DNA from: Flavobacteriales bacterium
GTDB taxonomy: Bacteria; Bacteroidota; Bacteroidia; Flavobacteriales_D; Crocinitomicaceae
Reading direction: 5' to 3'
Assembly: GCA_947449575.1 (NCBI GenBank)
Contig: CANFRV010000023.1
Coordinates: forward strand, 1-61,983
DNA length: 61,983 nucleotides
Positions within the stretch are counted from its first letter, which is position 1; each line of letters begins with the position of its first letter. Below, piece by piece: positions 1 through 61,983 of this stretch. The position numbers and the translations under genes were made by a program. The notes under the pieces were generated by a model. The model saw only the letters and a program-made list of their open reading frames with translations. It was not told the DNA's origin and ran no database searches.

Positions 1-32
1 AAATGTTAATTAATAGCCATTCATTTAAAATG

Positions 33-52
33 CCTCCAGCTTTAGCTGGAGG
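33..52. repeat. Small perfect hairpin
   Basis: The arms CCTCCAGCT and AGCTGGAGG are exact reverse complements separated by two bases. It belongs to the same visual family as the GGCTTTAGCC-type inverted repeats just downstream. It could be the remnant of a terminator for a gene left of the window, but no T-run follows. Confidence 0.6.
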
Positions 53-70
53 TAATAAAAAAATCAAATG

Positions 71-169
71 AATCGGCTTTAGCCAAAATAATAGTTACTA
101 TCATTTTATTTTAAGAATAGCATTCTCTATATTTAAATGAGTATTTATAGGTTTTGGCTAAAGCCGATT
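71..169. repeat. MITE-like element with 18-nt inverted ends
   Basis: AATCGGCTTTAGCCAAAA at 71-88 is the exact reverse complement of the 18 nt at 152-169, enclosing about 63 AT-rich bases with no ORF. A related imperfect motif (GGCTGAAGCC) lies near 195-204. The form is that of a short non-autonomous inverted-repeat element. Whether it is repeated elsewhere in the genome cannot be seen here. Confidence 0.55.
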
Positions 170-407
170 TGGATGGGAATATTATATTTGAATGGGCTGA
201 AGCCACATTCCAATTCAATCCTCACAATGTTTAGTAATAGTATAATAGGAGTCAAATAAATCTTGATAATTATGAAATAAAATTAGTCAAAAGATAATTG
301 GAATAAAATGGAAATGATACAATAAAAAAACACACAGAATTACTTTTTTATCCATATAGGATTTCAATCGTAATTTAATACCAGCACCTCAAAATAATTT
401 TAACCCC

Positions 408-480
408 TTTCCACAGAATTAGTTGTAAATTTTTCCGTAATCGAGTTTCTCTTCATCAAAGAAAAGTGAGAGTAGAAACC
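408..480 (+). repeat. Dispersed repeat, short (internally deleted) copy
   Basis: This copy starts with the conserved CTTTCCACAGAATTAGTTG segment and runs through TTTTTCCGTAATCG. It then jumps to the distal CTTCATCAAAGAAAAGTGAG segment, lacking the middle of the full element. A copy with the same internal deletion occurs at 34012-34080. Confidence 0.7.
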
Positions 481-566
481 GAATCTCTCAACGAATAAAT
501 GATCTCAGAAAGAAATTAGTAGAAACCGAATCCCCTAATTAAATGAATTTCGAAGTGAAATTAAAA

Positions 567-737
567 TGGTCTTTCCACAGAATTAGTTGTAAATTTTTCC
601 GTAATCGCGTTTCGCCATTTCGCGAAAAGGAGCGTGAAGGAAAGTATTTACCTGCGGTTTTACGAAATGCAATGCAGTAAAAAATTCCTTGGAAAGATCC
701 TTGATTTTTGCTTACTTTTTATCAAGAAAAAGTGAGA
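567..737 (+). repeat. Dispersed MITE-like repeat, full copy 1
   Basis: The core runs from GGTCTTTCC (568) to GGAAAGATCC (700), about 133 bp. These ends form an imperfect terminal inverted repeat. The core is followed by a second constant module with inverted arms (CTTACTTTTT and, degraded here, AAAAAGTGAG). Closely matching copies occur at 34461-34633 and 51455-51626, and an insertion-bearing one at 50914-51160. Confidence 0.8.
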
Positions 738-853
738 AAGTAATAGCAGAAATAAATATGAAAGTTAGATGTGATTACTAGATTTGAAAGATATCCTTAT
801 CCCTCCTCAGAAGTATCTTAATCACTACCTTTACAAAAAATAAAAATAATAAA

Positions 854-1327
854 ATGAAAATTAAACTAATCTGTATCGGTAAAACAGGAAAAGATTTTCT
901 AATAGCAGGAGAACAAGAATACCTCAATCGTCTTAAGCATTACGTTTCAATGGAACGAATCGAAATTCCCGACATTAAAAATGCAAAGAGCTTGTCTATA
1001 GATCAAATAAAAGAATTGGAAGGAAAGGAAATCCTATCAAAACTGCAAAGTGGTGACCAATTGATCCTTCTTGATGAAAATGGAAAATTATTTTCTTCCA
1101 CAGAATTTGCTGATTTTTTACAACAAAAATTCAATCAGGGGGGCAAAGGACTTGTTTTCGTAATCGGCGGAGCATACGGTTTTTCGAGTGAAGTATATGA
1201 AAAATCAATCTTCAAAATTTCACTTTCAAAAATGACATTTTCTCATCAAATGATCCGAATGATTTTTTTCGAGCAAGTATACAGAGCAATGACCATCCTA
1301 AAAGGAGAACCCTATCACCACCAATAA
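854..1327 (+). CDS. rlmH: 23S rRNA pseudouridine-1915 N3-methyltransferase RlmH
   Basis: RlmH is a SPOUT-class methyltransferase that methylates pseudouridine 1915 of 23S rRNA on the assembled 70S ribosome, using SAM. The 157-aa length is standard. The start MKIKLICIGKT, the central LILLDENGK strand, the glycine-rich FVIGGAYGF SAM-binding knot segment and the C-terminal YHHQ tail all match the family. It is the last housekeeping gene before the polysaccharide locus and is flanked by repeats on both sides (dispersed repeat upstream, hexamer microsatellite right after the stop), so it is probably transcribed on its own. Nothing is odd in the protein itself. Confidence 0.97.
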   Translation: MKIKLICIGKTGKDFLIAGEQEYLNRLKHYVSMERIEIPDIKNAKSLSIDQIKELEGKEILSKLQSGDQLILLDENGKLFSSTEFADFLQQKFNQGGKGLVFVIGGAYGFSSEVYEKSIFKISLSKMTFSHQMIRMIFFEQVYRAMTILKGEPYHHQ

Positions 1328-1480
1328 CCCTCACCCTAAATTTAAACCTCAACCTCAACCTCAACCTCACCCTCAATCTCAACCTCACCCTCACCCTCAA
1401 TCTCAACCTCACCCTCACCCTCACCCTCAACCTCAATCTCACCCTCAATCTCACCCTAAATTTAAACCTCAACCTTAAAG
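1328..1480. repeat. Degenerate hexamer microsatellite (CCTCAA/CCTCAC)
   Basis: Starting directly behind the rlmH stop, about 20 hexamer units of the form (C/T)CTCA(A/C) run head to tail. The array is bracketed by two copies of CACCCTAAATTTAAACCTCA (about 1331 and 1449). A short array of related CTTAAT hexamers appears near 51380-51400. The unit length is a multiple of three, so length change would not shift a frame. The array ends about 45 nt before the next start codon. Confidence 0.85.
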
Positions 1481-1506
1481 ACCACCAAAAAATAAATAAA
1501 AAGTGC

Positions 1507-1514
1507 TATTTTTG
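1507..1514 (+). promoter_or_regulatory. Possible Bacteroidota -7 element
   Basis: TATTTTTG fits the TAnnTTTG consensus and lies 11 nt before the start codon at 1526. No matching TTG (-33) is visible at the right distance, where only the end of the hexamer array is found, so this is a weak call. Confidence 0.3.
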
Positions 1515-1525
1515 AGCTATATATA

Positions 1526-2917
1526 ATGAAACAAGATCTTAAATACACAACTGACTTATTTGCGTTAGAGTACTTTTCCATTTTGGATATTGCTTGGGCC
1601 TTAGTGTTTCTAGTCATTTTGCTCCTTATTGCAAAAACGCAAAAGAAAAAGTATGACCAGTTAGAATACTTTCAATACTATAATTCCAATATATCCTTAC
1701 GAGTATTTTTAAGTTTAATTTATGCAATCTATTACATTGTGATTATCAATGGGGGTGATACGTTGGCGTATTGGGACGGTGGGTTGAAATTAAATAATTT
1801 ATTTTGGAAATCACCAACACTGTATTTTCAAGAATTATTTTCGGATCCTGACATGAAGAATTTCTTTAGATATGACCAAAGTACGGGCTATCCTCCTGGT
1901 TGGATTTATAGAGAAAAGGAAAGTTGGTTTATCTCAAAAATAATGTCAATTTTTTCTTTCTTCACGTTTAAAAGTTACATTGTTACCACGTTTCTTTTAG
2001 CCTATTTTTCCTCCATAGCATCTTGGAAATTATTTGAATTAGTACATAGTTTTAAATTAAATTCAAATAGAAATATTTCTATTGCCGTATTGTTTATTCC
2101 CTCTGTGGGTTTTTGGTGTTCGGGAATAACAAAGGATACAATTGTACTTTTTTCAGCAATTATGCTCATTTACCATGCTTTTCAAATATTATCATTAGAC
2201 AAAGAATGGAATTATAAGAACGTGCTTTATATCGTTTTTTTTACCTTTCTACTTTTAAACATTCGAAGTTTTATGGTTTCTACGATCGCAGTAGCTTTGG
2301 CGTTTACATATAGTGCCAGGTTGGCAAATAAATACAGGGAAAATAGATTTGCGTTTTACCTTATTCGTATTTTATCATTTGGCGTGGCAATTTTATTTTT
2401 TAACTTGCAAGGAGATAGCTTGATGAAATCAGAAAAATTAGAAGAAGCGGCAACAATTCAAAAAGATTTCGCTCAAAATGAGACGTATGAAGGTAAAAGG
2501 TATGACTTAGGAATTACAGATTATTCAGCAACGGGAATGCTCGGTGCTTTTGTTCCAGCAGTGCTAGCTGGGTTTTATAGACCATTTCCCTGGGAATCTT
2601 TGAGTTTAACGTTAATTTTAAATGGGATAGAAGGTGCTTACTTTTTATATTTGACATTTATGTTTTTTCGATCGAGTGCCTTGCGGAAAATTAACTTAAT
2701 TCGGAAACATGAATTTTTTATTTTTGCTTTTTTCTTTTCTTTGTTGATGGCCTATATGGCGGGTTTAACTTCAGGGCTTTTAGGGGTTTTGGTGAGGTTT
2801 AAAGCTCCTTTGATACCCTTTTTACTTCTACTTTTAACAATCGACTTAAAATTAGTCACGAAGGATAATATCAGTATGTTAGATGAATCTAAAAAACGAA
2901 AGAGAAAAAGTGGATAA
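1526..2917 (+). CDS. Polytopic membrane protein, polysaccharide polymerase-like
   Basis: This 463-aa protein is almost entirely hydrophobic, with roughly ten membrane segments beginning at residues ~18-37. It has a charged cytoplasmic C-terminus ending KKRKRKSG. An extracytoplasmic loop after the second segment carries GGDTLAYWDGG, and a conserved-looking WCSGITKDT stretch lies near residues 195-205. No named family can be assigned from sequence alone. The topology and its place at the head of a polysaccharide locus, followed by an antiterminator gene, suggest a repeat-unit polymerase or EpsG-like protein. That is inference. It may also be a membrane partner of unknown role. Confidence 0.6.
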   Translation: MKQDLKYTTDLFALEYFSILDIAWALVFLVILLLIAKTQKKKYDQLEYFQYYNSNISLRVFLSLIYAIYYIVIINGGDTLAYWDGGLKLNNLFWKSPTLYFQELFSDPDMKNFFRYDQSTGYPPGWIYREKESWFISKIMSIFSFFTFKSYIVTTFLLAYFSSIASWKLFELVHSFKLNSNRNISIAVLFIPSVGFWCSGITKDTIVLFSAIMLIYHAFQILSLDKEWNYKNVLYIVFFTFLLLNIRSFMVSTIAVALAFTYSARLANKYRENRFAFYLIRILSFGVAILFFNLQGDSLMKSEKLEEAATIQKDFAQNETYEGKRYDLGITDYSATGMLGAFVPAVLAGFYRPFPWESLSLTLILNGIEGAYFLYLTFMFFRSSALRKINLIRKHEFFIFAFFFSLLMAYMAGLTSGLLGVLVRFKAPLIPFLLLLLTIDLKLVTKDNISMLDESKKRKRKSG

Positions 2918-2941
2918 TAAGGATGTTCAATTGTTAGATCT

Positions 2942-3442
2942 ATGTCAAATATAAATTGGTATGCATTGTACACAATGCCTCGAGCTGAAAAGAAAGTATA
3001 TAAAAGATTGTCTGAGGCCGGTATTATTACATTTTTACCTTTACTTAAGACAAAGAGAAAATGGAGTGATAGGATAAAGGAGATAGAGGTTCCATTAATT
3101 TCATCTTTTGTTTTTGTGCAAGTAGAAGAATCTATGCTTACTAAAATTGTTGGATTACAAGGTATATGTGGGATTTTGAAATACTTAAAAAAACCTGCCA
3201 TCATAAGGGATTTTGAAATTGAAAATTTAAAAATTTTATTAGCAAACCCAGATAGTATTAGCATTGTCAATGATTATACTATTGAAAAAGGGGAGGCAGT
3301 TGAAGTCATCAAAGGCCCTTTAAAAGGTTTGAGAGCTAGGTGCGAAGAATCAAATTCAAAATACAGAATAATAGTATCTATAGAAGGTTTAGGGGCTAAT
3401 ATTCAAGTGAATATTCCTATTTCTTATATTGTGAAAAGGTGA
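2942..3442 (+). CDS. NusG/RfaH-like antiterminator (UpxY type)
   Basis: This 166-aa protein opens with WYALYTMPRAEKKVYKRL, the NGN domain hallmark. It continues with FLPLLKTKRKWSDR and a ...SSFVFVQ strand as in NusG paralogues, and ends with a KOW-type domain (GEAVEVIKGPLKGLRA, about residues 118-133). In Bacteroidota, such UpxY proteins are encoded at the head of capsule loci and stop premature termination of their own long operon by loading onto RNA polymerase in the leader. Here it lies second in the locus, 24 nt after the membrane protein, and is followed by a 179-nt gene-free leader with a hairpin. Antitermination of the downstream transketolase-to-sugar genes is the likely role (inference). 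Confidence 0.88.
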   Translation: MSNINWYALYTMPRAEKKVYKRLSEAGIITFLPLLKTKRKWSDRIKEIEVPLISSFVFVQVEESMLTKIVGLQGICGILKYLKKPAIIRDFEIENLKILLANPDSISIVNDYTIEKGEAVEVIKGPLKGLRARCEESNSKYRIIVSIEGLGANIQVNIPISYIVKR

Positions 3443-3621
3443 GGTTTTATTAATATTATTTGTAATTTTGATCTTAATAAAATTAGTAGGAAAATTAGTG
3501 CTTAATGTGACTAACATCAGCGAAGCTGTGTTTAGTCTACCCAAGTTACATATGTAATTTGTGTGAAAAAAAATTATTTTTTTCGAATTCAATTTTTTAC
3601 TAGACTAAAACAAGATGTCAA
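3443..3621 (+). promoter_or_regulatory. Leader region behind the UpxY-like gene
   Basis: 179 nt without a gene. An imperfect hairpin at 3509-3537 has outer stem GACTAA/TTTAGTC and inner AGC/GCT, with a 4-nt internal loop. It is followed by the 12-nt palindrome TTACATATGTAA at 3546-3557 and an A8...T7 stretch at about 3565-3583. The layout would suit a pause or antitermination site for the adjacent NusG-like protein, but no known sequence motif proves it. Confidence 0.4.
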
Positions 3622-4410
3622 ATGATTTATAAAATTCAACAGAAAGTCCTTAGAGAAAAATTACTTTCGCTTTATTATATTGCTAATGCAGGGCATATAG
3701 CTTGCTCATTGAGCTGTATTGATCTTTTGATTGCTTTGTTTGAAATAAAAAATATAAATGAAAGAGTTATTTTATCCAAAGGTCATGCTGCAGGTGCGCT
3801 TTATGTAATATTGAACTCACAAGGAGAAATTAGTGATGAAATCTTGAGTACGTTTTATATAAATGGCACAAAGTTAAGCGCTCACCCTTCAGCAAAGTCA
3901 TTTGAGAATATTCCGTTTGCCTTAGGTTCATTAGGGCATGGTTTTCCCATTGGTTGTGGAATTGCATACGGAAATAAGCTGCAAAAAAACACCGATAATG
4001 TTTATATTTTAATGTCTGATGGTGAAACGAATGAAGGTACAACATGGGAAGCTGCTCATTTTGCAACAGCTAAAAAACTTGATAATCTCTTTGTTGTAAT
4101 TGATAAAAACAATTTACAAGGTTTTGGTTTTACAAAAGATGTACTAGGTGATTCAGCTTCTTTTCTCAAGTGGGAAAGTTTAGGTTTTGATGTCATCGAG
4201 GTGGATGGACATTCTGTAGATGAAATATTAGTAAGTCTGAAAAAGTTGAATGCTCGAAAAAATTCAAGGCCAAAATTAATTATCGCTAACACGATAAAAG
4301 GCAAGGGTGTAAATTTTATGGAAAACAAACTCGAGTGGCATTATTTGCCTATGAGTGAGGACATGTATGCAGAAGCTTTACAATCATTAGAAGAAAATTA
4401 TTATGCGTAA
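3622..4410 (+). CDS. Transketolase, N-terminal (TPP-binding) subunit
   Basis: This 262-aa protein carries the pyrophosphate-binding half of a split transketolase. Visible are the early LSKGHAA motif, the GHGFPIGCGIAYG loop, and the thiamine diphosphate motif SDGETNEG...WEAA...NL...DKNNLQ (about residues 133-170). The first Gly of GDG is Ser, as in many split transketolases. It needs the C-terminal subunit encoded next, whose start overlaps this stop by 8 nt. In the cell it would move a two-carbon ketol unit. Being inside a polysaccharide locus, it more likely serves an unusual sugar (for example a branched or higher-carbon one) than central metabolism, which is inference. Confidence 0.92.
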   Translation: MIYKIQQKVLREKLLSLYYIANAGHIACSLSCIDLLIALFEIKNINERVILSKGHAAGALYVILNSQGEISDEILSTFYINGTKLSAHPSAKSFENIPFALGSLGHGFPIGCGIAYGNKLQKNTDNVYILMSDGETNEGTTWEAAHFATAKKLDNLFVVIDKNNLQGFGFTKDVLGDSASFLKWESLGFDVIEVDGHSVDEILVSLKKLNARKNSRPKLIIANTIKGKGVNFMENKLEWHYLPMSEDMYAEALQSLEENYYA

Positions 4411-5308
4411 AGAGTTCTCAAAAAAAATAGAAGAAATTCTCTTTACAAATCAAAAGAGCGTTTTTATAACGGGTGATTTAGGCTTTAATGCCTTTGAACG
4501 AATTCAAGAGGTTGCGGCTGATCGCTTTATAAATGCTGGAGTGGCAGAGCAAAATATGGTTGGTGTTGCTGCAGGATTAGCTTACAAAGGATTTGAAACT
4601 TTTACCTACAGTATTGCGCCATTTGCTGTATATAGATGTTTTGAACAAATAAAAATTGATGTATGTATGCACGAATTACCTGTGTATATTGTTGGTAACG
4701 GAGGTGGTTATGGGTATGGAATAATGGGGGCAACACATCATGCAATCGAAGATATTGGTTGTTTAAGTATGTTACCGAATATGACTTGCTGGGTCCCTGC
4801 TTTTCTTGAAGATGTTTCTTATTGTTTGGATCAAATGATAAGTCGAAAAAAACCAGCATACCTGCGATTAGGATTAGGTAAGTCATATCCGGAAAGTCAT
4901 TCAATTTCAGATACAAATTTCATACGTAAAGGTGAAAATAGAAAAATTACAGTTATTGCGCTTGGACCAATAGTTCATAATGTATTAGAGGCGATTGCAG
5001 GGCTTGAAAATATTGATTTATTTACAATCATTAGAATTCCTATTTTTGAATTAGATGAAAATCTAATAAAAAGTATGACAGAAACAAAAAAAGTGATAGT
5101 AATTGAAGAACATGTTGAAAGAGGAGGGTTAGGAGAACACATTTTAGCAAAAATCTCCAAAAAAAGAATTCGTCTAGATGCTTTTGTGAACTTGCACGCA
5201 AAGGGGTATCCAAGCAGTAAATATGGTGACCAATTATTTCATCAAACTGAAAGTGGATTAGACCCGGAAAATATAAAAAAAGAAATATCAATACTTTTTG
5301 AAAACTAG
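4403..5308 (+). CDS. Transketolase, C-terminal subunit
   Basis: This 301-aa protein is the pyrimidine-binding half of the split enzyme. GVAEQNMVGVAAGLA (about residues 47-61) contains the Glu that activates the thiamine ring. A GATHHAIEDIG loop and the C-terminal transketolase domain (VIVIEEHVERGGLG, about residues 231-244) follow. The length is usual for this half. It overlaps the N-terminal subunit by 8 nt, and its stop directly abuts the ATG of the SDR-GT2 fusion, so the three are translated as one unit. The acceptor and donor sugars cannot be told from sequence. Confidence 0.92.
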   Translation: MRKEFSKKIEEILFTNQKSVFITGDLGFNAFERIQEVAADRFINAGVAEQNMVGVAAGLAYKGFETFTYSIAPFAVYRCFEQIKIDVCMHELPVYIVGNGGGYGYGIMGATHHAIEDIGCLSMLPNMTCWVPAFLEDVSYCLDQMISRKKPAYLRLGLGKSYPESHSISDTNFIRKGENRKITVIALGPIVHNVLEAIAGLENIDLFTIIRIPIFELDENLIKSMTETKKVIVIEEHVERGGLGEHILAKISKKRIRLDAFVNLHAKGYPSSKYGDQLFHQTESGLDPENIKKEISILFEN

Positions 5309-7276
5309 ATGAATTCACTAAAAGAAAAAATTCAACAATTAGAGGGCCCAATTTTTATTTTTGGTGCTAGTGGTTTTATCGGAGCGAATCTTTTAGATAC
5401 TATTTTAAAGTATCGTACAGATTGTTTTGCTATTACTCATAATCCTAGATCTGCATGGAGGTTGAAGCTCTTAGAAATTCCCTCAGAAAACATTCTTCAT
5501 TGCGATATTAATTATAGAAAGTCAGTAGACTCTGCCTTTTTAAAACACGATCCAAAAACTATTTTTAATCTATCTGCTTATGGTGCATATAGCAAGCAAA
5601 ATAATGTCAATTTAATTTATGAGACGAATATAAATGGTACTGTAAACATATTAGAAGCTTGCAAAGATGTAAAAGCGTATGTGCATGCTGGAAGCAGTTC
5701 TGAATACGGTTTGAATTGCACGAATCCTTCAGAAGATAGTGAATTAATACCGAATAGTCATTATGCCGTTTCAAAAATAAGTACTTCTTACCTGATCTCT
5801 TTTTATGCGCAATTTCATCAAGTTCCATGTCTAAATTTAAGATTATATTCAATTTATGGTCCTTGGGAAGAGCCCGATAGATTGATACCAAAAATAATTC
5901 AATTAGGATTAGCGAATGCATATCCACCTTTAGTGAATCCTGATACTTCTAGAGATTTTGTTTATATCGATGACTGTGTGGAAGCATTTATAGATGCTGC
6001 CAATAATATTAGTGAAAAATCGATAGGACACTCTATAAATATTGGTAGTGGTAAGAAAACCACTTTACGCGAGTTAGTAACTGCTAGTCAAAAGATATTT
6101 AATATTTCAATCGATCCTACATGGGGTAATATGCCTAGCAGAAATTGGGATACTGCTGAATGGTATGGCAACAATGAAAAAGCACGTGAATTGATAGATT
6201 GGCATCCTAAAACTAACCTGGTAGATGGTTTAAACAAATTGGCAAATTGGCAAAAAGAAATTGACTATTTAAATGTTATAATTCCAGCTTTTCAATCACC
6301 GAAAAAATTGGCGAAAATAACACCTATTATAGCCTGCTATAAAGATGCCCAAGCTATACCATATATGTACAATAGACTTGTTGAAGTTTTTACTAAAATA
6401 GGATGTAATTATGAAATAATATTTGTAAATGACAACTCTCCAGATGACACAGAAAAAATACTCCAAGAGATTTGTGAAAAAGATTTAAATGTAATTTCAA
6501 TAAAACATTCTCGAAATTTTGGTTCACAAGCAGCTTTTTTAAGTGGAATGGAAATAGCAACGGGAGATGCCGTAGTTTTGATGGATGGAGACTTGCAAGA
6601 CCCTCCAGAATTAATAGAACAATTTTTCGAGAAATGGCAGCAAGGTAATGAAGTTGTGTATGGAAGAAGAGTGAAGAGAGAAGCTTCCCTTTTTATGAAT
6701 TTTGCGTATAAGACATTTTACAAAATATTTAGTAAAATGTCTAATGTCAATATACCTCAAGATGCGGGGGATTTTTCACTAATTGACAAAAAAGTAGTAG
6801 AACATCTGGTAGCTTTGCCTGAAAAAGAGCAGTTTTTACGTGGATTAAGGGCATGGGTTGGATTTAAACAAACGGGGGTAGATTACATTAGACCTGAAAG
6901 AATGTTTGGATTAAGCACAAATAATATGCGAAAAAACATTTGGTGGGCAAAAAAAGGAATTTTATCATTTAGTTACGTGCCTCTCGAAATTATGAGTTAC
7001 CTCGGCTTCTTTTTAACTATTGTATCATTTATAGCAATTGCCTTTCAGGTTGTTATGAAACTCTTACATCCAGACTTACCGCATGGTATTCCAACAATTA
7101 TTGTGTTAGTATTATTTTTTGGGGGTGTTCAATTACTGGCAATTTCTCTTATTGGAGAATATCTATCAAAAGTAGTAGACGAGACCAAATCTCGCCCAAA
7201 ATTCATTAGGGATAAAGTAATTATAAAGGGAAGAACAATTGAAACAAATAATGAATTAAAAAATATTATAAAATAA
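5309..7276 (+). CDS. SDR sugar epimerase/dehydratase fused to a GT2 glycosyltransferase
   Basis: The 655-aa chain has two complete enzymes. Residues 1-~320 form an extended SDR: NAD-binding GASGFIG at 19-25, catalytic Y152xxxK156, and the substrate-side RDFVYIDD. Residues ~335-655 form an ArnC/GtrB/DPM1-like GT2 enzyme: NDNSPDDT, metal-binding DGDLQDPP from residue 426, and two C-terminal membrane helices at about 557-580 and 597-620. Such GT2 enzymes usually move a sugar to a polyprenyl phosphate carrier. The fusion suggests the sugar made by the SDR half is handed straight to the transferase half. I see no frameshift or stop at the joint: the reading frame is open across 6240-6320. It directly follows the split transketolase. 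Confidence 0.92.
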   Translation: MNSLKEKIQQLEGPIFIFGASGFIGANLLDTILKYRTDCFAITHNPRSAWRLKLLEIPSENILHCDINYRKSVDSAFLKHDPKTIFNLSAYGAYSKQNNVNLIYETNINGTVNILEACKDVKAYVHAGSSSEYGLNCTNPSEDSELIPNSHYAVSKISTSYLISFYAQFHQVPCLNLRLYSIYGPWEEPDRLIPKIIQLGLANAYPPLVNPDTSRDFVYIDDCVEAFIDAANNISEKSIGHSINIGSGKKTTLRELVTASQKIFNISIDPTWGNMPSRNWDTAEWYGNNEKARELIDWHPKTNLVDGLNKLANWQKEIDYLNVIIPAFQSPKKLAKITPIIACYKDAQAIPYMYNRLVEVFTKIGCNYEIIFVNDNSPDDTEKILQEICEKDLNVISIKHSRNFGSQAAFLSGMEIATGDAVVLMDGDLQDPPELIEQFFEKWQQGNEVVYGRRVKREASLFMNFAYKTFYKIFSKMSNVNIPQDAGDFSLIDKKVVEHLVALPEKEQFLRGLRAWVGFKQTGVDYIRPERMFGLSTNNMRKNIWWAKKGILSFSYVPLEIMSYLGFFLTIVSFIAIAFQVVMKLLHPDLPHGIPTIIVLVLFFGGVQLLAISLIGEYLSKVVDETKSRPKFIRDKVIIKGRTIETNNELKNIIK

Positions 7277-7278
7277 TA

Positions 7279-8031
7279 ATGAAAAAAAATAGTGAAGAAG
7301 GATTTAAACCAATCAAACATGAACCTCCTGTAACTTTAATAGGGAAAATTAAATTTTATGGCAGAATGCTGCTAGATTTACAAATTCTCACAATTTTTAT
7401 TGACATCAAAAAAGTACTTCCTAAATTTAAAGGAAAAGTTTTAGATATTGGTTGCGGACAAAGTCCATACAGATATTTGTTAAATAAAAATGAGACAGAA
7501 TACAGAGGGATTGATGTTGCTGAAGCTGCTAGCTTTGACTATATAAATAATGATATTACCTTATTTGATGGAGAAAAAATCCCATTTGATAATGAGTTTT
7601 TTGACGCAATCATTTGTACTGAGGTGTTAGAACATGTATACAATTATCAGAACTTGATAGATGAAATGTATCGAGTCTGTAAAAAAGACTCAAAATTGAT
7701 AATCACAATACCTTTTTCAGCAAGATATCATTACATTCCTTATGATTTTTTTCGTTATACGCCAAGTGCATTAGAAAAAATATTTTGTAAATTTTCTACA
7801 GTAGAAATTACTCCAAGAGGAAGCGACGTATTATCAATATGCGCTAAAATTATCGTTCTTTTTTTTAGGAATCTTATTCCAAACAGTTTCCGAAAATGGA
7901 TCTTTTTCCCATTTTGGATTGGATTAACACCAATACTAGCAGTGACTGTTGTTATAGCTCATATTAGTAGATTATTTAATTTAGGGAGTAATCTAGATCC
8001 TTTAGGATATACAATAAAAATTACAAAATAA
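7279..8031 (+). CDS. Class I SAM-dependent methyltransferase
   Basis: 250 aa. Motif I VLDIGCGQSPYRYLL (about residues 54-68), an acidic second strand (GIDVAEA), and a post-motif stretch ICTEVLEHVYN mark a Methyltransf_11-type fold. The C-terminal ~60 residues are hydrophobic (FPFWIGLTPILAVTVVIAH) and may lie on the membrane. It starts 2 nt after the fusion gene's stop and shares one base with the next methyltransferase gene (TAATG). The target is probably a sugar or a polymer end, which is not visible from sequence. Confidence 0.85.
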   Translation: MKKNSEEGFKPIKHEPPVTLIGKIKFYGRMLLDLQILTIFIDIKKVLPKFKGKVLDIGCGQSPYRYLLNKNETEYRGIDVAEAASFDYINNDITLFDGEKIPFDNEFFDAIICTEVLEHVYNYQNLIDEMYRVCKKDSKLIITIPFSARYHYIPYDFFRYTPSALEKIFCKFSTVEITPRGSDVLSICAKIIVLFFRNLIPNSFRKWIFFPFWIGLTPILAVTVVIAHISRLFNLGSNLDPLGYTIKITK

Positions 8032-8756
8032 TGAGTGATATAAAAGATGAAAGAGGATTTAATCAGATTTTCGAAAATACAAAGGCTGCAAAAATAAGAA
8101 AGGAAAGAAGATGTGATTATATGATTGGACAAATGGAAAAACATAAGTTTACTATTGACACGAACATATTAGAAATTGGTTGCGGAACCGGAGAAGCATT
8201 GAAGTATATTTCTGAAAGAACGACCGCATGTTGTTTAGGGGTTGATTTATCTCAAAAATTTATTGATATTTCCAATAAAAATTATGAAAATTTAAATCTT
8301 TCTTTTGAAGTAGCAGACTTTAATAATCCTGCTTCTTTCGGCGGAAAAATAGCTTTTGATAAATTTGATTATGTTATTGGTAATGGAATTTTACACCATT
8401 TATATTACAATCTCGATGACTCCCTTGCCAATTTGCATAAACTCCTAAAGCCAGGTGGAAAAATTATTTTCATTGAACCAAATATTTATAATCCATATGT
8501 TTCTTTGATTTTTAAAATCCCATATTTACGAAGAAAAACATTTTTAGAGCCAGATGAAATGGCCTTTTCATCTCGATTTATAAAGAAAAAATTGAAAAAG
8601 GCAGGATTTTCAAGCTGTTCAGCAGAAATAAAAGATTTTTTATTGCCTAATATACCTGAAAAGTTAATTAAGACCGTAATTAATGTTGGCTCAATATTAG
8701 AAAAAACTCCATTTACTTATTTTGCTCAATCAATCTTTATTACAGCAATAAAGTAG
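8031..8756 (+). CDS. Class I SAM-dependent methyltransferase
   Basis: 241 aa with motif I ILEIGCGTGEALKYI (about residues 46-60), GVDLSQKFI after it, FDYVIGNGILHHL as post-motif, and LLKPGGKIIFIEPN as motif III. This is a UbiG/COQ3-like methyltransferase of general type. It overlaps the preceding methyltransferase by one base. Two methyltransferases in a row in a polysaccharide locus suggest O-methylation of sugars or a methylated chain terminator, as used by some ABC-exported O-antigens. The exact role is inference. Confidence 0.86.
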   Translation: MSDIKDERGFNQIFENTKAAKIRKERRCDYMIGQMEKHKFTIDTNILEIGCGTGEALKYISERTTACCLGVDLSQKFIDISNKNYENLNLSFEVADFNNPASFGGKIAFDKFDYVIGNGILHHLYYNLDDSLANLHKLLKPGGKIIFIEPNIYNPYVSLIFKIPYLRRKTFLEPDEMAFSSRFIKKKLKKAGFSSCSAEIKDFLLPNIPEKLIKTVINVGSILEKTPFTYFAQSIFITAIK

Positions 8757-8827
8757 ATTTTTATTTAAAAAATGTATTTCCCCTTGGTAGAAATTAATTA
8801 TTTATTAAAAACTATTATAATATTTAA

Positions 8828-10807
8828 ATGTTAAAATTAATTCTTAATCAATATCTTTTATCTTTAATATCTTTCTATATCATTTATTGCATTGGGAAAG
8901 TTATAATCTCTTTTTTTAAAGTGAGGAATCTTAACTTTTATTTTAGTTTGTTTTTAACCAATCTAATTGGCTTAATTGTTCTAATTTTTTTATATTCTGT
9001 CACTCAATCTAACTTTAAAACAATAAACATTTTATTAATCCCTTTTTTCTTACTCTTTTCAATCCATTTTAGAAAATATTTTGTCTTTAGAAGTCCTGCT
9101 TATAAGGTGGTTTTAAAAGAAATACTTTTTTTAACTGTGATAATTTCTTGTTTTTTCTTATATCATTTATTATTTATTATTGACTTCGATTCACTTGCAT
9201 TAAAATCAACATTTCCTGATTATAGTTGTTATGCCTCGTACTCGGAAAATCTAAAAATAAATGGTTTTGAATCTATTTTATCTGAAATGAGTTTTGTTTT
9301 TCCAGATTCGTATGATGGCACTTCTCCCTATCATTATTCAGAATTATGGTTAAATGCTTTTTATTCTGAGATTTTTAGAAATTCAACTTTGAATAGTTAT
9401 TATTTTACTGTAATTCCTTTATTACTTTCAGTTTACTTTATAGGTCTATATTCGATTATTAAAATAAAATTAGTTAATGTAAATAAGTATTATCAAATTT
9501 TATTAGCAGTATTACTTTTATTTATTACGTCAATTTTTGATCCGTTTCATCATCAGTTTTTTTTTAAAAATTATCCTTTCATTTCGAATTTTTCTATTAT
9601 GGGATTCGGTCAAAAATTAATTTTTGTTTATTTGTTCTTACTATTAGGGTTACATTTATTAATGTCGGGTAATAACAAAATAGGCTCTTCCGTTATTTTG
9701 ATGGTCCCAATTTTTTCTGTAAGTTTTTTACCAGGTATTTATGGCGGGGGGCTCCTGTATTTATTTTTATTATTTATTCAAAACAAATTTGTACTTAATA
9801 AAAGAGGGTTAAAATTTGTAATTTTTATAGTTTTTCTTCTGATCTTGTATTATTTATTTTATAAATTTAACAGTAATATCTTAACAAATGATGCACTAGA
9901 CAATTCAACAAGTGGCTCGATAGTGTCAAGGCTGCCTAATGACTTACAAAATGGTTTTTCTTTTATTAACTTAAAGTTATTTTTTGCAAATCTAATTACA
10001 TATTATTTCCCAGCATTATTTCATCATTTATTCTATCACTTAAAAGACTTATGGATTGGTTTTTTATTTTTTTTCCCATTCTTCATTTTATTATTTTCTG
10101 TTTGTAAAAATTATAAGTCCGTCTTTTTTTTAATTTTTTGTATTTTCATAACCGGCAGCATATCTCTAGTTATGATAGATGGGATGCTAAATAGTGCGCA
10201 ATTTTTAACTAACTTGTCTGCGTTTTTTTCTATTTTCATAATGTTACTTCATATTGAGTTTTATAAGATTTCAAACTTTAGTTTATTAAGAAATAAAATT
10301 ATAATCTTCTTTTTATTTTCACTTCAAATCTTTTTTTGTGCTTATCCTACAATAGTTGAAAAAGTAAAGAGTAGCAGAAAATCTAATAATAGAACTTTTA
10401 TAAATAAAATTGCTGCTGAATTAAAAGAAGAAAAAATTATCATATTAGAATTTTATAGTACCAAAGATTTTCAACCGTTATTGTATGAAAATTGGATCAA
10501 TTCAAATGATTTAAAAATGTTAAATCAAATTACAAATAAGACTATTTTTTATTTATTGGGTAATCCTGAAGTGTATTTGATGAAAAATAAATTAGCGCAT
10601 GAAAGCAAAGTTCTTTATAGTTATGGGACACCTATAAATTATTGGTATGCTTTAAGCAGAAAGAATAATTTAGAATCCTTTGTTAAAAAGTTCAACATAA
10701 GATATTGTTATTTTAAAAGAGGTGTTAAGGTTCCTTTATTTATCGAAAATAATGTAAAAAAGATGTTAGAGGATCAGTTTCAAAATAAATTTTATATATT
10801 AAATTAA
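8828..10807 (+). CDS. Large polytopic membrane protein, GT-C-like
   Basis: This 659-aa protein has about a dozen or more membrane segments and a soluble C-terminal tail of some 140 residues rich in Lys/Asn. A long first extracytoplasmic loop with acidic residues (FPDYSCYASYSEN, about residues 136-148) followed by more helices resembles GT-C-fold glycosyltransferases, which use lipid-linked sugars. No diagnostic family motif is clear, and a polymerase is the alternative. Base composition is very AT-rich even for this window, with many TTT/TTA codons. It is separated by 71 nt from the methyltransferase and 12 nt from the ABC permease. Confidence 0.6.
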   Translation: MLKLILNQYLLSLISFYIIYCIGKVIISFFKVRNLNFYFSLFLTNLIGLIVLIFLYSVTQSNFKTINILLIPFFLLFSIHFRKYFVFRSPAYKVVLKEILFLTVIISCFFLYHLLFIIDFDSLALKSTFPDYSCYASYSENLKINGFESILSEMSFVFPDSYDGTSPYHYSELWLNAFYSEIFRNSTLNSYYFTVIPLLLSVYFIGLYSIIKIKLVNVNKYYQILLAVLLLFITSIFDPFHHQFFFKNYPFISNFSIMGFGQKLIFVYLFLLLGLHLLMSGNNKIGSSVILMVPIFSVSFLPGIYGGGLLYLFLLFIQNKFVLNKRGLKFVIFIVFLLILYYLFYKFNSNILTNDALDNSTSGSIVSRLPNDLQNGFSFINLKLFFANLITYYFPALFHHLFYHLKDLWIGFLFFFPFFILLFSVCKNYKSVFFLIFCIFITGSISLVMIDGMLNSAQFLTNLSAFFSIFIMLLHIEFYKISNFSLLRNKIIIFFLFSLQIFFCAYPTIVEKVKSSRKSNNRTFINKIAAELKEEKIIILEFYSTKDFQPLLYENWINSNDLKMLNQITNKTIFYLLGNPEVYLMKNKLAHESKVLYSYGTPINYWYALSRKNNLESFVKKFNIRYCYFKRGVKVPLFIENNVKKMLEDQFQNKFYILN

Positions 10808-10819
10808 CGCAGTAATAAA

Positions 10820-11674
10820 TTGAAAAGTATTAATAATTGGACGCACACCATCCAACCAAAAACAAAATGGTTACATATCAATCTGAAAGAGATTTGGGAG
10901 TACAGAGATTTAATATTCATTTTCGTTAAGAGGGACATTGTTTCCATCAACAAGCAAACCGTTTTGGGTCCGCTTTGGTTTTTTTTGGCGCCTCTGTTTA
11001 CGGTTTTTATTTACACGTTCGTTTTTAGTGGCATTGCCCAAATTTCAACGGATGGTATACCAGCGCCATTATTTTATTTAGCGGGAATAACTTTATGGGG
11101 TTATTTTCAGTCCTGTTTTATGGCAACCACAACTACTTTTACGGCAAACGCAAGCTTGTTTGGAAAAGTATATTTCCCTCGATTGGTTTCACCGATTTCA
11201 ACCGTCTTTTCAAATTTATTGAAATTTTTAATACAGTTGGGTTTATTCTTTTGCTTGTGGGGGTACTACTTTTACAAAGGAGAGATTCATCCCAATAAAG
11301 CGCTTCTTTTGTTGCCAGTTTTAATTTTTTTACTCGGAGGTATTTCATTGGGTCTAGGGATTATTATTTCGTCATTAACTACTAAATATAGAGATTTAAC
11401 CTATTTTATTTCTTTTGGTATAACGTTACTGATGTATGTTACCCCCGTTATTTATCCACTCTCTTCCATCAAAGAAAAATATCAATTCGCCTATCATGTG
11501 TTAGAATATAATCCTATTTCGCCTCTCATTGAAGCTTTTCGCTATGGGTTTATGGGAAAAGGTACGTTTAGCGTTTTTGATTTAGCATATAGTTTTGTAT
11601 TTATGGTAGTTGTTCTTTTTGTAGGGATTATTTTGTTTAATAGAACAGAGAAGACATTTATGGATACTGTTTAG
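10820..11674 (+). CDS. wzm: ABC-2 polysaccharide exporter, membrane subunit (Wzm/TagG type)
   Basis: 284 aa, six membrane segments. The N-terminal signature IWEYRDLIFIFVKRDIV and the central LGPLWFFLAPL are typical of Wzm, KpsM and TagG permeases, which form the channel that exports finished polysaccharide across the inner membrane. The start is TTG at 10820. The partner ATPase is at 12883, separated by an acyltransferase gene instead of lying next to it. Its upstream neighbour is the GT-C-like protein. Confidence 0.93.
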   Translation: MKSINNWTHTIQPKTKWLHINLKEIWEYRDLIFIFVKRDIVSINKQTVLGPLWFFLAPLFTVFIYTFVFSGIAQISTDGIPAPLFYLAGITLWGYFQSCFMATTTTFTANASLFGKVYFPRLVSPISTVFSNLLKFLIQLGLFFCLWGYYFYKGEIHPNKALLLLPVLIFLLGGISLGLGIIISSLTTKYRDLTYFISFGITLLMYVTPVIYPLSSIKEKYQFAYHVLEYNPISPLIEAFRYGFMGKGTFSVFDLAYSFVFMVVVLFVGIILFNRTEKTFMDTV

Positions 11675-11786
11675 GGAGGGATGCAGAGTTTGTTTAACCA
11701 CAGAGTTAAATGAGTTTTGCGCGGAGTATCACAGAGTTTTTAGAGATGAATTACTGTGAATAGACATTAATGGTTACTGAGTAAAT
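11675..11786. other. Short spacer with CACAGAG repeats
   Basis: 112 nt containing several (A)CCACAGAGT / TCACAGAGT motifs, a form of short direct repeat. No ORF or clear promoter is seen. It separates the exporter permease from the inserted acyltransferase gene. Confidence 0.4.
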
Positions 11787-12881
11787 ATGAAAGAAGCTGG
11801 GAAATTGAAATTTATTGATTCTTTAAGAGGACTTGCAATACTTATGGTTGTGATGATTCATGTTTCTCAAGTAGGAGATGCAGAATATCCACTTTTTTTT
11901 CAAAATATTTTTAACTTTGGTAGATACGGTGTGCAATTGTTTTTTATGTGCAGTGCTTTTACTATTTTTCTTTCTTTCGAAAGAAGGTCGAAAATTGATA
12001 AATATCCGATTTTATTTTTTTTTACTAGAAGATTCTTTAGAATTGCACCACTCTTTTATATAGCGATATTATATTATCTATTTCAGGATGGATTCGGTCC
12101 AAGATTTTGGCTGGGGGATCAAAATACGGTAACAATTTACAACATCATTTCTTCATTTTTATTTGTAAATTCATTTAACCCATATTGGATAAACAGCATT
12201 GTACCAGGCGGTTGGTCGATAGCAATTGAGATGATTTTTTACTTAATGGTACCGATACTTGCTAAATATTTAACCTCACATAAAAAGGTAATCTTAACGA
12301 TATTATTTTCAGTGATATGTTCTTATTTCTTTAATAATTTTTTCATGCATCATCAGTTGATATCAGATAATTTCTTATGGAGAGAATATACCTATTTTAA
12401 TATAATAAATCAATTTTATTTTTTTATTTTAGGAATTTCACTGTTCTTTTTTTACAAAGATTCAAAAGATTGGATTAAAAGCATCTCTAAGTTTGGAATT
12501 CTCTATTCCATTTTGATTTTAATTAGTATTGCAACTGATTTTAAAATATTTTTAGATGAGAAAGTTTTATGCGGATTATTGTTTAGTATTTTATTCTTAT
12601 ATGTCTATATTTATCAACCGAAGATATTAGTTAATAATTTTTTTATTTCAATAGGTAAAAATAGTTATTCAATCTATTTATGCCATTTTGCTGTAATTTA
12701 CATTTTTAATAAATTACATATTCTCAACATTATTGATATGGCATTAACAAATTATTTTCTGCTTTACATTTTAATTCTATTATCGTCATATTTAATTGCT
12801 GAACTTACTAAGAAAAATATAGAAGCGAGATTTATTAATTGGGGAGAGGTGTTAATAAAAAAAATCACAATAAATTTTTAA
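11787..12881 (+). CDS. Acyltransferase family 3 membrane protein
   Basis: 364 aa with about ten membrane helices. FIDSLRGLAILMVVMIHV (about residues 9-26) holds the conserved Arg and catalytic His. RRFFRIAPLFYIAILY (about 82-97) and GGWSIAIEMIFYLM are further AT3 hallmarks. Such OafA-like enzymes O-acetylate polysaccharide at the membrane. The gene sits between the exporter permease and its ATPase, with only 1 nt before the latter, so it seems part of the same transcript. It might modify the chain close to export. Confidence 0.9.
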   Translation: MKEAGKLKFIDSLRGLAILMVVMIHVSQVGDAEYPLFFQNIFNFGRYGVQLFFMCSAFTIFLSFERRSKIDKYPILFFFTRRFFRIAPLFYIAILYYLFQDGFGPRFWLGDQNTVTIYNIISSFLFVNSFNPYWINSIVPGGWSIAIEMIFYLMVPILAKYLTSHKKVILTILFSVICSYFFNNFFMHHQLISDNFLWREYTYFNIINQFYFFILGISLFFFYKDSKDWIKSISKFGILYSILILISIATDFKIFLDEKVLCGLLFSILFLYVYIYQPKILVNNFFISIGKNSYSIYLCHFAVIYIFNKLHILNIIDMALTNYFLLYILILLSSYLIAELTKKNIEARFINWGEVLIKKITINF

Positions 12882-12882
12882 G

Positions 12883-14184
12883 ATGGTTAGGACTTTAATA
12901 AAAGTAGAAAACCTATCAAAACAATACCGTTTAGGGGTTGTAGGAACTGGGACGATGCGAGATGACTTCACTAGATGGTGGAGTGGGGTTCGCGGGAAGG
13001 AAAATCCCTTGTTGAAATTAGGTGAAAAAAATGACCGGACGATCATTGGAAATTCTGACTATGTATGGTCTTTGAGAGATATTAATTTTGATGTGAATCA
13101 AGGGGATGTGCTGGGAATTATCGGAAGAAATGGGGCAGGAAAGAGTACGCTTTTAAAAATACTTTCTAGGATTACAGCACCGAGTACAGGAAGTGTTAAA
13201 ATAAAAGGAAGAGTGGCCTCTTTACTTGAAGTGGGAACAGGCTTTCATCCCGAATTGACAGGGAAAGAAAATATCTATTTGAATGGAGCGATTTTAGGGA
13301 TGAAAAAGTCGGAGATCACCAAGAAATTAGATGAAATTATAGAATTTAGTTCTGTTGAAAGGTATATCGATACGCCTGTAAAACGCTATTCTTCTGGAAT
13401 GTATGTGCGCTTAGCTTTTGCTGTGGCAGCTCATTTAGACCCTGAAATTTTGATTATTGATGAGGTATTAGCCGTGGGAGATGCGGAGTTTCAAAATAAA
13501 TGTTTAGGAAAAATCAAGGATATATCTACGGAAGGGAAGACGGTTTTATTTGTTAGTCACAACATGGGCTCTGTGCAAAATTTGTGCACTAGAGGTATTT
13601 TATTAAACAATGGCGAGGTTTTGTTTGACGGCTCTGCAGTTGATGCTGTAAATGCGTATGTTTCCAATTCTATCAGTTTAAATTTTTCAAATTTTGTAGA
13701 AATTAAAGCTGAACATAAAAATAGTGGTGTTTTTCAAGAGATAGAAGTTAAATCAGTTGAATTAAAAGAAAATTTCCCGAACAATCAATACGCCACAAAT
13801 GATGAACTCACAGTCGAAATTACGCTGTATGGCAATGAATCGATCAATGATTTTAGAGTTGCGTTTGGGATCTATACGATACAAGAAGAAGGAGTAGCTG
13901 CCCATTTTACGGATCCAAAATTTAGTATTAAAAAAGGCGAGGAGAAAAAAATAAGTTTAAAAATAGTTAATCATCAATTGGCCAAAGGTCAATATTATTT
14001 TAACTTCGCAATAGGAAAAGGAAATGAAGTGACAGGCGTAAAAGAATTTGACATTGTAATGAAGACCTTGTTTTTCGAAATTGCATACACAGACAAAGAT
14101 CATTTAAAAGGGATAGTAATGTGGGATCAACAAGGTTGGGGTAAAATTAATTTTCAAAATGTGGAATCCATTGAAATACAATAA
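12883..14184 (+). CDS. wzt: ABC polysaccharide exporter ATPase with C-terminal cargo domain (Wzt type)
   Basis: 433 aa. The nucleotide-binding domain spans about residues 1-250: Walker A GRNGAGKST (80-88), signature YSSGMYVRLAFA (about 168-179) and Walker B LIIDEVLAVGD (about 190-200). A further ~170 residues form the Wzt C-terminal beta-sandwich seen in exporters that recognise the chain's non-reducing end. The extra domain suggests export of a capped O-antigen-like polymer, and the methyltransferases at 7279 and 8031 could supply a cap (inference). Partner permease: 10820. Confidence 0.95.
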   Translation: MVRTLIKVENLSKQYRLGVVGTGTMRDDFTRWWSGVRGKENPLLKLGEKNDRTIIGNSDYVWSLRDINFDVNQGDVLGIIGRNGAGKSTLLKILSRITAPSTGSVKIKGRVASLLEVGTGFHPELTGKENIYLNGAILGMKKSEITKKLDEIIEFSSVERYIDTPVKRYSSGMYVRLAFAVAAHLDPEILIIDEVLAVGDAEFQNKCLGKIKDISTEGKTVLFVSHNMGSVQNLCTRGILLNNGEVLFDGSAVDAVNAYVSNSISLNFSNFVEIKAEHKNSGVFQEIEVKSVELKENFPNNQYATNDELTVEITLYGNESINDFRVAFGIYTIQEEGVAAHFTDPKFSIKKGEEKKISLKIVNHQLAKGQYYFNFAIGKGNEVTGVKEFDIVMKTLFFEIAYTDKDHLKGIVMWDQQGWGKINFQNVESIEIQ

Positions 14185-14319
14185 AATGGCATCATACAAT
14201 AAAATGGCACAGAGACGTATTTCAATACGTCTACTGGAAACGTATTTCCATACGTCCCCATTAAATGTATAACAACATGTCAACGATACCATAATCAAAA
14301 AATGATTTAAAAAATAAAA
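14185..14319. repeat. Duplicated spacer with ACGTAT hairpins
   Basis: After the wzt stop, ATACAATAAAATGGCA occurs twice in tandem (about 14176-14207). Two hairpins follow: AGACGTAT...ATACGTCT at 14213-14232, and a related GGAAACGTATTTCCATACGTCC at about 14236-14257. A like-built hairpin is at 58208-58230. These look like short palindromic intergenic repeats and may also end the wzt transcript. Confidence 0.6.
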
Positions 14320-15096
14320 ATGAAAGTAGTAATATTTGCAGGAGGTTTAGGAACACGTTTGTCGGAAGAAACAGATATTCGGCCAAAACCAATGGTTGAA
14401 ATTGGGGGGAAACCTATCTTGTGGCACATCATGAAGATTTATAGTCAATATGGGTTCGATGAATTTATTATTTGTCTTGGCTATAAAAACTATGTGATCA
14501 AGGAATATTTCATGAATTATTATTTACATAATTCGGATGTTACGATTGAATTAGGAAATAATAAAGTCGATGTGCATTATTCTAACGCTGAATCATTTAA
14601 GGTGACTTTAGTGGATACTGGTTTGGAGACGAAAACGGCTGGCAGGTTGAAAAGAGTTCAAAAATACGTAGGAAATGAGACATTCATGTTGACCTATGGA
14701 GATGGATTAGCGGATGTAAATATTGATGATTTATTGGCTTTTCATAATAAGCATGGTAAAATCGCAACGCTCACTGCTGTGCAACCGGAGGCTCGTTTTG
14801 GAGGCATGGATTTATCGGAATCCGATGAGGTGTTGCGTTTTCAAGAAAAGCCGAAAGGAGATGGGAAATGGATAAATGGTGGTTTTTTTGTTTTGAAGCC
14901 AGAAGTTTTTAACTATTTACCTGAAAAGTGCGATGCCATGATGTGGGAAGAAGATCCACTGGAAAATTTAACAAAAGACAAGCAATTAAGCGCCTATAAA
15001 CATTATGGTTTTTGGAAATGCATGGATGCTTTGCGAGATAAAATAGAATTAGAAGAATTGTGGAAAAGCAAAACAGCTAAATGGAAAGTATGGTAG
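14320..15096 (+). CDS. rfbF: Glucose-1-phosphate cytidylyltransferase
   Basis: 258 aa. FAGGLGTRLSEETDIRPKP (residues 6-24) is the sugar-nucleotidyltransferase signature, and the following PMVEIGGKPILWHIMKIY is typical of RfbF. The enzyme makes CDP-glucose from glucose-1-phosphate and CTP, the first step to CDP-linked deoxy- or branched sugars. It heads the nucleotide-sugar block and overlaps the next SDR gene. The usual next enzymes, CDP-glucose 4,6-dehydratase (RfbG) and RfbH, are not recognisable in this window. Confidence 0.96.
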   Translation: MKVVIFAGGLGTRLSEETDIRPKPMVEIGGKPILWHIMKIYSQYGFDEFIICLGYKNYVIKEYFMNYYLHNSDVTIELGNNKVDVHYSNAESFKVTLVDTGLETKTAGRLKRVQKYVGNETFMLTYGDGLADVNIDDLLAFHNKHGKIATLTAVQPEARFGGMDLSESDEVLRFQEKPKGDGKWINGGFFVLKPEVFNYLPEKCDAMMWEEDPLENLTKDKQLSAYKHYGFWKCMDALRDKIELEELWKSKTAKWKVW

Positions 15097-16139
15097 ATAA
15101 AAAAATATTAATTCTTGGCAATTTAGGGTATGTTGGCCCTGAATTGACAAAGCTGTTAAGAAATAAATACCCTAAAAGCCACATTACTGGTTTTGATTGT
15201 GGTTTCTTTTCTAAATTTTATACGACAGATTTATTTGCACCAGACAATTTATTAGATGTCCAACTATACGGAGACGTTCGTAAAGCGGAGAATTTAGATC
15301 TCAGTCAATACGATTCAATTATTGGATTGGCAGCTATTTCAAATGATCCGATCGGAAACAAATTTGAAGAAGTAACCATCGATGTAAATTGCGATAGTTT
15401 AGTAAGGATAGGGCAAAGAGCAAAAGAAGCAGGGGTGAAATCATTTGTTTTTGCGTCTAGTTGCAGTGTATATGGTTTTGCAGAAGAAGGAGATAGAACG
15501 GAAATTTCGGAGGTTAATCCTTTGACCGCTTACGCTAAATCGAAGGTGAAAGCGGAAGTGGAGTTAAAGAAAATAGCAACATCAGATTTTAAAGTGACGT
15601 GCCTTCGTTTCGCTACAGCATGTGGAATGAGCGATCGCCTTCGTTTGGATTTGGTATTGAATGATTTTGTTGCTTGTGCAATAGCAAATAATCATATTGA
15701 AATATTGAGTGATGGCTTACCTTGGAGACCATTAATCAACGTAAAAGATATGGGCCTTGCCATCGATTGGGCGATCAACAGAGAAAGTTCAGACGCATTT
15801 GTTCTAGTAAACGCAGGAACGAATGAGTGGAATTATCAAGTATTTGAATTGGCAGAAGCTGTAAAACAAGTTTTCCCTTCCATTACGGTATCCATCAATG
15901 AAAACGCAGCGCCTGATAAAAGATCATACAGAGTAAATTTTGATAAGTTTAAACAAATTGCTCCAGATCATCAGCCAAAATATAATTTAAAACAAACGAT
16001 ATTGGAATTACAAGAGGGATTAGAAAAGATTAATTTCAATGACAAAAACTTCAGAAATTCGAATTTAATTCGTTTAAATGTGATTAATCAATTGATAGAA
16101 AAGGAAATTGTAGACAAAGATTTATACATTAAAAAATAG
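15090..16139 (+). CDS. SDR-family NAD(P)-dependent sugar epimerase/reductase
   Basis: About 349 aa from the ATG at 15090 (an in-frame ATG at 15081 is possible; both overlap the rfbF stop). It has the Rossmann motif GNLGYVG, the FASSCSVYG strand with the catalytic Ser region, and YAKSK supplying Tyr and Lys of the active site. It acts on a nucleotide sugar, and by neighbourhood on a CDP-sugar. It lacks the pattern of CDP-glucose 4,6-dehydratases, so its exact reaction (epimerase or 4-ketoreductase) is open. Confidence 0.85.
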   Translation: MVDKKILILGNLGYVGPELTKLLRNKYPKSHITGFDCGFFSKFYTTDLFAPDNLLDVQLYGDVRKAENLDLSQYDSIIGLAAISNDPIGNKFEEVTIDVNCDSLVRIGQRAKEAGVKSFVFASSCSVYGFAEEGDRTEISEVNPLTAYAKSKVKAEVELKKIATSDFKVTCLRFATACGMSDRLRLDLVLNDFVACAIANNHIEILSDGLPWRPLINVKDMGLAIDWAINRESSDAFVLVNAGTNEWNYQVFELAEAVKQVFPSITVSINENAAPDKRSYRVNFDKFKQIAPDHQPKYNLKQTILELQEGLEKINFNDKNFRNSNLIRLNVINQLIEKEIVDKDLYIKK

Positions 16140-16203
16140 GTAGCGCTTTTGTTTCCCCCTTTGGAGGGGGATCAAGGGGGAGGACATACTAAGAAGTTAT
16201 ACG
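16140..16203. repeat. GC-rich hairpin repeat (CCCCCTTTGGAGGGGG type)
   Basis: A short, comparatively GC-rich hairpin, CCCCCTTTGGAGGGGG, is followed by a second half-arm AAGGGGGAGGA. It is of the same design as the two hairpins at 16746 and 16818, in otherwise AT-rich DNA. Confidence 0.65.
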
Positions 16204-16734
16204 ATGATATTCACAGAAACAAAATTAAAAGGAGCATTCACAATTGACATGACTCCAATTCAAGATGAACGAGGCTTTTTTGGACGAACCTTTTGTGAAA
16301 AAGAGTTCAGAAATGCAGGTTTAGAAACGGTATATGTACAAGCAAACGCTTCTCGTAGTAAGGAGAAATACACCTTGCGAGGAATGCATTATCAAATAAA
16401 CGGTTGCGAAGAAATTAAAGTAATACGATGTGTAAGAGGCAGAATTCAAGATGTAATTATTGACTTACGCAAAGATTCTGAAACCTATTGTCAGCATATT
16501 AAAGTCGAACTTTCAGAGGATAACAAAAGAATGTTGTACGTTCCCAAAGGTTTCGCGCACGGATTTTTAACCTTGGAAGAAGATTGTGAAGTAGCCTACA
16601 TGGTTTCTTCAGAATATTCGCCCGCAAATGAAACAGCAGTTAGATGGGATGATCCTGCTTTTAATATCGAATGGGCCGCAAAACCAGTTGTCCTTTCAGA
16701 AAAAGATGCAAAGCACCCCAATTACTTAATTTAA
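16204..16734 (+). CDS. rfbC: dTDP-4-dehydrorhamnose 3,5-epimerase-like protein (RmlC fold)
   Basis: 176 aa, cupin fold. The catalytic His lies in LRGMHYQ (His62), and the family's DERGFFGRTF near the start, VIRCVRGRIQDVIIDLR strand and YVPKGFAHGFL are all present. RmlC-type enzymes invert C3 and/or C5 of 4-keto sugars. Since the neighbours handle CDP-sugars, the substrate may be a CDP-4-keto sugar rather than dTDP-rhamnose precursors. No rmlA, rmlB or rmlD lies in the window, which supports that view. Confidence 0.92.
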   Translation: MIFTETKLKGAFTIDMTPIQDERGFFGRTFCEKEFRNAGLETVYVQANASRSKEKYTLRGMHYQINGCEEIKVIRCVRGRIQDVIIDLRKDSETYCQHIKVELSEDNKRMLYVPKGFAHGFLTLEEDCEVAYMVSSEYSPANETAVRWDDPAFNIEWAAKPVVLSEKDAKHPNYLI

Positions 16735-16740
16735 TAGTTT

Positions 16741-16857
16741 TTACACTTCCCTCCTTGAGGAGGGATTGAGGGAGGTGACAATGTGAATCTTATGAATATA
16801 CTTAATTTAATATTTTTTACACTTCCCTCCTCGAGGAGGGATCGAGGGAGGTGACAA
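16741..16857. repeat. Tandem duplication carrying two GC-rich hairpins
   Basis: Two ~72-nt units, each containing CACTTCCCTCCTYGAGGAGG followed by GAGGGAGGTGAC. The second unit's TCCCTCCTCGAGGAGGGA (about 16823-16840) is a perfect 18-nt palindrome. The first unit differs only at the two Y positions in the hairpin. The duplication includes the sequence TATGAATATACT that also forms the start of the next gene, leaving a decoy ATG upstream. Confidence 0.8.
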
Positions 16858-16866
16858 TTGAATTCT

Positions 16867-17790
16867 ATGAATATACTAATCTCAGGAGGCTCAGGATACA
16901 TCGGAAGTTATCTGACAAAAACATTGCTTGATCAAGGCCATCAAGTATCAATAATCGCTCGGTCAGAAAATGAATTTATTAGAAATTTTTCTGATAAAAT
17001 TGGAGTTTATTATCAAGACATAACCTTACCTTTTACTTTTGAATTAAAAACCCCTGTCGATTGTTTTATTCATTTAGGAGCAGCAAATGACATTGATTCG
17101 GCGGATCCAAGTTATGCGATAAGTGCTTCGGTACTGGGAACCCGTTATGCATTGGACTTTTGTTTGAAAAATAATATTAAGAAAACGATCTATTATTCTA
17201 CCTTCCAAGTGTATGGTTACGTGGAAGGTGATATGTCTGAAAGTTCGCCACTATTACCTACCAATGATTACGGAATCACCCACCAGTTTGCAGAGCAATA
17301 TTTTGAAATGTATCAGCGAACAAAAGGAATCGATTATATTATTATTAGACCAACCAATATTTTTGGATCGCCGATGTATAAAAGTACAGATCGTTGGACG
17401 TTAGTACCATCTTGTTTCTGCAAAGAAGCAATAGAAAAAGGAGAAATAAATTTAATGAGTTCGGGTTTACAAAAACGAGATTTCATAGACATCAACGATT
17501 TGGCGGCAGCCAGCGCAATTTATTGCGCTAATTTTGATCGTTTTAAAAATACAGTTGTTAATGTATCTTCAGGAGTAAATTATACAATTGTTGAAATTGC
17601 AAAAATGGTTTCAGAAGAATATAAAACACAATTTAACAAAGAATGCGCTATCAATATTCATTCAGAACATCCTTTATATGAAAACGTTTTTTACCTTTGT
17701 AGGGATGAAGTAGTGAGAATTAAGCATGATTTTGGAAGTAAAGAAAAAATGAAAAAAGAAATTGCTACTATATTTAATATCATAAAATAA
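16867..17790 (+). CDS. SDR-family sugar dehydratase/epimerase with YxxxH active site
   Basis: 307 aa from ATG 16867. A TTG at 16858 is in frame, but it lies in the duplicated hairpin unit, so the ATG was chosen. The Rossmann motif is GGSGYIG and the Ser strand is YYSTFQVYG. The usual catalytic YxxxK reads Y135-GIT-H139, a Lys to His change that is clear in the DNA. RDFIDINDLAAA and a C-terminal substrate lobe complete the fold. It belongs to the nucleotide-sugar block. The product is unknown. Confidence 0.85.
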   Translation: MNILISGGSGYIGSYLTKTLLDQGHQVSIIARSENEFIRNFSDKIGVYYQDITLPFTFELKTPVDCFIHLGAANDIDSADPSYAISASVLGTRYALDFCLKNNIKKTIYYSTFQVYGYVEGDMSESSPLLPTNDYGITHQFAEQYFEMYQRTKGIDYIIIRPTNIFGSPMYKSTDRWTLVPSCFCKEAIEKGEINLMSSGLQKRDFIDINDLAAASAIYCANFDRFKNTVVNVSSGVNYTIVEIAKMVSEEYKTQFNKECAINIHSEHPLYENVFYLCRDEVVRIKHDFGSKEKMKKEIATIFNIIK

Positions 17791-17794
17791 GAGG

Positions 17795-18523
17795 ATGGAT
17801 CCAATTAAACAGTTTGAGTTAGAAAGAGCGGAAGCCATCAAAGAGATGGGTAACGATAAGGAATTAAGACAGAAATCTCTAGATTGGATGTTGCATGCAG
17901 ACAAGTATAAGTATACATACAATTATAGTTGGATGGGCAGACCAATTATTAAATACCCGAATGATATCCTTATTTTACAAGAAATGATTTGGAATTTAAA
18001 ACCAGATTATATTGTAGAGACGGGTATTGCTCATGGAGGTAGTATTATTTTTTCTTCATCTATGTTAGAGTTATTAGGTCATGGCGAAGTAATTGCTGTA
18101 GATATTGATATTCGCCAACATAATCGCGAAGAAATAGAAAAACATCCGATGGCGAAAAGAATTACAATGATAGAAGGTTCTAGTGTAGATCCAATCATTG
18201 TTAATTCAATCAAAGAAAAAGTAAAAGGCAAAAAAGTATTGGTGTGTTTAGATTCAAATCATACACACGAGCATGTCTTGGAAGAATTGCGCATGTATGC
18301 TGATATGGTAAATGTAGGTTCATACATTGTTTGTCCTGATACCTTTGTTGAATATTTCCCGAAAGGGTATTGTGATGATCGTCCGTGGGACGTTGGGAAC
18401 AATCCAATGACGGCTTTGATTGCTTTCTTAAAAGAGGATGATCGTTTCATAATTGATAAAGACATAGACAATAAGTTGATGATTACAGAAGGATTTGATG
18501 GGTATTTAAAAAGGATAAAATAA
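17795..18523 (+). CDS. Cephalosporin hydroxylase (CmcI)-like methyltransferase
   Basis: 242 aa. IVETGIAHGGSIIFSSSMLE (about residues 72-91) is the SAM-binding loop typical of CmcI-like proteins. CLDSNHTHEHVLEELRMY (about 152-169) gives the metal-binding Asp/His set, and GSYIVCPDT follows. Despite the name, family members found in polysaccharide loci are thought to be sugar O-methyltransferases. It lies 4 nt behind the SDR gene, so it is in the same unit. Confidence 0.88.
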   Translation: MDPIKQFELERAEAIKEMGNDKELRQKSLDWMLHADKYKYTYNYSWMGRPIIKYPNDILILQEMIWNLKPDYIVETGIAHGGSIIFSSSMLELLGHGEVIAVDIDIRQHNREEIEKHPMAKRITMIEGSSVDPIIVNSIKEKVKGKKVLVCLDSNHTHEHVLEELRMYADMVNVGSYIVCPDTFVEYFPKGYCDDRPWDVGNNPMTALIAFLKEDDRFIIDKDIDNKLMITEGFDGYLKRIK

Positions 18524-18533
18524 TTCAATTTAA

Positions 18534-19022
18534 ATGGCAAATTTTTTTGATCCATCCGTATCTATTGCCGCTATGGTTTCAATAGACGTTTCTTCAAGGG
18601 GTACGAATACTTACTTAGGTAAAGGGTGCGTTATTGATGACTTTGTTAAAATAAAGCATGTCGGTGGTGTTGGTGATGTTGTCATTGGAGAAAATTGCTA
18701 CATTAATTCTGGTTGCGTTCTATATTCTGGCAATGGTATTAAATTTGGTAATTTTGTGCTGTTAGGCCCTAATTGCAATATCGTACCAACAAATCATAAT
18801 TTTGGAGATAAAACAAAAGTAATTCGGGTGCAAGGGCATATGCCTTCGAAAGGTGGTGTTGTGATTGAAGACGATGTATGGTTAGGCGCGAATGTAACTG
18901 TGTTAGATGGCGCGTACATAAGAAAAGGATGTGTAATAGCTGCCAATTCTGTTGTGATTGGTGAGACGGAAGAATATGCAATTTATGGTGGAATTCCTGC
19001 CAAAAAAATAAAGGATAGATGA
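18534..19022 (+). CDS. Hexapeptide-repeat (left-handed beta-helix) acyltransferase
   Basis: 162 aa with repeated [LIV]Gxxxx units: VVIGENCYINSGCVLYSG, FVLLGPNCNI, then the catalytic-loop region TNHNFGD, VVIEDDVWLGANVTVLDGA and the end AIYGGIPAKKIK. It resembles WbbJ/NeuD-like O- or N-acetyltransferases and would acetylate a sugar from acetyl-CoA. The stop overlaps the next gene's start (ATGATG at 19019). Confidence 0.9.
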   Translation: MANFFDPSVSIAAMVSIDVSSRGTNTYLGKGCVIDDFVKIKHVGGVGDVVIGENCYINSGCVLYSGNGIKFGNFVLLGPNCNIVPTNHNFGDKTKVIRVQGHMPSKGGVVIEDDVWLGANVTVLDGAYIRKGCVIAANSVVIGETEEYAIYGGIPAKKIKDR

Positions 19023-19990
19023 TGCAAAAGGATATGCCTCTTGTGAGTGTTGGTCTTCCAATTTATAATCGTCCCGAAGGTTTGCGAAGAACGTTGGAAT
19101 GTTTTGTAAATCAGACCTATGCAAACATAGAGATTGTCATTGCTGATAATTGCTCACCTGATCCTGAAGTTGAAAAAATAGCCCGAGAATATGTAGCGAA
19201 AGACGTTCGAATTTCGTATTTCAGGCACGAAGAGAATAAAGGCTGGGGCTACAATACTAATTTTGTGATTGAAAAAGCAAAAGGGGAGTATTTTCTGAGA
19301 GCAACGGATGATGATTGGTGGGATGTTACGTTTATTGACAAAATAATGAACTTAATGTTGAATGATTCAAAAGTAGTATTGGGTTATTCAAATTTTATTG
19401 AAGTAGATCACAATTTTGACAAAAGTAAGTATCATATTGATAATCATTTACCACTGCTACAAGAATTTACAGGGTCTAATAAAGTTAAAAATGTATGTAA
19501 GTATGTGAATCAATTTGAAGGATTTGGAAAGTCAGATATTTATTTTTCTATTTTTAAAACAAGTTTGTTAAGATCTCCTTTCGTTTTTAATACATTGAAG
19601 AACCAAGTACTAGCGGGTGATTTATTGATTGTTTTAGATTGCCTTTCTCGAGGAACATTTGTTGTTGTTCCTGAAGTGTTGATGAAAGTAAGTTTTGGTA
19701 ATGAAAAACATTATGAAATGGCAGAGTCGAAAAGTAAAAAAATTGACTTTCTTTTTGCAACTTTTGATTATCAGAACTTTATAGATGTGAGAAAAAAATG
19801 GATTCATTATTTTAAAATGCAATTTTCTATTGTCTCTAAGAGTGATTTTAAGTTTTTTGAAAAGTTAAAAATTAAGTCTGTCATAAGAAGGAGAATTGTA
19901 TATTTTTATTATGATTTGATTTGTGTTAATTCAAGGATAAGATATTTTAATATTTTCAATAAACTAAAACGGAAGTATTATTTAGAATAA
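19019..19990 (+). CDS. Glycosyltransferase family 2
   Basis: 323 aa. The GT-A fold begins VSVGLPIYNRPEGLRRTL. IVIADNCSPDPEVE and the metal-binding ATDDDWWD (about residues 94-101) are GT2 motifs. The C-terminal part is basic and rich in Phe/Tyr, perhaps touching the membrane. It overlaps the acyltransferase gene by 4 nt. Donor and acceptor are not visible. Confidence 0.88.
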   Translation: MMQKDMPLVSVGLPIYNRPEGLRRTLECFVNQTYANIEIVIADNCSPDPEVEKIAREYVAKDVRISYFRHEENKGWGYNTNFVIEKAKGEYFLRATDDDWWDVTFIDKIMNLMLNDSKVVLGYSNFIEVDHNFDKSKYHIDNHLPLLQEFTGSNKVKNVCKYVNQFEGFGKSDIYFSIFKTSLLRSPFVFNTLKNQVLAGDLLIVLDCLSRGTFVVVPEVLMKVSFGNEKHYEMAESKSKKIDFLFATFDYQNFIDVRKKWIHYFKMQFSIVSKSDFKFFEKLKIKSVIRRRIVYFYYDLICVNSRIRYFNIFNKLKRKYYLE

Positions 19991-20245
19991 TTTAGCATTA
20001 GCATGAATTGCAAAATAGCACAACTTTTTTGAAAGGTAAAATCAAATACGAAATCACCAGTACAGCGATTAACGGATAAAAAAGAAGGCTAGTGAAATAG
20101 ATAAGATATTATTTTTTTTGCTTAGATTTCAAAAACAGTAGTAGATAAAGCTCAGAAATATTTAAGAATAGATATGTAAATATAGATGTAATGAATGCAA
20201 ATTTGAATAGTAAGTATTTTTCCAATTGTAGTAGGTAGTTAATAA

Positions 20246-21307
20246 ATGAAAACGGCAATAATAACAGGTTCTTCTGGCTTAATAGGTTCGCAAGCAACAA
20301 AGTTTTTTCACAACAAGGGATATAAAGTGGTGGGCATTGACAATGACATGCGTTCGTATTTCTTTGGTGAAAGTTCTTCTACAAAGGAATCCAATCAAGC
20401 ACTAATGGATGACTTTTCAAATTATGAACATTATAATAGCGATATTAGAGATTATGCTGCGTTAGAATCCCTTTTCATAAAATATTCTTCGGAGCTTGAT
20501 ATTATTATTCACACTGCTGCGCAACCTTCGCATGATTGGGCGGCAAAAGAGCCACTCACTGATTTCTCAATCAATGCAATGGGCACAATGAATCTGCTAG
20601 AGTTAACGAGGCTTTATGCGCCAAATGCAACTTTTATTTTTACCTCTACGAATAAAGTATATGGAGATACGCCTAACTTTTTGAAGGGAATCGAGGAACT
20701 TGACCAAAGATGGGAATGTTACACTGAAAGTGGAGCTGAATATTCTATTGATGAAACCATGTCCATTGATAATTCAAAACATTCTGTTTTTGGAGCTTCC
20801 AAAGTGGCGGCTGATATCATGTGTCAGGAATATGGGAAATATTTTGGTATTAAAACGGGTGTTTTTAGAGGTGGATGTTTAACAGGACCTAATCATGCTG
20901 GTGCTGAATTACATGGCTTTTTATCGTATTTGGTAAAATGTATAGTAAACGATAAACCGTATACGATTTTTGGCTATAAAGGGAAACAAGTACGAGACAA
21001 TATTCATTCCTACGATTTGGTCAATATGTTTTGGCATTTTCATCAAAACCCTATACCTGGTGCAGTATATAACGCAGGGGGTGGGAGAAAAAATTCTACG
21101 TCAATTTTAGAGGCGATACATTCAATTAATCGGTTAGCCGGCACAAAATGGTCCAATTATACGATTTCTGAGGATAATAGAGTGGGGGATCATATATGGT
21201 ATATCTCCGATTTAGCTAAATTTAAAGGAGATTATCCAGAATGGGAAATTACGATTGATTTAGAAGAAACATTGCAACAGATGATTGATTTTGAATTGAA
21301 AAAATAG
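20246..21307 (+). CDS. RfbE-like SDR sugar epimerase with Phe in place of catalytic Tyr
   Basis: 353 aa, related to CDP-paratose/tyvelose 2-epimerases: GSSGLIGSQ (8-16), [15 protein letters not shown] (a motif typical of this group), [22 protein letters not shown] and [11 protein letters not shown]. The active-site YxxxK reads F182-GAS-K186, so the general-base Tyr is replaced by Phe. A His stands just before (HSVFG). It is preceded by 255 nt with no visible gene and followed by the fucosyltransferase 2 nt later. Together with rfbF it argues for a CDP-linked sugar. Confidence 0.87.
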
Positions 21308-21309
21308 AT

Positions 21310-22200
21310 ATGATTGTTGTTAAATTAATGGGTGGATTGGGGAATCAAATGTTTCAATATGCATTTGGTAAAAACCTGGCTATTAAAAATAATACACATT
21401 TAAAGGTAGACACAGCATTTTTACTGGATAGAACGCCTAGAGAGGGTTTCGTTTTTAGAGATTTTGATTTAGATATTTTTACGCTAAAAGCAGATACTGT
21501 TGCTGAAAATGAAGTAGAGGAGTTTAAAAGATCAAAACCTTTTTTTAGTAGATTATTGTCAGGAGGGAATTCGAATACTTCCATTATTAACGAAAAAGTG
21601 TTTCATTTTGATCCTTCTGCGATTGTCATGAAAAAAAACAGTTATGCTTCTGGGTACTGGCAATCAGAAAAATATTTTCAGGAGATAGAAGCAATCATAA
21701 GACAGGAATTTACATTTAAAACGGCTTTGAATGAGTTTGAAAGTGAACTAAATAGCGAAATTCGAAACACAAATTCGGTGTGTATTAATTTCAGAAGAAC
21801 TGATTTCGTGCATGTGAAAAATTCTGCCGACACACACGGTGCTACTGAACTTTCATATTATGAAAATGCAATACAGCTAATTACTTCTAAAGTCGAAAAT
21901 GTGCATTTTTTTATTTTTTCGGATGATATTGAATGGTGTAAATTAAATGTGAAGACAAATTTTCCCACGACTTTTGTGGGACATGAATACAAAGGAGAAA
22001 AATTTTCGAGTTATTTTCAATTAATGATCAATTGCAAGCATTTTATTATTCCCAATAGTACTTTTGCTTGGTGGGCAGCTTGGTTAAGTCAAAATGAAAA
22101 TAAAATAGTGATTGCTCCAAAAAGATGGTTTTTGGATGTCAATTTACAAAATGCTTCGATGGATATTTTTCCTTCAAGTTGGATTCAATTAGAAAGTTAA
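21310..22200 (+). CDS. Alpha-1,2-fucosyltransferase-like (GT11)
   Basis: 296 aa. VVKLMGGLGNQMFQYAFGKN at the N-terminus is the GT11 hallmark. The donor-binding HxRRxD motif appears as INFRRTD (about residues 158-164), with the usual His as Asn. NSTFAWWAAWLS near the end is the third GT11 motif. The enzyme would add L-fucose or another 6-deoxy sugar in alpha-1,2 linkage. No GDP-fucose synthesis genes (gmd, fcl) are in this window. Confidence 0.93.
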   Translation: MIVVKLMGGLGNQMFQYAFGKNLAIKNNTHLKVDTAFLLDRTPREGFVFRDFDLDIFTLKADTVAENEVEEFKRSKPFFSRLLSGGNSNTSIINEKVFHFDPSAIVMKKNSYASGYWQSEKYFQEIEAIIRQEFTFKTALNEFESELNSEIRNTNSVCINFRRTDFVHVKNSADTHGATELSYYENAIQLITSKVENVHFFIFSDDIEWCKLNVKTNFPTTFVGHEYKGEKFSSYFQLMINCKHFIIPNSTFAWWAAWLSQNENKIVIAPKRWFLDVNLQNASMDIFPSSWIQLES

Positions 22201-22202
22201 GA

Positions 22203-23231
22203 ATGGAAAACACCTTTGTAACTGTTTTGATGCCCGTTTACAATGGGCAATTTTTTTTAAAGGAGGCAATTGATAGTATTTTAAATCAATCCTATACAAA
22301 TTTTGAATTTCTTATTATTAACGATGGTTCTACAGATGATTCTGAAAAAATAATTAATTCCTATACCGATCATCGAATTGTTTTCATAAACAATGCTGAA
22401 AATAAAGGGTTAATTGAAACATTAAACAGTGGAATACAGCTTTCCAAAGGGGATTATATTGCACGGATGGATGCGGATGATATTTCACTAGTCAATAGAA
22501 TTGAAAAACAAGTAGAATTTTTAGATCAGAATCCAGAGATCGGCCTCTTAGGGTCTAATTATACAATTTTCGGAGATAAATTGGAAGATGTGGAGTATCC
22601 TTTAGTGCACGATGATTTGAAATTAGCGTGTTTAATGTATAATCCATTTTGTCATCCATCTGTGATGTTCAGAAAATCTGTTCTAGAAAAGAATAAAATC
22701 TGTTTTGAAAATAAATACATTCATGCGGAAGAATACAAGGTATGGTCAGAGATTTTATCAATTTCAAAAGGCCATAATCTGAGTGAAAAATTAATAAAAT
22801 ATAGATTTCATGCGGCTCAAGTTAGTCAGGTCCATGCTCAAAAGCAGAAGGAAGTAAGCAAATTAATTCGCACTGAATATTTAAAAAATGCAGGATTTGA
22901 ACTAACTGAGCGCGATCTGTTAGCTGTTTGGAATTTACAAGAGAAAGAAGGATTACAATCAGTAGAAACAGCAACTAGTATTCTGACGGGAATGGAATCA
23001 ATCATTAAACAAAATGAGTCTATTCAATTTTTTGATTCAATTAAATTAAATAAGTTACTAGGCCATCACTACAAAAATATACTACTCGAATTAAAGTTTC
23101 TAGATAATGTGTTGTATGAGAAATATAAAAATACAGTTCGAATCGAAACTATTTCATGGACGATGCGGCAAAAATTAAGTATATTCGCTAAGTATATAAA
23201 AGGCAAGTGTATTAAAATTCCGAAGTCGTAA
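22203..23231 (+). CDS. Glycosyltransferase family 2
   Basis: 342 aa from ATG 22203. An upstream in-frame start at 22125 would add 26 residues encoded inside the fucosyltransferase gene and is unlikely. TVLMPVYNGQFFLKEAIDSI, IINDGSTDDSEKII and the metal-binding RMDADDIS (about residues 90-97) are textbook GT2 motifs. ..YNPFCHPSVMFRK is shared with many O-antigen GT2 enzymes. It lies 2 nt behind the GT11 gene. Confidence 0.92.
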   Translation: MENTFVTVLMPVYNGQFFLKEAIDSILNQSYTNFEFLIINDGSTDDSEKIINSYTDHRIVFINNAENKGLIETLNSGIQLSKGDYIARMDADDISLVNRIEKQVEFLDQNPEIGLLGSNYTIFGDKLEDVEYPLVHDDLKLACLMYNPFCHPSVMFRKSVLEKNKICFENKYIHAEEYKVWSEILSISKGHNLSEKLIKYRFHAAQVSQVHAQKQKEVSKLIRTEYLKNAGFELTERDLLAVWNLQEKEGLQSVETATSILTGMESIIKQNESIQFFDSIKLNKLLGHHYKNILLELKFLDNVLYEKYKNTVRIETISWTMRQKLSIFAKYIKGKCIKIPKS

Positions 23232-23254
23232 TTTCGGAGTATGTATAAAACAAC

Positions 23255-24559
23255 ATGAGATTTCCGAAGACTTTATTGATTCCTCATTTACCGAAAATTG
23301 TTCAGTTTTTGTCTCTATTTTATTTTTCAAGAAGCTCTAAAAAAAATAAAATTAGTATCATTAACACCTATGAGCAAGGGGGTGGTGCTGCAAAAATCGC
23401 AAAGGATCTGCTCAGTAATTCAAGGTTTTCGAAAGAAATAGGTTTTTTTGTAAATAAAAAATCAACCAACAACCAACAGGTTATTGAGTTAGAACAATCC
23501 AGTCATTCTCGCTTTCAACTTTTTTTAGAAGAGTTAGAAAAGGTAGGAGGATGGTTAGATATTTCAAAAATTTCCCCCTTAAAATTACTAAGAAATACCC
23601 ATTTTAAATCTTCTAAGATTGTTCACCTGCATAATTTACATGGTTATTATTTCTCGTATTCAATTTTACCAAAAGTGGTACGCCACAAAAAGACTATTTG
23701 GACATTGCACGACGAGCAGCTGCTGACAGGGCATTGTGCTTGTACATTAAATTGCGAGCAATGGAAAAAAGGATGTGGGAATTGCCCGAATTTGAATACC
23801 TATCCTGCTGTTAAGGTGGATAATACACAAAAATTGTTAGAAGTAAAAGCAAGAATTTTAAAAAAGATACAACCCACCATTATTTGCCCTTCAGAGTGGT
23901 TAGCGGAAAGATTTTGTAAGGCGTTCCCTTTTATTACAGATGTTAAAGTAATACCCAATGGAATTAATACCGATATTTTTGCTCCTCAGGACAAAAAGAA
24001 AATACGCAAAGAATTAAATTTACCAGTGGATGCATTCATCTTATTATTTGCAGCTGAGCTTTCTACTTCAAATCCATTTAAAGGGGGAGATCTTATAAAC
24101 TCACTAATGAATGATGGCTTGGGGGAGAATACCTATCTCATCACGATAGGAGGTGAAACAACAAAATCTTCGCCATTCCATATTCCCTTTGGATACATCG
24201 CAGAAGAAAGTAAAATGGCTGATTTATATGCTGCGGCCGATGTAATGATTTATCCCACAAAGGCCGATAATTTACCATTGGTGATTTTAGAAGCCATGAG
24301 TTCTGGTTTACCTGTTATTTCATCAAATTTAGGCGGTATTTCTGAGATTATTATAGATCAAGAAAATAGCTTTTTGATTGATTCCTACTATGATAAAATT
24401 GCATTTCAAAAATGTATTACTAATTTTAGGGAATCAACGGATGAATTTAAAACTAAAATGGCAAGAAACGCAAGAGCAACCGTTGAAAATAAATTTTCTT
24501 TACATAAAATGATACATGCGTACGATAAATTATACGAATCATTTTTTGACGAATATTGA
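23255..24559 (+). CDS. Glycosyltransferase family 4 with Cys-rich insert (WcaC-like)
   Basis: 434 aa. YEQGGGAAKIAKDL near residue 40 is the acceptor-side glycine loop. TLHDEQLLTGHCACTLNCEQ is followed by GCGNCP, a Cys-rich insert typical of WcaC-like GT4 enzymes that may bind metal. In the donor-binding domain the EX7E motif reads DNLPLVILE, with the first Glu as Asp. The GT-B fold acts on a nucleotide sugar at the inner membrane face. Confidence 0.9.
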   Translation: MRFPKTLLIPHLPKIVQFLSLFYFSRSSKKNKISIINTYEQGGGAAKIAKDLLSNSRFSKEIGFFVNKKSTNNQQVIELEQSSHSRFQLFLEELEKVGGWLDISKISPLKLLRNTHFKSSKIVHLHNLHGYYFSYSILPKVVRHKKTIWTLHDEQLLTGHCACTLNCEQWKKGCGNCPNLNTYPAVKVDNTQKLLEVKARILKKIQPTIICPSEWLAERFCKAFPFITDVKVIPNGINTDIFAPQDKKKIRKELNLPVDAFILLFAAELSTSNPFKGGDLINSLMNDGLGENTYLITIGGETTKSSPFHIPFGYIAEESKMADLYAAADVMIYPTKADNLPLVILEAMSSGLPVISSNLGGISEIIIDQENSFLIDSYYDKIAFQKCITNFRESTDEFKTKMARNARATVENKFSLHKMIHAYDKLYESFFDEY

Positions 24560-24622
24560 AGGGTTAAAAATGTTTTTTCTAATGATTAGGATTTCTTAAG
24601 AAACATAGTTACATAAATAAGT

Positions 24623-26086
24623 ATGTTATTCAATACACTGCAATATGCTCTTTTTGTACCAATAATATTTATTATTTATTGGCTTATAGGTCATTATAAG
24701 AAAATTCGATTTCAAAATTTCATCGTATTGATAGCTAGTTTTTTTTTCTATGGCTGTTGGGATGTTCGATTTTTAGGATTATTAACCTTTTCAATACTAG
24801 TAGACTATTTTTCCGGAATTCAAATTGAGAAGGTTAAAAAAAGGTCCAACCAAAAAATATGGTTATGGATTAGCATTGCTATTAATCTAGGTTTCCTCGG
24901 ATTTTTTAAATACTATAATTTTTTTATTCATTCTTTCATTGACTTATTTTCAAGTTTTGGAATCAATGTGCAAGCATCTACGCTATCAATTATTTTACCC
25001 GTTGGGATTTCGTTTTATACTTTTCATGGTTTGTCTTATGTTATCGATATATACTATCGCAGGATTAAAGCTGAAAAGAATATAATTGATTATGCTTTAT
25101 TTGTTTCATACTTCCCATTGCTGGTTGCAGGACCAATTGAAAGGGCAACACATCTTTTACCACAGCTAAAAAAAGAAAGGAAATTTAAGTATTCGCAAGT
25201 AGTAGAAGGACTAAAACAAATCTTATGGGGTCTTGTAAAAAAAGTTTTGATTGCAGATCAATGCGCAATCATTGCGAATGACATTTTTAATAATGCAGAA
25301 CAGTATTATGGATTAACGCTTGTGATTGGTGCTATCTTTTTTTCAATTCAAATTTATGGTGATTTTTCTGGTTATTCGGATATTGCTTTAGGGACATCAA
25401 AATTACTTGGGATTGAGTTATTAAAGAATTTTTCATTCCCATATTTTTCACGAAGTATTTCTGAATTTTGGCGGAGATGGCATATTTCATTATCAACATG
25501 GTTCAAAGATTATGTGTATATTCCATTAGGCGGAAGTAAAGCAGGCACTGGCAGGAAGATTAGAAATACTTTTATTATTTTTCTAATCAGCGGCTTTTGG
25601 CATGGAGCTAATTTAACATTTATAATTTGGGGTGGATTAAATGCTCTTTTTATTATTCCATCTGTAATAAGAAAAACAAACAGGAAACATATTGAAATTG
25701 TAGCTTCAAATTCAATTTTCCCAAATTGGAGAGAAGTATTTCAAATGATTCTTACTTTTAGTTTAGTATCATTTGCTTGGATCTTTTTTAGGGCAATATC
25801 GATTTCAGAAGCATTCCTATTTATAAAACATTTAATTGGAGGATTGAATCAAGTATGGGTGTATCAAGCAACATTGAGTTATCTTAAATGGCACATAGAT
25901 TTTAATATTTTTATTTTTATCATTCTTTTTTTCATGATCGAATGGATTGGCAGAAGATATTACAATCCAATGTTGATTTTCGATAAGTTGAATACATTTT
26001 TTAGGTGGTTATTTTATTCAATTGTGATCGTTTTAGTTTTGTATTTTTCAGGTGCAGATAAGCAATTTATTTATTTTCAATTTTAA
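24623..26086 (+). CDS. MBOAT-family O-acyltransferase (AlgI-like)
   Basis: 487 aa, about eleven membrane helices. The catalytic His lies in SGFWHGANLTFIIWGG (His327). The AlgI-type FSGYSDIALGTSKLLG and WRRWHISLSTWFKDYVYIPL are intact. Such proteins transfer acyl groups across the membrane to a partner acting on polysaccharide. The next gene, overlapping by one base (TAATG), encodes an SGNH-like protein, the usual partner type. Together they most likely O-acetylate the polymer outside the cytoplasm. Confidence 0.95.
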   Translation: MLFNTLQYALFVPIIFIIYWLIGHYKKIRFQNFIVLIASFFFYGCWDVRFLGLLTFSILVDYFSGIQIEKVKKRSNQKIWLWISIAINLGFLGFFKYYNFFIHSFIDLFSSFGINVQASTLSIILPVGISFYTFHGLSYVIDIYYRRIKAEKNIIDYALFVSYFPLLVAGPIERATHLLPQLKKERKFKYSQVVEGLKQILWGLVKKVLIADQCAIIANDIFNNAEQYYGLTLVIGAIFFSIQIYGDFSGYSDIALGTSKLLGIELLKNFSFPYFSRSISEFWRRWHISLSTWFKDYVYIPLGGSKAGTGRKIRNTFIIFLISGFWHGANLTFIIWGGLNALFIIPSVIRKTNRKHIEIVASNSIFPNWREVFQMILTFSLVSFAWIFFRAISISEAFLFIKHLIGGLNQVWVYQATLSYLKWHIDFNIFIFIILFFMIEWIGRRYYNPMLIFDKLNTFFRWLFYSIVIVLVLYFSGADKQFIYFQF

Positions 26087-27012
26087 TGAAAAAGTTCTTA
26101 CTTCGAATCATACAATATAGTATTTTCTTCATAGTTTCTATGAGTATCATACTAATAGTGTATTGTTTGAGAAATAATTATAGTCTTAAGAATTTTCCAC
26201 CGCCCAATTTTTCAGATAGTTTTTCATTTAATAAAAAAATTGAGTTTTCTCATGATCGAAAATCTAAGGTTTTAGCAGTAGGTTCTTCCATGGCATTAAT
26301 TAATTTGGAATCAAGTAGTGTGAAAAAGCATCTAAAATCTGCATCCTATACGAATTTATCTTCCTGGGGATTGTCAATTAAAGACATGTTTAGATTGATA
26401 AAAATATACCAATTGAAATATGATTTTACGACTTTAGTGATGTCTTCAAATATGTGTGATTTTTCAGCCAATGAAAAAAGTTTTTCTTCTTCAGAGATTA
26501 TAAAATACCTAGAATCACGTTACAAAAATTGGTATAACTTTTACAACATTGATTTAAAATATTTATTTGCAAATTTTTCGATAGCGAATGAATCAATAAG
26601 AGATAATAGGCATTATGAGTCATTTAGAATGGATACTGATGGAGGAGTGTTATTGGATGGAAACAATTTTGAAAAAAGAAAACAACGGTGGAATAATGAT
26701 GATATTGGTATTGTAAAAAAATATCAATACGACTATCTCGATAGTATTAATCAATTTTGCAAAAAAAAGCACATCAAATTTTATTTTTTTCAATCTCCTA
26801 TGAGAAAAGGTTTAATAAATAGTCAAAATAAAGGTGTGATTAATACTCATGTTAAAAAATGTAAGAAAATATTGTCAAATAGTGTTTATTTTGTAAATTC
26901 ATCAGATACAATATGGAGTGATAACCTTTTTGTAGATGGCACTCATTTTAATAAAAAAGGAGCTTATCAGTATACAAATTATTGTTTTCAGCAACTAGAA
27001 ACAAATGAATAA
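26086..27012 (+). CDS. SGNH-like membrane-anchored protein, MBOAT partner
   Basis: 308 aa. One N-terminal membrane helix (about residues 8-28) anchors an extracytoplasmic domain. AVGSSMALINLE (about 65-76) resembles the block I nucleophile Ser of SGNH hydrolases, and D284-GT-H287 near the end fits the block V Asp-x-x-His pair. DltD, AlgJ/X and PatB-like proteins have this layout and receive acyl groups from an MBOAT. Sequence similarity is weak; the call rests on these motifs and on direct coupling to the MBOAT gene. Confidence 0.78.
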   Translation: MKKFLLRIIQYSIFFIVSMSIILIVYCLRNNYSLKNFPPPNFSDSFSFNKKIEFSHDRKSKVLAVGSSMALINLESSSVKKHLKSASYTNLSSWGLSIKDMFRLIKIYQLKYDFTTLVMSSNMCDFSANEKSFSSSEIIKYLESRYKNWYNFYNIDLKYLFANFSIANESIRDNRHYESFRMDTDGGVLLDGNNFEKRKQRWNNDDIGIVKKYQYDYLDSINQFCKKKHIKFYFFQSPMRKGLINSQNKGVINTHVKKCKKILSNSVYFVNSSDTIWSDNLFVDGTHFNKKGAYQYTNYCFQQLETNE

Positions 27013-27847
27013 ACTTTCAATCATCACGCCTGTTTTTAATTCAATTTCATACATTGAATTATGTATTCAGAATGTTTGTTCACAAGGTTGCATAGATGAA
27101 ATAGAACATCTTATTATTGATGGCGGCAGTACTGACGGCACAGCGGAATTAATAACTACGTTAGCAGACATTTACCCTCATATAAAATGGATTTCGGAAA
27201 AAGATAGAGGGCAAAGTGATGCAATGAATAAAGGAATTAAATTGGCAACAGGTAAATACATTAGTTTTTTAAATGTGGATGATTATTATTCAGAAAATGC
27301 ACTTAAAGATGTCTTAGCGATTATCTCTGCTAAAGATGCTCCCGAGTTTATTGTTGGCAATTGCAATGTTTGGAACCCAGATGAGACTTTACAATACATT
27401 AATCAACCTTCACAATTAAAAATATGGCATCTTTTGAGTGGGTATTATTTACCAGTTAATCCATCCGCGTATTTTTATAAAAAGGAAATTCACAATCGAA
27501 TAGGTTCCTACAACGAAGAAAACCATCATAACATGGACATTGAATTCTTGATTGAAGCTGCATCTGTGACAGAATTGAAATATTATCCTAAAATTTGGGG
27601 GAATTTTCGCTTGCTACCAAATACGAAAACAGTAAATGATCAAAATTCAGGTACGATTGAACAACGTAAAAAAGAATTGTATCAAAGATATTTACAAAAT
27701 TCAACGTATAAAGTTCGTGCAAAGACGAAATACATAATCCTTCAAAAGAAAATGCAACGCGCTGTTTTGAAAGTGAAAAAAATAATCGTATTACCATTTG
27801 ATAAGGTGTATTATAAATTGAAATTAGTACTAAATTTATCAAAATGA
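27005..27847 (+). CDS. Glycosyltransferase family 2
   Basis: 280 aa. LSIITPVFNSISYIELCIQN, LIIDGGSTDGTAE, KDRGQSDAMNKGI and the metal-binding NVDDYY are typical of the WcaE-like branch of GT2. The C-terminal tail is strongly basic. It overlaps the SGNH gene by 8 nt and the following GT2 gene by 4 nt (ATGA), part of a translationally coupled run from 24623 to 30892. Confidence 0.92.
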   Translation: MNKLSIITPVFNSISYIELCIQNVCSQGCIDEIEHLIIDGGSTDGTAELITTLADIYPHIKWISEKDRGQSDAMNKGIKLATGKYISFLNVDDYYSENALKDVLAIISAKDAPEFIVGNCNVWNPDETLQYINQPSQLKIWHLLSGYYLPVNPSAYFYKKEIHNRIGSYNEENHHNMDIEFLIEAASVTELKYYPKIWGNFRLLPNTKTVNDQNSGTIEQRKKELYQRYLQNSTYKVRAKTKYIILQKKMQRAVLKVKKIIVLPFDKVYYKLKLVLNLSK

Positions 27848-28845
27848 AAAACAGTATTTCAATAGTCATAAGTACCTATAATGGCGTTACAAAGTTATTT
27901 GAAACACTAAAAGGCATCAGTCAATTAAATAGAGATGGTATTGATTTTGTTGAATTAATAATCGTTGATAATGCGTCTACGGATGAAACGACTGATTTTG
28001 CTCAAAATACATGGAAGGAATTAGGGGAACCATTTGCACTGACTACTGTCAAAGAATTAAAACCAGGTAAATTATATGCGCAAGAAGCTGGGTTCAAAAT
28101 TGCAAAAGGGGCGTATATAGTAATTTGTGATGATGATAATTCATTAGCTTCTAATTATCTGCAAATAGGAGTGGAGTATCTGACAAAACATCCAGAAATT
28201 GGAATTTTAGGAGGAAGAGGTATTGCCGTGTCTGCAATCGAGATACCTGATTGGTTTGAAGAATTTGCTTATTATTTTGCATGTGCGCCGCAAGCGCCGC
28301 AAACTGGTAATGTGATGCCGACGCGAAATGTCGTGTATGGAGCGGGGATGTGGATTAGAAAATCTGGCTATGACCAAGCAAAGGAATTGGGATTCCAATT
28401 TATTTTGGGTTCACGAACAGGGAAAAAATTAACAACAGGCGGTGAGGATAGCGAATTGTGTTGGGCGCTTAAGCTTTTGGGCTTCGAAATATGGTATGTG
28501 GATGAAATGCAGTTTCAGCACCATATACCAAAGGATCGCCTGACGATGGAATATCGGACTAGGTTGCTTGAAGGTATGAGTAGTAACGGGCCTTTATCTT
28601 GGGTATATTTGCGTATATGGAAAAATGATAGCACCCAGCGTGTGACAAATTTTTGGATAAAGGAATTGGCTTATTCACTGAGGGATTTACTCCGCTCCTT
28701 TCTTTCTAAAAAAGATAGTGAGTATAGAAAAATACTGGTAAGAAATATTAAATTTTACGTAAAATATAGATCAGAATTTGATAAAAAAGTTAATCAGGTG
28801 ATTACCTATAGAAATAAATGTCAAGCCTATTTAAAGAATAATTAA
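27844..28845 (+). CDS. Glycosyltransferase family 2
   Basis: 333 aa. SIVISTYNGVTKLFETL, IIVDNASTDETTDF and VICDDDNSLA (about residues 96-105) are GT2 motifs. GGEDSELCWALKLLG followed by ..MQFQHHIPKDRL gives the acceptor-side acidic and His residues. It overlaps the genes on both sides by 4 nt and 1 nt. Confidence 0.92.
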   Translation: MKNSISIVISTYNGVTKLFETLKGISQLNRDGIDFVELIIVDNASTDETTDFAQNTWKELGEPFALTTVKELKPGKLYAQEAGFKIAKGAYIVICDDDNSLASNYLQIGVEYLTKHPEIGILGGRGIAVSAIEIPDWFEEFAYYFACAPQAPQTGNVMPTRNVVYGAGMWIRKSGYDQAKELGFQFILGSRTGKKLTTGGEDSELCWALKLLGFEIWYVDEMQFQHHIPKDRLTMEYRTRLLEGMSSNGPLSWVYLRIWKNDSTQRVTNFWIKELAYSLRDLLRSFLSKKDSEYRKILVRNIKFYVKYRSEFDKKVNQVITYRNKCQAYLKNN

Positions 28846-29789
28846 TGAAAATAAATCCATACTTCTCACTAATTATTCCCTCCTACAATAGAGCTCATTC
28901 TATCAAAAAAGCGATTAATAGTATACTCGAACAATCTTTTCAGGACTTTGAAATTATCGTTATTGATGATTGCTCAACGGATGATACGACCAATGTTATT
29001 GAATCTATGCGGCATCCTAAAATTCACTATTTTCGGAATGAGCTAAATCAAGAAAGGTGTATAAGTAGAAATATAGGGATCGAAAAAGCGAAAGGTACAT
29101 ACATTTGCTTTTTGGACAGTGATGATTATCATTTACCCCATCATTTTGAGATTTTATACGATGAGATTCAAAAGCAAAATGAACCCAAAGGATTCTTTTT
29201 TACGAACTCTTGGAACGAAACAAGTGAAGGGGTTCGGACAGAAAGAGGTTGCCCTGTGTATAGCGAAATAGAACCGTATACGTATTTTTTGCATTATACT
29301 GTTAACCCTCAGCGCTGGGCTGTGCATAAAGAAGTGTTGGGGAAGCATGCTTTCGATCCCGAGATTGTAATTTGTGAAGATATGGATACAAGTTTGAGAA
29401 TCTTAGCAGCAGGAGTGCCCATCTACCATATTAATGAGAGAACCACAGTATACGTAGCGGCCGAGGATAGTTTTACCATGAGTGACAGCAACAAAGCAGA
29501 AAAAGAATTATTCTATTTAAAGAAAATATTTAAAAGAAAAGAGTTACAAGGAAAACTTCCAAGATCCGAGAAAAATCGTTTGATTAGTATGTGCTACTAT
29601 TTTTTAGCAATAAAATGTAGGTCAGAATCTAAAAAGAGAAAAACCATGATGTATTCCATATCTTCTTTTTTATTATTTCCAAAAGGGTATAATGGTAAAA
29701 CAAATAAATCAATAATGGTTATGTGTATTTATTCAATACCGCTTATTGGTCAGTTCATAAATGTAACAAGGAGGACTTTTAAAAAATGA
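28845..29789 (+). CDS. Glycosyltransferase family 2
   Basis: 314 aa. FSLIIPSYNRAHSIKKAINS, VIDDCSTDDTTNVI and CFLDSDDYHLPHHFE (about residues 88-102) define the GT-A catalytic part. It resembles the minus-strand GT2 at 32076 in several motifs (RAHSI/RAEML, RCISRNIGI/RSAARNNGI, FLDSDD), so the two may be distant paralogues. It overlaps both neighbours by 1 and 4 nt. Confidence 0.92.
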   Translation: MKINPYFSLIIPSYNRAHSIKKAINSILEQSFQDFEIIVIDDCSTDDTTNVIESMRHPKIHYFRNELNQERCISRNIGIEKAKGTYICFLDSDDYHLPHHFEILYDEIQKQNEPKGFFFTNSWNETSEGVRTERGCPVYSEIEPYTYFLHYTVNPQRWAVHKEVLGKHAFDPEIVICEDMDTSLRILAAGVPIYHINERTTVYVAAEDSFTMSDSNKAEKELFYLKKIFKRKELQGKLPRSEKNRLISMCYYFLAIKCRSESKKRKTMMYSISSFLLFPKGYNGKTNKSIMVMCIYSIPLIGQFINVTRRTFKK

Positions 29790-30892
29790 AAAAAGAACTA
29801 GTAAATATCAAACTTCCAATAAATGCTACACATGAAGTGAAGGAATTGTTATTTTCATATTCTGCCTATTCAAATGATATTCCGAAATTAAAAAAGCTCA
29901 AGAAAGTTTTTGTAACCTATGATGGTCTAGTACTGAAAAATGGGTTACTTGCTGGTGGATGTGCTTTTAATTTAAGAGGTAAGGCTGATAATACATTTTA
30001 CTATTTCTTCTGGCGAGATGTTATTGAAAAATATGTGGTTTGCAGATGGGGAAAAAGTTTGGTTTCTCATCACTTAAAAGGTCCCCAAAAATATTTGTTA
30101 ATTCATTCTAAGTGGTTTAATTATTCATTTTGGATTAATAGTTTTTTACCACGATTAGTTCAGGCTGAAAATGCAGGCATGCTAAATGATGTTAAATTAA
30201 TTGTACCAGAAGGCTGGAAAAATATTCCGTATGTATGGGATAGTTTAGAGGCTTTCAACATTGCAAAGGAGATTATACCTGCAGATAGTCATCTTTTTGT
30301 TGATCATTTAATCATGCCAGAAACTCGGAAGTGGACGTATTCCTTTAACCCACAAGTTATTCAAAATACGAGCAGTAAGTTAATTGACTATGCTTTAAAA
30401 ACAACCGATGCAATAAGATCCAATACGAAGAAAATTTATTTGACGCGTTCACAAAGAGGTGTGCGCTGCGCAGAAAACGAAGAAGAGGTTTTAGATTTAG
30501 TAGTAAAGTATGGATACACTCCAATTTCCTTTGAAGATTTTTCAATATGGCAACAAGTGCTTATAATGCAGCAAGCAACTCATTTCATTTCAATCCATGG
30601 AGCAGGAATGTCTAATTTGATGTTTATGCCCCCCAATTCAGCGGTCCTAGAATTAATAAATAGACCCTATGCACATGCTGAATATACTTTTCCGTTTTGG
30701 ACATTAGCAAATTCTGTGCAAGTAAAGTATTTCATGCAATTGTGCGATGTGGTGAACGGGAAAGATGCAAAATTATCTTTTGGAAAGAAAAGGGCAGAGG
30801 AAGATGTAAAGTATTTGGTGAATGAAAATTTAATTGTTGATATTTGTTTACTCGAATCAAATCTACAATTAATGGAACAAAATGAACATTAA
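29786..30892 (+). CDS. Glycosyltransferase family 61
   Basis: 368 aa. KIYLTRSQRGVRCAENEEEV (about residues 215-234), ISFEDFSIWQQVLIMQQA and FISIHGAGMSNLMFMPPN (about 267-284) are the GT61 (DUF563) signature. In bacteria these act in capsule or O-antigen assembly. It is the last gene of the coupled run. It ends 16 nt before the end of a convergent acyltransferase gene, with no obvious terminator between. Confidence 0.9.
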   Translation: MKKELVNIKLPINATHEVKELLFSYSAYSNDIPKLKKLKKVFVTYDGLVLKNGLLAGGCAFNLRGKADNTFYYFFWRDVIEKYVVCRWGKSLVSHHLKGPQKYLLIHSKWFNYSFWINSFLPRLVQAENAGMLNDVKLIVPEGWKNIPYVWDSLEAFNIAKEIIPADSHLFVDHLIMPETRKWTYSFNPQVIQNTSSKLIDYALKTTDAIRSNTKKIYLTRSQRGVRCAENEEEVLDLVVKYGYTPISFEDFSIWQQVLIMQQATHFISIHGAGMSNLMFMPPNSAVLELINRPYAHAEYTFPFWTLANSVQVKYFMQLCDVVNGKDAKLSFGKKRAEEDVKYLVNENLIVDICLLESNLQLMEQNEH

Positions 30893-30908
30893 TTTTCCAC
30901 TATACAAC

Positions 30909-32033
30909 TCAATCAAATTTCGTTTTCCATTGTAAGAATGGCTTTTCTAAATAGTGAAAAGATAAGTAGGAGATTACTATTGTTAAAGCAATGGAAGTGG
31001 CATATAAAATAATATTCATTTCAACAATATCACCTTTAAAATCAGAATAGCTCTTTTTCAATACTTCAATGATTGTTAAAATTACTATCCAGTGGTACAC
31101 ATACAAACCGTATGATATTTTACCCATAAATGTGAAAAAATTGTTTTCAAGGGTAATAACAGGTTTTGATTTTGTAGCAATATTAAGTATGATAATACCA
31201 AATAAAAGGGAATAAATTTCATCATTGAATTTTGTGAATACAGTCCCAGATAACCACAAAAGCAGCGTTCCCACAAACAGAATGATTTCTATGAAATCAA
31301 GTTTGAATATCTCTAGCCATTTTTTCTTTTTAAAAACTACGTATGCTATAAAACCTCCAATAGCCATTGAATTTATCTTAAAATGAATAATAAACAAACT
31401 CAAACGATTATAAAAAAGTTCATTCCCTGAAAAAACATCAGTTCGGTAATTTAAAAAACCCAAAAATAAAGGAGTAATGGTTATTCCAAAAAAGATAGCA
31501 AGCAACAAGATCAGTGTATATTTTCGAAATACCAACATTAAAATAGGCCAAAGAATATAAAATTGTTCTTCAACCCCAATCGACCACAGATGCACAGCTC
31601 CATTTATGTAGCTTCCCATCGATTTTGAAATATTTGGTAAAAAGAATAAATAGTATTTAATTTCGCTCCAAGTGTATGCTTTTGTTATTGAAAAATGGAA
31701 AAATGAAAATAGAAGTGGAATAACAAAAATAGAGATCAAAATCATAAAATAATACAGCGGCCAAATTCTAAGTACTCTCCTCATATAAAATTTCCAAATG
31801 TGAATGGTCGATTTCTCTTTTAATTCATTCAGTAATAAATAAGTGATCAAAAAACCACTTAAAACAAAGAAAAGTATCACCCCTAAATGTCCACTTGTAT
31901 TTTTATAGAAAGGTACGTGCATTAAATTGGGTAAACCCTGTAACGATTTCAAAAATTCAATATGGCCTATAATTACAACAAAAGCGCCAATGAATCTCAA
32001 TCCATTTAAACCCGGGAAATATATTTTTTTCAT
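30909..32033 (-). CDS. Acyltransferase family 3 membrane protein
   Basis: 374 aa with about ten helices. PGLNGLRFIGAFVVIIGHIE holds the AT3 Arg and His, RRVLRIWPLYYFMIL and HLWSIGVEEQFYILWPIL are the other hallmarks, and YLEKPF near the C-terminus is conserved in OafA-like proteins. It differs from the 11787 enzyme in sequence, so a second, distinct acyl site is likely. It sits with the GT2 at 32076 in a two-gene minus-strand unit, converging on the long plus-strand run. Confidence 0.93.
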   Translation of the reverse strand: MKKIYFPGLNGLRFIGAFVVIIGHIEFLKSLQGLPNLMHVPFYKNTSGHLGVILFFVLSGFLITYLLLNELKEKSTIHIWKFYMRRVLRIWPLYYFMILISIFVIPLLFSFFHFSITKAYTWSEIKYYLFFLPNISKSMGSYINGAVHLWSIGVEEQFYILWPILMLVFRKYTLILLLAIFFGITITPLFLGFLNYRTDVFSGNELFYNRLSLFIIHFKINSMAIGGFIAYVVFKKKKWLEIFKLDFIEIILFVGTLLLWLSGTVFTKFNDEIYSLLFGIIILNIATKSKPVITLENNFFTFMGKISYGLYVYHWIVILTIIEVLKKSYSDFKGDIVEMNIILYATSIALTIVISYLSFHYLEKPFLQWKTKFD

Positions 32034-32075
32034 AGTGTTGCTGCTAATCTAGATGTTGGTATTCTTATTTTAAAA

Positions 32076-32978
32076 TTATTGGTATTCATGTATTGGCCTA
32101 TAAAAAATTAATTTAAGCGCAAGTAAGAATTTATGTTTTAATTGAGGATGATTTTTTTGATACAGAATGGAAAGTAGCAAATGCTTAAACGCTAATAATT
32201 TTTTATTTTTATACAGATAGTATTTCATCAAGCCAAAATGAGTTTCACCAAAAACATCATTCCAAATTTTCGCAGGTATCTTTGCTTTAATTGCAGGATG
32301 CCGTTTACAAAACACATGCAATCCATCTAATCTATTTTGTGCTGATTTATTCTTAATGTTGACAGAATTATCATCGTGTAAATTGTAGAGAATTGTATCC
32401 TCAACGATATGGTAAATGGGATATGTTTGAGCAATTTTAACCCAAAGTAATAGATCTTCGACGATAATAATGTCTTCCTCAAATTTTTCAGTCATTAAAA
32501 TCGATGAATGTATACAAACCCTTGCCGGAATAATAGGGTTGTTAAATAAATAATTGATTACATCTGTTGTGATTGGTTCAATCTTCTGTGGAAACATCGC
32601 CTCTTCTTTCAATACCATATAATTTGTAAAAAACATCGCTACTGGTTGTTTTTTTTCAGTAATGGTCTCAAATAAACAGGATAAATGACGGTCTAAAAAA
32701 CGGTCATCGCTATCTAGAAAGCAAATATACTGTCCACGTGCATTTCTGATTCCATTGTTTCTTGCTGCACTCCTTTCCGAATTTTCCTGATACACATAAT
32801 GTATTCTTGGATCCTTTTCGATGAGGTCCATCACTACTTCTTCCGTAGAATCAGTAGAACCATCATCCACAACAATGCATTCCCAATCTTCAAATGTTTG
32901 ATTTTTGATGGATGCGATGGTAAGATCTAGCATTTCGGCCCTATTATACGTTGGAATAATGATAGAAAAAAAAGGCAT
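32076..32978 (-). CDS. Glycosyltransferase family 2
   Basis: 300 aa. FFSIIIPTYNRAEMLDLTIA, VVDDGSTDSTEEVVMD, NSERSAARNNGIRNARG and CFLDSDDRFLDRHL are clear GT2 motifs. It is upstream of the acyltransferase gene on the same strand (42 nt gap) and divergent from the GT2 at 33200 across 221 nt with no strong palindrome or promoter that I can name. Confidence 0.93.
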   Translation of the reverse strand: MPFFSIIIPTYNRAEMLDLTIASIKNQTFEDWECIVVDDGSTDSTEEVVMDLIEKDPRIHYVYQENSERSAARNNGIRNARGQYICFLDSDDRFLDRHLSCLFETITEKKQPVAMFFTNYMVLKEEAMFPQKIEPITTDVINYLFNNPIIPARVCIHSSILMTEKFEEDIIIVEDLLLWVKIAQTYPIYHIVEDTILYNLHDDNSVNIKNKSAQNRLDGLHVFCKRHPAIKAKIPAKIWNDVFGETHFGLMKYYLYKNKKLLAFKHLLLSILYQKNHPQLKHKFLLALKLIFYRPIHEYQ

Positions 32979-33199
32979 ACGACTCTAATTAAATTTTATC
33001 AAAAATAAACATTCTACTACTACATTCTAATAGAAATTCAATATTATGGCTAAATTTGTTTCAATTAGAAAGATCTAGTGATTGTGTTGAGAATTTCTTC
33101 TCTCATTTTAGTAGAAATAAACCTTGAGCTTATAAGGAATTTTCGACAGATTAGTTTTTACAATTTCGATGACATCGGCCAATTAAAAAATAGTATACA

Positions 33200-33916
33200 A
33201 TGAAAAAGTTATCAATAATTATTCCTGCGTTCAACGAAGAAAAAACGATTCATATTATTTTAAATAAAATTAAGAAAATTGAATTGATAGGCTCTCTTGA
33301 AAAAGAAATTATTATTGTAAATGATTGTTCTTCAGATGATACTGAAAATTCTATTGTCGAATACATCGCTGCTAATGGCGATTTAAACATCGTTTATTTC
33401 AAACATGAAAAAAACAAAGGCAAAGGAGCTGCATTATCTACGGGGATTTCAAAAGCAACAGGCGAAATTTTAATAATTCAAGATGCCGATTTAGAATATG
33501 ATCCAGAAGAATACAATATTCTTCTAAAGCCAATACTAGATGGGCATGCTGATGTGGTGTATGGTTCTAGATTTATTGGAGGGAAACCGCATAGAATATT
33601 GTTCTTTTGGCATACAATAGGGAATAAATTTTTAACAAAATTTTCTAACATGTTAACGAATCTAAATTTAACGGATATGGAAACGTGTTACAAAATGTTT
33701 AAAACAGAAGTAATTCAAAACATAAAGTTGAAAGAAAAAAGATTTGGTTTTGAACCAGAAGTGACAGCTAAAATCTCTCGTAACAAAAAAATCCGCATCT
33801 ACGAAGTTGGTATCTCCTACTATGGAAGAACCTATGAAGAAGGAAAAAAAATCAGTTGGAAAGATGGTTTCAGAGCACTTTATTGCATGATTAAATATCG
33901 TATTTTCAGTAAATAG
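33200..33916 (+). CDS. GT2 glycosyltransferase, DPM1-like, soluble
   Basis: 238 aa. LSIIIPAFNEEKTIHIIL, IIVNDCSSDDTE and IIQDADLEYDPEEYN (about residues 91-105) with YGSRFIGGKPHR are typical of dolichyl/polyprenyl-phosphate sugar transferases. MTDMETCYKMFK-like text (NLTDMETCYKMFK) supports this. There are no C-terminal membrane helices. It may charge a polyprenyl phosphate that the GT-C-like proteins (8828, 36391) use. It stands alone between a divergent gene and a repeat-rich gap. Confidence 0.92.
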   Translation: MKKLSIIIPAFNEEKTIHIILNKIKKIELIGSLEKEIIIVNDCSSDDTENSIVEYIAANGDLNIVYFKHEKNKGKGAALSTGISKATGEILIIQDADLEYDPEEYNILLKPILDGHADVVYGSRFIGGKPHRILFFWHTIGNKFLTKFSNMLTNLNLTDMETCYKMFKTEVIQNIKLKEKRFGFEPEVTAKISRNKKIRIYEVGISYYGRTYEEGKKISWKDGFRALYCMIKYRIFSK

Positions 33917-34011
33917 AAGGATTTCGGATCAATACCAAAAGTTGGGGGGCTACTATAAAACCTCAAAAAATGAGTCACATATTAATTTAATTTCGAAGTG
34001 AAGTTGAAAAA

Positions 34012-34080
34012 TGGTCTTTCCACAGAATTAGTTGTAAATATTTCCGTAATCGCGTTTCTCTTCATCAAGAAAAAGTAAAA
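34012..34080 (+). repeat. Dispersed repeat, short (internally deleted) copy
   Basis: The left end TGGTCTTTCCACAGAATTAG joins directly to the distal CTTCATCAAGAAAAAGTAA after the CCGTAATCGCGTTTC segment, so the central ~100 nt are missing. The same junction type is seen at 408-480, which suggests a recurring deletion or a second stable form. Confidence 0.7.
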
Positions 34081-34460
34081 GTAGAAACGGAATCTCCGAA
34101 GCACCTTTCCTTTCGACCTAGGAAAATAATGATTTCTGGAGATTAAAAAATGCGTTAATCAATCGAGGAAGCTACGCAATGTCAATGGAGTAGATCACCT
34201 CTATTGTAGCATTTTTTGATTGGAAGGAAGCATTCTTTTCCAAGTCTTGAATTTTTTTTTGGTTCTTCCCTCGAAAGCTATCACTTTCTCTTATTTCAAG
34301 ACAAAAAAAAGAGCAATGTAGAAACTGAATCCTCCAGCGAACAAACGATCTCAAACAGCAACTAGCAGAAACCGAATCCTCCAACGAGCACTTGATAATA
34401 ATCAATATCTAGTAGAAACCGAATCCCTCTAACTAACTAAATTTCGAAGTGAAATTGAAA

Positions 34461-34633
34461 TGGTCTTTCCACAGAATTAGTTGTAAATTTTTCCGTAATC
34501 GCGTTTCGCTTTTTCAGCGGAAAAGAGCGTGAAGGAAAGTATTTACGTAAGATTTTACGAAATGCAATGCAATAAAAAATTCCTTGGAAAGATCCTTGAT
34601 TTTTGCTTACTTTTTATCAAGTAAAAGTAAGAA
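34461..34633 (+). repeat. Dispersed MITE-like repeat, full copy 2
   Basis: The core spans GGTCTTTCC at 34462 to GGAAAGATCC at 34595 (134 nt) with the imperfect terminal inverted repeat. The trailing module follows with arms CTTACTTTTT and (one base changed) AAAAGTAAG. It is preceded by the constant AAATTTCGAAGTGAAATTGA flank, also present before the other full copies. Confidence 0.8.
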
Positions 34634-34876
34634 GATGAAAACAGAAGTAGATTTGAAGGTTATATGAGAGTAGTAGATTTGAAAGTAATTTTTCTAGCTC
34701 CCCACAGCATTTGGGTTTGATCCAGAATTGAAAGATATCCTTCTACCTCCAAAGAAATATTCTCTGATCCATGATTTTTCAAATCAAAAGCAATTAAATT
34801 TTAAACAACAGTATTAAGGACTTGTAATAAGTTGTTTTTCAAATTTTTTTACCTCAATAAACTGTATCCTATTTTT

Positions 34877-36079
34877 TTATAATTTCTTAAAGTCTTCTGA
34901 TTGAATAAAAATGAGTCGTTCTTTTATCAAGGTTAATATCCAATAACCCCATTTGGTAAGTAAAATAATTACGCCTGAAAGGGTGAAAAATGAAAAAGCG
35001 ATATATCTTGACCAATGTTCATTGGTCATTCCAGTGTGAATTCTAGATGTAAAACTTGACCAAATAAAAGAAAAGCCTACAATAATACTTGCAAAAGATA
35101 AAATAGTTGAAATATTTGACGAGAAAAAACGAACGGCAAACCCTTTTTTTAAGTTATTTTTAATATTGGACGAAATAGATAACCAAACTGTTTTTTGAAG
35201 TAAAAAAGAGCTACTAAAAAACAAGAGTGACGTAATAGCAAATAATTCAGCGACTATAAACCGATAGATCATCCACTCTTCAACATTATAATTGCGCATA
35301 TAATGAACAATGGGCATCCACATAATCAGAAGAGAAATGATTCCCGTGAAAAATGAAAACGTATTAAATATGATTTGAGGTCGATATAAAAATGCTGTTT
35401 TTAAGATTACAATCAAAAAACGAATACCATCCTTAGCAACATGTAATTTTGATTCGCCTTCTCTTTCATGATAAGGCATGTCCTCCTCAGCAATAATAAT
35501 TTCTTCGTTTAACAATGCCTTGGCGCTCATTGCTGGAGTGAAGTGCAATCCATCCGGCAATGGATATAGTTTTTTTAGAGAAGATTTTTTAACAATTCTC
35601 ATTCCACTCGCTGTATCTTTTACGTATTTAGAAGACAGAAAAGTGAGCAGTTTAGCGAAGATAAAATTCCCAATTCTTCTTATTAAAGGCATTTGACTTT
35701 CCTTATTTAATCTACAACCTAAAACAACATCAGCATTTTTAGCATTCAAAAGATTACATAAATTACTGAAAAACTTAGGTTCACAGGTACCGTCTGCATC
35801 TATAAATGCTAATAATTCGCCGCTTGCTTCACTCCATCCTTGTTTTATCGCCGCACCATACCCTCTATTTTTCTCGAAAATGATTAACTTTATTTTTGAA
35901 GCGTATGTTTGTGCAATTTCAACCGTTTTATCAGTAGAACCATCACTTACAACAATGATTTCAAGACTTGTAATGGCGGAATTTTTCACCAAATATTCTT
36001 CCGCGGCGAGTGAACGTTCAATAATTGAAGCAATGCTCTCTTCTTCGTTCAATGCAGGAATAACAACTGATAATTTCAT
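34877..36079 (-). CDS. GT2 glycosyltransferase with C-terminal membrane helices (DPM1-like)
   Basis: 400 aa. LSVVIPALNEEESIASII, IIVVSDGSTDKTVEIA, NRGYGAAIKQGWSEASG and AFIDADGTCEPKF (about residues 92-104) form the catalytic domain. About four membrane helices follow residue 235. It would transfer a sugar to a polyprenyl phosphate at the membrane. It is alone on the minus strand, divergent from the GT-C-like gene at 36391 across 311 nt that contain a long perfect inverted repeat. Confidence 0.92.
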   Translation of the reverse strand: MKLSVVIPALNEEESIASIIERSLAAEEYLVKNSAITSLEIIVVSDGSTDKTVEIAQTYASKIKLIIFEKNRGYGAAIKQGWSEASGELLAFIDADGTCEPKFFSNLCNLLNAKNADVVLGCRLNKESQMPLIRRIGNFIFAKLLTFLSSKYVKDTASGMRIVKKSSLKKLYPLPDGLHFTPAMSAKALLNEEIIIAEEDMPYHEREGESKLHVAKDGIRFLIVILKTAFLYRPQIIFNTFSFFTGIISLLIMWMPIVHYMRNYNVEEWMIYRFIVAELFAITSLLFFSSSFLLQKTVWLSISSNIKNNLKKGFAVRFFSSNISTILSFASIIVGFSFIWSSFTSRIHTGMTNEHWSRYIAFSFFTLSGVIILLTKWGYWILTLIKERLIFIQSEDFKKL

Positions 36080-36390
36080 ATGTAGATTATTTGTTTTTAA
36101 TTGTCACGAAAATCGCGCTAGCAGTACCCACGTGAATAGCCATTTTGCACATCAACTCTTTTGAATACCGTTGTCGCCTTGGGAAGAATGATGATTGATA
36201 CGCATAGGGTATTTCATATATTTGTTTATTAAAAGAATTAATAAACAAAAATATAAGTTTTAATTGATGTAGGGTAATTTAAATCATAGTATTTGATGAA
36301 TTTATTGGAATTAATGGTGATTATCGATTATTTTTCGACAACAAATAAAACGAAATCACTAAATTTGAGGACGTTTCAAATAGTAATACT
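36080..36390. other. Divergent intergenic region
   Basis: 311 nt between a minus-strand GT2 and a plus-strand GT-C-like gene. The only strong feature is the 12-nt-arm inverted repeat at 36221-36249. No full TTG / TAnnTTTG promoter pair was found for either gene. Confidence 0.6.
36221..36249. promoter_or_regulatory. Perfect inverted repeat, 12-nt arms
   Basis: TTTGTTTATTAA, a 5-nt loop AAGAA, then TTAATAAACAAA, an exact match. All AT except two bases. No T-run makes it a classic terminator in either direction. Its place between divergent genes would fit an operator or a shared terminator-like barrier. Confidence 0.5.
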
Positions 36391-38334
36391 ATGTCAATAC
36401 TTCTTCTTTACGCATTTTTTAGTTTGTTTTTTACGCTGCAAATTCGAAATGCAGAAAAACGAACAATTGAAAATTTTATAATTACGGCTGTTGTCTTTTC
36501 TTGCGTACTTGTCTTTTCTTCTGAAGTATTGAGTTATTTTAAGCGATTAAACTTTCAATTTATTCTAGGTTTTTGGCTCTTATTTTCTGTACTATTAAGT
36601 ATAGGTCTTCGTCGCAATAAAGGTGCGTTGATTAATTTCTTAAAATCGAAAAAATCGCTCATCAGTACTAAATTTCGTTCTGCTAGTTTTTTTACAAAAA
36701 TCAGTGTATTTTCGACTGCCATCTTGCTACTAGTGGTTTTGTTACAGGGAATAGTGTATCCGCCAAATAATTGGGATTCATTATCTTACCACATGAGTAG
36801 GACCTATCATTGGATGAATCATGAAAGCTTTGAAAATTTCCCGACTCATATTATCCGGCAGTTATATCAACCTTGTTTAAGTGAATATTTTATTTTTCAA
36901 GTAAATATTCTCAATGGAAATGATTATTTTTCTAATACGGTTCAATTTAGTTTTTTCTTGTTTTCAATAATTGCCTTGCTCTGTATTATACGTGCGGTAG
37001 GTTTGCCAAGTAAAATGTATTTACCAACAATTATTTTAGGTCTTACCATTCCTGAAGCTTTATTGCAGGCATCTAGCACTCAAAATGACATTGTTCATAG
37101 TTTCTTTATTTTGACCTCCATTTTATACGCCATAAAAACATATCAAAATTCTTCATTTTTTAATTATTTCATGTTTGGAAGTGCTGTCGGATTAGCGCTA
37201 CTTTCTAAAGCAATCGCTTACATTTATCTACCGATTTTAGTACTCTTTTTTGGAATTGCTATTTTAGGGAAGGTACTAAAAAACAAAAACTGGAGTAGTC
37301 TAAAATATGCTTTTATTTCCATCGGGATGGTTTTTCTCATTAATTTCGGTCACACCTCACGCAATTATGCGTATAGCGCAGACATAATGGGTACGGATAA
37401 AAAAGAGAGTGAAGATTATCTTTGCACTACCTTTTCAATTAAAAACTCGATTTCGATTACAGTTAAAAATATCGGTTTGCATCTAGATCCTTTTTTTGTT
37501 GGAGATATTGGAAATAAATTAATAGAAAAATTTCATTTGGTGCTCGGGATGGAAATCAATGACCCTACAACCAATTTGTTTAATATCAAATTTACGTGTA
37601 AGCCCGGATTAAAGCACCATGAAGATTTTCAGCCAAATTTTTTACATTGGGTATTCATTACTTTTTCTTCCATTCTGCTGATAGGAATGTTTTTTAAGTC
37701 TGCGAAAAATAAAGAATTAAGAATTAGTATGCTCTATATATCACTGATCAGTATTCAGTTTATTTTTTTCTGTACTCTTTTGCTATGGGAACCTTGGAAT
37801 ACTAGGCTGCATCTTCCCTTATTTTTCAGCTCTATTCCGATCATAATTTTTGCATTTTATAAATCTCCGGTTTTTTATAAAATGAGGAATGTACTATATA
37901 TTCTTGTATTAGGCTTTGCATTTACGGTGATTCTTTTTAATTATAATAGGCCTATTATAACATCGAAGACCAGTTCAAAAATCAAGATCAATGACGACCG
38001 TTATAAAAAATATTTTGCAAATAATTTGGAGTTGTATCCTGAATATAAAGCGTGTGTGAGTCAACTTCATAGACAAAAAATAAAGTCGATAGGATTAATT
38101 ATTCATATTGATACATGGGAGTATCCGCTTTACAGCACTTTTTTAGTGGATAAAATAAAATCAGAACATATTAATGTGGATAATTTAACGAAAAATGTAC
38201 CTACTAAAAAGGAGAAAATCACGTGTATAATTTCAAATACCATTAATAAGTCAGAGCTTCAGTATGGAGGACATAGATTTATAAATTCTTCAAAAAAGAA
38301 TAAAAACATTTGGATGTACCTTAAATCCGAGTAA
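36391..38334 (+). CDS. GT-C-like membrane glycosyltransferase (GT39/PMT-like)
   Basis: 647 aa with about ten to twelve helices and a soluble tail of about 120 residues. The first extracytoplasmic loop reads NNWDSLSYHMSRTYHWMNHE, the acidic-residue loop expected of GT-C enzymes. FPTHIIRQLYQPCLSEYFI follows and is typical of a PMT_2/GT39-like subgroup. Such enzymes use polyprenyl-phosphate-linked sugars, which the DPM1-like GT2 proteins nearby (34877, 33200) could supply. The acceptor is unknown. Confidence 0.75.
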   Translation: MSILLLYAFFSLFFTLQIRNAEKRTIENFIITAVVFSCVLVFSSEVLSYFKRLNFQFILGFWLLFSVLLSIGLRRNKGALINFLKSKKSLISTKFRSASFFTKISVFSTAILLLVVLLQGIVYPPNNWDSLSYHMSRTYHWMNHESFENFPTHIIRQLYQPCLSEYFIFQVNILNGNDYFSNTVQFSFFLFSIIALLCIIRAVGLPSKMYLPTIILGLTIPEALLQASSTQNDIVHSFFILTSILYAIKTYQNSSFFNYFMFGSAVGLALLSKAIAYIYLPILVLFFGIAILGKVLKNKNWSSLKYAFISIGMVFLINFGHTSRNYAYSADIMGTDKKESEDYLCTTFSIKNSISITVKNIGLHLDPFFVGDIGNKLIEKFHLVLGMEINDPTTNLFNIKFTCKPGLKHHEDFQPNFLHWVFITFSSILLIGMFFKSAKNKELRISMLYISLISIQFIFFCTLLLWEPWNTRLHLPLFFSSIPIIIFAFYKSPVFYKMRNVLYILVLGFAFTVILFNYNRPIITSKTSSKIKINDDRYKKYFANNLELYPEYKACVSQLHRQKIKSIGLIIHIDTWEYPLYSTFLVDKIKSEHINVDNLTKNVPTKKEKITCIISNTINKSELQYGGHRFINSSKKNKNIWMYLKSE

Positions 38335-38464
38335 ATTTTTAACTAGTTGAATTGAAAATCGGCAAGAGTTTTTGAAGTATATATATTTTTGGCTAGTATC
38401 TATTTGAAAATAAAAATGGTTACATTTACTTGTCTAATTTAAAAGCAGATAATTTTACATTTGT

Positions 38465-39421
38465 ATGGAAAACGAAAATTCAGAGTATTTTTTCGAAAAA
38501 CTAGATCAAAATAAAATAGATGATCTATTGTTTTTATTTAAAGAAGTTTTTAATTCCTTTCCTTCAAAAGATGAAATAGCAGATAAGCATAAGAATTGTC
38601 ATGGACAAGAAAAATTTATTGGATATATAGCATACGATCGTTTAAGCAAGAAACCTGCTGCTTTTTATGGCGTTTTCCCTTTATATGCAATAGTGAAAGG
38701 ACAAAAAATATTAATTGCACAATCGGGCGATACCATGACGCATCCAAGCCATCAAAAAAAAGGGTTATTTTTTCAATTGGCTAAGAAAACATTCGAGTTT
38801 TGCTTACAGAATGAAATTAAAATGATTTTTGGTTTCCCAAATTCTGTATCTCATCCTTTATTTATAAATAAATTAGGTTTTTCTGAAACAAAGCAGCTCG
38901 TCAATAGCACATTATTTGAGAATAAGTTGGAAGTATGTCGATTTTCTCAAAAGAATAAAACGATGGCGAAAATTCATAATTTTCATTTAAAATGTATACT
39001 ATTATTTTTTTCTAGGGGTAAGTCTTTTCAAAATTCAAACGCAATTTTTGAAAATGAAAAGGCATACATGTTACACGATAGTGTTTATCATAAATGGAAA
39101 TCCAGCACCAATAAATTTTTCTTAAAAATCCATGGAGTAAATGTGTGGATTAGTTGTGCTCAAAATCAAATTGCAATTGGTGACATAGAACTTCTTAATG
39201 AACAAGATTTAGAGAAGGTCCTTCGCAAATTGAAAATCCTAACCTTCTTATTAGGGTATCGATTTTTGTCGATTGGAGGGAGTGAAGACAGTTATTTAAT
39301 CAAATTATTGAAAGGAAAATATGAGCAATTACCTTCTTATACGCCTATTTTTTTAGATCTGTCAGATTCATTGCCTCATTCAAGTTTCTTATTTTTAAAT
39401 TCAGACGTTGATGTTTTCTAA
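38465..39421 (+). CDS. GNAT-family N-acetyltransferase
   Basis: 318 aa. AQSGDTMTHPSHQKKGLFFQ (about residues 86-105) followed by LAKKTFEF is GNAT motif A with a relaxed acetyl-CoA loop (HQKKGLF). NSVSHPLFINKLGF matches motif B of such proteins. The second half has no clear assignment. Members of this type occur in polysaccharide loci and may N-acetylate amino sugars. It overlaps the next gene by about 11 nt, so they act as a pair. Confidence 0.8.
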   Translation: MENENSEYFFEKLDQNKIDDLLFLFKEVFNSFPSKDEIADKHKNCHGQEKFIGYIAYDRLSKKPAAFYGVFPLYAIVKGQKILIAQSGDTMTHPSHQKKGLFFQLAKKTFEFCLQNEIKMIFGFPNSVSHPLFINKLGFSETKQLVNSTLFENKLEVCRFSQKNKTMAKIHNFHLKCILLFFSRGKSFQNSNAIFENEKAYMLHDSVYHKWKSSTNKFFLKIHGVNVWISCAQNQIAIGDIELLNEQDLEKVLRKLKILTFLLGYRFLSIGGSEDSYLIKLLKGKYEQLPSYTPIFLDLSDSLPHSSFLFLNSDVDVF

Positions 39422-40316
39422 AATAATTGAACGATTAAAATATTTCTTTTTTGATGTCGAAAATGATTGGGAAATAGGCTTTTCAAAAGTACCTATTGAA
39501 CATTTTTTGTCAAATAATCAACCAAAGATGAATTGGCTTAAAATGCCAAGAAATGTATTTTGGGCTGACCCTTTTGGGATGCATCTAGAAGATAAATATT
39601 TTGTTTTTTATGAAGAATTTAATAAAATAAAAGACTACGGAACGATTAATTGTTTAGTACTAAATAAGCAATTTGAAATTATTGAAAACAAAGTAATTAT
39701 TGATGAGGGTGTTCATTTTTCTTTTCCATATCTCTTGCAGTGGAAAGGTGAATATTATATGCTGCCTGAAACATGTCAAAAAAATGAAATTTCACTATAT
39801 AAATCAAGTAACTTTCCGTTTGAATGGAAACAAGAAAAAGTACTTCTAAAAATTCCTGGTATGGACAATGTACTTTTTCATCATTCCGGTAAATGGTGGT
39901 TGGTATACTCATCAGCTAACTCTGAAACAGAAAGCATCTATTATGTGCGATCTAATAACGATCTATTGGGAGATTGGGAAAAATGTGAGGAGCAGATAGT
40001 ACACGGTTCACTCTATAATTCTAGATCTGGAGGAAGCGTATTTGAGCATAAGGATGAATTGTTTAGAATAATGCAAAATTGTACGGATAGTTATGGGCAA
40101 TCAGTCGTAATAAATAAAATAGTTAATCTTTCAGAAACAGATTTTAGAGAAGAAGCCATAAAAGAAATTAAATTGACATCATATTTAAACACGGGTTTCC
40201 ATACGATTTCAAAATGTGGTTCTGTTTCATTCATCGATCGAAGAAGAGAGAGATTGTTTTTAAAACCAATTGGCAAGATTTTCAAATCGGTATTTTCAAA
40301 ATTTACTTCATCGTAA
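39411..40316 (+). CDS. Beta-propeller protein like the sugar-binding domain of GIPC glucosamine transferase
   Basis: About 301 aa from ATG 39411 (a TTG one codon upstream is possible). FWADPFGMHLEDKYFVFYEE (about residues 43-62) and later VLFHHSGKWWLVYSS, GSLYNSRSGGSVF, FRIMQNC are five-bladed-propeller repeats like those of GH43-type folds. In annotation this family is named after plant glucosamine inositolphosphorylceramide transferase 1. It often sits beside sugar-modifying transferases in bacterial polysaccharide loci. Role here: a carbohydrate-acting or carbohydrate-binding protein coupled to the GNAT gene. The actual reaction is unknown. Confidence 0.72.
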   Translation: MFSKIIERLKYFFFDVENDWEIGFSKVPIEHFLSNNQPKMNWLKMPRNVFWADPFGMHLEDKYFVFYEEFNKIKDYGTINCLVLNKQFEIIENKVIIDEGVHFSFPYLLQWKGEYYMLPETCQKNEISLYKSSNFPFEWKQEKVLLKIPGMDNVLFHHSGKWWLVYSSANSETESIYYVRSNNDLLGDWEKCEEQIVHGSLYNSRSGGSVFEHKDELFRIMQNCTDSYGQSVVINKIVNLSETDFREEAIKEIKLTSYLNTGFHTISKCGSVSFIDRRRERLFLKPIGKIFKSVFSKFTSS

Positions 40317-40326
40317 TCTATAGTTT

Positions 40327-41463
40327 GTGAAAATAGTACACATCATTCCTTCCTTAGCTTGCGGAGGTGCAGAAATTTTAATGGGCAACATTGCAATTGA
40401 ACAGGCTCAAACAGGTCATGAAGTGAATATTATTGTATTAGAAAAATTAAATGATTCCTTTTTAAAATATCCACTGAAGGAGCAGTTAAAAAATTTAGTA
40501 AAAATTATTGACATGGATGTAAACATTTCATTTTCTTTCCTGAAAAATGAATTAGTAGTAAGCAACAAATCATTTGATGAATTTTTGACTAATTTTCAGC
40601 CTGAAATTGTACATTCTCATTTATTTATGTCAGAATTAATTTCACGAAATAATCTTCTAGCAGGCGTAAAATACTTCACGCATTGTCATAATAATATGCC
40701 GCAATTTAACTTTCTGGAAAAGAAAAAATTTAAAAGAAGAATAACAGATTTTCGGGAGTATAAATGGCTGATGAAGAAGTATATGGAATGTGGTAATCAC
40801 TTTATCACCATTTCAAAGGATACGCATGCTTTTTATAAAAAATGGGTGCATTCAACGATACGTGATCATATTTATTTCTTAAAAAATGGCATTAATACCT
40901 CGATATATTATTCAAATAAGGAGAAAATAAATGAGCCAATTTTTCAATTAATCACAGTAGGTACTTTGCTTAAAAACAAGGGGCATTCGTTTTTAATTGA
41001 TTGCGTCAATGAGTTAGTAAATGAAGGGATAGAAATACAATTGAGCATTGTAGGCGATGGACCTGAGATGTCTGAATTAGCAGGAAAAATAGAGATGTTG
41101 GGTTTGAAAAAGAACATTTTTTTAATAGGGAATGTGGGAAATGTAAATGATTATTTAAGTCAAGCACATCTATATGTGCATGCAGCTTTTAAAGAAGCTT
41201 TTGGCTTGGTTTTAATAGAAGCAATGGCGTCGGAATTACCTGTAATAGCTACAAATGGGGGAGGAAACAAAGATTTGATTATAAATGATTACAATGGTTA
41301 TTTACTTGAAAGACGAGATGTTGAGCAATTTAATGAGAAAATTAAATTTCTACTAAATAATCCCGCAGCAAGAGTGAAATTGGGAGAAAATGCAATTGAT
41401 TTTTCAAAGTCCTTTGATATCAAAGAATACGTGATTAAACTGCACGAAATGTATTTAAAATAA
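40327..41463 (+). CDS. Glycosyltransferase family 4
   Basis: 378 aa, GTG start. HIIPSLACGGAEILMGNIA is the GT4 N-terminal glycine loop. LLKNKGHSFLIDCV and the donor EX7E motif EAFGLVLIE with AMASELPVIATNGGG (about residues 294-316) are clear. Its 3' end overlaps the minus-strand HisF-like gene tail to tail by 9 nt. Confidence 0.94.
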   Translation: MKIVHIIPSLACGGAEILMGNIAIEQAQTGHEVNIIVLEKLNDSFLKYPLKEQLKNLVKIIDMDVNISFSFLKNELVVSNKSFDEFLTNFQPEIVHSHLFMSELISRNNLLAGVKYFTHCHNNMPQFNFLEKKKFKRRITDFREYKWLMKKYMECGNHFITISKDTHAFYKKWVHSTIRDHIYFLKNGINTSIYYSNKEKINEPIFQLITVGTLLKNKGHSFLIDCVNELVNEGIEIQLSIVGDGPEMSELAGKIEMLGLKKNIFLIGNVGNVNDYLSQAHLYVHAAFKEAFGLVLIEAMASELPVIATNGGGNKDLIINDYNGYLLERRDVEQFNEKIKFLLNNPAARVKLGENAIDFSKSFDIKEYVIKLHEMYLK

Positions 41464-42213
41464 TTTTTTGATTTCGTCTTTAGTAGGATATGTAATCAAT
41501 ACTGCACGATGGGCTTTTTGATAGACAAATAGACTTCCTGCAGCAACAGCAGAGGCACCAGCTGTTTTGGCTTCCTTTAAATCTGCCAATGCACCAGCTC
41601 CTCCAAGCGCAACAAGGGGTATTTTCAGTGTGCTTGCAATCGATTGAATGAGCGATAAATCATATCCTAGCATTGTCCCGTCCTTATCGATTGAATTCAA
41701 GATAATTTCCCCAACCCCAGCGTCCTCCATTTTTTTTGCGTATTCCAGGGGTGAAATTTTTGTATTGACATTCCCGGAATTCACAAAGACCGTTTGTTTT
41801 TTACTCAACCACGCTTTTTTCACATCCATGGATGCAATAATACTTTGGCTGCCAAAAACATGCACTGCTTCTGAAATTAATTTTTCGTTATGAAAAGCGG
41901 CACTATTTAAAATAATTTTTTCAATACCTAAGTTAAATAATTTTTCGATTTCACCAAGGGAGGTAATTCCGCCACCATATCCCAAAGGCATGAAGCATTC
42001 AGTTGATATTTCAGAAAGTAATTTAAAATTTGGGCCACGTTTTTCTTGCGTTGCTGTAATGTCTAAAAACACTAATTCATCCACTTCCTTGTCATTGAAA
42101 ATTTTAATGGCATTGATAGGATCACCAATGTAGGATGGGTTTTTAAATTGTACCGTTTTTACTAGGCCATTTCCTTTTAATAATAAACAGGGTATAACTC
42201 TAGTACTTAACAT
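41455..42213 (-). CDS. hisF: HisF-like protein (WbuZ type) of sugar amidation
   Basis: 252 aa, (beta/alpha)8 barrel. It begins MLSTRVIPCLLLKGNGLVKT. True HisF has Asp at position 11 (CLDV) as a catalytic residue for imidazole ring closure. Here it is Leu11, while the second Asp (SMDVKK) is kept. That is the pattern of HisF-like partners in O-antigen loci, which pass ammonia to an N-acetyl-sugar amidotransferase rather than make histidine. PLGYGGGI and VALGGAGALADL are phosphate-binding loops. The start overlaps the HisH-like stop by 7 nt, and the WbpG-like partner is the divergent fusion gene at 43120. Confidence 0.93.
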   Translation of the reverse strand: MLSTRVIPCLLLKGNGLVKTVQFKNPSYIGDPINAIKIFNDKEVDELVFLDITATQEKRGPNFKLLSEISTECFMPLGYGGGITSLGEIEKLFNLGIEKIILNSAAFHNEKLISEAVHVFGSQSIIASMDVKKAWLSKKQTVFVNSGNVNTKISPLEYAKKMEDAGVGEIILNSIDKDGTMLGYDLSLIQSIASTLKIPLVALGGAGALADLKEAKTAGASAVAAGSLFVYQKAHRAVLITYPTKDEIKKLF

Positions 42214-42821
42214 TTTTCAATGAAATTTTTAATGAGTTGCATGCCAAATTTATGACTTTTCTCTGGGTGAAATTGCACTCCAATAATATTTTCTTTAAAA
42301 ATTCCTGAAGCAAATGAATAGCCAAATTTAGTTGTCGTTAAAACATTCTCATCACTCTCACACACCGCATGATACGAATGAACAAAATAAAATCTTGGAT
42401 CATCATGGTATCCTCCGCTTAACCTATGTGAAGTAGAAAAAATGGTGTCATTCCAACCCATGTGTGGGACTTTTAAATCAGGAAAATCGGAGATTTTAAA
42501 TTTCACCGTTTTCGCATTTATCCAACCCAATCCTTTTACATCGCCTTCTTCACTTGAGTTAGTTAATAATTGCATGCCTAAGCAAATTCCCAAAATGGGA
42601 GTTTTTTCTACAAGGGCTTTTTGATTTAAGACTGGGATTAAGTTCATTTCTTTTAAATTACTCATTGCTTTTTCAAATGACCCAACTCCAGGTAAAATAA
42701 TTTTTGAAGCACTAGAAATGACATCAATATCAGAAGAAATAACGGACGAATGGCCAATTTTTTTGATGATATTGCTAATGGAACCGAGATTCCCCATCTT
42801 ATAATCTATGATCACAATCAT
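42207..42821 (-). CDS. hisH: HisH-like glutamine amidotransferase (WbuY type)
   Basis: 204 aa, class I glutaminase. The Cys nucleophile is in GICLGMQLL (about residue 81) and the His-Glu pair in GVQFHPEKSH. It would release ammonia from glutamine for the HisF-like protein encoded next in the same unit. No other histidine genes are present, so the pair most likely works with the WbpG-like domain at 43120 to turn an N-acetyl group into an acetamidino group (known for WbuXYZ and WbpG/HisH2/HisF2 systems; its use here is inference). Confidence 0.93.
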   Translation of the reverse strand: MIVIIDYKMGNLGSISNIIKKIGHSSVISSDIDVISSASKIILPGVGSFEKAMSNLKEMNLIPVLNQKALVEKTPILGICLGMQLLTNSSEEGDVKGLGWINAKTVKFKISDFPDLKVPHMGWNDTIFSTSHRLSGGYHDDPRFYFVHSYHAVCESDENVLTTTKFGYSFASGIFKENIIGVQFHPEKSHKFGMQLIKNFIEKC

Positions 42822-43000
42822 AGCTCAAAGTTAATGAATTATTTGTTTTCGGTTTATAAATACAAGGGTTAATTTCGATAAAATAGTGTTTTATAGTAGT
42901 TTATTTTTGATTTAAAAGCACTATTTGAAAGCGAGAATTTACGCATCACTGCTAAAAGTTGGTTAAATGAGTAAATTCGATTATGCACAAGACCAAATAG

Positions 43001-43038
43001 TTCAATCGATAAAGAGAAATTTCTCTTTATCGATTGAA
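43001..43038. promoter_or_regulatory. Perfect 38-nt palindrome between divergent amidation genes
   Basis: The left arm TTCAATCGATAAAGAGAAA is followed at once by its exact reverse complement, with no loop and no mismatch over 19+19 nt. It lies 180 nt from the HisH-like start and 82 nt from the fusion gene's ATG. No T-run follows on the plus strand, so a simple terminator is unlikely. An operator or a cruciform-forming site for both transcripts is possible. Confidence 0.6.
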
Positions 43039-43075
43039 AAGTTAGGGAATTACCTTTTTTTCTAGCGTTTCTTTT

Positions 43076-43083
43076 TATATTTG
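43076..43083 (+). promoter_or_regulatory. Bacteroidota -7 element for the GT4-WbpG fusion
   Basis: TATATTTG matches TAnnTTTG exactly. Transcription would start near 43088-43090, after the TTG at 43081, which supports translation from ATG 43120 (or 43090). No good TTG is visible 17-23 nt upstream, so the -33 part is poor. Confidence 0.45.
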
Positions 43084-43119
43084 TTAAAAATGGTAGTTAG
43101 ATTATCCTTTTATGCTCAA

Positions 43120-45540
43120 ATGGAAAATAGAAAAAACTTAGTAATTTTTGTTGCGGATTACCCTTTTGGAACGGGAGAGCCATTTTTAGAGGAGGAAATA
43201 AAAATTCTTGAAAATGATTTTGAGAAAATATTTTTTGTTCATACAAGCGTTCGAGGTCAAGCAAGCGAAAATTTTAAATTATATACACCCAAAAATGCCG
43301 AAATAGTAAATTTATACCCAAGTAATTTTGCTAGTTCATGGTTTAAAAAAGCCCTTCAGTTATTTTCTTTTTCATTTTTATTCGAAATTTTCCTAGCAAA
43401 AAGTAAACATCATAAAAATTTTTCGCTTAAAATTTTGAAATTAATTTCTCATTATTGGGTATCAAGCACGAATGGTAAAAAAGCAATTGAATATTTGATT
43501 AAAACAAATAAAATAGTAGTAAAAGATACTATTTTTTATTCATATTGGTGTGATATTCATGCTCTTTCTATGGCTAGATTACATAAATCAAATTCAGAAA
43601 TAAAATTTATTACACGATTACACGGTTGGGATTTGTATTTTGAAAGACATGAAAATAATTTTTTACCTTTTAGAGAATTAATATTTAATCAAGCAGAAAA
43701 AATACTTCCTATTTCGAATGATGGAAGAAAGTATATTTTGAATAAAAAATTAAGTATTCATCCTGAAAAAATTATTACGAGTAGATTAGGGGTAGATAAC
43801 TTACTAACAAATAAGAACTATCCTCTCGCTATAGATCAATCAAATGCGCCAGCAAAGTTAATTATTTTGACTTTGTCACATATTAATCCTGTTAAAAGGT
43901 TAGATCGGTTTATTGAAGCAATTAAATTAGTGAAAGGTTTTGATATTCAATGGTATCATATAGGATATGGGTATGAAGAATATGAAAGTAAAATAAAAAA
44001 ACTTGCTTTTGCTGAGTTAGAAAATCAACATAATATTAGTTTCAATTTTCTGGGTCAATTTACAAAAACAGAAGTGAAAACTTTTTTACAATTTGAAAAC
44101 ATAGATTTAATTGTTAATTGCAGTGATACGGAAGGTATTCCGGTATCTTTGATGGAAGCTATGTCATCGGGTATTCCCGCAATAGCATTTAATATTGGAG
44201 GAATTCCAGGAATTGTTTCGAATAATGAAAATGGTTTTTTATTAGATTTTGAGACAGAGAATGCAAATATTTTAAAACTATCTGCTAGTATTGAAAAATT
44301 TTATCATTTGCCTTCAGAGGAAAAAAATAGGTTTTCTCAAAATGCTAAGTTAACTTGGCAAGAAAAGTTTGATCAGAAAAATAACTTCAATAATTTGTCA
44401 CAATTATTAAAGTATAAAGACGCTAAGATAAGAAATGAAATTTGTTGTCAGCAGTGCCTAATTAGCAGTGCTATTTATCCTAAGATTGTTCTAAATAAAT
44501 ATGGTATTTGCGATGTTTGTGAAATTGTAGAAGATAAAAATGCAAAAATTGCAAAACAAAAAGACAGTAATTATTTAGATACTTTATTAAGTGAAATAAA
44601 AAGAAATCCCAACAAGAAACAATATGATTGTATTCTTGGAATCAGTGGAGGTATAGATAGTGCATACTTAGCTTTAAAGGTCAAGGAATGGGGTTTAAAT
44701 CCTTTACTTGTGCATATTGACAATGGTTGGAATTCTGAAACTGCAGTATTTAATATTCAGACATTAATAAAGCATCTAGGTTTTGAATTATATACGGTAG
44801 TTATTAATTGGGAGGAAATTAAAGACGTCGTTCGATCTTTTTTAAAAGCATCGGTAATAGATATTGATTGGGCAAATGAAATGTGTGCTCAAGCAGCTTT
44901 AAATAAAGTTGCTCATAAATTTGGAGTGAAATATGTTTTGACGGGTCATCAAATGGCAACTGAAGGATGGATGCCTGACAATGTTGTGCATTATAAATTA
45001 GATTCTATAAATTTTAAGGCCATTCATAGAAAATTTGGAAGTAAAAAATTGAAAACATATCCTATTATCGGGTTTTTAAAAACTTATTATTACGAGAAAA
45101 TACTGGGCATTAAATTCTACTATCCATTAGATTACATTGAGTATAATAAAGAAAAAGTTAGGGTTGAACTAGTTGAAAAGTATGGGTGGCGAGATTATGG
45201 GCAAAAGCATTTCGAAAATATATTTACACGTTTTTATCAAGGCTATATTCTCATTAAAAAATTTAAAATTGATAAACGAAAGTTTCATTATTCTTCTTCT
45301 ATATTATCAGGTCAGATGACAAAAGATCAAGCAAATAAACTTATTGAATCAAATGAATATCAGCTTTCGGGACAATTAGAAGAAGATAAAGAATATGTGA
45401 TGAAGAAATTGGAATTTTCTCCTGAAGAGTTTGAAGAAATATTAAATGCAGCGCCCAAAAATCATACGGATTATCCATCTATTATCAATGTGATTAAGAA
45501 ATTAAAAAAGGTTAAAAATGTTATTCAGAATAATAAATAA
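43120..45540 (+). CDS. GT4 glycosyltransferase fused to a WbpG/PseA-like N-acetyl-sugar amidotransferase
   Basis: 806 aa from ATG 43120 (in-frame TTG 43081 and ATG 43090 are less likely). Residues 1-~430 are a GT-B GT4 enzyme with GTGEPFLEEEI near the start and the EX7E motif at Glu338/Glu346 (EGIPVSLME). Residues ~440-806 are a WbpG/WbuX/PseA-like amidotransferase: zinc-type pairs C443xxC446 and C464xxC467, the ATP PP-loop SGGIDSAY from residue 509, VLTGHQMATEG, and the family's long C-terminal region. The second part would activate an N-acetyl sugar and, with ammonia from HisH/HisF encoded just across the divergent promoter region, make an acetamidino sugar. I know these activities as separate proteins. 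The frame is open throughout the joint at 44400-44460. Confidence 0.94.
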   Translation: MENRKNLVIFVADYPFGTGEPFLEEEIKILENDFEKIFFVHTSVRGQASENFKLYTPKNAEIVNLYPSNFASSWFKKALQLFSFSFLFEIFLAKSKHHKNFSLKILKLISHYWVSSTNGKKAIEYLIKTNKIVVKDTIFYSYWCDIHALSMARLHKSNSEIKFITRLHGWDLYFERHENNFLPFRELIFNQAEKILPISNDGRKYILNKKLSIHPEKIITSRLGVDNLLTNKNYPLAIDQSNAPAKLIILTLSHINPVKRLDRFIEAIKLVKGFDIQWYHIGYGYEEYESKIKKLAFAELENQHNISFNFLGQFTKTEVKTFLQFENIDLIVNCSDTEGIPVSLMEAMSSGIPAIAFNIGGIPGIVSNNENGFLLDFETENANILKLSASIEKFYHLPSEEKNRFSQNAKLTWQEKFDQKNNFNNLSQLLKYKDAKIRNEICCQQCLISSAIYPKIVLNKYGICDVCEIVEDKNAKIAKQKDSNYLDTLLSEIKRNPNKKQYDCILGISGGIDSAYLALKVKEWGLNPLLVHIDNGWNSETAVFNIQTLIKHLGFELYTVVINWEEIKDVVRSFLKASVIDIDWANEMCAQAALNKVAHKFGVKYVLTGHQMATEGWMPDNVVHYKLDSINFKAIHRKFGSKKLKTYPIIGFLKTYYYEKILGIKFYYPLDYIEYNKEKVRVELVEKYGWRDYGQKHFENIFTRFYQGYILIKKFKIDKRKFHYSSSILSGQMTKDQANKLIESNEYQLSGQLEEDKEYVMKKLEFSPEEFEEILNAAPKNHTDYPSIINVIKKLKKVKNVIQNNK

Positions 45541-46087
45541 AATAAAATATAAATTATTATTATCGCAGATTAAACCAGAAATAATTGGATATCAAGATGC
45601 GAAAGGAACAACGATTCATGAAACCGGAGCAAGTAATATGTCTCATATTTCCAATAAAAAAAATGTTTTTATTGGGGAACATGTCTTTATTGGTCATTTC
45701 AATTACATTGATGGCTATAGAAAAATTGTCATTGAAGAAGGTTGTCAAATCACGAATTATGTTTCAATATTAACGCATTCTAGTCATCATTCGATTCGAT
45801 TACATGGCAATAAAACACTTCCTGAAAATCTAGCGGAAGAAGGCTTACTTGCGGATGAAGTGCACATTGGGAAATATTCATATATCGGTGCTCATTCAGT
45901 AATCATGCCGGGCACCAAAATCGGGAAAGGTTCAATCGTATCTGCTTTTTCTTATGTGAATGGGGAATTTCCTGATTATTCAATTGTGAGAGGTCAACCA
46001 GCTAGAATCGTTGGTAATACGAAGGAAATGGATGAGGAATTTCTGTCAAAATTTCCAGAATTGAAAAACTTTCATTTTGATAAGTAA
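45518..46087 (+). CDS. Hexapeptide-repeat acyltransferase
   Basis: 189 aa. VFIGEHVFIGHFNYIDG, IVIEEGCQIT, THSSHHSIR (catalytic-loop His residues), VHIGKYSYIGAHSVIMPGT and the end SIVRGQPARIVG define a left-handed beta-helix acetyltransferase. It overlaps the fusion gene by 23 nt, indicating coupled translation and perhaps a shared sugar target (an amino sugar to be acetylated). The reaction is inferred. Confidence 0.9.
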   Translation: MLFRIINKIKYKLLLSQIKPEIIGYQDAKGTTIHETGASNMSHISNKKNVFIGEHVFIGHFNYIDGYRKIVIEEGCQITNYVSILTHSSHHSIRLHGNKTLPENLAEEGLLADEVHIGKYSYIGAHSVIMPGTKIGKGSIVSAFSYVNGEFPDYSIVRGQPARIVGNTKEMDEEFLSKFPELKNFHFDK

Positions 46088-46096
46088 GCAACTACT

Positions 46097-47038
46097 ATGG
46101 AAATAATACCTTTCAAATATGATGATAGTTACCCCGCTTCACTGTCGAAGACCTTTATTGATTATCTAAATAAAGAGGTAAATGGGAAACTTTTTATTAT
46201 ACAAGAAGGAGATGTAATTATACCTCTTTTGATTCGGAAAAAATCAATATTTAATATTGGTTATTTTGTTCATATCCCATTGAAAAATCTAAGCAGATTA
46301 AATGTAGAAGAAGAAAAGAGATTTTTAATTTATTTTGAATTGTTTTGCAAAAGGAATAATCTAGTTGATTTTATTTTACCCCCAATTCATATTGAAAATT
46401 TTCAGCATGTACCAACCAATGCAAAAGGATATAAACTAGGGATAATTTCTGTCAAATTACGCGAAAAATCAAACGATGAACTATTTGACTCTTTTAAACC
46501 TATTTATAGAAGACATATAAGAAATGCTGAAAAATCAAATGTAGAAATTAAATTTGGTCAAGAATATTTTGATGATTTTTATACTATTTATTCTGAAAAA
46601 TTAAAGCAAGAAAACGCTGTTTTTGATTCGTATGATACACTTAAGAAAATGGTATTTAATGATAATAATGACCTTCATGTGCAATGTGGAATCGCCTATT
46701 TAGAGGGGAGAATTGAGGCAGGTATTCTTAATTTTAGTGATAGTAGAAATGCGTATTATATGTTTGGAGGATCTTCAAGAAATGCACATAATGGGTCTTT
46801 TCGATTACTTCACTGGGAATTAATTAAAAAATACAAAGCAATGGGCATTGAAAAATATCAGTTGGGTGCTAACAGAGAGGGTGAGATGTTAACTGATAAG
46901 CATCAAAGATTAGCTTCATTTAAAATGGGATTTGGCTCTGAAATCCAAGAAGGCTTTCACTTTATTTGGGTATTTAATTCATTAAAATTTCACTTATATC
47001 AATTTTTATTAAAATTAAAAACGAAAATAAAAAGATGA
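46097..47038 (+). CDS. FemAB/GNAT-like acyltransferase
   Basis: 313 aa. The second half carries RRHIRNAEKSNVEIKF, a FemAB-like region with RNAYYMFGGSSRNAHNGS and LLHWELIKKYKAMGIEKYQL (about residues 225-270), as in FemAB-type GNAT proteins of polysaccharide loci, some of which add amino-acyl or acyl groups. The N-terminal domain is less conserved. It ends 4 nt into the next gene. Confidence 0.78.
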   Translation: MEIIPFKYDDSYPASLSKTFIDYLNKEVNGKLFIIQEGDVIIPLLIRKKSIFNIGYFVHIPLKNLSRLNVEEEKRFLIYFELFCKRNNLVDFILPPIHIENFQHVPTNAKGYKLGIISVKLREKSNDELFDSFKPIYRRHIRNAEKSNVEIKFGQEYFDDFYTIYSEKLKQENAVFDSYDTLKKMVFNDNNDLHVQCGIAYLEGRIEAGILNFSDSRNAYYMFGGSSRNAHNGSFRLLHWELIKKYKAMGIEKYQLGANREGEMLTDKHQRLASFKMGFGSEIQEGFHFIWVFNSLKFHLYQFLLKLKTKIKR

Positions 47039-48090
47039 ATTCTAAAGAAATTATAATAACATTTGATTTTGAATTATATTTAGGAAATAGAAGTGGTTCT
47101 GTGGAAAAGTGTTTATTAAAGCCAACTTTAGAATTAAAAAAAATAATTGATGCCTATAATTTATCTACTATATTCTTTGTTGATACACTCTATCTGCATA
47201 GATTAAAAGAGATTTCTTTAACAAATGATGCGGCATTATTTGATTATAAAGCGATCATTACCCTGTTACAAAGTTTAATTGATTCAAGAGCAACGATTTT
47301 TCATCATATTCACCCTCACTGGTTGGACGCCATATATTTAGAAGATTCAAATGAATGGGATGTGAGTAATAAATCTAGATTTGCGCTTGTTAATTTATCA
47401 GATACAGAAATTGAAAATGTATTTTTTTATTCAAACCAAATAATTTCTGAAATTTATCAAGGGAAAGTTTCTCCCGCTTTTTCAGGCTTTCGAGCAGGTG
47501 GATTATATGCTCAACCATTTGAAAAATATAAAAATCAATTTGAAAAGTACTCTATCAAAGTAGATTTTTCGGTCTTAAAAAATTCCAAAAGTTCAGGCGA
47601 AAATGGGGTATATAGTTTTGATTATTCAAAAGTGCCATCCGAAAACATATATCCTTTTTCTAACGATGTGATCAAAAGTGATGAAAATGGTGCTTTCATT
47701 GAAATAATGATGAAACAATTTAAATTACAAGGAATTAGTAAGGTAATCAATGGATTATATTACAGGCGAAATTATAAAACAGAAGCATGGCAAAGATGGG
47801 GCGATGGAAAAGCCTCAGGCAATGTATTGAAAAGTACAAAAAAGACAAATAGATGGGTGTCGGAAGAAACGTATTCTATCGAATTATTAAACAAATACAA
47901 AGCATCCTTGTATTTAAAAAAATTAAAAAAGGAAGATTTTTTGCATATTATCAGTCATCCAAAATTATTTTCACCGGCAAACATTCAAGCTTTTGACAAA
48001 TTTATCAAAAAGGTAAAAAGGAAATATAATGTCGAGACAGATGTATTTACAGTTCTAAACAATGTTGGAATTAAAGGGAATAAGCTATGA
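47035..48090 (+). CDS. Polysaccharide deacetylase-like protein (NodB fold)
   Basis: 351 aa. IIITFDFELYLGNRSG at the start replaces the NodB TFDDG motif. FHHIHPHWLDA (about residues 94-104) provides His-x-x-x-His-type metal residues, and GFRAGGLYAQP is the typical motif 3. It would remove an acetyl group from a sugar. The overlap with both neighbours (4 nt each) ties it to the GNAT-like and GT4 genes. Confidence 0.85.
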   Translation: MNSKEIIITFDFELYLGNRSGSVEKCLLKPTLELKKIIDAYNLSTIFFVDTLYLHRLKEISLTNDAALFDYKAIITLLQSLIDSRATIFHHIHPHWLDAIYLEDSNEWDVSNKSRFALVNLSDTEIENVFFYSNQIISEIYQGKVSPAFSGFRAGGLYAQPFEKYKNQFEKYSIKVDFSVLKNSKSSGENGVYSFDYSKVPSENIYPFSNDVIKSDENGAFIEIMMKQFKLQGISKVINGLYYRRNYKTEAWQRWGDGKASGNVLKSTKKTNRWVSEETYSIELLNKYKASLYLKKLKKEDFLHIISHPKLFSPANIQAFDKFIKKVKRKYNVETDVFTVLNNVGIKGNKL

Positions 48091-49382
48091 AAAAAGTGCT
48101 GATCATTTCTTATTTTTTTCCTCCTTGTAATCTGACAGCGTCGCAAAGAATAAAAGGTTGGGCGAATTATTTAGCAAACTATGGCTACTATCCTACAATA
48201 GTGACTCGCAATTGGGACCATCCGATTAATTCTCCAGAAGATGTGCTGATTTCAACTGGAGATAAATTAATACATGAGAAAAATGAGCAATTTGAAGTCT
48301 ATTATTTACCCTATAAAGCAAGTAAAAGAGATCTAATTTTTTCAAAAAATAAAAATAATAAACTCATTCAAAAAACAAGTAAGATTTGGACACTGAAAGA
48401 TCAAATTCTCGAAAATTACAGCAATAGTGCTATTCCATTTTCAAATTTATTTGATTTCTCATTGGATTTAATTCAAAAAAATGATTCTTTTAGTTGTTTA
48501 ATTATTTCTGGAAATCCTTTTATTCAGTTTAAATTTGGATATTTATTACAGAAGAAAACAGGTATAAAATGGATTGCTGATTATAGAGATGATTGGAGTA
48601 CTTCTGAATTAAAAGGGACAGAAACAGGTGTCAAAAAAGTCATTTCTCTATTGCAATCTAAAAAAGAGAAAAAATGGCTTTCATCGAGTGAATGCATCAC
48701 CTCTATTTCAAAAAAATACAGCGAAAAGATCGGTGCTTTTGTAAATAAAAAAGGACATGTAATTTTGAATGGATACGATGATCTAAAAGATTCTGAGCAA
48801 GTTGAAGTAGAGCAAGATTTTTTCACAATTACATACAATGGCAGTTTATATCCCACGCAACCCATAGAACATATTATAAAAGCAATAAAAAGAATTATTG
48901 AAAGCAATGAAAGTAAATTAAAAATCCAACTAAATTTTCCTGGATTAGGTTTTGATCCATTGCAAAGAGCGAGAGTAGAAAAAGAGATTATAGGAATCGA
49001 AAATAATGTTTTGATAACCGATCGAATACCCAAAAGTGAAGTAATAAAAATTCAAAAGGGCTCTGATTTGTTACTAATGGTTTCACACACAGGTATCAAA
49101 GGGATACCATCAAGTAAAATGTACGAATACATTGGTTTAAAAAAACAAATTCTTTTATTTCCTAACGATCATGATATTGTAGAAGAAACCTTATTAGATT
49201 CCGGCTTAGGAATAATTTGTGAAGACGATGAGGAGCTTTATTCTAGTATATTACAATTGATTAAATGGAAAGAAAATGGAAATTCCGTTGTGAAGCAATA
49301 CGATGAAAAAAGGATAGAATTTTATTCAAGAAGCCAGCAAACAGCTCAATTAGCGAAACTATTAGATCAAATCACACGCTAA
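48087..49382 (+). CDS. Glycosyltransferase family 4-like
   Basis: 431 aa. ISYFFPPCNLTASQRIKGWA is a common start of this GT4 branch. DYRDDWST in the middle, YNGSLYPTQPIEHIIKAI in the donor domain, and SSKMYEYIGLKKQILLFPN near the end fit a GT-B enzyme. The EX7E pair is weak. It is the last gene before a repeat-rich gap. Confidence 0.88.
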   Translation: MKKVLIISYFFPPCNLTASQRIKGWANYLANYGYYPTIVTRNWDHPINSPEDVLISTGDKLIHEKNEQFEVYYLPYKASKRDLIFSKNKNNKLIQKTSKIWTLKDQILENYSNSAIPFSNLFDFSLDLIQKNDSFSCLIISGNPFIQFKFGYLLQKKTGIKWIADYRDDWSTSELKGTETGVKKVISLLQSKKEKKWLSSSECITSISKKYSEKIGAFVNKKGHVILNGYDDLKDSEQVEVEQDFFTITYNGSLYPTQPIEHIIKAIKRIIESNESKLKIQLNFPGLGFDPLQRARVEKEIIGIENNVLITDRIPKSEVIKIQKGSDLLLMVSHTGIKGIPSSKMYEYIGLKKQILLFPNDHDIVEETLLDSGLGIICEDDEELYSSILQLIKWKENGNSVVKQYDEKRIEFYSRSQQTAQLAKLLDQITR

Positions 49383-49487
49383 ACTCACCCTCAACAAAAG
49401 TAGAAACACAATCCTCCAACGAACAAACGATAAAAAACAGCAACAAGTAGAAACCGAATCTCCGAAGCACCATTCTTTCGCGCCTCA

Positions 49488-49600
49488 TAAATTCATTTGG
49501 GCCCCATAGATCAAAAAAGCGAATCAATTTCGAACTGTCTGAGCATTTTCGCGAGTTTTTGAAATTTCGTTTTTTTGATCGTAAAGGGTAAATGAATTTA
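49488..49600. repeat. 113-nt inverted-repeat element
   Basis: The outer arms TAAATTCATTT (49488-49498) and AAATGAATTTA (49590-49600) are exact complements. Further in, GATCAAAAAAGCGAA pairs with TTCGTTTTTTTGATC with one mismatch. It looks like a small non-autonomous mobile element or a long RNA hairpin. Confidence 0.65.
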
Positions 49601-49620
49601 TTAAGCGCTAGACCTTTTTG

Positions 49621-49651
49621 CTTACTTTTTGGGGCAATGCCAAAAAGTAAG
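49621..49651. repeat. CTTACTTTTTGG hairpin module
   Basis: Perfect 12-nt arms CTTACTTTTTGG and CCAAAAAGTAAG with a 7-nt loop. A second copy with the same preceding flank (AATGAATTTATTAAG...) and a ~36-nt longer loop lies at 51245-51311. Confidence 0.75.
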
Positions 49652-49819
49652 AGTAGGAACGGATTCTCACAACGAACAAACGACATGAAGCAGAAAAAGT
49701 AAGAAAATGCTAACAGAAGTAGATTTGAGAGTTAGAGTAGAAAAGCAGATTTGAAAGATAAATTTATAATCCCCGCAACACTGTGCCTCTCGCCCTCCCC
49801 CTTCCTCCATTTTATTTTC

Positions 49820-49827
49820 TATATTTG
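49820..49827 (+). promoter_or_regulatory. Bacteroidota -7 element
   Basis: TATATTTG matches TAnnTTTG and lies 33 nt before the GTG start at 49860. A -33 TTG is not evident. Confidence 0.45.
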
Positions 49828-49859
49828 CCTTTTTAAATAATACATAAATTCAATACCTC

Positions 49860-50636
49860 GTGAAAGATATTATAAAAAATAGTTTGAAAGCCATTAAAAT
49901 TCGTTTAGAAATTTATCGCATGGGGCGAAGTAAAATATACTATGATACCTTTGTTTCGAGTAAATTAGCAGCAATTGATGCGAAGGCAAAAAGACCTTAT
50001 CGCTATGATATCATTAATTTTTTAGCAAAACAAATTAACGCACAAAATTATTTGGAAATTGGTGTACGAAATCCAGCGGATAACTTTAATTTAATAAATT
50101 GTGTCAATAAATTTTCTGTTGATCCGGGAGTAGAATTTGAATTAAATCCAGTTGATTTTCAAATGACATCAGATGATTTTTTTCAGAAATTGAACGAAGA
50201 TGCTTTAAAAATAAAAAGTTCGATAAAATTTGATGTTATTTTTATTGATGGTTTGCATTTAGCGGAACAAGTGGAGAAAGATATTTTCAACGCAATGCAA
50301 TTTTTATCCGAAGAGGGTTTTATCGTGCTCCATGATTGTAATCCTCCAACTGAATTTCATGCGCGAGAAAATTTTGAATTCAATTTTACACCTGCTGGAG
50401 GAGCATGGAATGGAACAACATGGAAAGCATTTGTAAAGGCTAGAAAAATGTATCATTCATGTTGCATAGATACGGATTGGGGAGTTGGAATTGTAAGTAA
50501 AAAAGAGAGACCACTCCTGAATATCTTAGGCTCGAATGAAAATAACTTTTTTGAATACAATGATTTCAGTTTGAAAAGACAAGAACAATTAAATTTAATA
50601 AGTTTCGATATTTTTACTAAATCTTTTCAATCATAA
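49860..50636 (+). CDS. Class I methyltransferase (Methyltransf_24 type)
   Basis: 258 aa, GTG start. NYLEIGVRNPADNFNLI is motif I. FDVIFIDGLHLAEQVEKDI (about residues 123-141) and GFIVLHDCNPPTE are the FIDG-H and HDC motifs of this methyltransferase type. It is the only gene between two repeat-rich gaps of 477 and 1240 nt, so it looks like a single-gene cassette. Probable role: sugar or lipid methylation in the same locus. Confidence 0.85.
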   Translation: MKDIIKNSLKAIKIRLEIYRMGRSKIYYDTFVSSKLAAIDAKAKRPYRYDIINFLAKQINAQNYLEIGVRNPADNFNLINCVNKFSVDPGVEFELNPVDFQMTSDDFFQKLNEDALKIKSSIKFDVIFIDGLHLAEQVEKDIFNAMQFLSEEGFIVLHDCNPPTEFHARENFEFNFTPAGGAWNGTTWKAFVKARKMYHSCCIDTDWGVGIVSKKERPLLNILGSNENNFFEYNDFSLKRQEQLNLISFDIFTKSFQS

Positions 50637-50913
50637 TTTTTTTGGAAAGCCCCTTATTTTACTAGCTTTTCACCAAGGAGAAAGTAGTAAAAATGATTAG
50701 CGGAACTCACGTCTAAAGTTTCAAGTATACGTTAATAATAACCCATTTTAATCATAAGTTTCAAGTATAAGTTAAACTTATTGGCTTAATTTTCACTTCG
50801 ACAAGGAAAAGTCAGAGTAGGAAAGGGAATCCTTCAACGAACAAACCATAAAAAACAGCAACTAGTAGAAACCGAATCCTTCTAATTAACTAAATTCCGA
50901 AGTGAAATTAAAA

Positions 50914-51160
50914 TGGTCTTTCCACAGAATTAGTTGTAAATTTTTCCGTAATCGCGTTTCGCCTTTTCGCGAAAGAAAAAGCATCGCTTTTGAAGACTAA
51001 ACGATAGAGCAAGGAAGTGAAGGTAACTATTTACGTACGGTTTTACGAAATGCAATGGAGTAAAAAATTCCTTGGAAAGATCCTTGATTTTTTCTTACCT
51101 CCGGCGCTACCGCTTGTCTTCGAAAATTACATTTTCTCTTTATCAAGAAAAAGTAAGAAA
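50914..51160 (+). repeat. Dispersed repeat copy 3, with insertions
   Basis: GGTCTTTCC at 50915 to GGAAAGATCC at 51083 (169 nt) carries about 36 extra bases after the TTTCGC/GCGAAA hairpin. A second insertion splits the trailing CTTACTTTTT module. Other positions agree closely with copies 1, 2 and 4. Confidence 0.75.
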
Positions 51161-51244
51161 ATACCAACCGAAGCAGATTTGAGAGTTAGATTAAAATCGT
51201 AAATTTGAAAGATAAATGAATTTATTAAGTGCTAGACCTTTTTG

Positions 51245-51311
51245 CTTACTTTTTGGGGATAACTTAGCGAAGCGATCTCATGAGCCCTTGCGAATAATGC
51301 CAAAAAGTAAG
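51245..51311. repeat. CTTACTTTTTGG hairpin module, long-loop copy
   Basis: The same 12-nt arms as at 49621-49651, with a loop of about 43 nt in place of 7. The flanking AATGAATTTATTAAG and GCTAGACCTTTTTG text is shared between the two copies. Confidence 0.7.
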
Positions 51312-51454
51312 AGTAGGAATGGAATCCTCCAACGAACAAACGACCTCAAGCAGAAATCAACATACCCTCAGCCTTATCCTTAATCTTAATCTTAATCTCA
51401 ACAAAAGTAGAAACCGAATCTCTAATAAAATGAATTTTCGAAGTGAAATTAAAA

Positions 51455-51626
51455 TGGTCTTTCCACAGAATTAGTTGTAAATTTTTCCGTAATCGCGTTT
51501 CGCCTTTTCGCGAAAAAGAGCGTGAAGGAAAGTATTTACGTACGGTTTTACGAAATGCAATGGAGTAAAAAATTCCTTGGAAAGATCCTTGATTTTTGCT
51601 TACTTTTCATCAAGGAAAAGTAAGAA
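51455..51626 (+). repeat. Dispersed MITE-like repeat, full copy 4
   Basis: The core spans 51456-51588 (133 nt), the same length as copy 1, with the same imperfect terminal inverted repeat and the trailing CTTACTTTTC / GAAAAGTAAG hairpin. Base changes in both arms of that hairpin (T to C and A to G) keep the pairing. Confidence 0.8.
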
Positions 51627-51817
51627 ATTAATAGCAGAAGTAAATATGACAGTTATATTAAAATAGTAGATTTGAAAGATAAATTTATTTTCGAAGTTTC
51701 ATCAAGAAAAAGTAAGAAAATACCAACCGAAGCATCTATGTCGGTCAGATGAGGAATGATAGATTTGAAAGTTAATGGCAGATTTGAATGTCATCTTGTT
51801 AATTTTCAAATCTAATT

Positions 51818-51835
51818 CTTACATTTTTATGTAAG
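51818..51835. terminator. Small hairpin upstream of asnB
   Basis: CTTACAT, a TTTT loop, and ATGTAAG pair perfectly over 7 nt. It lies 41 nt before the asnB start. It may be a terminator-like end of the repeat region or a 5' leader structure. No long T-run follows. Confidence 0.35.
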
Positions 51836-51876
51836 AGATTTCCTAATTTCCGAAAATTTTCCTTTTCTTTGATCTT

Positions 51877-53790
51877 ATGTGTGGAATTACAGGTTTTATA
51901 GATTGGCAAAAAAAATCGAGTGAAGATATTTTAGTGGCGATGAACACTACCTTGAACCATAGAGGTCCTGATAGTGGCGATGTTAAATTATTCTCTTCAG
52001 TGAATTTTCAAGTGGGTTTTGGTCACAAAAGATTGGCCATAATCGACATTACAGAAACAGGTAAACAGCCCATGCAGTTCCAGCATCTTTGGATCACATA
52101 CAATGGAGAAATTTATAATTTTTCTGAAATTAAGGATGAATTAATCAAACTGGGGCATCAATTCAAAGGACATTCCGACACGGAAATGATTCTGCATGCC
52201 TATGATCAATGGGGAGAAAAATGCATCGAAAAGTTTATCGGCATGTTTGCCTTTGTTATTTTTGATCAAAATAAAAATTCTATTTTTTGCGTGAGAGATA
52301 GGGCAGGGGTAAAGCCTTTCTATTATTATTTTAAAGATGGTTTGTTTTTATTTTCCTCCGAATTAAAAGCTTTTCACGAACATCCTAACTTTAAAAAAGA
52401 AATTAATATCGATGCAGTTGGTGCTTTTATGCAATATGGGAATGTGCCTTCATCGACGTGTATTTTTAATAATTGTCACAAATTAAAACCTGGTCATACA
52501 TTAACAATTTCTCTGTCTGAAATTTCGTCCTTCACCCAAGATCAGGCCCAATATTGGAATGTATACGATTATTACAATAAGCCTAAAAGCAAAATTCCGT
52601 TTGACGAAGCGAAAGTAGAAACTGAAAAAATTCTTCAATCAGCGTGCGAATATAGAATGGTTGCTGATGTGCCGGTCGGAGTATTTCTCAGCGGCGGCTA
52701 TGATAGCGCCTGTGTAACTGCTTTACTGCAAAAAGATCGAACTGAAAAATTAAAAACTTACACCATCGGCGTACCTGATATTGGTTTGAATGAAGCTCCT
52801 TACGCAAAAGAGGTTGCAAATTATTTGGGAACAGATCATACAGAGATTTATTGCACTGAAAAAGAGGCCATCGATTTAATTCCCGAATTATCGTTTTATT
52901 ATGATGAACCGTATGCCGATAGCAGTGCTTTGCCAACAACTTTGGTCAGTAAATTAGCACGAAAAGAGGTGACAGTGGCATTAAGTGCAGATGCTGGCGA
53001 TGAAATTTTTGCTGGCTATAACCGCTATGATTATTTGTTGAGATATGGAAAGAAAATGCAGCAAATTCCTAGTTTTGCGAGAATTTCAGCGGCGAGTCTA
53101 ATGCAATTAATTCCTTCGAATTCAATTCCTGTATTGAAACATAAATACAATTTCCATAATAGATATGAGAAGTTAAAGAATATTTTGAGAGATCCATCAT
53201 CTGAAAGAATTATGTTGAGTTTGAGTCAGCAATTCACAGATAGTCAGATGAATAACCTTTTTAATGCAGAGGTAAAGCAAATAGATTCAGCCTATTTAAG
53301 TAAAGAATTAAAAAAAGAAAATTATTCCCCTCTTTCTTACATGATGGCGATTGATTATCAAACATATTTGGTGGATGATATTTTACAAAAGGTAGATAGA
53401 GCGACAATGACCGTTAGTTTGGAGGGAAGAGAGCCTTTTTTAGATCACCGAGTTGTTGAATGGGCTGCTCAACTTCCGAATGAATATAAATATTTTCAAG
53501 GAACAAAAAAACACATTTTAAAGGAAATAGTGCATCAATATATCCCAAAGGAAATGATGGATAGACCTAAAATGGGGTTTGCAATTCCAATTGCTAATTG
53601 GATGATGAATGAACTGCGCGATTATTTAGAATCATTTATAAATGAAAAAAATATTCGGGAGCAAGGAATATTTAAGTGGGAATATGTAGAAAAACTTAAA
53701 TTTGATTTTTACAATGGCAAGAAAGAGTACGATGTTAAATTATGGTACTTATTAATGTTTCAAACGTGGTATGATCGATGGATGAAATGA
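51877..53790 (+). CDS. asnB: Asparagine synthetase B, glutamine-hydrolysing
   Basis: 637 aa. The N-terminal glutaminase domain starts MCGITGFIDW with Cys2 as nucleophile after Met removal, and LNHRGPDSG and FGHKRLAIID follow. The synthetase domain has the ATP PP-loop FLSGGYDSACV (about residues 270-280). In polysaccharide loci such enzymes often amidate a uronic acid or other sugar acid instead of aspartate, so either role is possible here. It overlaps the following GT4 gene by 13 nt. Confidence 0.94.
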   Translation: MCGITGFIDWQKKSSEDILVAMNTTLNHRGPDSGDVKLFSSVNFQVGFGHKRLAIIDITETGKQPMQFQHLWITYNGEIYNFSEIKDELIKLGHQFKGHSDTEMILHAYDQWGEKCIEKFIGMFAFVIFDQNKNSIFCVRDRAGVKPFYYYFKDGLFLFSSELKAFHEHPNFKKEINIDAVGAFMQYGNVPSSTCIFNNCHKLKPGHTLTISLSEISSFTQDQAQYWNVYDYYNKPKSKIPFDEAKVETEKILQSACEYRMVADVPVGVFLSGGYDSACVTALLQKDRTEKLKTYTIGVPDIGLNEAPYAKEVANYLGTDHTEIYCTEKEAIDLIPELSFYYDEPYADSSALPTTLVSKLARKEVTVALSADAGDEIFAGYNRYDYLLRYGKKMQQIPSFARISAASLMQLIPSNSIPVLKHKYNFHNRYEKLKNILRDPSSERIMLSLSQQFTDSQMNNLFNAEVKQIDSAYLSKELKKENYSPLSYMMAIDYQTYLVDDILQKVDRATMTVSLEGREPFLDHRVVEWAAQLPNEYKYFQGTKKHILKEIVHQYIPKEMMDRPKMGFAIPIANWMMNELRDYLESFINEKNIREQGIFKWEYVEKLKFDFYNGKKEYDVKLWYLLMFQTWYDRWMK

Positions 53791-55043
53791 AAGCTGAAAA
53801 TTTCGTCTTCGAAGGTAAATCGAAGAATGTTTTATATCTATCTTATGATGGAATGACCGACTCTTTGGGGCAATCTCAAGTTTTGCCTTATTTGATAGGA
53901 TTGAGTAAGTATGGATTTACATTTCATATAATAAGCTTCGAAAAACAAGCCCGCTTTCAACAACACAAAGAGCATATTCAGAAAATTTGTGATGATAATA
54001 ATATTGTTTGGCACCCCAATAGTTACACGCAGAAATCACCTTTAATTACAACGATTTGGGATGTGACTAGAATGCGAAAACTAACCAGAAAGCTTCACAT
54101 AGAGCATAATTTTCATGTAATTCATTGTCGTAGTTATATTTCAGCGTTAGTTGGTCTTTCCATGAAAAAGAAATATGGCACGAAGTTTATTTTTGATATG
54201 CGCGGTTTTTGGGCGGATGAAAGAATCGATGCGGGATTGTGGAGCCTAAAAAATCCAATTTTTAAAACGGTTTATTCTTTTTTTAAAAGAAAAGAGCTTC
54301 AGTATTTTAAAAATGCGGATTATACAATTTCTTTAACAAAAAAGGGAAAAGAGGAAATAGAAAGTTGGCCCATTTTTAAGGGAATTCTTCCAAAGATTCA
54401 AATCATTCCTTGTTGTGTTGATCTAGAATTATTTCAACCAGATAGCATAAATGAGAGTGAAAAAAATCAAGTAAAAGAAAACTTAGGAATCAAACAAAAT
54501 GATTTCATTTTAGGATATGTGGGATCTATTGGCACATGGTACATGCTGTCGGAGATGTTAGATTACTTCAAAGTACTGAAGAAACAAAATGCAAATGCTA
54601 GATTTCTTTTTGTGACAGGCGAAAAACCGGAAAATATTTTTGACCAAGCGCAGAAAAAAGGCATTCTAGAACAAGATGTAATTATCACTTCTTGCGTCCA
54701 TCAAAAAGTTCCTTTAAATATTTCAATTTTTGATTCATCTATATTTTTTATTCGACCGACGTATTCAAAAATGGCTTCTTCTCCAACTAAACAAGGTGAA
54801 ATTATGGCAATGGGCATTCCTTTGGTCTGTAATTTTGGAGTTGGCGATACGGATGCAATTGTGACGAATTATGAAGCGGGTTCAGTTATTAACGTTTTTG
54901 ATGACAATCAATATTTACTGGCAATCGAGAATCAAAAATTCGTTAACAAAAACAAAATGATCAGTGGGGCTAAAGAAGTGTATTCTTTAGAACAAGGAGT
55001 GCAAAAATATTTATTTGTTTACAAGCAAGTGTATGAAAAGTAA
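53778..55043 (+). CDS. Glycosyltransferase family 4
   Basis: 421 aa. VLYLSYDGMTDSLGQSQVLP is the start typical of a GT4 branch common beside AsnB and GalE. FIFDMRGFWADERIDAGLW follows. The donor domain holds LGYVGSIGTWYMLSEML and SPTKQGEIMAMGIPLVCN (about residues 332-349). It overlaps asnB by 13 nt and galE by 11 nt. Confidence 0.93.
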   Translation: MDEMKAENFVFEGKSKNVLYLSYDGMTDSLGQSQVLPYLIGLSKYGFTFHIISFEKQARFQQHKEHIQKICDDNNIVWHPNSYTQKSPLITTIWDVTRMRKLTRKLHIEHNFHVIHCRSYISALVGLSMKKKYGTKFIFDMRGFWADERIDAGLWSLKNPIFKTVYSFFKRKELQYFKNADYTISLTKKGKEEIESWPIFKGILPKIQIIPCCVDLELFQPDSINESEKNQVKENLGIKQNDFILGYVGSIGTWYMLSEMLDYFKVLKKQNANARFLFVTGEKPENIFDQAQKKGILEQDVIITSCVHQKVPLNISIFDSSIFFIRPTYSKMASSPTKQGEIMAMGIPLVCNFGVGDTDAIVTNYEAGSVINVFDDNQYLLAIENQKFVNKNKMISGAKEVYSLEQGVQKYLFVYKQVYEK

Positions 55044-56076
55044 AGGTAAAATTATTGTTACAGGCGGCGCAGGGTACATTGGATCTCATACAATTATTGA
55101 ATTAATCGAGAATACTGAATACGAAATTATTTCAATTGATAATTTTTCAAATTCCTCAATGGTTACTTTTGACAGAATTGAAGCGATTACAGGCCGTAAA
55201 GTGGTGAATTATAACGTTGATTTATGTGATCAAAATTTAGTTTTCGAGATTTTAGAAAAGGAAAGTAATTGCATAGGAATAATTCATTTCGCGGCATATA
55301 AATCGGTTCCGGAATCGGTTCAAAATCCATATAAATACTATCATAATAATACCGAATCTCTTTTAAATATTGTAGAAGGCTGCTTGAAATTTGGAATCAG
55401 TAATCTTATTTTTTCATCCTCATGCTCCGTGTATGGAAATATCGATTCTTTGCCGGTAAATGAAGAAACTCAGTGTAATAAATCGGAATCTCCTTATGCG
55501 TATTCAAAACAAATCGGGGAAGCAATTTTAAGAGATTATGCAATTTCTGCTCAACATTTAAAATCAATTTCATTGCGCTATTTCAATCCTGTTGGGGCGC
55601 ATCTTTCTGGATTAATCGGTGAATTTCCTATTCATCCGCCAACAAGTTTGGTGCCTGTAATTACGCAAACAGCGATTGGTAAAATCGAAAAAATGATGGT
55701 GCACGGTGAAGATTACAACACGCGAGATGGCTCATGTATTCGAGATTATATTCACGTGACGGATATTGCGAAGGCACATGTGAAAGCATTAGAATTTTTA
55801 TTTCAAGGAAAAAATGAACAAACGAATTCTATTTTTAATCTAGGTTCGGGCGCTGGCGTGAGTGTGAAAGAGGCAATTTTTTCTTTTGAAAAGAATACGG
55901 GCTTAGCATTAAATTATTCCATTGGCCCGAGGAGGGAAGGGGATGTGGAAGCTATTTTTTCAGATACGACAAAATCAGAAAATGTATTAAATTGGAAAGC
56001 TGAAATTGGTCTTGATCAAATGATGGAATCAGCATGGAAATGGGAAAAGTACCTTAAAAATGGGCAAATTTCATAA
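55033..56076 (+). CDS. galE: UDP-glucose 4-epimerase
   Basis: 347 aa from ATG 55033. An upstream TTG at 55015 is in frame but gives only six extra non-conserved residues. TGGAGYIGSHT is the NAD loop, FAAYKSVPESV and SSSCSVYGN are GalE signatures, and YAYSK holds the catalytic Tyr and Lys. RYFNPVGAH and DGSCIRDYIHVTDIA are further GalE hallmarks. It makes UDP-galactose or UDP-GalNAc for chain assembly. Confidence 0.95.
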   Translation: MKSKGKIIVTGGAGYIGSHTIIELIENTEYEIISIDNFSNSSMVTFDRIEAITGRKVVNYNVDLCDQNLVFEILEKESNCIGIIHFAAYKSVPESVQNPYKYYHNNTESLLNIVEGCLKFGISNLIFSSSCSVYGNIDSLPVNEETQCNKSESPYAYSKQIGEAILRDYAISAQHLKSISLRYFNPVGAHLSGLIGEFPIHPPTSLVPVITQTAIGKIEKMMVHGEDYNTRDGSCIRDYIHVTDIAKAHVKALEFLFQGKNEQTNSIFNLGSGAGVSVKEAIFSFEKNTGLALNYSIGPRREGDVEAIFSDTTKSENVLNWKAEIGLDQMMESAWKWEKYLKNGQIS

Positions 56077-56164
56077 ATTCTAGTAACTTTACGTGTGTGT
56101 TTTTTCTAACAAGTAGTTAAATTAGCAGTAAAATCTTAGGATAACTTTACAAGATATAATAAAA

Positions 56165-57085
56165 ATGACTAAAATACTTATTACTGGTGGAGCAGGTTTT
56201 GTTCCGAGTTCAACAGCAGATCGATTGTTAGAAGACCCTTCTAATTATGTTGTTTTAGTAGATAATTTCTTAACAGGAAACCAAGAAAATTTGCCTTCGC
56301 ACAAGAATTGCAAATTCATAAAATGTGATGTGAATAATTATCAAGAGATTGCACCTATTTTGTGTTCATTTCAATTCGATTATGTCTTTCATTATGCGGC
56401 AGTTGTAGGAGTTAAAAGAACATTGGACAACCCTAAAATGGTATTAGATGACATTCAAGGGATCAAAAATATTTTAGATTTAGCAAAGAGTACAGGGGTG
56501 AAACGTGTGTTTTATTCATCTTCTTCTGAAGTATATGGAGAACCTGTGCATCTACCTCAAAATGAAGAAACTACCCCGCTAAACTCTCGCTTACCGTATG
56601 CGGTTGTTAAAAATGTTGGGGAATCATATTTTAGATCATACCAGCAAGAATTTGGATTAGATTATACTATTTTTCGATTTTTTAATACATATGGACCAAA
56701 ACAAAGTACAGATTTTGTAATGTCTAAATTTATACGACTTGCTTTAAAGAATGAAGACATAACGTTGTATGGAGATGGATTACAGACACGAACTTTTTGT
56801 TATATCGACGATAATACCGAAGCATGTATTAATGCAATGAAAAGTGATCAATTTACAAATATGGTATTTAACATTGGAAGTGATTTAATTTATACGATCA
56901 AAGAATTGGCTGAAATAATTATTCGCTTAACGAAATCCAATTCTAAAATAGTTCATCTTCCTGCATTAGTGGATGGAGATATGACAAGAAGACAGCCTGA
57001 TATTGCGAAAATGAAACAATTATTAAACCGCGATTTACTTCCTCTAGAACAGGGGATTATGAAGGTCCTACAAAGCTTTCAATAA
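56165..57085 (+). CDS. SDR-family NAD-dependent sugar epimerase/decarboxylase
   Basis: 306 aa. ILITGGAGFVPSSTADRL shows the Rossmann loop with an unusual Val-Pro in place of Ile-Gly. HYAAVVGVKRTLDNP and FYSSSSEVYGEP resemble UDP-glucuronate decarboxylases and related epimerases. The catalytic YAVVK is intact, and FRFFNTYGP, TRTFCYIDDN complete the fold. Substrate not certain. It is preceded by 88 nt that contain two TAACTTTAC motifs, a near match to the -7 element. Confidence 0.87.
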   Translation: MTKILITGGAGFVPSSTADRLLEDPSNYVVLVDNFLTGNQENLPSHKNCKFIKCDVNNYQEIAPILCSFQFDYVFHYAAVVGVKRTLDNPKMVLDDIQGIKNILDLAKSTGVKRVFYSSSSEVYGEPVHLPQNEETTPLNSRLPYAVVKNVGESYFRSYQQEFGLDYTIFRFFNTYGPKQSTDFVMSKFIRLALKNEDITLYGDGLQTRTFCYIDDNTEACINAMKSDQFTNMVFNIGSDLIYTIKELAEIIIRLTKSNSKIVHLPALVDGDMTRRQPDIAKMKQLLNRDLLPLEQGIMKVLQSFQ

Positions 57086-57107
57086 ACCAATCACAAATAT
57101 TTAAGGA

Positions 57108-58196
57108 GTGAAGAAACTGGGAAAGTCAATTTTTTTTATGGTGCCTTATCCTTTGGGAAAAGCGCCATCTCAAAGATTCCGTTTTGAACAGTACTTTAAT
57201 TTATTACGTGAAAATCAATTTAATTTTGTCGTTAAGCCTTTTTATTCTGATAAAACATGGGCGATTTTACATCAAGAGGGGAATTTTATAGCCAAATCGC
57301 TTAGAATATCGGCTTCTTTTTTTAGTCGATTTCTTCAACTTTTTCAAGTAATAAAGTATGATTTTGTTTTTATTCATCGGGAGGTAGCTCCCATTGGACC
57401 GCCATTTTTCGAATGGATAATCGCTAAAGTACTGAGAAAGAAAATTATTTATGATTTTGATGATGCAATTTGGTTACCCAATTATAGTGAAGCGAATACA
57501 AGGGTTCAAAAATTGAAATATTACACCAAGGTCAATGGAATAATGAAATGGGCCACTAGAATTAGTGCTGGAAATAAATACTTGGCGACTTATGCTAGTC
57601 AATATAACAAAAATGTTGTCGTCAATCCTACAACAATCGACACCTTAAATTATCACAATCTGGAATTGTATACGTTTGAAAAAGAGACGGACAAAACAGT
57701 GATTGGCTGGACAGGAACGCATACCACAGGAAAATATTTAGGTTTTTTGGTACCTATCTTCGAAAAATTAAGCGTTGAATTTGATTTCGAATTTTGTGTC
57801 ATTTCAAATGAAGATCCTGGTATTAATGTAGAAAATTTAAATTTTATTAAATGGAAAAAGGAATCCGAAATCAATGATCTACTTCGTTTTGATATTGGCG
57901 TGATGCCTCTTTCCGACGATCTCTGGGCGAATGGAAAATGTGGATTTAAAGCGCTGCAATATATGTCGTTAGGAATCCCTGCAATTGCTTCGCCTGTTGG
58001 AATGAATACAGAAATTATCGATGAAGGGGTGAATGGATTTTTATGTACTACCGAAGAAGAGTGGTTTAAGGCATTACATTTTTTATTGTCAGACAAGAAT
58101 AATCGAGAGAAAATGCATCAAGCGGCCAGGGACAAGATAATTCAGAAATATTCCGTCATTTCTAATCAAGAAAATTTTTTAAATTTATTTAATTAA
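57108..58196 (+). CDS. Glycosyltransferase family 4-like
   Basis: 362 aa, GTG start directly behind AAGGA. The next in-frame ATG (57138) would cut a conserved strand (SIFFMVPYPLG). KAPSQRFRFEQYF, IYDFDDAIWLPNYSE, VIGWTGTHTTGKYL and GVMPLSDDLWANGKCGFKAL are signatures of a GT4-like family frequent at the end of O-antigen loci. It is the last gene of the polysaccharide locus. Confidence 0.9.
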   Translation: MKKLGKSIFFMVPYPLGKAPSQRFRFEQYFNLLRENQFNFVVKPFYSDKTWAILHQEGNFIAKSLRISASFFSRFLQLFQVIKYDFVFIHREVAPIGPPFFEWIIAKVLRKKIIYDFDDAIWLPNYSEANTRVQKLKYYTKVNGIMKWATRISAGNKYLATYASQYNKNVVVNPTTIDTLNYHNLELYTFEKETDKTVIGWTGTHTTGKYLGFLVPIFEKLSVEFDFEFCVISNEDPGINVENLNFIKWKKESEINDLLRFDIGVMPLSDDLWANGKCGFKALQYMSLGIPAIASPVGMNTEIIDEGVNGFLCTTEEEWFKALHFLLSDKNNREKMHQAARDKIIQKYSVISNQENFLNLFN

Positions 58197-58207
58197 TCAC
58201 ACCCGTA

Positions 58208-58230
58208 GAGACATAGCATTGCTATGTCTC
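58208..58230. repeat. Perfect hairpin (GAGACATAGCA / TGCTATGTCTC)
   Basis: 11-nt arms with one central base, directly followed by CAAACATC repeated about four times (58229-58262). It resembles the AGACGTAT hairpin at 14213 in design and may be a member of a genome-wide palindromic repeat. It could also end the polysaccharide transcript. Confidence 0.65.
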
Positions 58231-58275
58231 AAACATCAAACATCAAACATCATCAAACATCCAAAAAAATAAACC

Positions 58276-58851
58276 ATGAAAATAGTTTTTGCAACCGCTA
58301 ATAAAAATAAGGCCTACGAAATTCAAAAAATAGCACCTCCTAATATTGAAATTATTAGCTTGAATGATCTCGAATTTTATGAAGAAATTCCTGAAACGTC
58401 AGCGACAATTGAAGGAAATGCGATCCAAAAAGTGGAGTTTATTGTCGATCGATTTAACTTTGATTGTTTTGCCGACGACACAGGATTAGAAATTGAGTCG
58501 TTAGGAGGAGAGCCAGGTGTGTATTCGGCAATATTTGCAGGAGAAGATAGAGATGCTGAGAAAAATATGAATTTAGTGCTTGAGAAATTAGAAGGTGTTT
58601 CGAATAGAAAAGCTCGTTTCAAGACAGTCATTTGCCTTTCTTTGAACAATAAAAGACATGTTTTTGAAGGAATAGTGGAAGGTATTATTAGGGGTGAAAA
58701 ATCAGGTTCTTTAGGGTTTGGTTATGATCCAATTTTTGAACCTGAAAATTGCGGTAAGACATTTGCCGAGATGACTACCGATGAGAAAAACAAAATGAGT
58801 CATCGTGCGCGAGCTTTTGACAAAATGATCAATTTTTTAAGGAATCACTAA
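58276..58851 (+). CDS. rdgB: Non-canonical purine NTP pyrophosphatase (RdgB/HAM1)
   Basis: 191 aa. FATANKNKAYEI at the start, FADDTGLEIESLGGEPGVYS (about residues 65-84), GFGYDPIF and MSHRARAF are the Ham1 signatures. It hydrolyses dITP, ITP and XTP to keep them out of nucleic acids. It marks the return to housekeeping genes after the polysaccharide locus. Confidence 0.97.
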   Translation: MKIVFATANKNKAYEIQKIAPPNIEIISLNDLEFYEEIPETSATIEGNAIQKVEFIVDRFNFDCFADDTGLEIESLGGEPGVYSAIFAGEDRDAEKNMNLVLEKLEGVSNRKARFKTVICLSLNNKRHVFEGIVEGIIRGEKSGSLGFGYDPIFEPENCGKTFAEMTTDEKNKMSHRARAFDKMINFLRNH

Positions 58852-58875
58852 GTTTTTTTGAGTTAAAGATAATAT

Positions 58876-59517
58876 ATGAAGACACTCCAAGAAATACTTC
58901 GAGAAGGTGAAAATAAATGTCAGTCATTTTTTGAAAACACCGATGATGTGCTAGAAATAGCTAGAACGTTAGTTGCATTCTCAAATTGTGATGGAGGAGT
59001 GCTTTTAATTGGCCTAAAGAAAAACGGAAAAATTGTTGGTGTTGACCCACAAAATGAATTGCTAAATATTTCGCTGATCCTGCAAGAAAATTGCCAACCT
59101 CACATGAAGATTTCTTCACGAATATTTCAGGAAAAGGTGAGAATTGTGCTTGAAATTTCAGTCGTATCGGGTAATGAGAAGCCTTATAATGTAATCTATA
59201 ATTCAAAAAAAGAGGTTTTTATTCGAAAAGAAAATAGTAATATTCTCGCCAATAAAATGGTGGAAGACGTATGGAAGTTTAGGCGTTTGAATGAAGTGAA
59301 ACCTATAAATTTATCACCTCCTGAAAAGACTATGTTAGATTTAATTCATTCGAATTCAAAAATATCATTAACAAAAATCCACAAGAAAAGTAATTTATCA
59401 TTCAGTGAAATAGATCGAGTTCTTGTTCGACTGATTTCTTGGAATTATATTGTGATGGAAATGACAGATAACGGCACAGAATTTAGTGAATACCTAAAAG
59501 CTCCCAATCATCTGTAG
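58876..59517 (+). CDS. AlbA_2 (Schlafen-like) domain protein with winged-helix tail
   Basis: 213 aa. The AlbA_2 domain spans about residues 1-120: EILREGENKCQSFFENTD, then TLVAFSNCDGGVLLIGLKKN and GKIVGVDPQNE. The C-terminal ~70 residues (PPEKTMLDLIHSNSKISLTK...) look like a winged helix, suggesting a DNA-binding regulator. Its gene starts 24 nt after rdgB. Target unknown. Confidence 0.85.
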   Translation: MKTLQEILREGENKCQSFFENTDDVLEIARTLVAFSNCDGGVLLIGLKKNGKIVGVDPQNELLNISLILQENCQPHMKISSRIFQEKVRIVLEISVVSGNEKPYNVIYNSKKEVFIRKENSNILANKMVEDVWKFRRLNEVKPINLSPPEKTMLDLIHSNSKISLTKIHKKSNLSFSEIDRVLVRLISWNYIVMEMTDNGTEFSEYLKAPNHL

Positions 59518-59753
59518 CCCTAACGACTAAAATAAGTAGAAAAGAGAGGTTAACATCTTGATTGAATTATTTTTAAGCGGATTTTTTTGTTTGATAATTA
59601 GATCTATCAGTTCTCTTTTTTGATGAAAAACCGATAATTTACGGCTCTTTCTAGAGCAAAAAAAGGGCAATTAAAATAATTAAAGTAGATTTATTTAGAT
59701 TTTTCCAGATTTATTCAGTATCTTTAAGTCGAATTTAGATAATATATACAGAA

Positions 59754-59945
59754 ATGGGTAGACCAGCAACAAAACCGGCTAAACTAAGAGACGGTTTTTA
59801 TATACAAGTGAAAAATCAAGGTGGAACCGGAGTTCTTGTTCGAAGAGACACAAAAGAACAGATGGTATTGGCCGCTGAAGATTATTCTCGCACGAAACAA
59901 GTAAACGTTTTAGGTGAGATGAAAAACGATAAGTGGATAAGTTAA
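59754..59945 (+). CDS. Small conserved-looking protein (63 aa)
   Basis: 63 aa, basic N-terminus MGRPATKPAKLRDGFYI, then FYIQVKNQGGTGVLVRRDTK and AAEDYSRTKQVNVLGEM. I do not know a named family, but the pattern fits small single-gene proteins I associate with Bacteroidota (from memory, unchecked). Support for a real gene: a clean ATG, 236 nt of upstream space with a TATCTTTA near-match to the -7 element, and a strong terminator 20 nt after the stop. Confidence 0.75.
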   Translation: MGRPATKPAKLRDGFYIQVKNQGGTGVLVRRDTKEQMVLAAEDYSRTKQVNVLGEMKNDKWIS

Positions 59946-59964
59946 AAGAAAAATAATTTTTAAT

Positions 59965-59992
59965 AAAAGGTTCTCAATAGAGGGCCTTTTTT
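59965..59992 (+). terminator. Rho-independent terminator of the small protein gene
   Basis: AAAAGGUUCUC pairs with GAGGGCCUUUU (two G-U pairs) around an AAUA loop, and the right arm runs on into T's. This is the clearest terminator in the window. Confidence 0.85.
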
Positions 59993-60020
59993 AGTTTTAC
60001 ACTTTTATGGAATAAATAAA

Positions 60021-60872
60021 ATGGTCAGTTATATGAAAAAACAAGCAATAAAACCAAGGTTTATTTTTTGGTTGGTTATTTTTGGTGTCATGTTGATGAT
60101 TATACCTTTATTTTTAATATTGCATTTAACCGTGCTGGCAAAAATAACGGGTGTTGTAGTTGTGGCTTTAATTTCAATTGCTTTACGAATATGGAGATTG
60201 CAAACGTTAGCGAAAAGGAATAAAGTTTTGAGAATAAAAATGACGTTAAACGAGAGATTTTGGCTTGAAAGACATGTTGCCTTTTATTATTTCTTATCTA
60301 AAAGTGATAAGATTGTTTTTGAAGATCGCATTGGTTTATTTTTAGCTGAAATCATAATCACCGAAAAAGGAAAAGAAATTCCCGAAAAAAGCACGTGTTT
60401 GTTAGTAGCAGCTTCAGCTATAATAGCTTTTTGGGATTTACCTTTTTGGGATTATGTCGATTTGCGAGAAGTTATTGTCTATTCGGATGAAGTTTTAGAG
60501 CAGGAAAATACAACCATAGAAGAGGAAGTGACTAAGAGAGTTAATTCACAAGAAGGCAGCAATTCTATCCTAATAATGTCGCTTTCGGCTTTAAGTTTTG
60601 GGCTTAAACAATCTTCTAAAAATAAGAGCGCAATTGACAATACTTCATTTCTAAATAAAGAACTTTACTACAGTTGGTTTAAATTAATTGAAAAATACAT
60701 TACTGAGAATTTAATCAATGACTTTGAAAATCAAGCAGACCAGCAAAGTAATAAGAGTGAATTTTTTTCCTTCATTAGTAGAAAATATAATAATACACCT
60801 GATTCTTTTAAGCAAGATCATTTCCATTTGTACAATTTTATTCAGGAAATTCTGATTAAAAAGGATAGTTAA
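60021..60872 (+). CDS. MtfA (peptidase M90)-like membrane protein lacking HExxH
   Basis: 283 aa (ATG 60033 is an alternative start). Two N-terminal hydrophobic stretches (about residues 15-55) are followed by an MtfA-like domain: LLVAASAIIAFWDLPFWDYV then VIVYSDEVL (about 127-160), and SEFFSFISRKYNNTPDSFK near the C-terminus, which lines up with the conserved end of M90 zinc peptidases. Where MtfA has its zinc motif (HEFAH), this protein reads LIMSLSALSFG (about 183-193), so neither His nor the Glu is present. It is probably a non-catalytic relative. The alignment is by eye. Confidence 0.65.
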   Translation: MVSYMKKQAIKPRFIFWLVIFGVMLMIIPLFLILHLTVLAKITGVVVVALISIALRIWRLQTLAKRNKVLRIKMTLNERFWLERHVAFYYFLSKSDKIVFEDRIGLFLAEIIITEKGKEIPEKSTCLLVAASAIIAFWDLPFWDYVDLREVIVYSDEVLEQENTTIEEEVTKRVNSQEGSNSILIMSLSALSFGLKQSSKNKSAIDNTSFLNKELYYSWFKLIEKYITENLINDFENQADQQSNKSEFFSFISRKYNNTPDSFKQDHFHLYNFIQEILIKKDS

Positions 60873-60905
60873 AGGAGATAATAGTGAAATTATTTACTCC
60901 TTTTT
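60871..60905 (+). terminator. Terminator behind the MtfA-like gene
   Basis: AAAGGAG directly overlapping the stop codon pairs with CTCCTTT, with an inner TAAT/ATTA pair, and runs into TTTTT. It separates this gene from the rRNA promoter region. Confidence 0.8.
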
Positions 60906-61023
60906 ATATTATCTCAAACCTTATAATGTATTAACTTATTTTTAACTCATAGTTAATCTCTTTTTAATAAGGTCTTTAGTGTATAAATAAATGTTTTGCA
61001 CAAAGTATTTTTGAAAAGGTTGT

Positions 61024-61053
61024 TGTTTATATAAAAAGAGTGTGTATCTTTGC
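61024..61053 (+). promoter_or_regulatory. rRNA operon promoter
   Basis: TTG at 61024-61026, 19 nt of spacer, and TATCTTTG at 61046-61053 fit the Bacteroidota -33/-7 consensus (TTG / TAnnTTTG). The discriminator is CCCCCCG. Transcription would start near 61058-61060, about 245 nt before the mature 16S end. Confidence 0.88.
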
Positions 61054-61151
61054 CCCCCGCAATCGAGCGTATATTTAGGATTTTTGATTTAAATTGATTT
61101 TATTATATTAATTAGCTTGTTATAATAAAAATTATCATTAGTTTTGCACCC

Positions 61152-61175
61152 CCATAGCAAACGCGCTATGGTTTT
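61152..61175 (+). promoter_or_regulatory. Leader hairpin with short T-run
   Basis: CCATAGC pairs with GCTATGG around AAACGC and is followed by TTTT. It lies in the rRNA leader between promoter and boxA. It could act as a pause or attenuator that the antitermination complex overcomes. Confidence 0.5.
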
Positions 61176-61221
61176 ATTAGCAGATTTTATTTAAATAGTA
61201 TTTAGATTTAGTTTCTATATA

Positions 61222-61230
61222 GTTCTTTGA
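61222..61230 (+). promoter_or_regulatory. boxA-like antitermination site
   Basis: GTTCTTTGA in the rRNA leader, about 75 nt before the 16S start, matches the form of bacterial boxA (TGCTCTTTA-like) that NusB and S10 bind. Confidence 0.6.
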
Positions 61231-61304
61231 AAGATTGAGAAAAAAAGGAAAAACAGCGTAAAGTTAGAAGTAAAACAGAGCACAACATAAAATTCAAAGT
61301 TTTT

Positions 61305-61983
<679 letters not shown>

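Follow-up and report, generated by a model that had tools for sequence, protein, structure and literature searches.

A GT4 glycosyltransferase and a WbuX-type N-acetyl-sugar amidotransferase in one chain, with related fusions in other genomes

An uncultured Bacteroidota carries a gene that encodes, in one chain of 806 residues, a GT4 glycosyltransferase followed by a WbuX-type N-acetyl-sugar amidotransferase, and the same fusion recurs in other genomes. The amidotransferase family converts the N-acetyl group of its sugar to an acetamidino group, which carries a positive charge, and sugars so modified occur on bacterial surfaces, in O-antigens, in flagellin glycans and in O-glycans of Bacteroidota. 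WbpG and WbuX themselves are stand-alone proteins. The reading towards which we lean is that of a bifunctional enzyme, whose amidotransferase half would modify the sugar that its GT4 half transfers, with amidation of the nucleotide sugar as the first step. The architecture is new, although the component enzymes are known; among the matches listed in open-licence PMC full text, as represented by title and start of abstract, none describes this fusion.

The fused gene and its neighbours

The window, i.e. the whole stretch of DNA that was analysed (61,983 nucleotides), makes up the whole of contig C23, in a 3.5-Mb genome assembled as 69 contigs. The fused gene is a single stop-free frame that runs from an ATG at 43120 to the stop at 45540; an in-frame TTG lies upstream of this ATG, at 43081. 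The features are as follows.

41455 to 42213, minus strand: hisF2, AglZ/HisF2-type acetamidino modification protein (NF038364, 360.4 bits, cut-off 310)
42207 to 42821, minus strand: hisH2, HisH-like glutaminase subunit with GICLGMQ and HPEKS motifs in the translation (TIGR01855, 235 bits, cut-off 105.4)
43120 to 45540, plus strand: fused gene, GT4 glycosyltransferase and WbuX-type N-acetyl-sugar amidotransferase, 806 residues (frame, profiles, alignment, model, motifs)
43120 to 44420, plus strand: GT4 half (GT-B fold), residues 1 to about 433, EX7E at 338/346 (Pfam, VIA-align, motif)
44425 to 45537, plus strand: amidotransferase half, residues 436-806, CxxC at 443 and 464, PP-loop SGGIDS at 509 (NCBIfam TIGR03573; PDB 8wex by sequence and fold)
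45518 to 46087, plus strand: hexapeptide acyltransferase gene, downstream of the fusion (Pfam, neighbour map)

In the N-terminal half, Pfam Glycos_transf_1 matches residues 245-410 with 86.3 bits (cut-off 26.4, E 2e-24), and the glutamates of the EX7E motif are E338 and E346. When model residues 4-434 are compared with GT4 structures by VIA-align, the best match is 2jjm (Z 32.0, rmsd 4.2, 346 residues), which indicates a GT-B fold. BshA (2jjm, 3mbo) and WcaL, which are among the best PDB and NCBIfam neighbours of this half, have the same fold and the EX7E motif; neither is known with an amidotransferase attached. An assignment as WcaL or BshA was rejected, as the scores fall far below both NCBIfam equivalog cut-offs (72.1 of 537.6 and 68.2 of 273.7 bits, respectively).

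The C-terminal half matches the NCBIfam WbuX profile TIGR03573 over residues 442-775 with 255 bits (cut-off 203.2), covering profile positions 3-343 of 344. The two CxxC pairs form a tetracysteine (zinc site), which together with the PP-loop SGGxDS defines N-acetyl sugar amidotransferases in the structure paper (PMC10607449). One solved structure was found for the family, that of LpNASAT from Legionella pneumophila (8wex). The fusion protein matches it by sequence (E 1.2e-07) and its model does so by Foldseek (E 1.3e-13, 19% identical in the alignment). Tetracysteine and PP-loop are common to LpNASAT and the window protein, but LpNASAT is a stand-alone chain of 468 residues.

In the AlphaFold model of the 806-residue protein (mean pLDDT 91.3), both halves are well folded, and a short stretch of low confidence at 435-437 links them. 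The pTM of 0.70 leaves the mutual placement of the halves unfixed, and with the low-confidence link it gives no support in the model to a fixed contact between them. From sequence, both halves look complete. The preliminary description had reported a GT4 enzyme and an amidotransferase in one chain, with an EX7E motif, two CxxC pairs and a PP-loop, and had proposed a domain search; the single frame, domain matches over the cut-offs in both halves and the positions of the motifs bear this out.

The hisH2 and hisF2 genes adjoin the fused gene and are divergent from it. Two known systems, WbpG/HisH2/HisF2 of Pseudomonas aeruginosa O5 and WbuX/WbuY/WbuZ of E. coli O145, likewise have an amidotransferase of the TIGR03573 family with HisH- and HisF-type partners beside it. 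Unlike WbpG and WbuX, however, the window amidotransferase is preceded by a GT4 enzyme in the same chain. The HisF2-type partner (NF038364) is also that of the archaeal AglZ/HisF2 system of Methanococcus maripaludis (MMP1081-1083), which differs in that its genes are separate and serve the N-glycan of the archaeal flagellin (PMC2952790).

The window hisF2 is an extra copy. A second HisH, HisA and HisF are encoded in the histidine operon on contig C4 of the same genome, with hisF at G000:C4:41579-42286. Inspection by eye shows that in the window HisF2 (41455-42213) a leucine replaces the aspartate of the CLDIK motif that is present in the operon HisF; this aspartate is presumably needed for the normal HisF reaction.

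The hexapeptide acyltransferase gene adjoins the fusion at two other loci as well (L023 and L026). Other genes around the fusion encode glycosyltransferases, acyltransferases, an AsnB-like and a GalE-like protein. Positions 39408-40316 of the window give a Pfam GINT1_N match (131 bits), a domain named for glucosamine inositolphosphorylceramide transferase 1. A perfect, loop-less palindrome of 38 bases is found at 43001-43038, between the divergent hisH2 and fusion genes. The core of this palindrome has no second copy in the genome when up to 3 mismatches are allowed. The palindrome was rejected as a conserved operator, as no such perfect repeat is present in six related stretches.

Recurrence and history of the fusion

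Of 59 genomes, namely that of the window and 58 relatives, 18 gave a WbuX match. Among 240 genomes drawn from across the family, a WbuX match exceeds the cut-off in 88, and in 13 of the 88 it stands in a frame of 735-824 residues behind a glycosyltransferase. Twelve of these 13 fusions have the same GT4 family, here called type A, and one (G030) has a different GT4. A class-wide draw of 395 genomes gave 129 over the WbuX cut-off, at least 17 of them in frames of more than 600 residues, which are not all glycosyltransferase fusions. A phylum-wide draw, also of 395 genomes, gave 54 over the cut-off and, among long frames scoring above that cut-off, one of more than 600 residues only in the window genome. 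Among plasmids, 54 records match the fusion protein, and none of them covers 80% of it. From the phylum-wide draw and the plasmids, the fusion was rejected as a general feature of the amidotransferase.

Four frames of more than 600 residues below the cut-off were inspected and have another architecture, an N-terminal class II glutaminase/AsnB-like start and then a WbuX-like domain. In two of these (L037:204-2222:+ and L038:102-1946:-) the WbuX-like domain lies behind a Pfam GATase_7 match, and in the other two (L167:5718-7778:+ and L168:1163-3232:-) the glutaminase/AsnB-like start was recognised by eye. These proteins may be amidotransferases that supply their own ammonia.

Once identical sequences are removed, there are 19 type-A fused rows, 12 from genomes of the window's family and seven from two other family groups, so that three family groups of the class are represented. 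One row (L166) is cut by a contig end; a further long frame (L074) was excluded, as its first 500 residues look by eye like read-through of high-GC DNA. All 19 rows retain the EX7E motif, the two CxxC pairs at a spacing of 21 residues, and SGGxDS, and six fused rows aligned to the window protein are 38-56% identical to it. The preliminary description had called for a search for the same fusion elsewhere, and had allowed for a sequencing error that joins two genes. The 18 further distinct fused rows in other genomes, with their motifs kept, rule out such a sequencing or assembly error.

A HisF2-like gene is present in all 19 type-A fusion genomes with at least 273 bits, and in 15 it exceeds the cut-off of 310 (G034, G074, G626 and G427 fall below). 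It lies within 1 kb of the fusion in eight genomes and is not beside it in 11; in 10 of the latter it is on another contig, many of these being short, and in G260 it is 20 kb away.

Contigs of named genomes scanned with the fusion alignment yielded 77 loci. Eight are type-A fusions (L041-L048), all from MAGs. Five others (L049, L051-L054) have the same two genes unfused on one strand, glycosyltransferase then amidotransferase; divergent hisH2 and hisF2 flank them on the other side, which is also the arrangement in the window. Measured from the first in-frame ATG, the two genes overlap by 4-8 bases, with ATGA in four pairs and 8 bases in the fifth. The unfused overlapping pair is likely the precursor state: where the overlap is a few bases, one insertion or deletion there can yield the fusion, which thus copies an existing neighbourhood. 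The gene order is reversed in L050, and in L058, L088 and L032 (the last in G025, a relative) the glycosyltransferase is near the amidotransferase yet apart from it.

Trees of the two halves speak to the history of the fusion. The tree of glycosyltransferase halves (30 rows) separates the fused rows into five supported groups, three of which also take in unfused neighbours (100/99); the AU test rejects a single clade of the 19 fused rows (p 0.0002). The 12 window-family rows form one clade (92/97) in the tree of amidotransferases (45 of 112 rows), where one clade of all 19 fused rows is again rejected (AU p 0.005). For the glycosyltransferase halves of these 12 rows, one clade is rejected too (AU p 0.004), a p-value that serves as a guide only, as the group was defined after inspection of a first tree. 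One single fusion event was rejected on the basis of these AU tests. Since the fused rows are not one clade for either half, the fusion arose, or was kept, repeatedly. The trees agree with repeated fusion, or with an early fusion that was later split, and with exchange of the glycosyltransferase half. The two halves have different histories, in which the glycosyltransferase seems to have been exchanged while the fused state stayed.

The type-A glycosyltransferase is found at 74 places in 67 of the 240 family genomes. It is fused at 12; among the 62 unfused places, nine have a WbuX match at up to 20 kb and 53 have none nearby, a count that leaves aside a single WbuX row of very weak score and fragments under about E 1e-20 and in which many contigs are short. 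Type-A glycosyltransferase and WbuX occur in the same genome somewhat above expectation (35 of the 240 genomes have both; Fisher p 0.012, kinship ignored). The window genome has two further type-A genes, on contig C19. Another is carried by a Parabacteroides plasmid, whose 17.9 kb shown include no annotated WbuX. The glycosyltransferase is therefore partly specific for amidation loci, and its family is not bound to amidation.

WbuX-family amidotransferases are also fused in other ways. The partner is a GT4 of another kind in L028, a GT2 in L154 (5385-7451, plus strand) and only the first domain of a GT4 in L156. In L161 it is possibly GT2-like, by a weak match below the cut-off, and in L153 an unmatched partner has a length similar to that in L161. 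Other partners are a hexapeptide acyltransferase (L155:5913-7727:+), an unrecognised 370-residue domain (L157-L159; L157:5297-7510:+) and a whole AsnB (L160:6018-9107:-). The genomes of L155 and L156 (G607 and G600) are without a strong HisF2-like gene. Two Rhodospirillales/Rhodospirillaceae contigs, L060 (L060:4769-7060:+) and L063, have the reversed order, amidotransferase then GT4, in line with hisH/hisF. Enzymes of glycan assembly predominate among the partners that were recognised, and this supports a working contact of the amidotransferase with glycosyltransferases. This contact is not exclusive, as the acyltransferase and AsnB fusions show. The tie to glycosyltransferases nevertheless recurs in several forms, and a functional link is supported more than chance.

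Candidate sugar donor

UDP-ManNAc3NAcA is the sugar that WbpG is thought to serve. The window genome has, on contig C2, a run of WbpA-, WbpB-, WbpD- and WbpE-like genes (L176, G000:C2:8000-22000). The WbpA-like gene encodes an NDP-sugar dehydrogenase over its cut-off. The best PDB matches of the WbpB-like gene are a dehydrogenase and an oxidoreductase, structures that we take to be WbpB-type. The WbpD-like gene best matches 3mqg, an LPS biosynthesis acetyltransferase, and the WbpE-like gene matches WbpE structures (E 3e-95). One WbpI-like 2-epimerase is encoded elsewhere in the genome (L179, G000:C32), and its best PDB match is UDP-2,3-diacetamido-2,3-dideoxyglucuronic acid 2-epimerase. The presence of all five genes makes a di-N-acetyl uronic acid donor, UDP-ManNAc3NAcA, plausible.

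It should be pointed out that the WbpD-like gene is found in 55 of the 59 genomes, with or without WbuX, and that diagnosis of the substrate from genome content was rejected for this reason. This distribution, and that of the WbpB-like gene (all 19 fusion genomes), speaks for availability of the donor and is not proof. An alternative sugar is L-FucNAm, known from Flavobacterium columnare (PMC3210612).

Coupling and order of the two steps

In the mechanism proposed here, HisH2 would free ammonia from glutamine and HisF2 would pass it to the C-terminal domain of the fusion, roles that the two proteins probably have by membership of their families. The PP-loop domain would spend ATP in converting the N-acetyl group of the sugar into an acetamidino group; the structure paper proposes the use of ATP and ammonia for the family (PMC10607449). 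The N-terminal GT4 domain would then place the same sugar on the growing lipid-linked glycan. We infer from the fusion that amidation is tied to transfer of the same sugar, and both domains are predicted to be active. The setting would be a cluster for a surface polysaccharide or a glycoprotein glycan, and the fusion would keep two successive steps on one residue together. In a freshwater Sphingomonas, a colony-morphology screen recovered insertions in WbuX, HisF2 and HisH genes, which are separate there and lie in a polysaccharide cluster (PMC11340318).

The order favoured is that the nucleotide sugar is amidated and then transferred. Campylobacter PseA probably acts on a CMP-sugar. This case, together with the use of nucleotide sugars by GT4 enzymes, gives the donor-first order a modest lead. 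In favour of the bifunctional reading as a whole are the two domains above their cut-offs, the motifs retained in all 19 fused rows, the adjoining hisH2 and hisF2, the HisF2-like gene in every type-A fusion genome, the overlapping unfused pairs, the other glycosyltransferase fusions, the nine unfused places close to WbuX and the Wbp-like genes. Points that weigh against it are the 11 fusion genomes whose HisF2-like gene is not adjacent, the wide spread of the WbpD-like gene, the 53 type-A places away from WbuX, the type-A copies on contig C19 and on the Parabacteroides plasmid, the fusions to an acyltransferase and to AsnB, the lack of a defined contact in the model and the MAG origin of all eight named type-A contigs.

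The preliminary description had suggested that amidation is coupled to transfer, perhaps on the lipid-linked sugar. Coupling remains plausible, given that the partners adjoin the fused gene and that the tie recurs, whereas sequence, trees and model fit amidation of the donor and of the lipid-linked product alike. In a tentative alternative, the GT4 half would first transfer the N-acetyl sugar to the lipid carrier, where the sugar would then be modified by the tethered amidotransferase. When the WbpG homologue of M. maripaludis is deleted, the third sugar is transferred without its acetamidino group and the fourth sugar is absent (PMC2952790). This result can be looked at as transfer preceding amidation, but equally as a glycosyltransferase that tolerates an unamidated donor, and it fits either order. 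Also in favour of the alternative are the pocket of the solved homologue, described as unusually wide and open (PMC10607449), and the recurrent fusion of the amidotransferase to transferases. However, nothing in the sequence points to a lipid-linked substrate, and the presumed action of PseA on a CMP-sugar argues against it. We regard it as rather unlikely that amidation takes place on the lipid-linked sugar just after transfer, with the acetamidino group written at the membrane and the repeated fusions reflecting a family habit of docking on glycosyltransferases.

A fusion without catalytic meaning, in which overlapping operon genes were joined by chance and tolerated because both products are needed in equal amounts, is improbable: the short overlap of the unfused neighbours, which one small deletion or insertion would bridge, the variety of partners, non-glycosyltransferase domains included, and the preponderance of unfused WbuX genes (13 glycosyltransferase fusions among the 88 family genomes) are in its favour, but the rejection of a single clade for either half, the apparent exchange of the glycosyltransferase half with the fused state kept, and the reversed order in another phylum count against it.

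The preferred reading, a bifunctional enzyme that amidates the donor sugar before transferring it, bears on a wider question. For Bacteroidota O-glycans, a 2025 review treats it as unknown whether such modifications are made at the nucleotide-sugar stage or after assembly (PMC12871550). The natural single-chain fusion brings amidation and transfer into one purifiable enzyme, so that the order of steps can be assayed directly. It also identifies the probable glycosyltransferase of the amidated sugar, and the recurrent fusions in related bacteria could help settle when the acetamidino modification happens.
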